Positions 1 through 41,082 of a DNA stretch of 41,082 bases are shown one piece after another. The notes beneath the pieces are model-generated. The model was not told the DNA's origin. It made no database searches and was given only the letters and a program-made list of their open reading frames with translations. Source of the stretch: an uncultured Bacilli bacterium (GTDB taxonomy: Bacteria > Bacillota_I > Bacilli_A > RF39 > UBA660); contig CALVQR010000005.1 in NCBI GenBank assembly GCA_944358265.1, positions 1-41,082 on the forward strand. Reading direction: 5' to 3'. Position 1 is the stretch's first letter, and each line of letters starts with the position of its first letter. Both the position numbers and the translations under genes were made by a program.

Positions 1-1400
1 GAGAGTGGCATTTCTATATTATTAAACAAATTTAATTGTTCTTCTTCTCGCATTTTATCTATTAGTTCATTTTTCGTTTCATATATGAATACTGCCTTTT
101 TACATATATAGTCTTCAATATATTTTTCAGTTTTATCTTTTTCTTTAATAAAATTCTCATTTAAAATCATTTCATAATTAAATGTATTTGCTAAATATGC
201 AATATCTTCTTTTACATTATAATTTAATATATATCCAGCAATCATAGAATCAAAAGTACAATTATCAAATTTAATATTATATTTGTTTAATAAAACTATA
301 TTCTTTTTTAAATCATATGTATATTTTTCTTTTCCTTCAAATATGTCTTTATTATTAATAATAAATTCTTTTGTTAAATAATATAAATTATCGCCATCAT
401 ATACACTAACTCCAATAATATCTGAATCATGATAATTAGATCCATCTGACTCAATATATAAAGCTATTTCATTTTTTAAATTTAAATCTTCTTTTTTATC
501 TATTTTTTTATAACTTAGTTCTTTTTTCTTTTTTTGTACATAATGTTCATCTTTTAAAAAACTATAAAATTCAAGTTCTGAGTACATTTTCTTTAAATTT
601 TCATAATCAGGAGAAGAATATTTTAATTCTTCAAGAGAATATTTTACATCAACCTCTTTATATATAGTTGCGATATCTTTACTCATAAACGCAGAATCTT
701 TGCCATCAATTAATTTTTGTTTGATCGCACCCTTTATATTTTCAATATTATTATATAAATTTTCAATTGATTCATATTGTTGAAGCAATTTTAATGCAGT
801 TTTCTCACCTATTCCTTTTACGCCTGGAATATTATCAGAAGGATCTCCTTCTAAACCTTTTAGATCTATCATTCTAATAGGTTCTATACCATAAGTTTCT
901 TCAAATACATTTTTATCCATTCTTATATAGTCTTTTTGTTTTAATAACTTTACATCAATACGATCACTAATAAGTTGAAGTAGATCTTTATCACTACTTA
1001 CAATAGTCCCAGTAAAATCATCATGTTCTTCAATTAATCTTGCATATGTACCAATAATATCATCAGCTTCATAATTATCAATTTCAAAGCATTTTATTCC
1101 CATTAGAGGTACTAATTCTTTAGCTACTTTAAATTGTTTTTTTAAATCAATAGGGGTTTCATCTCTTCCATCTTTATATTCTTTATATTTATCATGTCTA
1201 AAAGTTTTACCTTTATCAAAAGCTACAATCATATATTCAGGATTTTCTTCTTTTATTATTTTATTTAACATATTAACAAATCCATAAAGACCATTTGTAG
1301 GGAATCCCTTACTATTTCTCATCATATTTCCAGAATATGCAGTTGCAAAATAACTTCTAAATAATAAATTATTCCCGTCTACTAATATTACTTTCTTCAC
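1..1400 (-). CDS. polA: DNA polymerase I, N-terminal part (cut by window edge)
   Basis: DNA polymerase I, which removes primers and fills repair gaps. My translation gives 466 codons before the window ends. The 5'-nuclease domain fills residues 1 to about 290: VDGNN with D8, EADD at 111-114, SSDKDL at 135-140 and the helix-hairpin-helix GDPSDNIPGVKGIGEK at 185-200. The next domain (about 300-455) corresponds to the 3'-5' proofreading fold, but where active enzymes have D-x-E it reads ALYIESDG. The first Asp is lost, as in Bacillus-type enzymes, so proofreading is probably inactive. The polymerase domain begins just as the window ends. The start is GTG at 1398-1400 with AGGTGA at 1405-1410; the overlapping ATG is followed at once by TGA. 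Confidence 0.93.
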   Translation of the reverse strand, partial: MKKVILVDGNNLLFRSYFATAYSGNMMRNSKGFPTNGLYGFVNMLNKIIKEENPEYMIVAFDKGKTFRHDKYKEYKDGRDETPIDLKKQFKVAKELVPLMGIKCFEIDNYEADDIIGTYARLIEEHDDFTGTIVSSDKDLLQLISDRIDVKLLKQKDYIRMDKNVFEETYGIEPIRMIDLKGLEGDPSDNIPGVKGIGEKTALKLLQQYESIENLYNNIENIKGAIKQKLIDGKDSAFMSKDIATIYKEVDVKYSLEELKYSSPDYENLKKMYSELEFYSFLKDEHYVQKKKKELSYKKIDKKEDLNLKNEIALYIESDGSNYHDSDIIGVSVYDGDNLYYLTKEFIINNKDIFEGKEKYTYDLKKNIVLLNKYNIKFDNCTFDSMIAGYILNYNVKEDIAYLANTFNYEMILNENFIKEKDKTEKYIEDYICKKAVFIYETKNELIDKMREEEQLNLFNNIEMPL

Positions 1401-1420
1401 ATTATCACCTACTGAAAATT

Positions 1421-1429
1421 ATTATATCA
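1421..1429 (-). promoter_or_regulatory. Extended -10 promoter of polA
   Basis: Read on the minus strand this is TGATATAAT, an extended -10 (TG-n-TATAAT), about 20 bases before the polA start. No good -35 hexamer is visible, which is usual for extended -10 promoters. Confidence 0.5.
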
Positions 1430-1436
1430 TAAAAAT

Positions 1437-1464
1437 TTGATTATTTTTATCTTTTGAGTATAAT
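1437..1464 (+). promoter_or_regulatory. Promoter of the kinase-like gene
   Basis: TTGATT (1437-1442), a 16-base spacer and TATAAT (1459-1464) lie 27 bases before the start at 1492. It is divergent from the polA promoter in a short shared intergenic region. Confidence 0.55.
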
Positions 1465-1491
1465 ATTAATACATTAAAAAGAGGAATGTTT

Positions 1492-2232
1492 ATGAATATA
1501 GTAGAATTTAATAAAGATAAAATTATAAAATCTTTTGATGAAGGTGTAGAAAGTAATTTATATTATTATAATAATAATGAGAAAATTGTATTATTAAAAT
1601 ATTTTAAAGATGAAATAAAATTATCAGATGATACAATTAAAATAGATAACAATATTTTACATAACAAAGAAAAAAAAATAGAAATTATATCTTCTTCTCC
1701 ACTTTTCAAAAACGAAGTAAAAATATTTGATAAAGTATATAAAGATGGCTCTTTTAAAGCTTATACTATGGAAAAAAGTGATTTATCAGAGGCAAATTAT
1801 TTTATGAGTAAAAAATCAAAAATAAAAATATTAAAATTATTAAAAGAAAAAATAGAAATATTTAATTCAAATGGTATATTTTTAGGCGATATTCAAAATA
1901 GAAATATTTTAACATCAAAAGATGTTTCAAAGATTGAATTATGTGATTTAGATAATTTTAAAATTGGTAATTTAGATTTTGATGCAAAACCTTTATATGT
2001 TAATGAATTCAATAGAAACTGTAATAATAAAGAATTAGTTGACTGTTATGCATTTAATCTATTTACAGTCTGTTTTTTAACTAAAGTTTTTAGTCCTTAT
2101 GCTTATGAATATTTAAAAAATAATGGATTACCAAGAGTACTTAATACAAAAGAAAATAGAGAAATAGTAGATAGTATACTTTATTTAGATAATAGTTATC
2201 AAAAAAAATATTTAATAGATAATATTAAATAG
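1492..2232 (+). CDS. Protein-kinase-fold protein, divergent
   Basis: A 246-residue soluble protein that looks like a shortened eukaryotic-type or aminoglycoside-type kinase. Residues 132-140 read GDIQNRNIL, matching the catalytic loop pattern H/G-D-x-x-x-x-N-I-L with Asp and Asn kept. CDLDNF at 151-156 fits the DFG/DFD metal-binding motif. A lysine at about 36 (VLLKYF) could be the ATP lysine. No glycine-rich loop, membrane segment or sensor domain is visible, so the substrate is unknown. I chose ATG 1492 because AGAGG at 1480-1484 is well spaced from it; the upstream ATG at 1486 touches the ribosome site. The fold assignment rests on these motifs only. Confidence 0.55.
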   Translation: MNIVEFNKDKIIKSFDEGVESNLYYYNNNEKIVLLKYFKDEIKLSDDTIKIDNNILHNKEKKIEIISSSPLFKNEVKIFDKVYKDGSFKAYTMEKSDLSEANYFMSKKSKIKILKLLKEKIEIFNSNGIFLGDIQNRNILTSKDVSKIELCDLDNFKIGNLDFDAKPLYVNEFNRNCNNKELVDCYAFNLFTVCFLTKVFSPYAYEYLKNNGLPRVLNTKENREIVDSILYLDNSYQKKYLIDNIK

Positions 2233-2238
2233 TTATAT

Positions 2239-2267
2239 GTATATAATTACTTTTTTTGTTAATAATA
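2239..2267 (+). promoter_or_regulatory. Possible sigma-G promoter of sspI
   Basis: GTATA (2239-2243), 17 bases, then AATAATA (2261-2267). This resembles the forespore sigma-G pattern gHATR-17/18-CATnnTA, with one mismatch in the -10. SspI genes are expressed in the forespore. In sequence this AT-rich, chance matches are easy. Confidence 0.3.
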
Positions 2268-2288
2268 TTATCTGAAAGGATAGATATT

Positions 2289-2489
2289 ATGAGTATAAAA
2301 GACTATATAATTCAAAATTTTAAAAATGATGATGAAAATACTATTAAAAATGCGATTGATGAAAGCGTAAAGGAATATAATGAAGATACTCTACCAGGAC
2401 TAGGAATATTTTTTATGTTAGTATGGGAAAATTCTAATAATGATGAAAAAAATACTATTTTAGAAAAGATTACATCTAATCTAAAATAG
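2289..2489 (+). CDS. sspI: Small acid-soluble spore protein I
   Basis: A 66-residue protein matching the SspI family, minor small acid-soluble proteins made in the forespore and packed in the spore core. The family hallmark is visible: TLPGLGIFFMLVW at 34-46, followed by an acidic helix with NDEKNTILEKI, like LPGLG-(V/I)-(L/F)FE-(V/I)-W in Bacillus SspI. Length also agrees (about 65-71 residues). The start is ATG 2289 with AAAGGA at 2275-2280; a longer frame from 2256 has no ribosome site. The gene shows that the organism descends from, or is, a spore former. Confidence 0.85.
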   Translation: MSIKDYIIQNFKNDDENTIKNAIDESVKEYNEDTLPGLGIFFMLVWENSNNDEKNTILEKITSNLK

Positions 2490-2503
2490 TATTTTTAATT
2501 AAA

Positions 2504-2779
2504 TTAATTTTCATTTGAATAATTATTATAAATAACTGATAATATTTTTACTTTACAAACTGGAAATTCAAGTATTTCTTTTGCTTTTTTTAATGAGTAA
2601 AATTTTATTTTAGCATCTTCTACAGAACATATATTAGTAGTAATATCATAATCAATATTACCTTTTTCTTTTTTTATAAATAAATCATAATCATATTGTA
2701 ACATGTTAAATAATTGCTTATAAGATAAACCTTCTTTTAAATAGCTAATATATAACTTTACTAATTCATCATTATACAT
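2504..2779 (-). CDS. Small hypothetical protein downstream of pheT
   Basis: A 91-residue protein I do not recognise. It starts MYNDELVKLY, is mostly helical in character with many Lys, Tyr and Ile, and has no membrane segment. The start is taken as ATG 2779 because a six-G ribosome site lies at 2789-2794; a longer frame to 2806 would run through that site. It begins about 58 bases after the pheT stop on the same strand with no visible terminator between them, so it is probably read as the last gene of the T-box operon. It converges on sspI with a 14-base gap. Confidence 0.6.
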   Translation of the reverse strand: MYNDELVKLYISYLKEGLSYKQLFNMLQYDYDLFIKKEKGNIDYDITTNICSVEDAKIKFYSLKKAKEILEFPVCKVKILSVIYNNYSNEN

Positions 2780-2837
2780 ATTTTTTATCCCCCCTATAAA
2801 AATCAATAATTTACATCATATTTCTTAAAATATAAAG

Positions 2838-5213
2838 TTACATATTTCTAAGTTTTGCAGATAGTTTCTTTTCTACATCATTAATTATTTTATTAAATAC
2901 ACTAATAACTTCTTCATCAGTTAATGTTTTAGTATTATCTTCAAAAGTTAAATTAAATGCGATTGATTTTTTATCATTTTCGATATTTTCTCCAGTATAA
3001 ACATCAAATATTTTAATTTCTTTAAGTAACTTACCACCAGATTTTTTAATTTCTTTTACTAACTTATCTGAAGTCATATCCTTATTAACAATAAATGCTA
3101 AATCTTTTTCTATACTAGGATATTTACTTATTTCTTTATATTTTATGCCACCAACACGATTTTCAAATAATTTATCTAAATTAATTTCCATTACATATAC
3201 TGAATCTTTAGTAACACTTGGATGAAGTTTACCTACTATCCCAACATTTTTACCATTTACTATTATTTCAGCTATTTGTCCATTATGAAACTCTTTAGGA
3301 ATTACATTTGGAACTATAAAACTATAACGATTTTCATATCCTAAATAATGCAATAACTCTTCTACTACACCTTTAACAATATAGAAATCTACTTCTTTTT
3401 CATTACCTAATCCTAAATAATATTTCCCAGTCATAAGTGCTGCTACTTTTTGATTTTCTTTATATTCTTCATCTTTTTTAAAGAAACCTTTACCTATTTC
3501 AAATATAGATATATCTTTATTATTATGAGATTTATTATATTCATAAACTTTGTATAAAGATTGAAGTACACTATATCTTAAAGTATTTCTATCTTCAGTT
3601 ATTGGATCTAGTAAATGAAGTGATTCAAATTCATCTATTGTAAATTTATTTACATCGCTTTCATTAACTAAAACATAAGTTAATGTTTCATTTAATCCAA
3701 GATCATACATTTTATTTCTTATACTTCTTATGGTATTATCATAATCATGATTTTTTTCACTAAACTTAGGAAGAGTCCCTTCTATATTATCAACACCATA
3801 TATACGGCTTACTTCTTCAATTAAATCTTCTTTAATGTTAATATCAAGTCTTCTACTTGGAACACTTACTACTGCATAGTAACTCTTATCTTCATAAGTA
3901 AATCCTAATCTTCTAAACACATCTAATATTTCAGTTTTTGATATATTTGAACCTAATACATCATTAATATTTTTATATTCTATTTTTATTTTTTTATCTT
4001 CTTTTGTAGTCAAATCATAAGTACACATACCTTTAACTATAGTTGCAGAAGCATATTTTTCAAGTAAATGACAAGCTCTATTTATTGCCATATATGTTCT
4101 TTTAGGATCAAGACCTTTTTCAAATCTATTTGATGCTTCACTTCTAACTATTTTTTTAGATGTTTTTCTTACTCTTACTCCATCAAATATTGCAGATTCT
4201 ATTATTATATTTTTAGTATCATTTTCTACTTCTGTAGTAAGACCTCCCATGACACCTGCGAGTCCTACGGCTTCTTTATCATTCGCAATTACAATGTCAT
4301 TATCATCTAATATTCTTTCTACATTATCTAGTGTAGTTAATTTTTCACCATTTAAAGCCATTCTAACTGTAATTGAATCCCCTAATTTATCTGCATCATA
4401 AAAATGAAGCGGTTGCCCTGTTTCTATCATTACGTAATTTGAAATATCAACAACATTATTAATAGGTCTAATTCCAGATGCAATTAATCTATTCTTAATA
4501 AAATTTGGACTTTCTTTTATTTCTACATTTAATACTTTTTTTGCTAAAAATAAACTACAATTATCTGTCTTAATATTTAATTTAAAACTATCATTTATGT
4601 CATTGCCAGATTCAGTATATGATAAATCAATATCTTTTACTTTTTTATCATATATAGCTCCTAGTTCATATGCCATACCTAATATGCTAAGTAGATCTCC
4701 TCTATCTGGTGTTAACTCAAAATCTATTATTTCATCATCAAGACCCAGATATTTTATTGGATCAGTCCCAATTACTGCATCATGCCCTAACTCTGCAATC
4801 CCGTTTTTATCTTCATCTTTCAAAAATTTATTATCAAGGCCAAGTTCTTCAATTGAACAAATCATACCATTTGATTCTACTTTACGTATTTTGCCTTTTT
4901 TTATTGTTCCTCCTGGTAATTTTGCTCCATCAAGTGCAACTATTACTTTAATTTTGCTTCTTACATTAGGCGCACCACAAACAATTTGAAGAACTTCACT
5001 CCCTATATTTACCTTGCAAACATGTAAATGATCTGAATCAGGATGGTCGGTACATGATATTACTTCTCCAATAATAAGATTAGTACAATCTATTAATTTA
5101 GTTGCTTTATCATATTCATTTCCAATTCTTGTCATGTCTTCTGCAATTTGTTTTATTTTTAAATTTTCATCTAAATCTATATAATCTTTTACAAAATTTC
5201 TACTTAATATCAT
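2838..5213 (-). CDS. pheT: Phenylalanyl-tRNA synthetase beta subunit
   Basis: Beta chain of the alpha2-beta2 PheRS that charges tRNA-Phe in the cytoplasm. The 791 residues match the usual bacterial length. In order: an N-terminal tRNA-binding EMAP-like fold (about 40-150, with DHPDSDHLHVCKVN), the B3/B4 editing domain (about 210-380), the B5 domain (about 400-475), a catalytic-like core without catalysis (about 480-680) and a C-terminal ferredoxin-fold anticodon-binding domain (about 700-791, KYPSIEKDLAFIV). The ribosome site AAAGGA sits just before ATG 5213. It starts 2 bases after the pheS stop, so the two subunits are translated together. Control comes from the T-box upstream of the operon. 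Confidence 0.97.
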   Translation of the reverse strand: MILSRNFVKDYIDLDENLKIKQIAEDMTRIGNEYDKATKLIDCTNLIIGEVISCTDHPDSDHLHVCKVNIGSEVLQIVCGAPNVRSKIKVIVALDGAKLPGGTIKKGKIRKVESNGMICSIEELGLDNKFLKDEDKNGIAELGHDAVIGTDPIKYLGLDDEIIDFELTPDRGDLLSILGMAYELGAIYDKKVKDIDLSYTESGNDINDSFKLNIKTDNCSLFLAKKVLNVEIKESPNFIKNRLIASGIRPINNVVDISNYVMIETGQPLHFYDADKLGDSITVRMALNGEKLTTLDNVERILDDNDIVIANDKEAVGLAGVMGGLTTEVENDTKNIIIESAIFDGVRVRKTSKKIVRSEASNRFEKGLDPKRTYMAINRACHLLEKYASATIVKGMCTYDLTTKEDKKIKIEYKNINDVLGSNISKTEILDVFRRLGFTYEDKSYYAVVSVPSRRLDINIKEDLIEEVSRIYGVDNIEGTLPKFSEKNHDYDNTIRSIRNKMYDLGLNETLTYVLVNESDVNKFTIDEFESLHLLDPITEDRNTLRYSVLQSLYKVYEYNKSHNNKDISIFEIGKGFFKKDEEYKENQKVAALMTGKYYLGLGNEKEVDFYIVKGVVEELLHYLGYENRYSFIVPNVIPKEFHNGQIAEIIVNGKNVGIVGKLHPSVTKDSVYVMEINLDKLFENRVGGIKYKEISKYPSIEKDLAFIVNKDMTSDKLVKEIKKSGGKLLKEIKIFDVYTGENIENDKKSIAFNLTFEDNTKTLTDEEVISVFNKIINDVEKKLSAKLRNM

Positions 5214-5215
5214 TA

Positions 5216-6256
5216 CTATACATCCTTTCTATCAAATTGATTTAAGAATCTTACATCATTTGTATATAAGTATCTCATATCAGGAATTCCATATTTAAAC
5301 ATAGCAAGTCTATCTATTCCAGTTCCAAATGCAAATCCTCCCCATTCTTCTGGATCATATCCATTCATTTTAAGTACATTTGGATGAACTATTCCCGAAC
5401 CTAAAACTTCTATCCATCCTGTTTGTTTACATAAGTTGCATCCTTTCCCACCACACTTAAAGCAAGAACAATCTACTTCATAAGATGGTTCAGTAAACGG
5501 AAAATAACTAGGTCTAAAACGAAGGCGAGTATTTTCTCCAAGCATTTTTTTCATAAATACTTCTAAAGTCCCTTTAAGATCTGCAAGTGAAACATGATTT
5601 TCTTTTTTGTCTATTACTAATCCTTCAACTTGATTAAATTGATGAGAATGAGTCGCATCATCTTCTCTTCTATATGTTTTTCCAATGCAAATCATCCTAA
5701 TTGGTTTACTACCATTATATTTAAGCATTGTACGTGCTTGCACTGCGGATGTTTGAGTTCTAAGTAAATATTTATCTGTTATATAGAAGCTATCTTGCAT
5801 ATCTCTTGCGGGATGACCTTCTGGTAAATTTAATCTTTCAAAACAAAATTCATCGGTTTCAAGTTCAGGACCATCAACTACTTCATATCCCATTGATATA
5901 AATAAGTCTTCTATCTGTTCTATTGTGCGATTTAATGGATGTTTACTTCCTCTTTTAACTCTTGTACTAGGAAGTGTTACATCTATTTTCTCACTTTCTA
6001 GTTTTCTATTTAGTTCTTCTTCTTTAAAATATTTTAATTTTTCTTCATAAAACGAATTAAATATATTTCTAAGTTCATTAACTTTTTGACCATATTCTTT
6101 TTTTTCTTCATTTGGAATATTTTTTATTTCACTATTTAATTGAGTTATTAATCCTTTTTTACCTAAATATTTAATCTTTAATTCATTAAGATTATTTAAT
6201 GAATCAATATTTTCTATATCTTTTAATAATTCTTCTTTAACATTTTCTATTTCCAT
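5216..6256 (-). CDS. pheS: Phenylalanyl-tRNA synthetase alpha subunit
   Basis: Catalytic alpha chain of PheRS, a class II synthetase. An N-terminal coiled coil (about 1-90) contacts tRNA. Motif 2 is near 195-215 ([18 protein letters not shown]) and motif 3 is [16 protein letters not shown] near the C-terminus. A four-cysteine cluster [14 protein letters not shown], common in bacterial PheS, is present. The 346 residues match the usual length. Its ATG overlaps the stop of the HAD gene by one base (TAATG), indicating translational coupling. Confidence 0.97.
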
Positions 6257-6894
6257 TAATATCTCTCCTTTATCTCGCTCATATTTTTAATACTTAATAT
6301 TTTACTTTTGTCATAAAAATCATTATCATTTGGATTATAATATATAGATTCTATACCTAATATACTTGGAGAATAAACATCTTTATCAAGGTCATCTCCT
6401 ATCATTACACATTCAGTCACAGTATAAGAACCACACGAATTTATATAACTTTCCTTATTTGGTTTTAAGATACTATCTCCCGCATATATTTCATCAAAAT
6501 ACTCAAATAATCTCATTTTTTTAAGTCTTTCTTTTTGAGGCTTTAAAAACCAATTTGTAAGAACAACTATACTTTTATCTTTATGTTTTAAATATTCTAG
6601 TGTTTCTATAACTCCATCATTAATTATATCATCCATGTTAGAATTAATATCAATCCAGCCTTTAATAAAATTATCTGATATATTTATTTTAGTTTCTTGT
6701 TTTAGAAATTCACTTAACTGATGAACATCATAATTTTTAAATATACTTTCATATTTTATAAGCAACTTACAATATACTTTGATAAATTTTTCATAATCTT
6801 CTTTACTTAATATACTTTTAAAATAATTTATTTCCTTAGAAAAATCGCCTTTTAAAAGAGTACCATCTAAATCAAATATAAATCTTTTTTTCAT
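6256..6894 (-). CDS. HAD-superfamily hydrolase in the pheST operon
   Basis: A 212-residue phosphatase of the haloacid dehalogenase superfamily. All four motifs can be seen: FDLDGTLL with D8 and D10, VLTNW for motif II, the lysine of KPNKES for motif III, and [10 protein letters not shown] for motif IV. The helical cap inserted after motif I suggests a subfamily I phosphatase acting on a small phosphorylated metabolite; the substrate cannot be read. It is the first gene after the T-box terminator (AGGAGG just before ATG 6894) and overlaps pheS. Its production is therefore tied to uncharged tRNA-Phe. HAD genes are not standard members of pheST operons. Confidence 0.85.
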
Positions 6895-6911
6895 AAAAAA
6901 CCTCCTAAAAT

Positions 6912-7130
6912 TAAAAAAATCTATGAATATAAGGACGCATATATGCGCGGTACCACCTTACTTCATAGATATTTCTATGCTCTTAAACCTTTAACGCAGG
7001 ATTACGTTATAACTTTGATTATACTGCTAAAAGGTGAATTCATATAACAATATTATTAGCTTACACCATCCGCTAACTCTCTTAATAAATATTAATTATA
7101 TTACTACTCCTTTATAATTGCTTTCAAACA
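6912..7130 (-). promoter_or_regulatory. T-box riboswitch, phenylalanine specificity
   Basis: Leader that senses uncharged tRNA-Phe. The T-box core GTAAGGTGGTACCGCGC is read on the minus strand at 6945-6961. Stem I starts near 7110 and carries AGAGAG and GGATGGTG. The specifier region reads GAATTCACC, with the Phe codon TTC at 7036-7038. The terminator competing with the antiterminator pairs ATCTATGAA (6961-6969 side) with TTCATAGAT (6920-6928 side) around the T-box and ends in a T run at about 6912-6919. Reading through it turns on the HAD gene, pheS and pheT. Confidence 0.92.
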
Positions 7131-7135
7131 AGTTA

Positions 7136-7165
7136 ATTATATCATATATATTTTATGTTTGGCAA
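7136..7165 (-). promoter_or_regulatory. Promoter of the T-box/pheST operon
   Basis: TTGCCA (7160-7165), an 18-base spacer and TATAAT (7136-7141) preceded by TGA, an extended -10. The expected RNA start is about 7129, just before stem I of the T-box. Confidence 0.65.
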
Positions 7166-7180
7166 CAATTTGTTCTTTAT

Positions 7181-7705
7181 TTAAATTTTGTTTTGTAATA
7201 TTAATTTATTATCTTGTAAATTTATAGAACTTAATTTTTCACCATCAAATAATAATATATTAGAATCTTTTTCATTAATAATATTAATATTTTCTATATA
7301 ATCATAATCTTTATTTTTTCTTATATATAAAATTAAATCTTCTCCATAAATTCTTTTTAAATCATCAATTGATTTTTCTTCATGTTGTTTTAATAATTCT
7401 TGTAATATATTAATTTTTTCAATATCATCTGTCATAACTGCATACATAAATGAATTATGAATATCTTTTATAGATATAATTTTATCAATATTTTCTAATA
7501 ATATTTTTGATATTTCAGAATTTATTGAAACTGCTATTTCACTTGGAACCTTATTAGTTTTAAAATAATAATCTTTAAGCCCATTATATGCATTTATACT
7601 AAAATTTACTTTTTCTTCTAATAAATTTTCTTGTCCTAATGCAAAATTAGATATTTCTTCAGCTTTTATCATTATATATTTTTCATTTACGGTATTTATT
7701 CTCAT
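7181..7705 (-). CDS. Hypothetical protein, 174 residues
   Basis: I do not recognise this protein. It is soluble and charged, with an N-terminal half likely helical (KAEEISNFALGQENLLEEKV) and a C-terminal part rich in Asp, Asn and Ile that looks like a small beta unit. No motif, signal peptide or membrane segment is visible. AAAGGAG precedes ATG 7705 and a good promoter lies at 7727-7754, so it is its own unit. Its stop is only 16 bases above the pheST promoter, leaving no room for a terminator between them. Confidence 0.65.
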   Translation of the reverse strand: MRINTVNEKYIMIKAEEISNFALGQENLLEEKVNFSINAYNGLKDYYFKTNKVPSEIAVSINSEISKILLENIDKIISIKDIHNSFMYAVMTDDIEKINILQELLKQHEEKSIDDLKRIYGEDLILYIRKNKDYDYIENINIINEKDSNILLFDGEKLSSINLQDNKLILQNKI

Positions 7706-7726
7706 AATTACTCCTTTTTTTGTAAT

Positions 7727-7754
7727 ATTTTAACATATTTTTATATTATTTCAA
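7727..7754 (-). promoter_or_regulatory. Promoter of the 174-residue gene
   Basis: TTGAAA (7749-7754), a 16-base spacer and TAAAAT (7727-7732) with an upstream TG, giving an extended -10 (TGTTAAAAT). Confidence 0.6.
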
Positions 7755-7789
7755 TATTTTTTATTCTATTAATTATATCTCTAGTGGAT

Positions 7790-7933
7790 TTAACTTTTTA
7801 AATTAGTAAACTCTATAAAATATTTTCTAAATAACTCATATTCATATTTATTTTTTATATTATTGCTAGCTAAAAAAACTCCTTTAAAGATAATATTATC
7901 TTTATTGAAGTTTTTATCTAAAATTATTAAATT
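7790..7933 (-). other. In-frame coding-like tail beyond the stop of the next gene
   Basis: Past the TAA of the gene at 7934-8560 the same frame stays open for another 47 codons, to a TAA at 7790-7792. The translated tail looks like normal protein (DKNFNKDNIIFKGVFLAS, then EYELFRKYFIEF). It is likely the former C-terminus cut off by a new stop codon. An inverted repeat, AAAGATAAT/ATTATCTTT, lies inside it at about 7886-7903. Confidence 0.4.
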
Positions 7934-8560
7934 TTATATAATATATTTTAATTCTTTAAAAAAATTATAATTACCTATATCTGAAATTTTTACTTTACCA
8001 TATTCTTGTGGATATCTTATTAATTTTAAATTATTTTTTATTTTTTTTAATAAAATAATCTTTTCCTCTTTATCTTTTATATTATTATACAATTTATCAA
8101 TTTCATTAAAGATTTTACATAACATTAAAACATATTCATCTTTATTTTTAACATGATAATTAATATTATTTAAAATTGTTACTCCAGTATAATATTCGTC
8201 ATATAACATAACTATTACATAAAGTCTTGGATCATTATTTCCTAATGATATATAAGTATCCGCTAAAGATGTAATTTTATTTTCAACAATTGCATCTACA
8301 AATGTTCTATTTTTATATGTTAAAAATAGACCTGTTTCTATTTTTTTAATTTCTTCATCATTAAAAGTACCACCATAGTTTAAATAATGTATTATATTTC
8401 TAATTAAAGAGGTATCCATTTCACCAATTAATTCAAAGTCTTCAGCATACATTGAAGAAAAATATTCTTCTGCTAAACAAAAGTTAAAAGCATAAAATTC
8501 TTCTTCTGTTGCCTCAATATCACTTGGATATTGTGCAAAACCTCCAAGATCTAAGCTCAT
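7934..8560 (-). CDS. Hypothetical protein after polC, possibly truncated
   Basis: A 208-residue acidic, mostly helical protein I do not recognise. The N-terminus MSLDLGGFAQYPSDIEATEE is rich in acidic residues; no motif or membrane segment is seen. GGGGAGG lies before ATG 8560. It follows the polC stop by about 26 bases on the same strand and is probably cotranscribed with polC. The reading frame continues open for 47 codons past the stop, so the full-length protein may once have been about 256 residues. Confidence 0.6.
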   Translation of the reverse strand: MSLDLGGFAQYPSDIEATEEEFYAFNFCLAEEYFSSMYAEDFELIGEMDTSLIRNIIHYLNYGGTFNDEEIKKIETGLFLTYKNRTFVDAIVENKITSLADTYISLGNNDPRLYVIVMLYDEYYTGVTILNNINYHVKNKDEYVLMLCKIFNEIDKLYNNIKDKEEKIILLKKIKNNLKLIRYPQEYGKVKISDIGNYNFFKELKYII

Positions 8561-8586
8561 AATTTAAAACCTCCCCTAAACTTTCA

Positions 8587-11500
8587 TTAAAATAAACTTA
8601 ACTGACTTGTTTCAGGCATTCCTTCAAATATACCCATTAAACGCATCTTATCTATCAAAGTTCCTGATACCTTACATCTCATTTGAAATTCTTCAATAGA
8701 TATAAATGGTGATTTTTCTCTTTCATCAACTATATTATGCGCAACTGTATCACCAAGACCTTCAATTGAATTAAATGGTGGTATTATATCAGTTTCATTT
8801 TCAGCGTTAAAAGTTGTCGCAGCACTTTTATATAAGTCTACATTTAAAAACTTAATTCCTCTTGCAGTAGCTTCTAAACATAAATGAAGTGATTCTCTTG
8901 TACCTATATCTTTATTTGATGCATCTCTTCCTTTATTATCTATTTCTATAATTTTTTCTTTTATAGAATTATAACCTTTTATCATTGTAATAATATCTAC
9001 ATCTGTTGCTTTGCAAGAAAGCCAAGATGCATAATAATATACTGGCATATGTACTTTATACCACGCTATTCTAAATGCACTTGTTACATAAGCTGCGGCA
9101 TGTGCTTTAGGGAACATATATTTTATTTTATGACATGATTCTATATACCAATCAGCAATTCCTGCTTCCTTAAGTATTTTTTCATATTCAACCCATTGAT
9201 CATGATCTTTAGGTTTACTTGCTCTTCCTTTTCTTACAAATTCCATTATTTTAAATGCAGTAATAGGTTTAAGTCCATTATACATAAGATATACCATTAT
9301 ATCATCACGACATCCTATAACTTCTGAAAATGGTACTACATTATTTTTAATTAATTCTTGTGCATTACCTAACCAAACATCAGTACCATGAGAAAGCCCT
9401 GATAGTTTTATAAGTTCACCAAAAGTAGTTGGTTTTGTATCTTCAACCATTTGAATTGTAAATTTAGTACCAAATTCTGGTATACCTAATGTTCCTGTAT
9501 TACACATTATTTCTTCTTCAGTTACTCCAAGTGGCGCAGGTGATAAAAATATTCCCATAGTTTCTTTATCATCAAGTGGTACTTTTGATACATCTGTATG
9601 TGTCATATCTTGAATCATACGAAGTTGTGTTGGATCTGAATGACCTAAAATATCTAATTTTAGTACATCATCTTCTATTTTATGATAATCAAAGTGAGTT
9701 GTTCTCCAAGGAGAATTTGGATCATCCGCAGGAAATTGAAATGGAGTAAAATCAAATACTTCCATATAATCAGGTATAACTACAATACCTCCTGGATGTT
9801 GTCCTGTAGTTCTTTTAACACCTACGCATCCTTTAGATAACCTTTCTATTTCTACACCTCTTTTTTCTATACCTCTATCTTCAAAATAGCCTCTTGTATA
9901 ACCATATGCCGTTTTTTCAGCAACTGTACCTATTGTACCTGCCCTATAAACATTATCAACACCAAATAATACTTTAGTATACTCATGTATTGCGGCTTGA
10001 TTTAAATCTGAAAAGTTAAGATCTATATCTGGCACTTTATCAGCATTGAATCCAAGGAAAGTTGCAAATGGTATATCTTGTCCATCTTTAATCATATCTA
10101 TACCACAATTTGGACATTTTTTATTTGGTAAATCAAATCCAGATGAATATATCGCACCAAGAGATTTTCCATCTTCTTCAAATATACTACATTTACATTT
10201 TGGACATCTATAATGTGCTGAAAGTGGATTTACTTCTGTTATTCCCATCATTGTTGCAACAAAACTAGATCCAACAGAACCTCTTGATCCAACTAAGAAT
10301 CCATCATCATTTGATTTTTTTACTAGTCGCTGTGCGATTAAGTATATAGGATCAAATCCCGCACCTATTACACCACCTAAACTTTTCTTAAGTTTTTTCT
10401 CAAGTTCATCTTTCTCTAAAACATCTTCATTAGTATCTTTTAAATATTTTCTAACTAAATCTTTTACTGCATCTGAGCCTTTTAATATAACATTATGCAA
10501 ATTTTTAAATCCTTGAGATTCTTTTTCTTCTTCTGTTAAATTTTTGTCTAAATAATATTTAACACTTGTTAAAACAATATCACCATAAAGTTCAGTACCT
10601 AGTCTTTCTTCTATATTATATGGAAGTGGATCTCCATACCAATCTTTTGCTCTTTCATATACAAGATCTGTTACTACTCTAGGACAATCTAGATAAGTTT
10701 TCCCATCATCTGCTTTTACTCTAGGTGAAAAAGGTACTCCACCTGTCTGAATAATTACATCAAATATATCTACCATATCTAATATTTTATTTGTATTAGT
10801 TACTACTATTTCTTTAGCTTTTTCTTTACCTAAAAATTCAAATGCATCAAGCATCTCTTTAGTTGTTCTAAAATGCTGTGTAGGTATTTTACCACCTTTA
10901 CTATTTCTTATAAGTGGATGACGACCTCTACCTGGCACATTTTGATTTATAATTATTTCTCTATATATTTTATCTTCTTTCTTTAAATGATGTACATCAC
11001 CAGTTGCTACTATTATCTTCCCTGCTTCTTCAGTAACTCTTACTATTTTTTCTATATTTTTAATAAGCTGTGCTTCATTTTCAAATACAGATGGAATTAA
11101 TTGACAATATTCATCTACTGGTTGAACTTCAACATAATCATAAAATTTAATAATATTTGCAAGTTCTTCATCACTTTTTGTTGAAGCTGAAGTAAATACT
11201 TCACTAAGATAACAACCACTACCAATTAAAAGTCCTTTTCTATATTTTTCTATCTCACTTCTAAGTATTCTTGGTGTTTTATATAAATATTTAGTATTTG
11301 CATATGAAATTATTTTAAATATATTTTTTAGTCCTTCTCTATTTAAAGTTAATATATTTATATCATGTGTTTTGCCATACTTATGGATTTCATCTTTTGG
11401 CACTAAATTATTAAGTTCACTTATTTTTTTAAAATTTTGATCATGCAATTTTTTTAACATTTTATAAAGTACTAAAGCTGTACCTTCCGCATCATAATTG

Positions 11501-13230
11501 GCTCTATGGTGTGCATCTTCTTCAAATACTACACCATATCTTTTTGTAATTGCAGATAAACTGTGTCTTGCTTCTCCTGAATCAAGCGCACGAGAAAGTT
11601 CTAAAGTATCTATTACTGGATTTATAAATTCTCCTAAATTATATTTTTGATAAGCCATTTCAATAAATGAAACATCAAATTTTGCATTATGTGCAACCAT
11701 AGGGACATTATTTCCCCCAATCCAGTTTATAAATTTTTTAACTGCTTCTTCTTCATTCATTTTTCCTTCAAGCATTTCATCAGTAATATGAGTAAGCTCT
11801 ATTATCTTTTGTGGAAGTTTTCTTTTTGGATCAATAAGTTCATCAAACTCATCTATTATTTTTCCACCTTTCATTTTAACCGCACCGATTTCAATAATAG
11901 AATCTGCACCACCTGCGTTAAACCCTGTTGTTTCAAGGTCAAATACAACATAAGTTGTATCTAAAATATCATCGTCATTTGCTCTAATTACTATATCTAC
12001 ATTGTCATCAACCATTACAAGCTCACAACCATATATAACTTTAAATGGTTCTTCTCCCTCACCTAGTTCTTTATTCATTCCTTGAACTAAATTAAATGCA
12101 TTAGGAAAACTTTGTGCTCCATCATGATCAGTAACTGCAATTCCTCTATGCCCCCATTTTTTAGCTTGTTTAATCAGATCTTCAACTGAAACTACCCCAT
12201 CCATTTGACTCATAAACGTATGTGCATGAAGTTCTACTCTTTTTTCATCTTCTTCATCTTTTTCTTCTATAAATTTACTTTGGATTGGCACAATATTTCT
12301 TGCACTTAAAACTAAATCATTCGCAAAACTATCATAAGATACTCTACCATTTATTTTATACCAAGAACCTTCTTTTATTTCAGAATCTATTCTTTTAAAA
12401 TCTTCTTCATTTCTAAAAAATATTTTAACAAGTAAACTATCTGTTAAATCTGATACTTTTAAAGTTATTATTTTAAATACACTTTTAGTACTTTCAAACA
12501 ATTCTTTTCCAAATACATATCCTTCAATAGTTACATCATCCATTTCACTTTGAACAGTACTTATTTTAGATGTATCTTCTTTTATATCAAAACCAAGAAT
12601 TGCATTACTTTCTGGATCTTTTTTAGTAGAAACCATTTTAATTCTTTCTTTTGTTTTTTCTTTTGGAATGCTTTTTTCTTTTTCAAATTTTTTTATTGAT
12701 TCTAAAGTTTCTTCTTTTAATTCCTTTTCAATTTCTGATTTTATTTCACTTTCCTCTTTAATTAGCTCAACTTGCAAATTAAAAGAGGAAAAACCTATTT
12801 GCTTAAACTTATTTATAATATCTTTTAATTTACTGTTTATAACATTTTCTTCGGCCTTATTATGGGCTTCTAGAACCATTCCATTAGTAGTGAATTTTAT
12901 ATCTTTACTTAAAAAAATCATTGATATTGCTTTTCCTAAATTTAAACTTTCTATTACATATGGATAATATTTATTAATTAATGATTTATTTAAGTTAATT
13001 ACTTTAATAGTATATGTTACCGTATTTAACTCTGGAAATGCATTTTTTAAATTATTGTCAAAACAGGTAAGAGTACTTACCTTTAATAATTCTTTTACTT
13101 CAATTACAAAATTCCAATTTAACTTATCTCTAGTAGATATAATTTTTAATATTTTCCCGCCTTCTAAATCACTATAATCTTCTTTATTTAAATTAATTTT
13201 ACTAAGTAAAAGTTCTAATTTACTATCCAT
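8587..13230 (-). CDS. polC: DNA polymerase III alpha subunit, Gram-positive PolC
   Basis: Main replicative polymerase of low-GC Gram-positives, with built-in proofreading. From ATG 13230 it is 1547 residues. Domains in order: an N-terminal region with a charged linker (1-230), an OB fold (about 235-330), a PHP domain (VELHAHTFMSQMDG) interrupted by a DnaQ-type 3'-5' exonuclease (VVFDLETTGF ... VAHNAKFDVSF, Asp and Glu present), a four-Cys zinc site (CPKCKC ... CPNCG) and the palm with PDIDLNFSD. The C-terminus ends SQLSLF, near the canonical clamp-binding peptide Q-x-x-L-F. ATG 13230 is preferred over ATG 13242 because GGGTGG lies just before it. Confidence 0.97.
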   Translation of the reverse strand: MDSKLELLLSKINLNKEDYSDLEGGKILKIISTRDKLNWNFVIEVKELLKVSTLTCFDNNLKNAFPELNTVTYTIKVINLNKSLINKYYPYVIESLNLGKAISMIFLSKDIKFTTNGMVLEAHNKAEENVINSKLKDIINKFKQIGFSSFNLQVELIKEESEIKSEIEKELKEETLESIKKFEKEKSIPKEKTKERIKMVSTKKDPESNAILGFDIKEDTSKISTVQSEMDDVTIEGYVFGKELFESTKSVFKIITLKVSDLTDSLLVKIFFRNEEDFKRIDSEIKEGSWYKINGRVSYDSFANDLVLSARNIVPIQSKFIEEKDEEDEKRVELHAHTFMSQMDGVVSVEDLIKQAKKWGHRGIAVTDHDGAQSFPNAFNLVQGMNKELGEGEEPFKVIYGCELVMVDDNVDIVIRANDDDILDTTYVVFDLETTGFNAGGADSIIEIGAVKMKGGKIIDEFDELIDPKRKLPQKIIELTHITDEMLEGKMNEEEAVKKFINWIGGNNVPMVAHNAKFDVSFIEMAYQKYNLGEFINPVIDTLELSRALDSGEARHSLSAITKRYGVVFEEDAHHRANYDAEGTALVLYKMLKKLHDQNFKKISELNNLVPKDEIHKYGKTHDINILTLNREGLKNIFKIISYANTKYLYKTPRILRSEIEKYRKGLLIGSGCYLSEVFTSASTKSDEELANIIKFYDYVEVQPVDEYCQLIPSVFENEAQLIKNIEKIVRVTEEAGKIIVATGDVHHLKKEDKIYREIIINQNVPGRGRHPLIRNSKGGKIPTQHFRTTKEMLDAFEFLGKEKAKEIVVTNTNKILDMVDIFDVIIQTGGVPFSPRVKADDGKTYLDCPRVVTDLVYERAKDWYGDPLPYNIEERLGTELYGDIVLTSVKYYLDKNLTEEEKESQGFKNLHNVILKGSDAVKDLVRKYLKDTNEDVLEKDELEKKLKKSLGGVIGAGFDPIYLIAQRLVKKSNDDGFLVGSRGSVGSSFVATMMGITEVNPLSAHYRCPKCKCSIFEEDGKSLGAIYSSGFDLPNKKCPNCGIDMIKDGQDIPFATFLGFNADKVPDIDLNFSDLNQAAIHEYTKVLFGVDNVYRAGTIGTVAEKTAYGYTRGYFEDRGIEKRGVEIERLSKGCVGVKRTTGQHPGGIVVIPDYMEVFDFTPFQFPADDPNSPWRTTHFDYHKIEDDVLKLDILGHSDPTQLRMIQDMTHTDVSKVPLDDKETMGIFLSPAPLGVTEEEIMCNTGTLGIPEFGTKFTIQMVEDTKPTTFGELIKLSGLSHGTDVWLGNAQELIKNNVVPFSEVIGCRDDIMVYLMYNGLKPITAFKIMEFVRKGRASKPKDHDQWVEYEKILKEAGIADWYIESCHKIKYMFPKAHAAAYVTSAFRIAWYKVHMPVYYYASWLSCKATDVDIITMIKGYNSIKEKIIEIDNKGRDASNKDIGTRESLHLCLEATARGIKFLNVDLYKSAATTFNAENETDIIPPFNSIEGLGDTVAHNIVDEREKSPFISIEEFQMRCKVSGTLIDKMRLMGIFEGMPETSQLSLF

Positions 13231-13253
13231 ATTACCACCCATCCTGTATATTC

Positions 13254-13262
13254 ATTATACCA
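13254..13262 (-). promoter_or_regulatory. Extended -10 promoter of polC
   Basis: TGGTATAAT on the minus strand, about 25 bases before the polC start. No clear -35 hexamer. Confidence 0.45.
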
Positions 13263-13282
13263 ATTATTAAAAAACTTATAAA

Positions 13283-13312
13283 GAAAAAAACAAGAAATTT
13301 TTTATTTCTTGT
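13283..13312 (-). terminator. Terminator after the repeat-protein gene
   Basis: ACAAGAAAT (13290-13298) pairs with ATTTCTTGT (13304-13312). Read on the minus strand a run of T follows (13283-13289). T also follows on the plus strand, so it could work both ways. It separates the repeat-protein gene from polC. Confidence 0.7.
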
Positions 13313-13357
13313 CTTTTTTATTATTTGGCTTATAAGACAAATCCTTTTTATATAAAT

Positions 13358-14427
13358 CTATATCAGCATCTGTTCCATATTTTTTTCTAGTTCTTTTAAA
13401 TATTGTTTTAATTTTGTTAATGTTTCAATTTTATTAATATTATCAATATAAGTATTTTTTTGAATATCTTCTACTATCGGTTCTTTTATTATTTCTTTCA
13501 TTAACTTAATTTGCTCGTCTATACTTCTTTTTCCTAATACATATCTATTTACTGCTTTTTTATATGCATTTATATTATAACCACATTCTTTTAATGCTTC
13601 CATTAACTTTATTTGCTCTTTTGCAGTTCTTTTTTCTAATACATCTTTATCTACTGCTATAAGATATGCATAGTCATTATAATCACATTTTTTTAATGTT
13701 TCTATTAACTCAATTTGTTCATTTATACTTCTTTTTTCTAATACATTTCTATCTATTGCTATTTTATATGTATAGTAATTATAATCATAATCTTTTAATG
13801 TTTCTATTAACTCAATTTGTTCATTTATACTTCTTTTTTCTAATACATTTCTATTTATTGCTATAAAATATGCACATTCATGATATTCACATTCTTTTAA
13901 TGCTTCTATTAATTTAATTTTCTCTTTTGCAGTTCTGTTTTCTAATACATCACTATCTACTGCTATTTTATATGTATAATAGTTATAGTTAAATTTTTTT
14001 AATGCTTCCATTAATTTAATTTGCTCGTCTATACTTCTTTTTTCTAATACATCTTTATTTACTATTATTTTGTAAACATTTTCATTATATTTACATTCTT
14101 TTAATGTTTCCATTAATTTAATTTGCTCGTCTGCACTTCTCTTTTTTAATATATCTTTATCTACTGCTATAAGATATGCATCTTCTTGATATTTACAGTC
14201 TTTTAATGTTTCTATTAACTTAATTTGCTCTTTTGCAGTTCTGTTTTCTAATACATCTTTATTTACTATTATTTTGCAAACATTTTCGTTATAATTACAG
14301 TCTTTTAAAATATTCATTATTAAGTCTATATCTTCTTTTGAATATGAATTTAATATATTTAGAAGTTTTTTAATAATTCTATATTTTTAATATTATTTGC
14401 AAGTACATTTATTACATTTACTTTCAT
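13358..14427 (-). CDS. 34-residue tandem-repeat protein, frame broken near its start
   Basis: Seven full copies of a 34-residue helical unit (consensus start RS-x-x-EQIKLMETLK, then Y-x-x-x-AY-x-IAV, then D-x-DVLEK) plus partial units at both ends, probably an alpha-solenoid scaffold. Function unknown. The frame with repeats is open only from ATG 14317, which has no ribosome site. A proper start, ATG 14427 with AGAGGTG at 14434-14440, opens MKVNVINVLANN and stops at 14359-14361. A -1 shift at A-AAA-AAC (14365-14371) joins the two into one sensible protein (LLNILNSYSKEDIDLIM-NILKD). One missing A, a programmed shift, or an assembly error would each explain it. Confidence 0.7.
13529..14242 (-). 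repeat. Seven tandem 102-bp coding repeats
   Basis: Seven back-to-back units of exactly 102 bp (34 codons). Alternate units are more alike (RTAKEQ and RSI(N/D)EQ types), which suggests growth by duplication of neighbouring pairs. Confidence 0.85.
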
Positions 14428-14449
14428 GTTATTCACCTCTTATTTTCAT

Positions 14450-14478
14450 ATTATAAATAATATACCAATAAAAATCAA
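14450..14478 (-). promoter_or_regulatory. Promoter of the repeat-protein gene
   Basis: TTGATT (14473-14478), a 17-base spacer and TATAAT (14450-14455), 23 bases before ATG 14427. Its placement supports 14427, not 14317, as the true start. The -35 overlaps the end of the upstream gene. Confidence 0.6.
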
Positions 14479-15566
14479 CGATTTTTTAATAAATATTTTT
14501 TGCTATTAATTATTCTGGCAATATTCTTATTTGTATAATTTTCATCATCTGTTACTTCTTTTGATACTTTTATTTCTTCTGGTAATTTATCTATATCAAT
14601 ATACCCTTCAACTTCAAGTAAAATCAAATCATTATTAAATACATCTACTCTATATAACACATTATTATTTTCAAAACAATATCTATCTTTAATAAGAATA
14701 TCACTTCTTTCAGAAATTAAATCATTATATTCTTTTTCATTAATAATTCTTTCAGTTACTATTTTTTCAGATGGATTATTTGTTTTTGATTTAATTGATA
14801 CATAATATGAAGAACTATTTTCATAATCTATTTTTCTAACCATTACATCTTTTTTATCATTATTTAAATACGTTTGAGTAATTAATAATTTTCTTGCATA
14901 GTTTTTTAAATATTCATTATCTACTTTATCTACTAAAAATTTTCTTTGTTTAACTTTTGATATGTTCCCTCTTACTGCCTTATCAATTTGATAAATAACT
15001 CTATTAATTTTTTCATCAAATGAAGTACTATTATCTATTATAATATGATGTGGAAAACCTAAATAACATTTAAGTGTTTTATCATCCTGCATTATTGCTT
15101 CTTCTTTTGTTTCACTTCTTGCTTTATTATTTTCTAAAGTATAAACATCTGTTCCTTTGGCTGCGGTTAATAAATGAATAGCCATATCATATCTATTAAT
15201 AATTTCTGACTCTGTCATATTAAATTCATCAAGTAATTTATTAAACTCTATCTCACTTACATAAGATTTATTATCAAGTATACTTCTATCATATAAAACT
15301 ATAATATCTTTATTTTTATTATTATTTATATAATTATCAATTAATCTTTCTTTTAAAAGTTGATAAGAAAATACATATCTTTGAAATTCATACATATCTA
15401 TTTTATTTTCACCAAATGGTTTAATACCCATATTTATAAGTTCCGTTGCTGTTTCTGGAACCACTAACACTATAAAACCTTCTTCACTAAATTTTCTTTC
15501 TATTTTAGATATTGATGTACTTTTACCTGCGCAAGGCCCACCAGTTAAAACTATTTTCTTAATCAT
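14475..15566 (-). CDS. P-loop ATPase with C-terminal CYTH-like domain (Ttd14/NadR-like)
   Basis: A 363-residue cytoplasmic protein. The N-terminal half is an AAA_28-type nucleotide kinase fold: Walker A GGPCAGKST at 9-17, VLYDRSILDN for the Walker B/lid region and VPETATELI, as in NadR-type kinases and Ttd14. From about 205 the chain turns into a CYTH/triphosphate-tunnel type barrel (QRKFLVD, then alternating charged strands such as VMVRKI). The real substrate is unknown. GGAGG lies before ATG 15566. Its upstream region carries a 15-bp operator identical to the one in the promoter of the adjacent NrtR-type regulator, so it is probably controlled by that protein. This suggests a role in NAD, nicotinamide riboside or ADP-ribose metabolism. 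Confidence 0.7.
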   Translation of the reverse strand: MIKKIVLTGGPCAGKSTSISKIERKFSEEGFIVLVVPETATELINMGIKPFGENKIDMYEFQRYVFSYQLLKERLIDNYINNNKNKDIIVLYDRSILDNKSYVSEIEFNKLLDEFNMTESEIINRYDMAIHLLTAAKGTDVYTLENNKARSETKEEAIMQDDKTLKCYLGFPHHIIIDNSTSFDEKINRVIYQIDKAVRGNISKVKQRKFLVDKVDNEYLKNYARKLLITQTYLNNDKKDVMVRKIDYENSSSYYVSIKSKTNNPSEKIVTERIINEKEYNDLISERSDILIKDRYCFENNNVLYRVDVFNNDLILLEVEGYIDIDKLPEEIKVSKEVTDDENYTNKNIARIINSKKYLLKNR

Positions 15567-15637
15567 TATTTATTCCTCCATTAAATAGCTTAAATCCTTA
15601 TTATTTTAGTTTATTACTTAATCTATATTTTCTTTAT

Positions 15638-15655
15638 TTACATATATTCCCTCCT
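15638..15655 (-). promoter_or_regulatory. Strong ribosome site followed by AUG-UAA
   Basis: AGGAGGG (15649-15655), five bases, then ATG (15641-15643) followed directly by TAA (15638-15640). It is a start-stop element in the leader of the P-loop/CYTH gene, 75 bases before the real start. It may be a relic of an earlier gene start or a ribosome-stalling control element. Confidence 0.4.
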
Positions 15656-15659
15656 GTTT

Positions 15660-15674
15660 GTGTATTTTATACAC
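15660..15674. promoter_or_regulatory. NrtR-type operator, copy 1
   Basis: The palindrome GTGTAT-TTT-ATACAC, identical to copy 2 at 16383-16397. Read on the minus strand it contains TATAAA (15666-15671), which could be a -10 with TTATTA at 15689-15694, 17 bases away. It lies upstream of the P-loop/CYTH gene. Confidence 0.75.
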
Positions 15675-15710
15675 GTTTAATTTGTTTATAATAATGCATA
15701 TTTTGCATTT

Positions 15711-16358
15711 CTACTTAAATTTATATAATTTTGCAGGTTTTTTACCTTCAAAATTAATTACTTTATTAGTATCTTCTATTACTCCATCATTTATTAATTT
15801 TTTTCTAAAATTTCTTCTATCAAAAGTTTTATTTAATATTGTTTCATATACTTTTTGAAGTTCTGGGAGTGTAAATTCTTTATTAAATAAATTTTTAAGT
15901 ATATCCGTTTCAAATATTTTTTCTTTTAATGTTTCTAACGCATCATTTAATATTTCATTATGATCATATGCAAGATTTGGAATATTATTTATATTAAACC
16001 AATCTGCATTTGAAGTTTTAAGTGTTTCTTTAAGTATATTTACTCTATTTGAATCAATAACACCTATATATGATATAGCAACCATTCTAAAAACGGGAGA
16101 TCTATTTATTTTCCCATATACGTTAACTAAATTAAGACGAATATTTTCTATTCCTGTTTTTTCTTTTAATTCTCTTTTTAAACCATTTTCTAAATCTTCA
16201 TTGTTATATAAAGCTCCTCCTGGAAGCGCCCAATAATCTTTATATGGTTCATTACTTCTTTTAATTAATAATACTTTTGTTATACCCTTTTCTACAGTAA
16301 ATATATTAATAATTAAATGTATACCTTGATTTTTATATAATGGATTATTTACCTGCAT
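15711..16358 (-). CDS. nrtR: Nudix-related transcriptional regulator, NrtR family
   Basis: A 215-residue regulator with an N-terminal Nudix fold (about 1-140) and a C-terminal winged helix (about 145-215, LPELQKVYETIL ... FRKKLINDGVIE), the NrtR layout. The Nudix box runs from G47 to I70 and keeps R62-E63-L64 and E66, but the second Glu of the REUxEE motif is Lys (EKTGI). Many NrtR proteins bind ADP-ribose through this fold without hydrolysing it, releasing their operators. It starts at ATG 16358 after GGTGAT. Its own promoter has the operator inside the spacer, so it should repress itself. It stands next to the P-loop/CYTH gene, which has the same operator. Confidence 0.85.
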   Translation of the reverse strand: MQVNNPLYKNQGIHLIINIFTVEKGITKVLLIKRSNEPYKDYWALPGGALYNNEDLENGLKRELKEKTGIENIRLNLVNVYGKINRSPVFRMVAISYIGVIDSNRVNILKETLKTSNADWFNINNIPNLAYDHNEILNDALETLKEKIFETDILKNLFNKEFTLPELQKVYETILNKTFDRRNFRKKLINDGVIEDTNKVINFEGKKPAKLYKFK

Positions 16359-16375
16359 ATTATCACCATAATTAT

Positions 16376-16404
16376 ATTATATGTGTATTTTATACACTTG
16401 TCAA
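16376..16404 (-). promoter_or_regulatory. nrtR promoter with embedded operator
   Basis: Consensus TTGACA (16399-16404), a 17-base spacer and consensus TATAAT (16376-16381). The operator fills 15 of the 17 spacer bases, so a bound repressor would exclude RNA polymerase. Confidence 0.88.
16383..16397. promoter_or_regulatory. NrtR-type operator, copy 2
   Basis: GTGTAT-TTT-ATACAC, a perfect 6-3-6 inverted repeat identical to copy 1 at 15660-15674. It is in the spacer of the nrtR promoter. Confidence 0.82.
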
Positions 16405-16422
16405 TAATTTTTTTATATAATT

Positions 16423-16460
16423 AAAAAACTTCTAAAATATTATTTTTTTAGAAGTTTTTT
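16423..16460 (-). terminator. Terminator of the ABC-F unit
   Basis: Perfect 15-bp stem: AAAAAACTTCTAAAA (16423-16437) with TTTTAGAAGTTTTTT (16446-16460), loop of 8. It follows the stop of the 99-residue gene by 3 bases and isolates the nrtR promoter. Confidence 0.85.
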
Positions 16461-16462
16461 CA

Positions 16463-16762
16463 CTAATTTTCTTCTTTTATTTTTTTAATTTTTCTTTTTA
16501 TAAGTAATATTAATTCCATAGGTACGTTAATTTTATTAAGTACAATTAAACTAGATTGAAGTTTAGTAATTAAACTAACATTATCTTTTATATATTCTGC
16601 TTCTTTTTTATAATCAAAATTAGTATCTTTATATTCAGAAACAAAATTTCTTATATACTCTTCTATTTCTTTTAATATATATACTTTTAGATCATACTCA
16701 TCCATTTCTTGAACTCCATAATATGCTTCTATTAAGCATCTATACTGATCTATAATACTCAT
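16463..16762 (-). CDS. Hypothetical helical protein coupled to ABC-F
   Basis: A 99-residue protein I do not recognise. It is likely all helical: MSIIDQYRCLIEAYYGVQEM, then charged helices ending KRKIKKIKEEN. No membrane segment. Its ATG overlaps the stop of the ABC-F gene by one base (TAATG), so translation is coupled and the two may work together. It ends right before a strong terminator. Confidence 0.65.
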   Translation of the reverse strand: MSIIDQYRCLIEAYYGVQEMDEYDLKVYILKEIEEYIRNFVSEYKDTNFDYKKEAEYIKDNVSLITKLQSSLIVLNKINVPMELILLIKRKIKKIKEEN

Positions 16763-18345
16763 TATTTAATCTCCAAATAATCATCATAATTCATCATCTT
16801 ATCTATATATTTACCATCTTCTTTAAATTCTATTATTCTATTTGCAACTGTTGATAAAAGTTCATGATCATGTGATGAGAAAAGAATTGCACCTTTAAAA
16901 TTTTCCATACCTTTATTTAATGATGTGATCGATTCAATATCTAAATGATTAGTAGGATCATCCATTATAAGTACATTTGCTCCACTAAGCATTAATTTAC
17001 TCATCATACATCTTACTTTTTCTCCACCTGATAATACTTTTACCTTTTTAAGTGCTTCATCACCTGAAAATAACATTCTACCTAAAAATCCTCTTATAAA
17101 AGGTTCTTCTTGATTAGTTGAGAATTGTTTAAGCCAATCTATTAAATCCAAATCATTTTCAAAATACTTATCATAATTTTTTGGAAAATAATCATATTTA
17201 ACAGTTGTCCCCCACTTTATTTCACCTTCATCAGGATTAATTTCACCTGTGATTATTTTAAATAAAGTTGTAATAGCAAGTTCATTAGTCCCAACAAAAC
17301 CAACTTTATCGTTTGTATTAATAATTAAATTCATATTTTTTAAAACTACTTCACCATCAATAGTCTTACTTATTCCTTTAAGTTCTAATACATCTTTCCC
17401 TAATGTTCTTTCTACTTCAAAATTAATATATGGATATCTTCTAGAAGATGCTTTCATCTCATCTAGTTCTATTTTTTCTAGAGATTTTTTTCTACTTGTT
17501 GCTTGTTTACTTTTTGATGCATTTGCGGAGAATCTAGCAATAAAATCTTTTAACTCTTTTATTTTTTCTTCTTTTTTCTTATTTTGATCTTTCATTTGTC
17601 TTAATATTAACTGACTTGACTCATACCAAAAATCATAATTACCTATAAATAAAGTAATTTTACCATAATCTATATCAAGCATATGTGTACATACTTTATT
17701 TAAAAAGTGTCTATCATGTGATACAACTATTACTGTATTATCAAAATTAATCAAAAATTCTTCAAGCCACATTTTAGCTTCTATATCTAAATAGTTAGTT
17801 GGTTCATCTAATATAAGAATATCTGGATCTCCAAATAATGCTCTTGCAAGTAAAACTTTCACCTTTTCAGGTCCAGATAATTCTCCCATTAATTTATTAT
17901 GATAACTTACATCAATACCAAGGCCACTTAAAAGTATCGCTGCATCACTTTCTGCATTCCAACCATTAAGATCTGCGAATTCTGCTTCTAATTCCCCTGC
18001 TTTTATACCATCTTCTTCAGTAAAATTCGTTTTTGAATATAAGGCTTCTTTTTCTTTCATAATACTATAAAGTTTAGTATTACCCATTATAACAGTTTCA
18101 ATTACATTTATATCATCATAAGCATTGTGATCCTGCTTAAGAACAGATAATCTTTCTCCTTTAGATATGACAACATCCCCTGTAGTAGAATCAATTTCTC
18201 CACTTAATACTTTTAAAAATGTAGACTTACCTGCGCCATTTGCCCCTATTACTCCATAACAATTACCTTTTTCAAATTTTAAATTTACATTTTCAAAAAG
18301 TACTCTTGTATTAAATTTCAAGCTTAAATTATTTACTTGTAACAA
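16762..18345 (-). CDS. ABC-F ATPase, YbiT/YkpA type
   Basis: A soluble twin-ATPase protein of the ABC-F family, which binds the ribosome E site; 527 residues from TTG 18345. First half: Walker A GANGAGKST, signature LSGPE, Walker B ILILDEPTNYLD. A charged linker follows (about 240-310, KKKEEKIKELKDF). The second half keeps LSGGEKVR and DDPTNHLDIES, but its P-loop reads GTNELAITT and lacks the GK(S/T) pair, so only one site may hydrolyse ATP normally. TTG 18345 gives MLQVNNLSLKF, which fits family N-termini, and AAAAGGA at 18356-18362 is well placed. A longer frame to 18417 would add a Cys/Trp-rich stretch that begins inside the promoter region. Confidence 0.85.
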   Translation of the reverse strand: MLQVNNLSLKFNTRVLFENVNLKFEKGNCYGVIGANGAGKSTFLKVLSGEIDSTTGDVVISKGERLSVLKQDHNAYDDINVIETVIMGNTKLYSIMKEKEALYSKTNFTEEDGIKAGELEAEFADLNGWNAESDAAILLSGLGIDVSYHNKLMGELSGPEKVKVLLARALFGDPDILILDEPTNYLDIEAKMWLEEFLINFDNTVIVVSHDRHFLNKVCTHMLDIDYGKITLFIGNYDFWYESSQLILRQMKDQNKKKEEKIKELKDFIARFSANASKSKQATSRKKSLEKIELDEMKASSRRYPYINFEVERTLGKDVLELKGISKTIDGEVVLKNMNLIINTNDKVGFVGTNELAITTLFKIITGEINPDEGEIKWGTTVKYDYFPKNYDKYFENDLDLIDWLKQFSTNQEEPFIRGFLGRMLFSGDEALKKVKVLSGGEKVRCMMSKLMLSGANVLIMDDPTNHLDIESITSLNKGMENFKGAILFSSHDHELLSTVANRIIEFKEDGKYIDKMMNYDDYLEIK

Positions 18346-18377
18346 AATAATCACATCCTTTTTAAACCAACACTTCC

Positions 18378-18406
18378 ATTTTACTTTATACACAAAATAA
18401 AAGCAA
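18378..18406 (-). promoter_or_regulatory. Promoter of the ABC-F gene
   Basis: TTGCTT (18401-18406), 17 bases, TAAAAT (18378-18383). It overlaps the T run of the preceding terminator. Confidence 0.45.
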
Positions 18407-18435
18407 GAAAAAAGCATAAATAAATTTATTTATGC
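18407..18435 (-). terminator. Terminator of the membrane repeat-protein gene
   Basis: A perfect 22-bp palindrome at 18414-18435 (arms GCATAAATAAA and TTTATTTATGC) followed on the minus strand by six T (18408-18413). It lies 4 bases past the stop at 18440. Confidence 0.8.
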
Positions 18436-18439
18436 ATAG

Positions 18440-20275
18440 TTATTCTACAATATATAATCCGTATTTATCTATCTTTTCAGAAGTTTTCATAACTATTATA
18501 AATGCTTTATCTTCTTTTATATTAATTTTTATATCTGAAATTAATACATTATTAATCTTCTTTATTTGTTCTCCTTTAAAATTTATAACTTTTATATATT
18601 TATCTTTGTTATTATTTATAAATATTACATTTTTAAATGATTCAATAATATTATTTTCATCATAAGTTATTTTTTCATTTTCTTTTAATTTATACTTATA
18701 AGTTTTATCTTTATCAATATTATATATATACACTAAATTATTTTCTAAATATATATAACTATCATTTATTTGTTTTAAAGAGTTATTATCTTTAACTTTT
18801 AAAACCTCTTCCCCTTTATCATTTAATATAACCATATTATTTTTATCATCAATATATTTATATAATATCTCATCATTAATAGTAACCAATGATGCTTTTT
18901 CATCACTTAATGTTGTTTCTTTTTTTACTGAATATAAAATTAGTGAATCTGTTTTATTTTTTCCTATAATAACATCTTTATCAACAATAATAACATTATT
19001 ATCTGATTTATATAATTCTTTATTATCTTTATCAAGTACTATATATTTATCTTTTTTTATTACTTTATATCCACCTTCATATCCTACAAAAGATGTAAAT
19101 ATATCAGATGTAAAATATACTATTTCTTTTTCTTTTAAATCATATATTATTGATTTTCTAGCATCACACATATTTGTAGAACAAAATATTTTTAAATACT
19201 GCTCATCTGCTGCTTCTAATTTTGAAATATCTGAATAAAAATTATCTTTTTCTTTATTATAATTATATATTTTTATGTACTTATTATTTTTTATATTTAA
19301 TACTCCAAATGATTTATCTTTTATATTATCTACTAATATTTCTTTCTGATTATCTTTATATATACTCTCTTTATATAATTTATATTCATCTTTGTCAATT
19401 TTTTCTTCTATTTCATCTATTATGTTATCTAAATCATATTCTAATTTTTCTTGTTTTCCGTTTTTATTTAATATATATTTTTTTTCTTTACCATTTTCTT
19501 TTTTAGTAATTATATATTCATATTCATTCTCACTTACATCATAACTATTAAAATCATCGCCAATTATTTTCTCTTTATCAAAATCATAATAATTATATAC
19601 AGAATTTTTTTCATTTTTTACTATTGCATATAATATATTTTGTTTTTCATCTGCTACTAATTTAGAAATTTTATATCCTTCAAGTATTTTATTACCTTTT
19701 GAATCTAATATATAAATTTTGTCATTTGTTTTTATTTGTATATATTTTCCATCCAAATATAAATTTATATCAATTATATTATCATAAATTATTTCCCCTT
19801 CTTTATTAATAATAGAATATTCTTCTTTGTCATTTGTTATTTTTACAAGATTATCATTTAATACTTCTAATTTATTTTTTGTCTTATAAATCACTTTACC
19901 TTTTCTATTTTTTATATAATATTTTTCTACATTATTTTTTGATATATAATATTTATCCCATATTTCAATTGGAATTTCATTATTTTTATTATTATAATTT
20001 GCAATTTTTTTGCCATTTACATTATAAATTATTATTTTATATTTTGATGATTTATCTTTTTTAGTAGCAATAAATCCATTACAAGTTAAATCAATGCACT
20101 CTAAACTATCATGTTTTGTACTTAATAGTCTTCTAACACCTGACACTTCTTCATCTTTTTTAAATTCATCAAATAAAAATTTACCGCCTAATACTGCTGA
20201 GGCTAAGATAATACTTGATATAACTATTTTAATTAATATTCCCGTGTTTTCTAGTTTTAAATCTTTTTTATTCAT
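18440..20275 (-). CDS. Membrane-anchored beta-repeat protein
   Basis: A 611-residue protein with one N-terminal membrane segment (about 14-33, TGILIKIVISSIILASAVLG) and a long outer part made of irregular repeats with the pattern Y-x-I-x-(D/N)-x-x-G-(K/N), such as YIQIKTNDKIYILDSKGNKI. This resembles WG-type or propeller-like beta repeats. Two Cys pairs (CIDLTC, CSTNMC) could form disulfides outside the cell. No catalytic motif is seen. It starts at ATG 20275 with AAAAGGA; a TTG three codons earlier overlaps that site. Likely a surface or signalling protein; function unknown. Confidence 0.65.
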   Translation of the reverse strand: MNKKDLKLENTGILIKIVISSIILASAVLGGKFLFDEFKKDEEVSGVRRLLSTKHDSLECIDLTCNGFIATKKDKSSKYKIIIYNVNGKKIANYNNKNNEIPIEIWDKYYISKNNVEKYYIKNRKGKVIYKTKNKLEVLNDNLVKITNDKEEYSIINKEGEIIYDNIIDINLYLDGKYIQIKTNDKIYILDSKGNKILEGYKISKLVADEKQNILYAIVKNEKNSVYNYYDFDKEKIIGDDFNSYDVSENEYEYIITKKENGKEKKYILNKNGKQEKLEYDLDNIIDEIEEKIDKDEYKLYKESIYKDNQKEILVDNIKDKSFGVLNIKNNKYIKIYNYNKEKDNFYSDISKLEAADEQYLKIFCSTNMCDARKSIIYDLKEKEIVYFTSDIFTSFVGYEGGYKVIKKDKYIVLDKDNKELYKSDNNVIIVDKDVIIGKNKTDSLILYSVKKETTLSDEKASLVTINDEILYKYIDDKNNMVILNDKGEEVLKVKDNNSLKQINDSYIYLENNLVYIYNIDKDKTYKYKLKENEKITYDENNIIESFKNVIFINNNKDKYIKVINFKGEQIKKINNVLISDIKINIKEDKAFIIVMKTSEKIDKYGLYIVE

Positions 20276-20321
20276 ATTAATCAATCCTTTTATCTTAATT
20301 CCAAAATTTCAGAATTTAATA

Positions 20322-21887
20322 TTATTTTATAACACCTATTATCTTATCGTCTACAACATCTATTTTTTTATAATTTGAATTTTTAGATAATCCAGGCATA
20401 GTAATAACATTTCCTATATATATTAGTATAAAACCTGCGCCATTTTTCACTTCAACATCTGTTATTTTTAAATCATAATCTTTTGGATAACCAAGCAATT
20501 TAGAATTACCGCTTATACTTGTAGGATTTTTTGAAATACATATTGGTAAATTTCTAAAATTATTGTTTATAAAATCTAATTTATTTTTTATATTTTCATC
20601 TATTATTATGTTACCTGCGTGTAATACTTTTTTACATAATATATCTATTTTTTTATAAATATCATCATTTAAATCATATAAAGTTTTTTTAGTGGTTTCA
20701 TGTTCACAAATATCTATTATCTTATTTGCAATATTAATAGATTTTTTAAAATCACCATTATATAAATTACTTACTTCAAAAGAAATATTATTATCATCTA
20801 AATAACTTTTTAAATAATTTATATCTTCTTTTTTATCATCATCAAATTTATTTAAAATAACTAAAATATTATCCGTAAATCTTTTCATATTCTCTATATG
20901 AAATTTTAAATTATCTATTCCTTTTTCTATATTATCATTACCATTATACTTTAATGACTTTATAGTTGTATTTATTATTACTAAATTTGGATAAATATTC
21001 CCTTTTCTACACTTTATATCAAAAAATTTAAGTGCGCCCATATCACTTCCAAATCCTGCCTCTACAATAGTATAATCTGATAATTTAAGTGATAATTTAG
21101 TTGATATTAAAGAGTTACATCCATGTGCGATATTAGCAAAAGGGCCTCCATGGACAATTGCAGGATTACCGTATAAAGTTTGTACTAAATTAGGTTTAAA
21201 TGCATTTTTTAAAAGTGCAAGTACAGCTCCTGTACAATTTAAATCTTTAACATATATAATACTATTATCATTTGTATATCCTACAATTATATTATCAATA
21301 TTATCTCTTAACTCTTTTAAATCATTTGACAAACAAAGTACACTCATTATTTCTGAAGCTGCGGTTATATTAAATTTTTCTTTTCTATCTGTCTCTTTTA
21401 AATACACTTCTCTAAGTGCCCTATCATTCATATCTAAACATCTATTAAAAACTATTCTATCTTTATCTAAATTAAGTTCATTCCCTTGATATAAAATATT
21501 ATCTATTACTGCACATATTAAATTATTTGCACTTGTTATTGCATGCATATCTGATGTAAAATGAAGATTAATTTCTTCTTCTGGAACTATTTTAGAACAT
21601 CCTCCTCCAGTTGCACCTCCTTTTACTCCAAATACTGGACCAAGTGATGGTTCTCTTAAAACTACTATACTTTTTTTATTAACATAATTAAGTAAATCAC
21701 AAAGCCCAATTGCAAGCGTAGTTTTCCCTTCTCCATAAATAGTTGGACTTATTGATGTTACTAATATTAATTTACCATTTTTAATATCAGGAATTTTTGT
21801 ATCTATTTTTGCAATATATTTACCATAATTATATAAATCATCTTCTTTTAAATTTATCTTTTTTGCAATATTATTTATATTATTCAT
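20322..21887 (-). CDS. fhs: Formate--tetrahydrofolate ligase
   Basis: ATP-dependent activation of formate to 10-formyl-THF, feeding purines, fMet-tRNA and other one-carbon needs in anaerobes. Family signatures can be seen: YGEGKTT in the P-loop (about 52-58), GPVFGVKGGATGGG, INLHFTSDMHAITSANNL, FANIAHGCNS and EAGFGSDMGALKFFDIKCR. At 521 residues it is about 35 shorter than the usual 555-560, through short internal losses rather than missing ends. The usual TPAGEGK loop reads PTIYGEGK. The ribosome site is weak (AGAAGAG). Confidence 0.95.
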   Translation of the reverse strand: MNNINNIAKKINLKEDDLYNYGKYIAKIDTKIPDIKNGKLILVTSISPTIYGEGKTTLAIGLCDLLNYVNKKSIVVLREPSLGPVFGVKGGATGGGCSKIVPEEEINLHFTSDMHAITSANNLICAVIDNILYQGNELNLDKDRIVFNRCLDMNDRALREVYLKETDRKEKFNITAASEIMSVLCLSNDLKELRDNIDNIIVGYTNDNSIIYVKDLNCTGAVLALLKNAFKPNLVQTLYGNPAIVHGGPFANIAHGCNSLISTKLSLKLSDYTIVEAGFGSDMGALKFFDIKCRKGNIYPNLVIINTTIKSLKYNGNDNIEKGIDNLKFHIENMKRFTDNILVILNKFDDDKKEDINYLKSYLDDNNISFEVSNLYNGDFKKSINIANKIIDICEHETTKKTLYDLNDDIYKKIDILCKKVLHAGNIIIDENIKNKLDFINNNFRNLPICISKNPTSISGNSKLLGYPKDYDLKITDVEVKNGAGFILIYIGNVITMPGLSKNSNYKKIDVVDDKIIGVIK

Positions 21888-21909
21888 TTATTTTCTCTTC
21901 TTTCATAAT

Positions 21910-22279
21910 TTATTTTATAAATTTACCACTTTCTGATAAATAATTATCATCTAATATATGCCAAATTATTATCAATTATCAACTCTAAATAAGTTGCTAT
22001 TCCATTTATCACAGATTTTTTTATCATTTCTTCATTTGAAACTATATCACTAAATACCATGAGTACTCATCCCTTTTAGCTGTATTTTTTCACTATCTTT
22101 ATTTACAAGTGTATTATTTTCTTCTTTAACCACTCATTATCACTTGCTAAATTTGTTTTTCTTCTTCTTTTATTTCAGTAAAATTATTATTTAAATTCAC
22201 TTTTTTATTTGTTTTATTAAACATAGTAAAAAAAATAACGCATATAAAATTGTTATATAAAAGTAAATACTTTTTTCAT
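21910..22279 (-). pseudogene. Decayed gene for a small membrane-anchored or secreted protein
   Basis: No full frame remains, but coding-like pieces follow one another in order: MKKVFTF at 22279, a hydrophobic stretch ITILYALFFLLCLIK in the next frame, a charged linker (VNLNNNFTEIKEEEKQI), VVKEENNTLVNKDSEKIQL, VFSDIVSNEEMIKKSVING, then LDDNYLSESGKFIK ending at 21910. At least four shifts separate them. AATAGGTGA precedes the start. The original product, over 100 residues with an N-terminal anchor, is not identifiable. This explains the long gap between fhs and the next gene. Confidence 0.5.
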
Positions 22280-22302
22280 TAAATCACCTATTATATTATA
22301 TC

Positions 22303-22333
22303 AAAAAAGATGATATTTTAAAATATCATCTTT
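22303..22333 (-). terminator. 28-bp perfect palindrome terminator
   Basis: Arms AAAGATGATATTTT (22306-22319) and AAAATATCATCTTT (22320-22333), with T continuing on the minus strand. It ends transcription of the small gene at 22466-22651. Confidence 0.7.
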
Positions 22334-22465
22334 AGTGCTAATCGAAGTTCTTTTACAGCCTATTTTTTAATTTATTTTCATTATTTATTTTTAGTAATTC
22401 TTATTTTTCCTTTAACATAATTTCATTGTTAAATTTATTCCAATAATTTTTTACATTATTATAAA

Positions 22466-22651
22466 TTATTTGTTTTTTTCTGGTGAAAGAGTTAACTTTT
22501 TACACGCAGGTGCTAGTAAATGTGAGTTTTCAAAAATTCGAGAACCAGAATGATTCTGTTTTTCTATTAAAGAAACAGACAAATTTCTTCCAGGAAATGT
22601 ATCAACCTTTAATTTTCCAATTTTTTGATTTTTAATTTTTGTTTTAAGCAT
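22466..22651 (-). CDS. Small unknown protein, probably frameshifted
   Basis: A 61-residue basic frame I do not recognise (MLKTKIKNQKIGKLKVDTFP at the start, HSGSRIFENSHLLAPACKKL near the end). It has an excellent promoter (22696-22724) and ribosome site (AAAGGAG). The frame ends soon after GAA-AAA-AAC; a -1 shift at this A-AAA-AAC heptamer (A run 22473-22479) reads on for 22 codons, including VKNYWNKFNNEIMLKEK, to a TAA at 22401. More coding-like sequence lies beyond. It is probably the head of a longer, damaged gene. No evidence allows a function. Confidence 0.45.
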   Translation of the reverse strand: MLKTKIKNQKIGKLKVDTFPGRNLSVSLIEKQNHSGSRIFENSHLLAPACKKLTLSPEKNK

Positions 22652-22695
22652 CGTTTTACTCCTTTATAAATTATTTTTTCATATATTTTAAAAAG

Positions 22696-22724
22696 ATTTT
22701 ATCACTTACTATATTTAATGTCAA
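22696..22724 (-). promoter_or_regulatory. Strong promoter of the 61-residue gene
   Basis: TTGACA (22719-22724), exactly 17 bases, TAAAAT (22696-22701) with upstream TGA. Confidence 0.75.
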
Positions 22725-22769
22725 TATAACTTTATATACACTTATTTTATGCCTATTATAAAAATTTCT

Positions 22770-23369
22770 CTAAGTTAAGTAAATATTATTATATCGATTA
22801 TTTACAACTTCAAAATCAAGTATATAAAATAAATTTCTAATATATTCTTTCTTATCAGTATTATATTGAAGATAATATGAATGTTCCCACATATCTATTA
22901 CCAAAAGAGGTATAAAGTCAATTAAAATAAGTTCTTGATGTTTTTCTATTTGTATTATTAATAGTTTATCTAAAAATTTATCATATCCAAATACTACCCA
23001 TCCTGGGCCTTCTATATTTAAAAGTGCTGCATTAAGTTCATCAATAAATGCATCATATGAAACAAAATCTTTTTTTATGTGATTAACAAGTTCTGTACTT
23101 AACAGTGTTTTATTAGGCATAGGTGTTAAATTTTCGAAAAATAAGCTATGAAGTATATAAGCATTGGAATTAAAAGAAAATCTTTTAGATAAAGATTGTA
23201 TATTATTAAAATTATCATTCTTTCTATCTACATCAAATTCATTTATTATTTTATTTAAATTATCAGTATAACCTTTATATAAAACATTATAATGATAATT
23301 AAACATATCACTATTATAATAAGGTTCTAAATCTTTATAATTGTATTTAAGTTTTATCATAGTATACAT
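22770..23369 (-). CDS. Fe/Mn superoxide dismutase-like protein, divergent
   Basis: A 199-residue member of the iron/manganese superoxide dismutase family. All four metal ligands can be placed: H26 (FNYH), H74 (ILHSLFF), D159 and H163 (DMWEHSYYL). Y34 is also kept. Residues that serve the active-site channel differ: the usual K29-H30-H31 reads V-L-Y, and the Gln usually found before GSGW is Glu (E120, NIEGPGW). It may still be a dismutase with altered metal choice or rate, or may have another role. ATG 23369 is chosen because AGGTG is six bases away. It stands alone between two terminators. Confidence 0.75.
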   Translation of the reverse strand: MYTMIKLKYNYKDLEPYYNSDMFNYHYNVLYKGYTDNLNKIINEFDVDRKNDNFNNIQSLSKRFSFNSNAYILHSLFFENLTPMPNKTLLSTELVNHIKKDFVSYDAFIDELNAALLNIEGPGWVVFGYDKFLDKLLIIQIEKHQELILIDFIPLLVIDMWEHSYYLQYNTDKKEYIRNLFYILDFEVVNNRYNNIYLT

Positions 23370-23423
23370 ATATTTCACCTATTTTAAATATATGACTTGT
23401 TTAATAACAACTTGATAAAATAA

Positions 23424-23446
23424 AAAGTAGAATTTCTATCTACTTT
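23424..23446 (-). terminator. Terminator of the XRE regulator gene
   Basis: AAAGTAGA (23424-23431) pairs with TCTACTTT (23439-23446), followed on the minus strand by a T-rich stretch. The stem touches the stop codon. Confidence 0.65.
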
Positions 23447-24158
23447 ATAAATTACAAAAATTATCTATGTTATCTTTATCATATTTTTGATTTTTAATTA
23501 TCTTAAATATTTCATTATCTTTATTTACATTACATCTAACCACATCATAAAATAATGTATCATAATATATAACATTTTCTCCTGAAATTTTTACTAATGA
23601 AAACCTTGGCGCTTGATGAATAATAACGACACCAAGATAATCTATTGTCATTAATACCAATACAAATATTAAAAAATAACTAAAATTACATATTAATCTT
23701 TTCGAATATGGTAATTTTTTTGTAAATTTACTAACTCCAATTAAAGAAATTATAACTCCAAAAAGAGAATAGATAGATTCCCAACTACTTTCACTAGGAA
23801 ATATTGCAACAGCAATAATCGAAATTAAAACCCCAAAGGTTATTAATATCAAACCAATAAAATTATTTTTATTTTCAATTTTTTTATTAGTATAGTCTAT
23901 TGTATTAATTATATTTTCTTCTAATTTTTCTTGATATTCTTTTTCTTTTACTTTTTCACCACTCATCAAATCATTTAAAGAAATATTAAGCTCATTACAC
24001 AGTGGTCTAAATAGTGATAAATCAGGCATATTTCTTCCGTTTTCCCAATTACTAATAGATTTTTCTGTTACACCTAATTTTTCTCCAAGTTCAGATTGTG
24101 TCATCTTTCTTTGTTTTCTACATTCAGCAATAAACTTTCCTATTTTTTCTTGATTCAT
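23445..24158 (-). CDS. XRE-family regulator with membrane segments
   Basis: A 237-residue protein with an N-terminal lambda-repressor-type helix-turn-helix (residues 6-62: KIGKFIAECRKQRKMTQSEL then GVTEKSISNWENGRNMPDL) and three hydrophobic segments (about 100-116, 128-142 and 157-176), ending in a C-terminal tail of about 60 residues (VKISGENVIYYDTLFYDVV). Such HTH-plus-membrane proteins are common in Bacillota; targets are unknown. AAAGGAG precedes ATG 24158. The promoter region contains the partial palindrome ACATTATATGATGT, a possible self-binding site. Confidence 0.8.
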   Translation of the reverse strand: MNQEKIGKFIAECRKQRKMTQSELGEKLGVTEKSISNWENGRNMPDLSLFRPLCNELNISLNDLMSGEKVKEKEYQEKLEENIINTIDYTNKKIENKNNFIGLILITFGVLISIIAVAIFPSESSWESIYSLFGVIISLIGVSKFTKKLPYSKRLICNFSYFLIFVLVLMTIDYLGVVIIHQAPRFSLVKISGENVIYYDTLFYDVVRCNVNKDNEIFKIIKNQKYDKDNIDNFCNL

Positions 24159-24303
24159 AATTTTTTTCTCCTTTCACATTAACATCATATAATGTAAAAG
24201 CTATTTTTAACAGGAAACAATACTAGAGTTTTACAAACTAATATTATTATAAATAAGAATAACTAGTAATATAATTACTCTTATCAAATTTGTGATTTAT
24301 TGT

Positions 24304-25197
24304 TTACTTATTTTTTGATGACTGCCTTATTTTTTCATGGTAAAAATAATTAATTATAATTGGTTTGTCAGTTGGATTTTTCAAAAAAGGTTCTTTATCA
24401 ATTACATACATAAATCCATTTTTATCACTATATTCACTTACTTTTTTATCTAATTCTTCCCAATATGACATATCTTTTTTAGTATATATATTTGTATATA
24501 ATTCTTTTAATTCTGGATATTTTTTATTTATATAATTAATGATGTCAGATTTAAAAGTTCCTCTTAGGTTAAGATTTTCAAGCCATATATAATCACAAAA
24601 ATCTTTTATTTCTTCTATTATTGAAAATACATCTGTAATTCCTGGAAATATTGGAGATATAAAACAAGTTGTTCTAATGCCAGCATTATGAATTTTTTTC
24701 ATTGCTTCAATTCTACGTTTTATTGAAATTGCATTATCCATATCATTTTTAAAATTTTCATTTAGTGTATTTATAGACCAAGAAACAAGAGGATTAGGAT
24801 ATGTTTTTATTAAATCTATCGCTCTTACAGCTAGCGCTGATTTTGATGTGAGTATAAGATTTATTTCACTCCCTTGCATTTCTTCTAAAAATGCTCTTGT
24901 TCTTTTATATTTTCCTTCAAAATAATTATAGCCATCAGTAACAGAACCAACAATCATAGTTTGTCCTTTATATTTTTGTGGATTTTTAATCTTATTCCAA
25001 TATTTAACATCTAAAAACATTCCCCAATCTTCTTTATGTCCTGTAAATCTTTTCATAAATGCTGCATAACAATAACGGCAACCAAAAGGACATCCTATAT
25101 AAGGATTAATAGAATACCCTGCAATGGGTAAATTAGATTTTGTTAAGACAGAATCAACTTTTATTTCCTTAACTACAATATTTTTTAAATCATTCAT
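24304..25197 (-). CDS. SPL-family radical SAM protein
   Basis: A 297-residue radical SAM enzyme of the DNA-repair-photolyase-like (COG1533, SPL) family. The cluster motif is CPFGCRYCYA (residues 36-45, C-x3-C-x2-C), preceded by INPYIGC, followed by a barrel with VGSVTDGYNYFE, ILTSKSAL and CFISPIFPGITD. It lacks the extended N-terminus of true spore photoproduct lyases, so the substrate is open; nucleic-acid or protein modification are both possible. Its ATG overlaps the MarR gene stop by four bases. It is the last gene of a three-gene operon regulated by the MarR protein. Confidence 0.82.
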   Translation of the reverse strand: MNDLKNIVVKEIKVDSVLTKSNLPIAGYSINPYIGCPFGCRYCYAAFMKRFTGHKEDWGMFLDVKYWNKIKNPQKYKGQTMIVGSVTDGYNYFEGKYKRTRAFLEEMQGSEINLILTSKSALAVRAIDLIKTYPNPLVSWSINTLNENFKNDMDNAISIKRRIEAMKKIHNAGIRTTCFISPIFPGITDVFSIIEEIKDFCDYIWLENLNLRGTFKSDIINYINKKYPELKELYTNIYTKKDMSYWEELDKKVSEYSDKNGFMYVIDKEPFLKNPTDKPIIINYFYHEKIRQSSKNK

Positions 25198-25622
25198 TTT
25201 CGCGCCTCCAAATTTTTTAAAATTTTAATTAGCAAATTTTCAAATAGTTCTATTTCTTCTGGCGTAAAATCTTTATAATAAATACTACTTATTTTATTAG
25301 ATACTGTATTGTATTCTTTTTCTAAATTTAAAGCTTTTTCTGTTAACTTAATTTTTGTACTTCTTTTATCTAATTTATTTTCTATTTTTTCAACCAAATT
25401 TTGTTTTTCCATTCTATTTAACATACTTGTTAAAGATGTTTTTGCAAGGCCTGTTGACATAGATATTTCCTTTATTGTAAGTTCTTTTTTATTCCAAAGA
25501 GAATATAAAATAACACCTTGTGACCCATTAAATTCACCTATATTTTCTTCTTTTAGTAATTCATTAAACTTTCTTCCACCAATCTTATGAATCCTACTAA
25601 TTAAATATCCCCCATTATACAT
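25194..25622 (-). CDS. MarR-family transcriptional regulator
   Basis: A 142-residue winged-helix regulator with the MarR layout: dimer helices at both ends, recognition helix LTIKEISMSTGLAKTSLTSM at about 53-72 and wing KIENKLDKRSTKIKLTEK. It overlaps its upstream neighbour by 8 bases and the following gene by 4, so the three proteins are made together. A perfect 18-bp palindrome in the operon promoter is the likely binding site, giving autorepression. The ligand is unknown. Confidence 0.88.
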   Translation of the reverse strand: MYNGGYLISRIHKIGGRKFNELLKEENIGEFNGSQGVILYSLWNKKELTIKEISMSTGLAKTSLTSMLNRMEKQNLVEKIENKLDKRSTKIKLTEKALNLEKEYNTVSNKISSIYYKDFTPEEIELFENLLIKILKNLEARK

Positions 25623-26283
25623 TATTTATCCCTCTAAACTCTTTAGGAAACTCTTGTATCATCTCATCTTCTTTTAATATTCCAAGTAAATCTTCTTTCA
25701 TAAAAACTGGAATATTTTTTTCCTTAGCTTGATTATAAATATTATAAACCCATTCTTTTTTTGATACTGATTTATTTTTTCTATTTCCTGTTTCAGTTCC
25801 AATTACTATCCAAGAAATATTAGTTAAATCAAGCTTCCCAATATCATCAAACATTGGTTCAAAAGTAATATGATAGTGTTTTGCTTTGATATTATTTCTT
25901 AAGTCATCAATTTTAAATTTTTCTTTAGAAGAAGTAACGGTAACACCAAACCAACCATTATCTGGAGTAACATCTAACTTAATCTTATCTGGTCTTTTTG
26001 TTAGGAATATATATTGTGTTTTAGAATTTTCACTCATTTTATTAAAAACTTTAACTAACCATTCATCTTCCCACCCTGATAGATCACTTTGCCCTGTTAA
26101 TAAATAAGCTTTATACTTTTTATTATCTAACATTTTTAATTTATTTTCAAAAAATATTGGGTTATTAAAATCTTCTATTGTATGAAATCTGTTATTGTTC
26201 ATTCTTGCATAACAATAAAGACAACCTATATCACAACCAATAACTATATTTATATTTTTTATACTATCTTTAATATACTGCAT
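25615..26283 (-). CDS. DUF5131-type radical SAM-like protein
   Basis: A 222-residue protein with a cluster motif CDIGCLYCYA near residue 17 and the later motifs LLTGQSDLSGWEDEW, YIFLTKRP, WFGVTVTS and WIVIGTETG. These are typical of the DUF5131 (phage Gp37/Gp68-like) group, relatives of radical SAM enzymes. Members are found in phages and mobile elements; the reaction is not established. ATG 26283 is taken, six bases from AGGTG; a GTG three codons earlier overlaps that site. First gene of the MarR operon. Confidence 0.78.
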   Translation of the reverse strand: MQYIKDSIKNINIVIGCDIGCLYCYARMNNNRFHTIEDFNNPIFFENKLKMLDNKKYKAYLLTGQSDLSGWEDEWLVKVFNKMSENSKTQYIFLTKRPDKIKLDVTPDNGWFGVTVTSSKEKFKIDDLRNNIKAKHYHITFEPMFDDIGKLDLTNISWIVIGTETGNRKNKSVSKKEWVYNIYNQAKEKNIPVFMKEDLLGILKEDEMIQEFPKEFRGINNV

Positions 26284-26300
26284 TTTAATCACCTATAAAT

Positions 26301-26329
26301 ATAATACTATATAGTATTAAAATATGCAA
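26301..26329 (-). promoter_or_regulatory. Operon promoter with MarR operator
   Basis: TTGCAT (26324-26329), 17 bases, TATTAT (26301-26306). The perfect 18-bp palindrome TAATACTAT/ATAGTATTA (26302-26319) covers the -10 and most of the spacer. Confidence 0.75.
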
Positions 26330-26370
26330 TAAAAAAAAGAATTTAAGAACTGTTTTGAATTATGAAAATA

Positions 26371-27191
26371 TTATTCATAATCATCTAAAAAACTATATTC
26401 TTTTCCATCTTTTTTATATCTTACAATTGTATCTAAATTTACATTTTCTAAAGCTGTAAAAATATTAACATCTACATTTTTATTTTTTTCTTTAATTCTT
26501 TTATTAAATATTTCATTTCATATCTTTTTGAATCTCTTTCATCTTTAGAATATTCTTCAGTAAATTTACAAGCACAATTTAAAAATTTTAATTCATTAAA
26601 ATTCTTCCAAGCAATTATATCATCTTCGTGAATTAAATAAAGTGGCCTTATAAGTTCAAGTCCTTCAAAATTAATACTATGAAGTTTAGGCATCATTGAT
26701 TTTATTTCACAACCATAAAACAAATTTAAAAGTATTGTTTCTATAACATCATCAAAATGATGTCCTAAAGCTATTTTATTACATCCAAGCTCTTTTGCTT
26801 TACTATATAAATATCCTCTTCTCATTCTTGCGCATAAATAGCAAGGATTTTCTTTAGAAACTTTATCCGCAACTTCAAATACATCTGATGAAAATATTTT
26901 TATAGGTATATTTAATAATTTTGAATTTTCTAAAATTAACTTTCTATTTTCCTTATTATAACCTGGGTCCATACATATAAATTCACATTCAAATTTAATT
27001 TTTCCATGATTTTTAATTTCTTGGAATAATTTAGCCATCAAAAATGAATCTTTACCACCTGAAATACATACAGCAATTTTATCATTTTCTTTTAATAACT
27101 GATATTTATCAAGAGCTTTAACAAAAGGTCTAAATAATTCTTTTCTATATTTTTTTATTATACTTCTTTCTACTTCCTTATATTTTTCCAT
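26371..27191 (-). CDS. TtcA-family tRNA thiolase-like protein, frameshifted near the C-terminus
   Basis: PP-loop ATPase of the TtcA/TilS class (tRNA 2-thiocytidine type). ISGGKDS (about 44-50) is the ATP site, and PCYLCARMRRGYLY carries the CxxC pair that holds an iron-sulfur cluster. GHHFDDVIETILLNLFYG is also typical, and a third Cys site reads NCACKF. The uninterrupted frame ends at 26472 after KELKKKIKM. A -1 shift at the A run 26483-26489 reads on through NVDVNIFTALENVNLDTI and ends FLDDYE at 26371, a tail that looks like the natural C-terminus. Catalytic parts are intact either way. It starts 1 base after the cysteine desulfurase stop, its likely sulfur donor. Confidence 0.85.
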
Positions 27192-27192
27192 C

Positions 27193-28308
27193 TTAACCTA
27201 CCAATTTCTTATATACATCATCAAATACTTTTAAAAATTCATCTAATTGAGTTTTAGTAGATAAATGAGATAAGCTAATTCTAATTGATGATTTTGCTCT
27301 TTCTGCATCTTTTGTAATCGCATAAATTGTTTTAGATATATTTTTATCACTAGAACATGCAGATTTTGTACTAACATATATTTCTTTTTTTTCTAATTCT
27401 TTTGAAAATTTACTTGAATCAATACCTATTATTGATATATTTAAAATATTTAATATAGAATTATTAGTACTATTAAAATATACATTTGAATAATTTGATA
27501 ATTTATTTTTCAAATATTCATTTAACTCTTTTATATATTTATTATTTTTATCCATATTATCAAGTGCAATTTCTAATGTTTTTTTAATAGATAATATTAA
27601 GGCAAGAGGTGGTGTCCCACTTCTATATTTACTTGTACTTTTTCCACCATGTATAAGTGGAAGTAATTTTACATTTGATTTTTTTATTAAAACTCCAATA
27701 CCATTTATTCCATAAAATTTATGTGGTGAAAAAGTTATCATATCTACATTTTCAAAATTAATATTTACTTTACCTATACTTTGAGTTGCATCCGTATGAA
27801 AAACTACATTATCATACTTACTTAAAACGCTCCCTATTTCTTCTATATTCTCTATTATACCAGTTTCGCTTTCAACACTAGTTATACTAACTAATGTTTT
27901 TTTATCATCTATTAAACTTTCAAGTTTTTCTACATCAATTTGTCCTTTTTCATTAACTTCAAGAATATCAACATTATAACCTTTATTCATTAAATAATTT
28001 ACTGGAGCAATTACTGATGAATGCTCTATATCTGTTGTAATTATATGACAATCTTTATTAATTTCTGCAAAACCTTTAATTGCTAAATTATTTGATTCTG
28101 ATGATCCACTTGTATAAATTACATCTTCTAAATTACAATTAAAAATTTTTGAGAGATATTTAGTAACCTCATCTATTTTTGTTTTTGATTCTAATCCTAG
28201 TTTATGTACTGAATTAGGATTAGCAAAATATAGAATATTGTTTAAGTTAAAATCTTCTAATACTCTTTTATCAACTGGACAATTTGCGGCATAATCTAAA
28301 TATATCAT
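27193..28308 (-). CDS. Cysteine desulfurase, NifS/IscS-like
   Basis: PLP enzyme that takes sulfur from cysteine and hands it on as a persulfide. From ATG 28308 it has 371 residues: MIYLDYAAN start, TSGSSESNNLAIKG for cofactor binding, HTDATQSIGK, SPHKFYGINGIGV with the PLP lysine, RSGTPP, and the catalytic Cys in KSACSSD. Location directly before the TtcA-like gene suggests dedicated tRNA thiolation. ATG 28308 is preferred over ATG 28323 because GGAG lies nine bases before it. Confidence 0.92.
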   Translation of the reverse strand: MIYLDYAANCPVDKRVLEDFNLNNILYFANPNSVHKLGLESKTKIDEVTKYLSKIFNCNLEDVIYTSGSSESNNLAIKGFAEINKDCHIITTDIEHSSVIAPVNYLMNKGYNVDILEVNEKGQIDVEKLESLIDDKKTLVSITSVESETGIIENIEEIGSVLSKYDNVVFHTDATQSIGKVNINFENVDMITFSPHKFYGINGIGVLIKKSNVKLLPLIHGGKSTSKYRSGTPPLALILSIKKTLEIALDNMDKNNKYIKELNEYLKNKLSNYSNVYFNSTNNSILNILNISIIGIDSSKFSKELEKKEIYVSTKSACSSDKNISKTIYAITKDAERAKSSIRISLSHLSTKTQLDEFLKVFDDVYKKLVG

Positions 28309-28323
28309 AATACTCAACTCCAT

Positions 28324-28683
28324 CTATATTTTATCATAATTTTTTAGCTTTAAAATTTTATTTGTATTAATATTCTCTTTGTAGTCAATTTTCTTTATAA
28401 AATTAGGTATCGGTATAATTATATAAAATCTATCTAAATCATATTTATTATATGTAAATATTTTTCTAACACATTTATATTAGCAATAAATGTTTCTGTA
28501 TTTATAGTATCACTATAACTCTCTAGGCTACCAATTAAAATTACTATCAATATCGTATTTATTTATATTAAATTGTGATGAAAAAATTACTTCATCAGTA
28601 GATATTATTATATCATTATATTCTACAGAAAATTCTATAAAATTATCTTTTGTGTTTTATTCATCAATAATTCTATATTTCAT
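28324..28683 (-). pseudogene. Decayed gene downstream of topB
   Basis: It begins MKYRIIDE at 28683 (AGGAAG ribosome site overlapping the topB stop), then an in-frame TAA, then 42 open codons including FIEFSVEYNDIIISTDEVIF. A shift leads to SLESYSDTINTETFIANINV. Another shift at a run of five A (28461-28465) leads to YDLDRFYIIIPIPNFIKKI, stopping at 28324. About 120 codons in all. I cannot name the ancestor. This accounts for the 370-base gap. Confidence 0.55.
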
Positions 28684-28693
28684 ATATTACTTC

Positions 28694-30778
28694 CTATTCA
28701 AATACAAAAGATAATTTCCCATCATCTTCTAATTTTAATTTAGCAGAAAATTCTTTATTATTTTTAGATATAAATCCATCTATTTTTTGAGATATTTTAT
28801 TTTGAAGTATTTCTTTGGCAATATTTTTACCTATTACTCTCTTACATATATTCATACTTATTTTAAATTTGCATCCTTCTTTATACCCTGTGCATCCATA
28901 GTTATATTTACCTTTTATTACATCTTTTCCACATAATGGACAAGTCCCTATTTTCTCTTTATAAAAACCTGTATCAGAAGGAGAATTTACGCTATTAAAT
29001 ACTTCTTTTATTTCATCTTCAGTAAGTTTTACTACATCAGATACTTTTATATTACCTTTATAAACTTGTTTTAATCCTTTACCCAATTCACTAGTTTTAT
29101 ATTTATCCATACTTATATTCATATTTGATAAAGATTCAATTAAATATTTACCTCCTGGAAGTATATAATATACATCTTTTTTTAATTCTATATATTTACT
29201 ATTTATTGCATTATTTATAATACCTGTCCTTGTTGCTTCTGTACCAAGTTCTAATCCTTCAAATATTGCTTTATAATCTTCAGTATCATCATCTTCTTCT
29301 TCATTTAATTTCGCTTTATCTTCTTTAAAAGGATTTTTTAAATAATTATTAAGTGTTTCAATAGTATAATGTTTTGGAGCAGATTTTTTCTTTTCTTTAG
29401 GGGAAAAATTTATATTTATAATATCTCCTACATTTAAATTAGGAAGAATTTTATCATTTTTAGAATATTCATCATATTTTGTCCATCCCTTTTCAATTAT
29501 TACATTACCTTTTAAAGTAAATTCTTCATTATCTCCTACTTTTATTTTTATTTCAGTTTTTTCAATTTTACACTCCTCAGTTGCAAAAACTGCTGCAAAT
29601 CTTCTCATAACTGCAGTATATACTTTTATTTCATCATCTGTCATATTTTCTTTTTTAGGAATTTTATATGTTGGAGTAAGCGCAGAGTGTGATTCTATTT
29701 TACTATCATCAAATATAGTTTTTTTATCTTTAAATTTTACGTCGTATCCTAATTTAGATACAATTTCTAATATTTCCTTTATTTTACTTTTTTCATTAGT
29801 TGCAAGATATTCTGAATTAGTTCTTGGATATGTTAAATAACCTTCTTCGTATAATTTTTGTACAATAGAAAGTGATTTGTCCATGGGCATTTTATATTTT
29901 TTACCTAAGTAGTTTTGAAGTTTAGTAAGAGAATATAATTTACCTGGCGATAATGTATCTTTTTTTACATTTTTACTTATTACTATAGCCTTTTCTTTAT
30001 TGTACTTTTCACATAATTTTTTAGCATTATTTAACTTTTCTTTTGCAAATTTTTCTTTAGAAGTAAGTTCTACTTCTTCCCCATTTGTTATCTCATTTGA
30101 TACTATTCCATAATAAATATCTGGGACAAATTCTTCTATTTGTTTATCTCTATCATATATTGCTTTAACAATAGGAACTATTACTCTACCAACTCTTAAA
30201 AGAGTTCCTGTTTTAAGAGTTGCATATCTTGTTAAATTAACTCCATAAAGCCAATCTACATAAGTTCTAGCAAAACCTTCATTAGCAAGATTATCATATT
30301 CTTTTTCATCTTTCATATTATTTAATGCTTCATTTACTGTTTTTGTAGTTTGATCAGGAAGCCATAATCTTACTTTTCTTTTTTGAGTATTAAGAGTATT
30401 ATCCATACACAATCTAACAATTATTTCTCCTTCTCTATCAGAGTCTCCTGCATTTACTACGGTATCTACATCTTCTCTATTAATAAGCGTTTTTATTATG
30501 TTAAATTGTTTTAAAACTCCATCATCTACTTTTTTATTTTTCTCTTTTTTTAAATTAAACTTAAATTCTTTTGGAAAAAAAGGTAAATTATCTATTTTCC
30601 ATCTTTTATCTTCTGTATTATCATAATCTTCTATATCATAAAGGGTAAATAAATGACCAAAAGCCCATGTAACTAAATAATTTTCATTTTCAAAATAACC
30701 ATCATTCTTCTTCATATTACCAATTGCTGAAACTATATTTCTAGCAAGTGATGGTTTTTCTGCGATTATTAGTTTCAT
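28694..30778 (-). CDS. topB: DNA topoisomerase III
   Basis: Type IA topoisomerase, 694 residues. The Toprim domain opens with LIIAEKPSLARNI, with the metal motif NAGDSDREGE. The active-site tyrosine is in YLTYPRTNSEYL. A C-terminal zinc ribbon (CPLCGKDVIKGKYNYGC) and a topo C-terminal repeat (FISKNNKEFSAKLKL) follow. The length and motifs match TopB rather than TopA. It starts at ATG 30778 with AGGAGG. The run of seven A at 30545-30551 inside it is in frame, a useful contrast to the broken genes nearby. Confidence 0.95.
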   Translation of the reverse strand: MKLIIAEKPSLARNIVSAIGNMKKNDGYFENENYLVTWAFGHLFTLYDIEDYDNTEDKRWKIDNLPFFPKEFKFNLKKEKNKKVDDGVLKQFNIIKTLINREDVDTVVNAGDSDREGEIIVRLCMDNTLNTQKRKVRLWLPDQTTKTVNEALNNMKDEKEYDNLANEGFARTYVDWLYGVNLTRYATLKTGTLLRVGRVIVPIVKAIYDRDKQIEEFVPDIYYGIVSNEITNGEEVELTSKEKFAKEKLNNAKKLCEKYNKEKAIVISKNVKKDTLSPGKLYSLTKLQNYLGKKYKMPMDKSLSIVQKLYEEGYLTYPRTNSEYLATNEKSKIKEILEIVSKLGYDVKFKDKKTIFDDSKIESHSALTPTYKIPKKENMTDDEIKVYTAVMRRFAAVFATEECKIEKTEIKIKVGDNEEFTLKGNVIIEKGWTKYDEYSKNDKILPNLNVGDIININFSPKEKKKSAPKHYTIETLNNYLKNPFKEDKAKLNEEEDDDTEDYKAIFEGLELGTEATRTGIINNAINSKYIELKKDVYYILPGGKYLIESLSNMNISMDKYKTSELGKGLKQVYKGNIKVSDVVKLTEDEIKEVFNSVNSPSDTGFYKEKIGTCPLCGKDVIKGKYNYGCTGYKEGCKFKISMNICKRVIGKNIAKEILQNKISQKIDGFISKNNKEFSAKLKLEDDGKLSFVFE

Positions 30779-30797
30779 ATATTTACCTCCTATAATA

Positions 30798-31035
30798 TTA
30801 TCTTTTTAAAATAATTTCAGTATTAATTTTTTTATACTTTTCGAAATTTATTTCAAATTTTATTTTTTCTTTAATAAAATTATATAGTTTTTCTACTATT
30901 TTAAAATTATTAAAAAATAGATTTATCTATTATTATTAATTTTTAAATAAACCTAAACTTATTTTTAAATCATAATTTATTTGGTTTTATTTAATATTAT
31001 CTTCTAGTCTTTTCACTATAAAGCTTTTTCTGCAT
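30798..31035 (-). pseudogene. Coding remnant upstream of topB
   Basis: The 330 bases between topB and murE contain no whole gene. The part nearest topB (30798-30914) is open for 38 codons and looks coding (FNNFKIVEKLYNFIKEKIKF then FEKYKKINTEIILKR). Shorter pieces lie above it with stops between them. With the promoter at 31040-31068 it looks like the remains of a gene that once preceded topB; it now forms a long leader. Confidence 0.35.
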
Positions 31036-31039
31036 TATT

Positions 31040-31068
31040 ATTATAATAGATTTTGAGTGAAACTTCAA
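31040..31068 (-). promoter_or_regulatory. Promoter upstream of topB
   Basis: TTGAAG (31063-31068), 17 bases, TATAAT (31040-31045). It would give topB a leader of about 250 bases. Confidence 0.6.
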
Positions 31069-31084
31069 TATTCTTATAAAACAA

Positions 31085-31110
31085 AATAATATGACAATAG
31101 TCATATTATT
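31085..31110 (-). terminator. Terminator of murE
   Basis: AATAATATGAC (31085-31095) pairs with GTCATATTATT (31100-31110), loop of 4, T-rich after it on the minus strand. It starts 2 bases after the murE stop. Confidence 0.8.
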
Positions 31111-31111
31111 T

Positions 31112-32545
31112 TTAATGTTTTTGATGTATCCCCAGTCTATTTCTTATTGCATTTTCTGCCTCTTCTACATCGTTAAAATATATAGTTTTATCTTTTAATT
31201 TTTCATATGTTTCATTTCCTTTTCCTAGAATTAATACAACATCATTTTTCTCTGCAATATTAATTGCTCTTTGTATAGCTTCTCTTCTATCTATAACTAC
31301 TTCATAATTATCTTTCTTTATATCCCTTATAATATCATTAATTATATCTTTAGGATCCTCACTTCTAGGATCTTCATATGTAAAAATCGCATAATCACAA
31401 TTTTCTGAAACTACTTTACCCACTTTTGGTCTTTTTGATTTATCTCTTTCTCCTGCTTGTCCTATTACAACAATACTTTTATTAATATCTAATGCTTTTA
31501 CAAAATTTAATAGTTTTGAGATTCCATTTGGAGTATGTGCATAATCAACAATAACTTGATAATCTTGAATTAAATCTATTTTGCTAAGACGACCATCTAC
31601 ACGTATATCTTTTATTTTTTCTATTAAATCATCCATTTTAAAACCATTTTTTAAACATGTTAATAAAGCTGCGGCTAAATTATACACATTAAAGTCTGCT
31701 AATAAGGGTGATGTTATATCATAAACTTTATTCATATATTTGAATTTTATATCTGTTTTATTTGGCATAATTTTATAAGATACTATTTGTAAATCATTCT
31801 CTTCTCCAATACCATATGTATAAACATTACTATTACAAGATTCTAATACTTTATAAAAATGTTTATCATCACGATTTAATATCGATATTCCATCTTTTTT
31901 AGTTTGTTTAAATAATTTACATTTACAATCAATATAATTTTCTAAAGTACCATGTGTATTTAGATGTTCACTAGTTATATTAGTTAAAATAGATGTATCA
32001 AATTCAAAAGAAGATAATCTTCCTGAATAAAATGCTTCGCTACTAGTTTCAATTGATGCATATTTACATCCTGCATCTACAAATTCTTTAAGATAAGAGC
32101 ATAAAACATTTACCTCTGGTGTTGTATTGGGTGTATCTTTTTTTACATTCTTATAACTTATTCCATTTGTTCCACTATAACCACAATTATCTTTTCCAAT
32201 AAGAGTTTGAATAATAGTTGCTGTACTAGTTTTGCCATCTGTCCCCGTTATTGCAATTAATTTTAATTTTTCGTCTGGATAATCATAAAACTTTTTACTT
32301 AATATGGCAAGTTCTTTATTTGTATCTTCAACTTTTATATAAGGAATATCAACTTTAACATCTTTAGATACCATTAATGCAGAGGCTCCATTTTTAATTG
32401 CTTCATCTATAAAATCATGTCTGTCCGCAGTTACTCCCTTAATACATACAAATAAATCCCCTTTCTTAACTTCTTTAGAATTAATCTTTATATCATTAAG
32501 ATCTACATCATAATTACAATTATATAATTCATTTAATTTTTTCAT
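31112..32545 (-). CDS. murE: UDP-MurNAc-tripeptide synthetase
   Basis: Adds the third residue of the peptidoglycan stem peptide in the cytoplasm. 477 residues with Mur-ligase order: N-terminal UDP-binding domain (SKEVKKGDLFVCIKG), ATP site GTDGKTSTA (about 100-108), central domain with the lysine of DCKCKLFK, and a C-terminal domain with VDYAHTPNG and the amino-acid motif EDPRSEDP. Diaminopimelate enzymes carry DNPR here while lysine enzymes lack the Arg, so the kept Arg suggests meso-diaminopimelate. AAAGGAG precedes ATG 32545. It lies 39 bases after the GH25 gene and probably shares its transcript. Confidence 0.93.
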   Translation of the reverse strand: MKKLNELYNCNYDVDLNDIKINSKEVKKGDLFVCIKGVTADRHDFIDEAIKNGASALMVSKDVKVDIPYIKVEDTNKELAILSKKFYDYPDEKLKLIAITGTDGKTSTATIIQTLIGKDNCGYSGTNGISYKNVKKDTPNTTPEVNVLCSYLKEFVDAGCKYASIETSSEAFYSGRLSSFEFDTSILTNITSEHLNTHGTLENYIDCKCKLFKQTKKDGISILNRDDKHFYKVLESCNSNVYTYGIGEENDLQIVSYKIMPNKTDIKFKYMNKVYDITSPLLADFNVYNLAAALLTCLKNGFKMDDLIEKIKDIRVDGRLSKIDLIQDYQVIVDYAHTPNGISKLLNFVKALDINKSIVVIGQAGERDKSKRPKVGKVVSENCDYAIFTYEDPRSEDPKDIINDIIRDIKKDNYEVVIDRREAIQRAINIAEKNDVVLILGKGNETYEKLKDKTIYFNDVEEAENAIRNRLGIHQKH

Positions 32546-32584
32546 ACTACTCCTTTTACTTATTTACGTATCAATTATTATATC

Positions 32585-33793
32585 TTATTTTTTATCAATA
32601 TAATAAATATCTATATCAACTGCCCCATTAATACCATCAACTTTCCCTCTATTAGTTAGCTGCCAAAATTTATAATTACCTTGATAATTTGTTACATCAG
32701 TATAATGTGCAAGCCATATTTCATTATCATTAGGAAGCCATATTTGTTCTAAATAATTTTTACTACCATAAAGAATTCCTTTATAGCCATTTTTTTCTAT
32801 TTCTTTTATAAATTCATTTGCCATAGATGTAAGATTATAAAAGCTTAAATTGTAAGAATTATAATCTGAGAAATCTTCCCAATCGAATGCAATAGGTAAT
32901 GATATATCATAATCTTCTATTTCTTTTAATACCCACTTAGCGGTTTCTTTTGCTTCTTTTTTACTTGATGCATATGAATAAAAATAAACGCCTGCATCAA
33001 TGCCATACTTATTAGCATTTTCTATATTTTGTTTAAATTTACTATCTAAAACATATTCTCCATTTATTCCTTTTTGATAACCTACTCTAATAAAAACAAA
33101 TTCTACTCCAGCATTTTTTATTTTTTCAAAATCTATGTCTCCTTGCCATAAAGAAACATCTATACCAATTTTTGTATTTTCATTTTTATATTTTTCTTTA
33201 ATATCATTAAAATCTATATAATTTATTTCATTAGAAGCATTATTACTGCTTTTGGTAGGTTCATAAACAACCAAATTAAAAATTTTTTCAGTTATATTGT
33301 TACTACTATCAGTTGCTTTAAATATAAGAGGATAAGAATTTACTACATTCAAATCATATTCCCCAATTATTTCACATTTTGGATTATTATCATAATTATC
33401 TCCACATAATATATCATTAATTAAAGTATCTTCACTATTCTTCCTAATATAATAATTATCATTTAACCAAACAACTGGAGAAACTCTGTCAACTACATCT
33501 ATAGTATAACTATAATCTAATTTTATATTATCATCATTTATAAATTTAAATTTTACTATTTTTTTACCAAGTTTACTAGAATCAATTATAAAATCATTTA
33601 CTATATTACCATTTATATCTTTTATATAATCAGATACTTTTTTCTTACTGTTAAATTCTAAAGTCATATCATTTACTAATTCAACTTCTACTTTTGCATA
33701 CTTAACTCTTAAATAAGAGTATAATTTAATCCCTGTAAATATAAGTAATAAATTTAATAATATTATAATAAGTATTAATATTTTCTTTTTCAT
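32585..33793 (-). CDS. Membrane-anchored GH25 lysozyme
   Basis: A 402-residue cell-wall hydrolase. An N-terminal membrane segment (about 4-24, ILILIIILLNLLLIFTGIKL) without a cleavage or lipobox site anchors it outside the membrane. Two Ig/Cadherin-like beta domains follow (about 35-185). The GH25 muramidase barrel fills about 200-402: IGIDVSLWQGDIDFEKIK with the first acid, FIRVGYQKG, and IAFDWEDF with the D-x-E catalytic pair. ATG 33793 is chosen because GGAGG is five bases away; ATG 33805 is upstream of that site. A TATAAT lies at 33819-33824. Together with murE it forms a cell-wall unit. Confidence 0.9.
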   Translation of the reverse strand: MKKKILILIIILLNLLLIFTGIKLYSYLRVKYAKVEVELVNDMTLEFNSKKKVSDYIKDINGNIVNDFIIDSSKLGKKIVKFKFINDDNIKLDYSYTIDVVDRVSPVVWLNDNYYIRKNSEDTLINDILCGDNYDNNPKCEIIGEYDLNVVNSYPLIFKATDSSNNITEKIFNLVVYEPTKSSNNASNEINYIDFNDIKEKYKNENTKIGIDVSLWQGDIDFEKIKNAGVEFVFIRVGYQKGINGEYVLDSKFKQNIENANKYGIDAGVYFYSYASSKKEAKETAKWVLKEIEDYDISLPIAFDWEDFSDYNSYNLSFYNLTSMANEFIKEIEKNGYKGILYGSKNYLEQIWLPNDNEIWLAHYTDVTNYQGNYKFWQLTNRGKVDGINGAVDIDIYYIDKK

Positions 33794-33832
33794 AAAATCC
33801 TCCATTACTTTTATTTATATTATACACTAAAA

Positions 33833-33867
33833 ACAAAATAAAAACTTGAAAATATCTCTCAAGTTTA
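33833..33867 (-). terminator. Terminator of the hydrogenase gene
   Basis: AAACTTGA (33842-33849) pairs with TCAAGTTT (33859-33866), followed on the minus strand by TTTTTATTTTG. Confidence 0.7.
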
Positions 33868-33868
33868 A

Positions 33869-35311
33869 TTAAATTGATTTTTCAAGTAAATCTTCAAGTA
33901 ATTTTGATCTATCTTTATAACTAGTATGAAGTAATTCTTTAGATTTTTCACTTAGTGGGCTACCCAAAAATTCATCATATATTTTGATTATATCTTTATT
34001 TTCATGTGGATAACGTACATTTACTTCTTTATCTCTTTTATACAAAGATTCTATTCTTTTTTCTTTTACTTCTTTTTCATCTTTTATTAATATTTTAGGT
34101 TGTCCTCCGCCACCAATACATCCACCATAACAATTCATTATTTCTATATAATCATACTTTGATGTTCCATTTTTTACTTCATCTAAAATAGGTACTGCAG
34201 ATGACATTTTATGAATAACTGCGACATTTAATTCTTTACCATTAATATTAATTTTTGCTTCTTTTACTTCATCCATTCCTCTAACACTATTAAATTCTAT
34301 GTTTTTTAAAAGATTCCCAGTTAAAATATAATATGCTTCTCTTATTGCAGCTTCCATAACTCCACCAGTATTACCAAATATTACTCCAGCACCTGATCCT
34401 TCCCCAAGCAAAAAATCATAATCGCTATCTTCTAAAGATACAAAATCTATTTTTTCATCTTTCAATATATCTGCAAGTTCTCTGACCGTTAATACTAAAT
34501 CTGTCCCACCTATTTCTTCTCTTTTTATTTCATATTTTTTTGCTGTACATGGCGTGATTGCAACTGTAAATATATCGTTTTTATCAATATTATTTTTCAT
34601 AGAAAAATAATTTTTAACAACTTCTCCCATCATTCCAATTGGACTTTTACAAGTTGAAATATTATTTAAAATTTCTGGATAAAATATTTCTGCATATTTA
34701 ACCCATGATGGACAACAACTAGTAAACATAGGTAAAGTTTCATTATTTTTTATTCTTTTGATAAGTTCGTTTGCCTCTTCCATAATAGTTAAGTCTGCTG
34801 CGAAAGTTACATCAAACACATAATTAAATCCTAATTTTCTAAGTGAAGAGATAAGTTTCCCTTGTACAAAAGTTCCTTTTTCTAAATTAAATTCATCTCC
34901 TAGAGAAACTCTAACTGAAGGAGACGTGTATGCTACTAAAATTTTTTTATCTTCTTTTGCTTTATAAAATTTATCTTTATCTATTTTTGGTATTAAAGCA
35001 TTTGTTGGACAAAAAGTTATACATTGTCCACAATTGACACATAAATCTCCATTACATATATCTTTTATGTTTTCTCTTTCAAAACATATTTTCGTGCACA
35101 TCCCACAATCAATACATTTTTCATCTATTTTTTCTATTGATGGATTATCTTTTGATATTTTTATTGCATTATTAAAACTATTAGATTCTTCTATTTCATC
35201 TTCAGTTTTCTCAATTAAATATTTAGGACATCCACATGAAGGACAATTATCTATTTTTTTAAATTGTTCTTCTTCAATCATGGTTGAGCATATACTACAT
35301 TTATACTTCAT
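33869..35311 (-). CDS. [FeFe] hydrogenase, monomeric, with rubredoxin-like N-terminus
   Basis: A 480-residue iron hydrogenase-type protein. N-terminus: a rubredoxin-like knuckle pair (CSIC ... CPSC, about 4-30). Next are two 4Fe-4S ferredoxin sites (CIDCGMCTKIC and CVNCGQCITFCP, about 70-110). The H-cluster domain has all three signatures: TSCCPSW, TPCTAKKYE and the variant CYGGCIGGGGQP (usually CPGGC). Both cysteines that matter for the H-cluster and proton path are present. It could reoxidise ferredoxin by making hydrogen, or act as a sensor. No maturase genes are in the window. The start is ATG 35311 with AGAGGTGG. Confidence 0.9.
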   Translation of the reverse strand: MKYKCSICSTMIEEEQFKKIDNCPSCGCPKYLIEKTEDEIEESNSFNNAIKISKDNPSIEKIDEKCIDCGMCTKICFERENIKDICNGDLCVNCGQCITFCPTNALIPKIDKDKFYKAKEDKKILVAYTSPSVRVSLGDEFNLEKGTFVQGKLISSLRKLGFNYVFDVTFAADLTIMEEANELIKRIKNNETLPMFTSCCPSWVKYAEIFYPEILNNISTCKSPIGMMGEVVKNYFSMKNNIDKNDIFTVAITPCTAKKYEIKREEIGGTDLVLTVRELADILKDEKIDFVSLEDSDYDFLLGEGSGAGVIFGNTGGVMEAAIREAYYILTGNLLKNIEFNSVRGMDEVKEAKININGKELNVAVIHKMSSAVPILDEVKNGTSKYDYIEIMNCYGGCIGGGGQPKILIKDEKEVKEKRIESLYKRDKEVNVRYPHENKDIIKIYDEFLGSPLSEKSKELLHTSYKDRSKLLEDLLEKSI

Positions 35312-35326
35312 TAACACTTACCACCT

Positions 35327-35606
35327 CTATATTAAAAATATCATTTTAATATAATTATTGTCAATAAAAAACTTGAAAAACTTGAGTATATCTCTTATAG
35401 TACAATTACGATAGTTATCTATAACTTTTTTAATAGTTTTAAAATTATCACCAATTATAAATAAACTTTTTTATATTCTAATATTTTATCAACAAAAATA
35501 TTAGTATCATTATTAAAAATCCATTTTTCATAAAAAAAAAGACTCTTGATAAGAATCTTATCTAAAGTTCAAATAATTCAAACAGATTTACTTTTAGCAG
35601 AGACAT
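35327..35606 (-). pseudogene. Decayed gene upstream of the hydrogenase
   Basis: Coding-like pieces in order: MSLLKVNLFELFE from 35606, then in another frame LDKILIKSLFFYEKWIF through VDKILEYKK. After a -1 shift at a run of six A (35467-35472) comes LFIIGDNFKTIKKVIDNY, then RNCTIRDILKFF, ending at 35327. One extra A would join the last two pieces. The ancestor is not recognised. The hydrogenase promoter lies inside its end. Confidence 0.45.
35335..35364 (-). promoter_or_regulatory. Promoter of the hydrogenase gene
   Basis: TTGACA (35359-35364), 18 bases, TATTTT (35335-35340) with upstream TGA. It overlaps decayed coding sequence, so it may have arisen after the loss of that gene. Confidence 0.5.
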
Positions 35607-35765
35607 ATAGTATATCTTAAACATAAGTAATTAATTAACAAATAACTAATCTTTATAGATATAATAATACGCTTTTTTTGAAATAAAAATTCTATATAAC
35701 TATTTTTAGTATTTTTGATATATTTAGTTTTCATAATATTTTTTTCATAAGAATTTTGACGAAAA

Positions 35766-36130
35766 TTATTTCTTTGGTTTAGTATAAGTTAATTCCATAT
35801 CTTCGCCTTTATAGTCAATATATATAATATTTTCTTCTCCTACTATTGCTGTCGCAAGTTCAACAGCATCTTCCATATTTTTTACTTCAACAGCATCTGT
35901 TCCTGTAGTAAAATAAGTAATTTCATCGTACTTAAATGAATTCCCTCCGATACCAATGTATTCTTCTTCAAAAACTATATCATAATCTCCGCTATATATT
36001 AGTGCCTTTCCTTCGATAAAAATTACAATTGCCTCTTTTTCTTCATTTTTTTACCACATGAACCTAATGTTAAGCACATTGTTATTGCAAGCAATAATGC
36101 TTTTAATCTCTTTAAATTTTCTTTTTTCAT
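35766..36130 (-). pseudogene. Small lipoprotein gene interrupted by one -1 frameshift
   Basis: From ATG 36130 (AAAGGAAA before it) the frame gives a clean lipoprotein signal (MKKENLKRLKALLLAITM, then CLTLGSC with the lipid Cys), then GKKMKKK and a stop. Shifting by -1 at the run of seven A (36046-36052) gives an uninterrupted 90-codon continuation: NEEKEAIVIFIEGKALIY, YDIVFEEEYIGIGGNSF, DAVEVKNMEDAVELATAI and DYKGEDMELTYTKPKK, ending at 35766. Both halves look fully functional, with good codon use. Mature product: a lipid-anchored protein of about 95 residues with a small alpha/beta domain, function unknown. Only one A is missing. Confidence 0.65.
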
Positions 36131-36318
36131 ATTTAAATTTCCTTTCTTACTTATATTTTATATGACTATTTTTTTTGTTTTTTCATAGCACTTATAAAAC
36201 TTCTAATAAATTTATATAAAATAATTTTTATAAATGTGATTTATATTTTATACTAGAATTTAATTTTTTTCAATAAGTTTAATAATTTTTATGAAATTTA
36301 TCTCTCAAAAAAATCTTT

Positions 36319-36447
36319 TTATTTATCTAATTTTAATAATTTATCTTTCTAATACTTTCTAATTTCTTTCTTAACGATTCTTCAATAGGTAATTCTTCTT
36401 TAATAATATCTATCATAAGACTATCTTTTCTTTTAGGATAGTTTTTT
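36319..36447 (-). pseudogene. Gene-tail remnant beside tRNA-Met
   Basis: Open, coding-like sequence (NYPKRKDSLMIDIIKEELPI then EESLRKKLESIRK) that, after another -1 shift, ends KDKLLKLDK at 36319. There is no start; the upper end abuts the tRNA terminator. Ancestor not recognised. The stretch 36141-36318 shows nothing else. Confidence 0.35.
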
Positions 36448-36452
36448 ATAAC

Positions 36453-36482
36453 AAAAAAAAACTAATCCATTTCTGAATTAGT
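36453..36482 (-). terminator. Terminator of tRNA-Met
   Basis: ACTAATCC (36461-36468) pairs with GAATTAGT (36475-36482, one G-T pair), followed on the minus strand by eight T. A second small hairpin (CTCGAA/TTCGAG, 36493-36507) lies between it and the tRNA. Confidence 0.8.
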
Positions 36483-36520
36483 CATTTATCAAACTCGAAA
36501 AGTTCGAGCAGATTTCCTTA

Positions 36521-36597
36521 TGGTAGCGACGGGGGGATTCGAACCCTCGACCCTTCGGGTATGAACCGAATGCTCTAGCCAACTGAGCTACATCGCC
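36521..36597 (-). tRNA. tRNA-Met (CAT), elongator type
   Basis: A 77-base cloverleaf with encoded CCA: acceptor GGCGATG, D-arm AGCTCAGTTGGCTAGAGC, anticodon stem-loop TTCGG-TTCATAC-CCGAA with anticodon CAT, and T-arm with GGTTCGAATCC. The first pair is G-T as in Bacillus elongator tRNA-Met, and the anticodon stem lacks the three G-C pairs of the initiator. An Ile2 tRNA with a modified CAT is possible but less likely given the match to tRNA-Met. Confidence 0.95.
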
Positions 36598-36615
36598 ATT
36601 TGAATAAGCAATATG

Positions 36616-36644
36616 ATTATATCAAAAGAATTAATTTTTAACAA
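36616..36644 (-). promoter_or_regulatory. Promoter of tRNA-Met
   Basis: TTGTTA (36639-36644), 17 bases, TATAAT (36616-36621) with upstream TGA (extended -10). Confidence 0.7.
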
Positions 36645-36715
36645 TAGTTTTTAATAAATTAATTAAAATTCATATTGCTTACACTTATATTTTTTGTTAA
36701 AGAAAAATTTTTATA

Positions 36716-38413
36716 CTAATTAATATCACTATAATATAATTCATAGAAATAATTTTTATTTTTCTTTAGTTGTTTTTCTGTCCCTATTTCTTTTATACAG
36801 TTATTATCCATAACAATTATATTATCTGCATACTTAATTACATTTTTTTCTCTTGTTATTATTACTATAGTATGATCTTCTTTTAATTTTTTTAGTAAAT
36901 TTAAAACAATATTTTGACTATTTTTCTCTAATATACTTATTGTCTCATCAAATAACATTATTTTACTATTTTTTATAAGTACCCTTGCAATTGAAAGAAG
37001 CTGTTTAACATTATTTGTTATATTATCTTCTTTACTATTAATATTAGTATCATAACCATTTGATAAACTACATATATAATCATGAATATTAAGAATTTTA
37101 CATATTTCAACAACTTTATCAAAATCATTTTCAATTAAAAGTAAATTATCTTTTATACTCATATCTAAAAAAATATGTTCTTTTCTAACTATAGACACTA
37201 AATTATAATATACGTCATTATTTATTCTTTCTATTTCTACATTATCTATTAGTATTTTCCCCGAATGCTTTTTATTCATTTTTAATAATAAATCAAATAT
37301 ACCTGTTTTTCCTGTTCCAGCTTTCCCCGTTATTACAGTAATAGAATTAGGAAATACCTCAAAAGATACATTATTTAATATGGGATCATTCTTATTCCCA
37401 TATATAACATCTATAAATGTTATTTTACCTTCATATTCTCTTAATTTCCTAGTTTGTTTTTCTTTTTTCTGATCTGAATATTCTAGTATTTTATTAAATC
37501 TATTTAATGATGTAGATACATTCCTAACCTGAACATTTAGTGTTGATACAATTTTAAAATTATCAAGTATTTTCCCATAATATGTATATACAATAAGTAT
37601 CGCACCTATCTTCATATTACCTTGAGATACTAAATATATCATATATATTATAAGAAATAATCTAGACAAATCAATGAAAAGTAGTGCAATAAATTTTGTT
37701 TTAGTACTTTTTTCATCATATTTAGCATTAGCATTTAAATAATTATTACATCCTTCTTCTATTTTCGTAACTATTTTAGGATAAATATTAAATCCTTTTA
37801 CTTCTTTTATTCCCAAAAACACATTATGTATAATAGAGGTCTTTTTATCTAAATTTAATTTTCTATTAAAATTATTCTCTTGTATTTTTTTACCATTCAT
37901 AATCATATATATCAAAGAAATTATTGATACTATAACTGTTATTATAAAAATATATACATTAACATTTAAAAAATATGCATAAATAAATATAAATTCAAAT
38001 ATTTGTACAATTCTGATAACTAAGTCTGAAAAGAAAGCAGTTATTATCTCAATATCACTATTTAATATATTTGTATATTCTCCTAATGAAAATCTAGATA
38101 AACTATATATAGAATTTTTAATTGTACTTTCTGTAGCTAAATTAGTATATAATCTATATATTTTATTATATAATTTATAATATATAAAATTATTAAGTAT
38201 TTCAGATATATAATAAAATATTGTAACTACAATAGAAATGATTATTAATCGGTACCCTATGCTAAAATTACCATTTGTTACAGCATCTATCGCATCACTA
38301 TACAATATTGGTATTATAAGTAAAATACCCCTTAATAATAATGAAATAAAAAACTTCCCTATACATTGTACTTTACATTTTTTTAATATTTTCTTAGTTT
38401 CAATTGAAATCAT
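36716..38413 (-). CDS. ABC exporter-like protein with degenerate ATPase
   Basis: A membrane half-transporter of the exporter type: six hydrophobic segments in the first 300 residues, then an ATP-binding domain. The Walker A is good (GKAGTGKTG). Elsewhere the ATPase is worn: the signature LSGGQ is replaced by ITNNVKQ just before LLSIARVL, Walker B reads IMLFDETISIL, and the switch His is missing (IITREKN in place of the usual IAHR). It may have lost transport, or pair with an active partner not seen here. ATG 38413 (MISIETKK) is preferred: a TATAAT at 38463-38468 overlaps the longer start at 38464, which has no ribosome site. Confidence 0.75.
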   Translation of the reverse strand: MISIETKKILKKCKVQCIGKFFISLLLRGILLIIPILYSDAIDAVTNGNFSIGYRLIIISIVVTIFYYISEILNNFIYYKLYNKIYRLYTNLATESTIKNSIYSLSRFSLGEYTNILNSDIEIITAFFSDLVIRIVQIFEFIFIYAYFLNVNVYIFIITVIVSIISLIYMIMNGKKIQENNFNRKLNLDKKTSIIHNVFLGIKEVKGFNIYPKIVTKIEEGCNNYLNANAKYDEKSTKTKFIALLFIDLSRLFLIIYMIYLVSQGNMKIGAILIVYTYYGKILDNFKIVSTLNVQVRNVSTSLNRFNKILEYSDQKKEKQTRKLREYEGKITFIDVIYGNKNDPILNNVSFEVFPNSITVITGKAGTGKTGIFDLLLKMNKKHSGKILIDNVEIERINNDVYYNLVSIVRKEHIFLDMSIKDNLLLIENDFDKVVEICKILNIHDYICSLSNGYDTNINSKEDNITNNVKQLLSIARVLIKNSKIMLFDETISILEKNSQNIVLNLLKKLKEDHTIVIITREKNVIKYADNIIVMDNNCIKEIGTEKQLKKNKNYFYELYYSDIN

Positions 38414-38476
38414 AGATTTCTCTTTTTTATATTTACTAATATTATTTACTCCTACTATTAACATTATAATACATAT

Positions 38477-38705
38477 TTACAAAAATCTAAATAGTAAAAC
38501 TAAAAAGAATGTATAATAATGTTTATTAAAATTTTTATCAGGATCAAGAATTAACTGTACTAATTATTCTAAATTTTATAGTTCTTCAGTACTTAAATTT
38601 TCTTCAATATATCTTATACATCATTTAAGTCTTTATAAATATTTACATCATCACACTTAATTAAGAGTGTTATATCACCAATATACAGAAAATAAAATAA
38701 GAGAA
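38477..38705 (-). pseudogene. Decayed gene downstream of the glycosyltransferase
   Basis: Pieces in order: LYIGDITLLIKCDDVNIYKD, then after a shift RYIEENLSTEEL, TAA, NLE, TAA, and LVQLILDPDKNFNKHYY, ending at 38477. Two TAA stand where Glu, Gln or Lys codons would fit, as expected from single-base mutations. Not identifiable. Confidence 0.4.
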
Positions 38706-38714
38706 TAACATAAA

Positions 38715-39806
38715 TTATTCTCCATTTTTAATATTTTCTTCAAAAATTTTCTTATTTTTTTTGAGTCTTTCATCATTTGGCGAAATTTCTAATGCTTTAT
38801 TTACATTTTCTAATGCAAGTTTATTGTTTCCCATAAAATAGTAGCTAAGTGATAATAAATCATAAATTGTATGATCCCAACTAAAAACTTCATTAATATA
38901 TGTTTTTGCATGATTATTAATTTTTAATGCATCTAAACAATATTTTTTAACTTCATCCCAATTTTTTAATTGATATTCAAGAAGTGCTCTTTCTACGTAT
39001 GGATCCCTTAAATATGGTGCTTCATTTATTGCTTTATCAAGCCACATTCTTGCCTCATCATATCTTTTTAAATTTGAATAACATCTTGCAATAAATCTCA
39101 TTGATGCACATCTTTCATCTTTCCATGTTGCTTTAGGTAATTTTAAGTGCCTAATTAGCGTATCTATTGATTCATTCCATTTCCCATAAAACATGTATTC
39201 TCTTCCTAAATAATGCATATTTCTATCATCATTAGGATCTTCTTTTACAGAAAGTTCTAAAAGCGGCAAATAACTACCTCTTGATTTAGTTGAGTCGGGA
39301 TAATGGTTTACTGTTATTTCATCTGTTGTAATAAATTTTTCATTATTACCATTAAAAGTTAATACTTCATGAACTGGATGAGTCCATTTATAGTCATTTC
39401 TTGAATGTATTTTATCAATATAAAAATTTACTGCAGGATTCCCATATTCATCAAAGCTCCAATTATAGTTGTATCTTACTCTATTTAAACTATTATTCCA
39501 TATATTTTCTAATTTATCCCTCCAACCTTTTTCAAATACTTCATCTAAATCAATACAAACACATATGTCCGTATCTTTTGGGACCAGATTTAATGATTCA
39601 TTTCGTGCAACATCAAATCTCCATGGATCTATTTTTTTAATTTCTACTTTTGCGCCTCTTTTTTTTAATTTTTCCACTGTTTTATCAGTTGATCCTGTAT
39701 CAAGTACGACAATTTCATCAGCTTCACTTACAGAATCCATCCATCTATCAACAAATTTTTCTTCATTTTTACTTATTGCATATACGCATATCTTATATTT
39801 ATTCAT
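38715..39806 (-). CDS. Family 2 glycosyltransferase with TPR tail
   Basis: A 363-residue cytoplasmic enzyme. N-terminal GT-A domain: ICVYAISKNEEKFVDRWMDS, VVLDTGSTDKT, and the metal motif CIDLDEVFEKGW near 93-104. From about 190 the chain is tetratricopeptide-like helices (SMRFIARCYSNLKRYDEAR and NNKLALENVNKALEISPND). Such GT2-TPR proteins often glycosylate proteins. The gene beside it encodes a collagen-like protein full of Gly-x-Thr repeats, so those threonines are plausible targets, as for BclA glycosylation in Bacillus. AGAGGTG precedes ATG 39806 and a mother-cell-like promoter element lies at 39823-39830. Confidence 0.87.
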   Translation of the reverse strand: MNKYKICVYAISKNEEKFVDRWMDSVSEADEIVVLDTGSTDKTVEKLKKRGAKVEIKKIDPWRFDVARNESLNLVPKDTDICVCIDLDEVFEKGWRDKLENIWNNSLNRVRYNYNWSFDEYGNPAVNFYIDKIHSRNDYKWTHPVHEVLTFNGNNEKFITTDEITVNHYPDSTKSRGSYLPLLELSVKEDPNDDRNMHYLGREYMFYGKWNESIDTLIRHLKLPKATWKDERCASMRFIARCYSNLKRYDEARMWLDKAINEAPYLRDPYVERALLEYQLKNWDEVKKYCLDALKINNHAKTYINEVFSWDHTIYDLLSLSYYFMGNNKLALENVNKALEISPNDERLKKNKKIFEENIKNGE

Positions 39807-39822
39807 AAATTCACCTCTTTAT

Positions 39823-39830
39823 ATTGTATG
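39823..39830 (-). promoter_or_regulatory. Possible sigma-E/sigma-K -10 element
   Basis: CATACAAT on the minus strand, the mother-cell sigma-E -10 (CATACAnT); with the next base it also fits sigma-K (CATAnnnTA). A weak -35-like CAATATA lies 12 bases away, closer than usual. It is very near the gene start, leaving a leader of about 10 bases. Confidence 0.3.
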
Positions 39831-40010
39831 TAAAATAAAAACTATATTGTTCATATCATCATTATGAAATAATATTTTTATTAAGAAAATAATTATTAAT
39901 TTAACTAATATATTATATTTAAATATCTTTTTTTTATCATAATATTAACCTATATTTATATTTATAATACGCTGAAGTTTACTTTACTTTTATTTCATAT
40001 TTTATATAAT

Positions 40011-40052
40011 AATTAAAAAATCTCTAGAAACTATTTTTTCCAGAGATTTTTA
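40011..40052 (-). terminator. Terminator of the collagen-like gene
   Basis: AAAAATCTCTAGAAA (40016-40030) pairs with TTTCCAGAGATTTTT (40037-40051), with one mismatch and a T run on the minus strand. It lies 3 bases after the stop. Confidence 0.8.
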
Positions 40053-40054
40053 TA

Positions 40055-41082
<1,028 letters not shown>

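Follow-up and report, generated by a model that had tools for sequence, protein, structure and literature searches.

A conserved NrtR-family operon in uncultured Bacilli, with paired predicted operators, a Ttd14-like kinase gene and a probable role in pyrimidine/deoxynucleotide salvage

NrtR, the ADP-ribose-responsive repressor of NAD genes described from Shewanella oneidensis (3gz5/3gz6) and Streptococcus sobrinus (SsNrtR), joins a Nudix domain to a winged helix and acts on an autoregulated palindromic operator; its Nudix box is impaired, as is common to other NrtR proteins. AraR (BT0354) of Bacteroides is a member of the same family that was recruited to another pathway, that of pentoses. 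TTD14 of Drosophila, a protein of channel trafficking described as GTP- and phospholipid-binding (PMC4624897), places a P-loop AAA_28 domain ahead of a CYTH domain, an order also found in other NadR/Ttd14-type AAA_28 proteins and, as a uridine-kinase-type domain followed by a triphosphate-tunnel domain (TTM), in Arabidopsis TTM1/TTM2 (7z67). We found no description of a bacterial role for the P-loop/CYTH family in the literature searched. The window, which is the whole 41,082-nucleotide stretch of contig CALVQR010000005.1 that we analyzed, comes from an uncultured Bacilli bacterium and places the two families side by side:

14475 to 15566, minus strand: P-loop/CYTH (Ttd14-like) protein, 363 aa (AAA_28, 6.6e-18 in Pfam; AlphaFold model pLDDT 88.5)
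14511 to 14960, minus strand: its C-terminal CYTH/triphosphate-tunnel domain, with EXEXK degraded to xxQxK (match to NE1496, 3typ/2fbl, E 2.3e-9; residues 205-209 in 32 relatives)
14967 to 15566, minus strand: its N-terminal P-loop kinase domain, residues 1-200, with a thymidylate-kinase-like fold (Foldseek against the PDB; invariant GGPxxGK, D93-R94 and D98)
15638 to 15655, minus strand: AGGAGGG...ATG-TAA, perhaps what is left of the start of a lost gene (from comparison with the L056, L060 and L055 intergenic sequences)
15660 to 15674, no strand assigned: predicted operator O2, the same palindrome as O1, in the intergenic region that separates nrtR from the P-loop/CYTH gene (38 related loci likewise have a second site in the gap separating nrtR from the next gene)
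15711 to 16358, minus strand: nrtR-type regulator NrtR-A, 215 aa, with a Nudix-fold sensor and a winged-helix DNA-binding domain (Pfam)
16376 to 16381, minus strand: -10 box TATAAT of nrtR (promoter match)
16383 to 16397, no strand assigned: predicted operator O1, GTGTATTTTATACAC, filling the nrtR promoter spacer (61 of the 80 related loci have a site at the equivalent place)
16399 to 16404, minus strand: -35 box TTGACA of nrtR (promoter match)

Elsewhere the window encodes a 319-aa protein of degenerate ~33-residue repeats (LETLKDCKYNENVYKIIVNKDVLEKRSIDEQIKLM; 13358-14317) and, at the contig end, a collagen-like GPTGATG repeat protein (40055-41080).

The first-pass annotation had described two identical palindromes, one within the nrtR promoter spacer and one upstream of the P-loop/CYTH gene, and this is borne out in each particular, both copies of GTGTATTTTATACAC being perfect. 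The nrtR promoter on the minus strand (TTGACA-17-TATAAT) matches the sigma-70 consensus at 12/12 positions just upstream of the nrtR start codon and encloses O1 in its 17-nt spacer; O2 lies past the nrtR stop, 93 nt ahead of the P-loop/CYTH start. The palindrome was absent from 60 dinucleotide-preserving shuffles of the window, the degenerate form GYGTN7ACRC matched the window twice against 0.12 expected, and a search through the full 1.0-Mb genome assembly, itself 64% complete, with ≤2 mismatches allowed returned exactly two perfect sites, both at the nrtR locus. An Rfam search at the palindrome sites gave nothing above threshold. We considered O2 as a second promoter and rejected this, the minus strand of the window having no promoter match there. 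The AGGAGGG-ATG-TAA element adjoins O2, and in relatives the histidine phosphatase gene begins at the corresponding point; the element may therefore be the ruined start of a lost gene.

NrtR-A has the domain architecture of the NrtR family, with a Nudix-fold N-terminal domain (NUDIX, 2.6e-13) and a winged-helix C-terminal domain (NrtR_WHD, 1.6e-20), and a predicted operator in its own promoter. Its nearest solved structure is BtAraR (5bs6, E 5e-39), followed by S. oneidensis NrtR (SoNrtR). The Nudix box (GX5EX7REUXEEXGU) is impaired, with the second Glu of the EE pair replaced by Lys67 in 8/8 aligned relatives. In SoNrtR, R41, N43 and K76 contact the phosphates of ADP-ribose (PMC4666351); these residues correspond to R34, N36 and K67 of NrtR-A, and since the phosphate-binding residues of ADP-ribose type are thus kept, a phosphorylated ligand is plausible. 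In contrast to the NAD-type regulator, NrtR-A has V89 at the position of SoNrtR R98. It also differs from AraR, whose pocket fillers F36 and L67 are replaced by N36 and K67, as in SoNrtR.

A survey of 84,980 species genomes yielded 80 close relatives of NrtR-A (58-70% identity), nearly all from MAGs labelled Bacilli, Tenericutes, Clostridia or similar. A P-loop/CYTH gene lies downstream of the regulator in one direction at 43 of these 80 loci, and a histidine phosphatase gene downstream at 32; thymidine kinase accompanies the regulator at 27 (downstream except in three, where it is directly upstream), and dTMP kinase downstream at 3. Nine loci carry an AAA_28 kinase with a small HAD-like protein, some of these kinases being fused to a dGTPase-like HD domain. 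The alternative kinase is found on its own, following a CYTH domain, or within an HD-CYTH-kinase fusion such as that at locus L100, whose HD part matches dGTP triphosphohydrolase (3e-13). A Pfam check of example partners confirmed TK, His_Phos_1, Thymidylate_kin and AAA_28. The fusions at L100 (5783-8407) and L116 (5167-7791) are 874 aa long (HD dGTPase-like, CYTH-like, AAA_28 kinase) and replace P-loop/CYTH after NrtR-A. The commonest gene orders are nrtR-histidine phosphatase-P-loop/CYTH (16 loci), the same with thymidine kinase at the end (10), nrtR-alternative kinase-HAD (9) and nrtR-thymidine kinase-P-loop/CYTH (6). Collapsing the regulators at 80% identity leaves 37 clusters, with P-loop/CYTH in 20, histidine phosphatase in 12 and thymidine kinase in 8, and the partner associations hold after near-identical regulators are merged. 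In the window, P-loop/CYTH is the only one of these partner genes still beside the regulator; no thymidine kinase turned up in the 64%-complete genome to which the window belongs, and 20 of the 80 loci have no partner of any type. Absence of thymidylate synthase as the reason for salvage gave a mixed result, thyA being present in 8 of 20 genomes.

Of 147 related genomes, 13 have the P-loop/CYTH gene and 68 have relatives of the regulator; the two genes are neighbors in G010, G033, G037, G041, G085 and on a second contig of the window's genome. This contig (C32 of G000; locus L055) holds a second set of NrtR-A, histidine phosphatase and P-loop/CYTH genes in the window's bin, the nrtR pair being 67% identical. 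Either paralogy or contamination could explain this set; its base composition and codon usage fit neither decisively. In the same-genus genome G002 (L061, 5353-7831), the synteny of the window (ABC-F ATPase, 97-aa ORF, P-loop protein) recurs without nrtR, and the P-loop protein there, of 201 aa, has no CYTH domain. At L059 (8217-9521) and L015 (788-2125, reverse-complement coordinates), P-loop/CYTH proteins with an N-terminal XRE-type helix-turn-helix occur with no adjoining NrtR. Another paralogue, NrtR-B (42-48% identical), is found at the rpoC-rpsL/rpsG region in L081, L082, L085, L088 and L089.

Across loci the site follows the consensus GYGT-N7/8-ACRC. It is present in the nrtR promoter at 56 of the 60 loci with salvage-type partners as against 5 of the 20 without, and TTGAC immediately precedes 61 of 62 nrtR-promoter sites. 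Of 122 sites in 760 kb, 104 are located either at nrtR itself or in the interval separating it from its target; the other 18 are elsewhere, several of them ahead of thymidine kinase or histidine phosphatase genes. The regulon seems to be local, because thymidine kinase genes away from nrtR have no operator. Where nrtR lies in the S21/GatB-YqeY-like and rplS region, both partners and site are absent, as expected if the two were lost together. Both the site and its neighborhood are conserved across the bacterial family, the outcome that the first-pass annotation's own check called for, and nrtR and the P-loop/CYTH gene are very likely both under the control of this regulator; this much of the regulon proposed in the first-pass annotation stands, while its link to NAD is unsupported.

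The Ttd14-like domain order of the P-loop/CYTH protein, AAA_28 then CYTH, is recovered by Pfam, profile and fold. Its CYTH domain was found by a 32-row profile against the PDB and by fold; phmmer with the single sequence against the PDB returned noise only. GGPxxGK, D93-R94, D98 and a YTxxNNxxRxE segment are invariant in the aligned relatives, the alignment leaving out the 5 or 6 of 43 proteins with a divergent P-loop. The EXEXK motif is treated as defining for CYTH (PMC8615392). It reads xxQxK in 29 of 32 relatives, which makes hydrolysis by this domain doubtful; K209 and E318 are kept, and phosphate binding is plausible. Fold matches to the AlphaFold model begin with the Arabidopsis TTM1 kinase-TTM tandem, the top whole-chain match although with a low overall TM-score (0.26) and an EXEXK motif that is lost here; the NE1496 triphosphatase is next, and the remainder are mainly thymidylate kinases and deoxycytidine kinase. 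For the P-loop domain, thymidylate kinases form the majority of the top 50 Foldseek PDB matches, together with deoxycytidine kinase (TM about 0.6-0.7 by target), and the D-R motif is shared. In sequence, however, the protein falls below the thymidylate kinase cut-off (TIGR00041, 19.3 bits of 83.25) and its relatives match PF02223 mostly below threshold; it is also distinguished by its fused CYTH domain and by a canonical dTMP kinase elsewhere in the genome. A role as a dTMP kinase replacement was rejected, as most carrier genomes retain the canonical enzyme.

The palindromes are probably operators of an NrtR-family repressor whose regulon serves pyrimidine/deoxynucleotide salvage and includes the Ttd14-like kinase. 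From the sites, their positions and conservation, the gene content and the predicted fold, we infer repression, a class of effector and a class of substrate. An NrtR-A dimer on O1, in the spacer that separates the -35 box from the -10 box, would switch the nrtR promoter off, and a dimer on O2, just before the next gene, would block read-through or close a loop of ~720 bp. A phosphorylated effector bound in the catalytically dead Nudix pocket would then release the dimer and permit transcription of the operon, the product of which would be a salvage set made up of the P-loop/CYTH protein, usually a histidine phosphatase and often a thymidine kinase. We count in favor of salvage the skew of promoter sites toward loci with partners (56/60 versus 5/20), the partner genes themselves, the HD domain at L100, the thymidylate kinase/deoxycytidine kinase fold and R34/N36/K67; against it stand the missing thymidine kinase of the window's genome, the 20 of 80 partnerless loci, the failed thymidylate-kinase models and one gene at L151, described below.

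The first-pass annotation had read the regulator as an NAD-control protein and the P-loop half as NadR-like, and had predicted action of the Ttd14-like family on nicotinamide riboside, NAD or ADP-ribose compounds. We judge it unlikely that NrtR-A senses ADP-ribose or NAD status and that P-loop/CYTH acts on nicotinamide riboside, NMN, NAD or ADP-ribose. Membership in the NrtR family and the kept SoNrtR phosphate contacts do speak for it, but the NAD genes of this bacterial family go with a second regulator, NrtR-C, of about 280 aa. In G037, the NrtR-C cluster comprises a pncA-type isochorismatase, nicotinate phosphoribosyltransferase, a Nudix hydrolase, NAD synthase, a NadD-type adenylyltransferase, PnuC, a genuine NadR, a CinA-type amidase and NAD kinase; this P-loop/CYTH genome has its NadR as a separate gene, adjoining pnuC. 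Similar clusters, with genes named by eye, occur in L204, L205, L207 and L212; NrtR-C lies within NAD biosynthesis clusters in these loci and in L208. In the tree the NrtR-C sequences group together at 100/100 and separately from NrtR-A, with the bootstrap incompletely settled and the divergent row L083 falling within A. Among 88 genomes of the family, treated as independent and with the NrtR-C set taken from the regulator search match list, nadE was found in 26; NrtR-C and nadE occur together in 25, NrtR-C alone in 2, nadE alone in 1 and neither in 60 (p=1e-18), whereas the corresponding counts for NrtR-A are 6, 11, 20 and 51 (p=0.57), and P-loop/CYTH is likewise unassociated with nadE (p=1.0). 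This last result, with PnuC not enriched (2 of 7 listed P-loop/CYTH genomes), led us to reject P-loop/CYTH as the missing nicotinamide riboside kinase of nadE-less genomes.

Nor do the operators connect NrtR-A to NAD genes: GYGTN7/8ACRC has zero occurrences in about 120 kb around the NAD loci, which show TGTTATTAAC-like repeats in its place, and we rejected a link through shared operators. No NAD cluster lies beside NrtR-A in the 80 loci. The sole point of contact is L151, where an NMN-adenylyltransferase-like gene (4398-4997) comes first in an operon shared with NrtR-A, histidine phosphatase and P-loop/CYTH and has in its own promoter a site of NrtR-A operator type, in a textbook operator-promoter arrangement; this case favors the NAD reading. 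So does the AAA_28 membership that P-loop/CYTH shares with the NadR ribosylnicotinamide kinase, as well as a profile comparison with genuine NadR giving 94% probability over the P-loop part. Against this, P-loop/CYTH lacks DT(D), the NMN adenylyltransferase domain and the NadR kinase motif WVxDGxR, which was found only in genuine NadR loci; its profile matches no NadR chain in the PDB at E 0.1, and no NadR is among the top 50 Foldseek PDB matches of its model. As a control, the genuine NadR of G037 ranks all NadR entries first by fold and finds four NadR chains by sequence. Together with the Arg98-to-Val89 change in the regulator and partner genes that are salvage kinases, phosphatases and dGTPase-like HD proteins, this makes a nicotinamide link for the NrtR-A regulon unlikely.

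It is similarly improbable that P-loop/CYTH is a nucleotide- or polyphosphate-binding regulator, not a metabolic enzyme, in a nucleotide-stress or defense cassette with dGTPase-like and phosphatase parts. The loss of EXEXK with invariant basic tunnel residues, the GTP and phospholipid binding of TTD14 and a weak match of the L100 HD domain to anti-phage dGTPase models as well are consistent with such a module; however, the P-loop and D-R motif do not vary at all among 32 relatives, which is what an active kinase would show, an operon of thymidine kinase with an autoregulated repressor looks metabolic, and we saw no mobile or defense neighborhood. Very unlikely is a response to pentose or sugar phosphate of the Bacteroides AraR/XylR kind, for example to deoxyribose or ribose phosphate from nucleoside breakdown: BtAraR is the nearest solved relative and its arabinose contacts R34, R86 and H131 are all present (R34, R86 and H133), but these are largely common to SoNrtR too, the AraR-specific F36 and L67 are replaced by N36 and K67, as in ADP-ribose-binding SoNrtR, and the operons contain no sugar-catabolism genes.

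The NrtR-A regulon is real, conserved and new in content, and our literature search found no paper that combines NrtR with thymidine kinase. Beyond pyrimidine/deoxynucleotide salvage itself, we tentatively suggest that NrtR-A could represent a third functional branch of NrtR besides those of NAD and pentose, in which a Nudix-fold sensor of a (deoxy)nucleotide-type signal would govern the salvage of pyrimidine deoxynucleosides. The Ttd14-like kinase would belong to this salvage set, its CYTH domain perhaps turned into a non-catalytic, phosphate-binding (allosteric) module; if true, the orphan Ttd14/AAA_28-CYTH family would have a pathway for the first time. The name NrtR is routinely taken to mean NAD control, yet here a single bacterial family has two clearly distinct paralogues, NrtR-C with the NAD cluster and NrtR-A with thymidine kinase, phosphatases and the Ttd14-like kinase, which is a caution for automatic annotation. 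The P-loop/CYTH family thereby gains a testable pathway, and the operator is strong enough to serve as a marker of the regulon in uncultured gut Bacilli.
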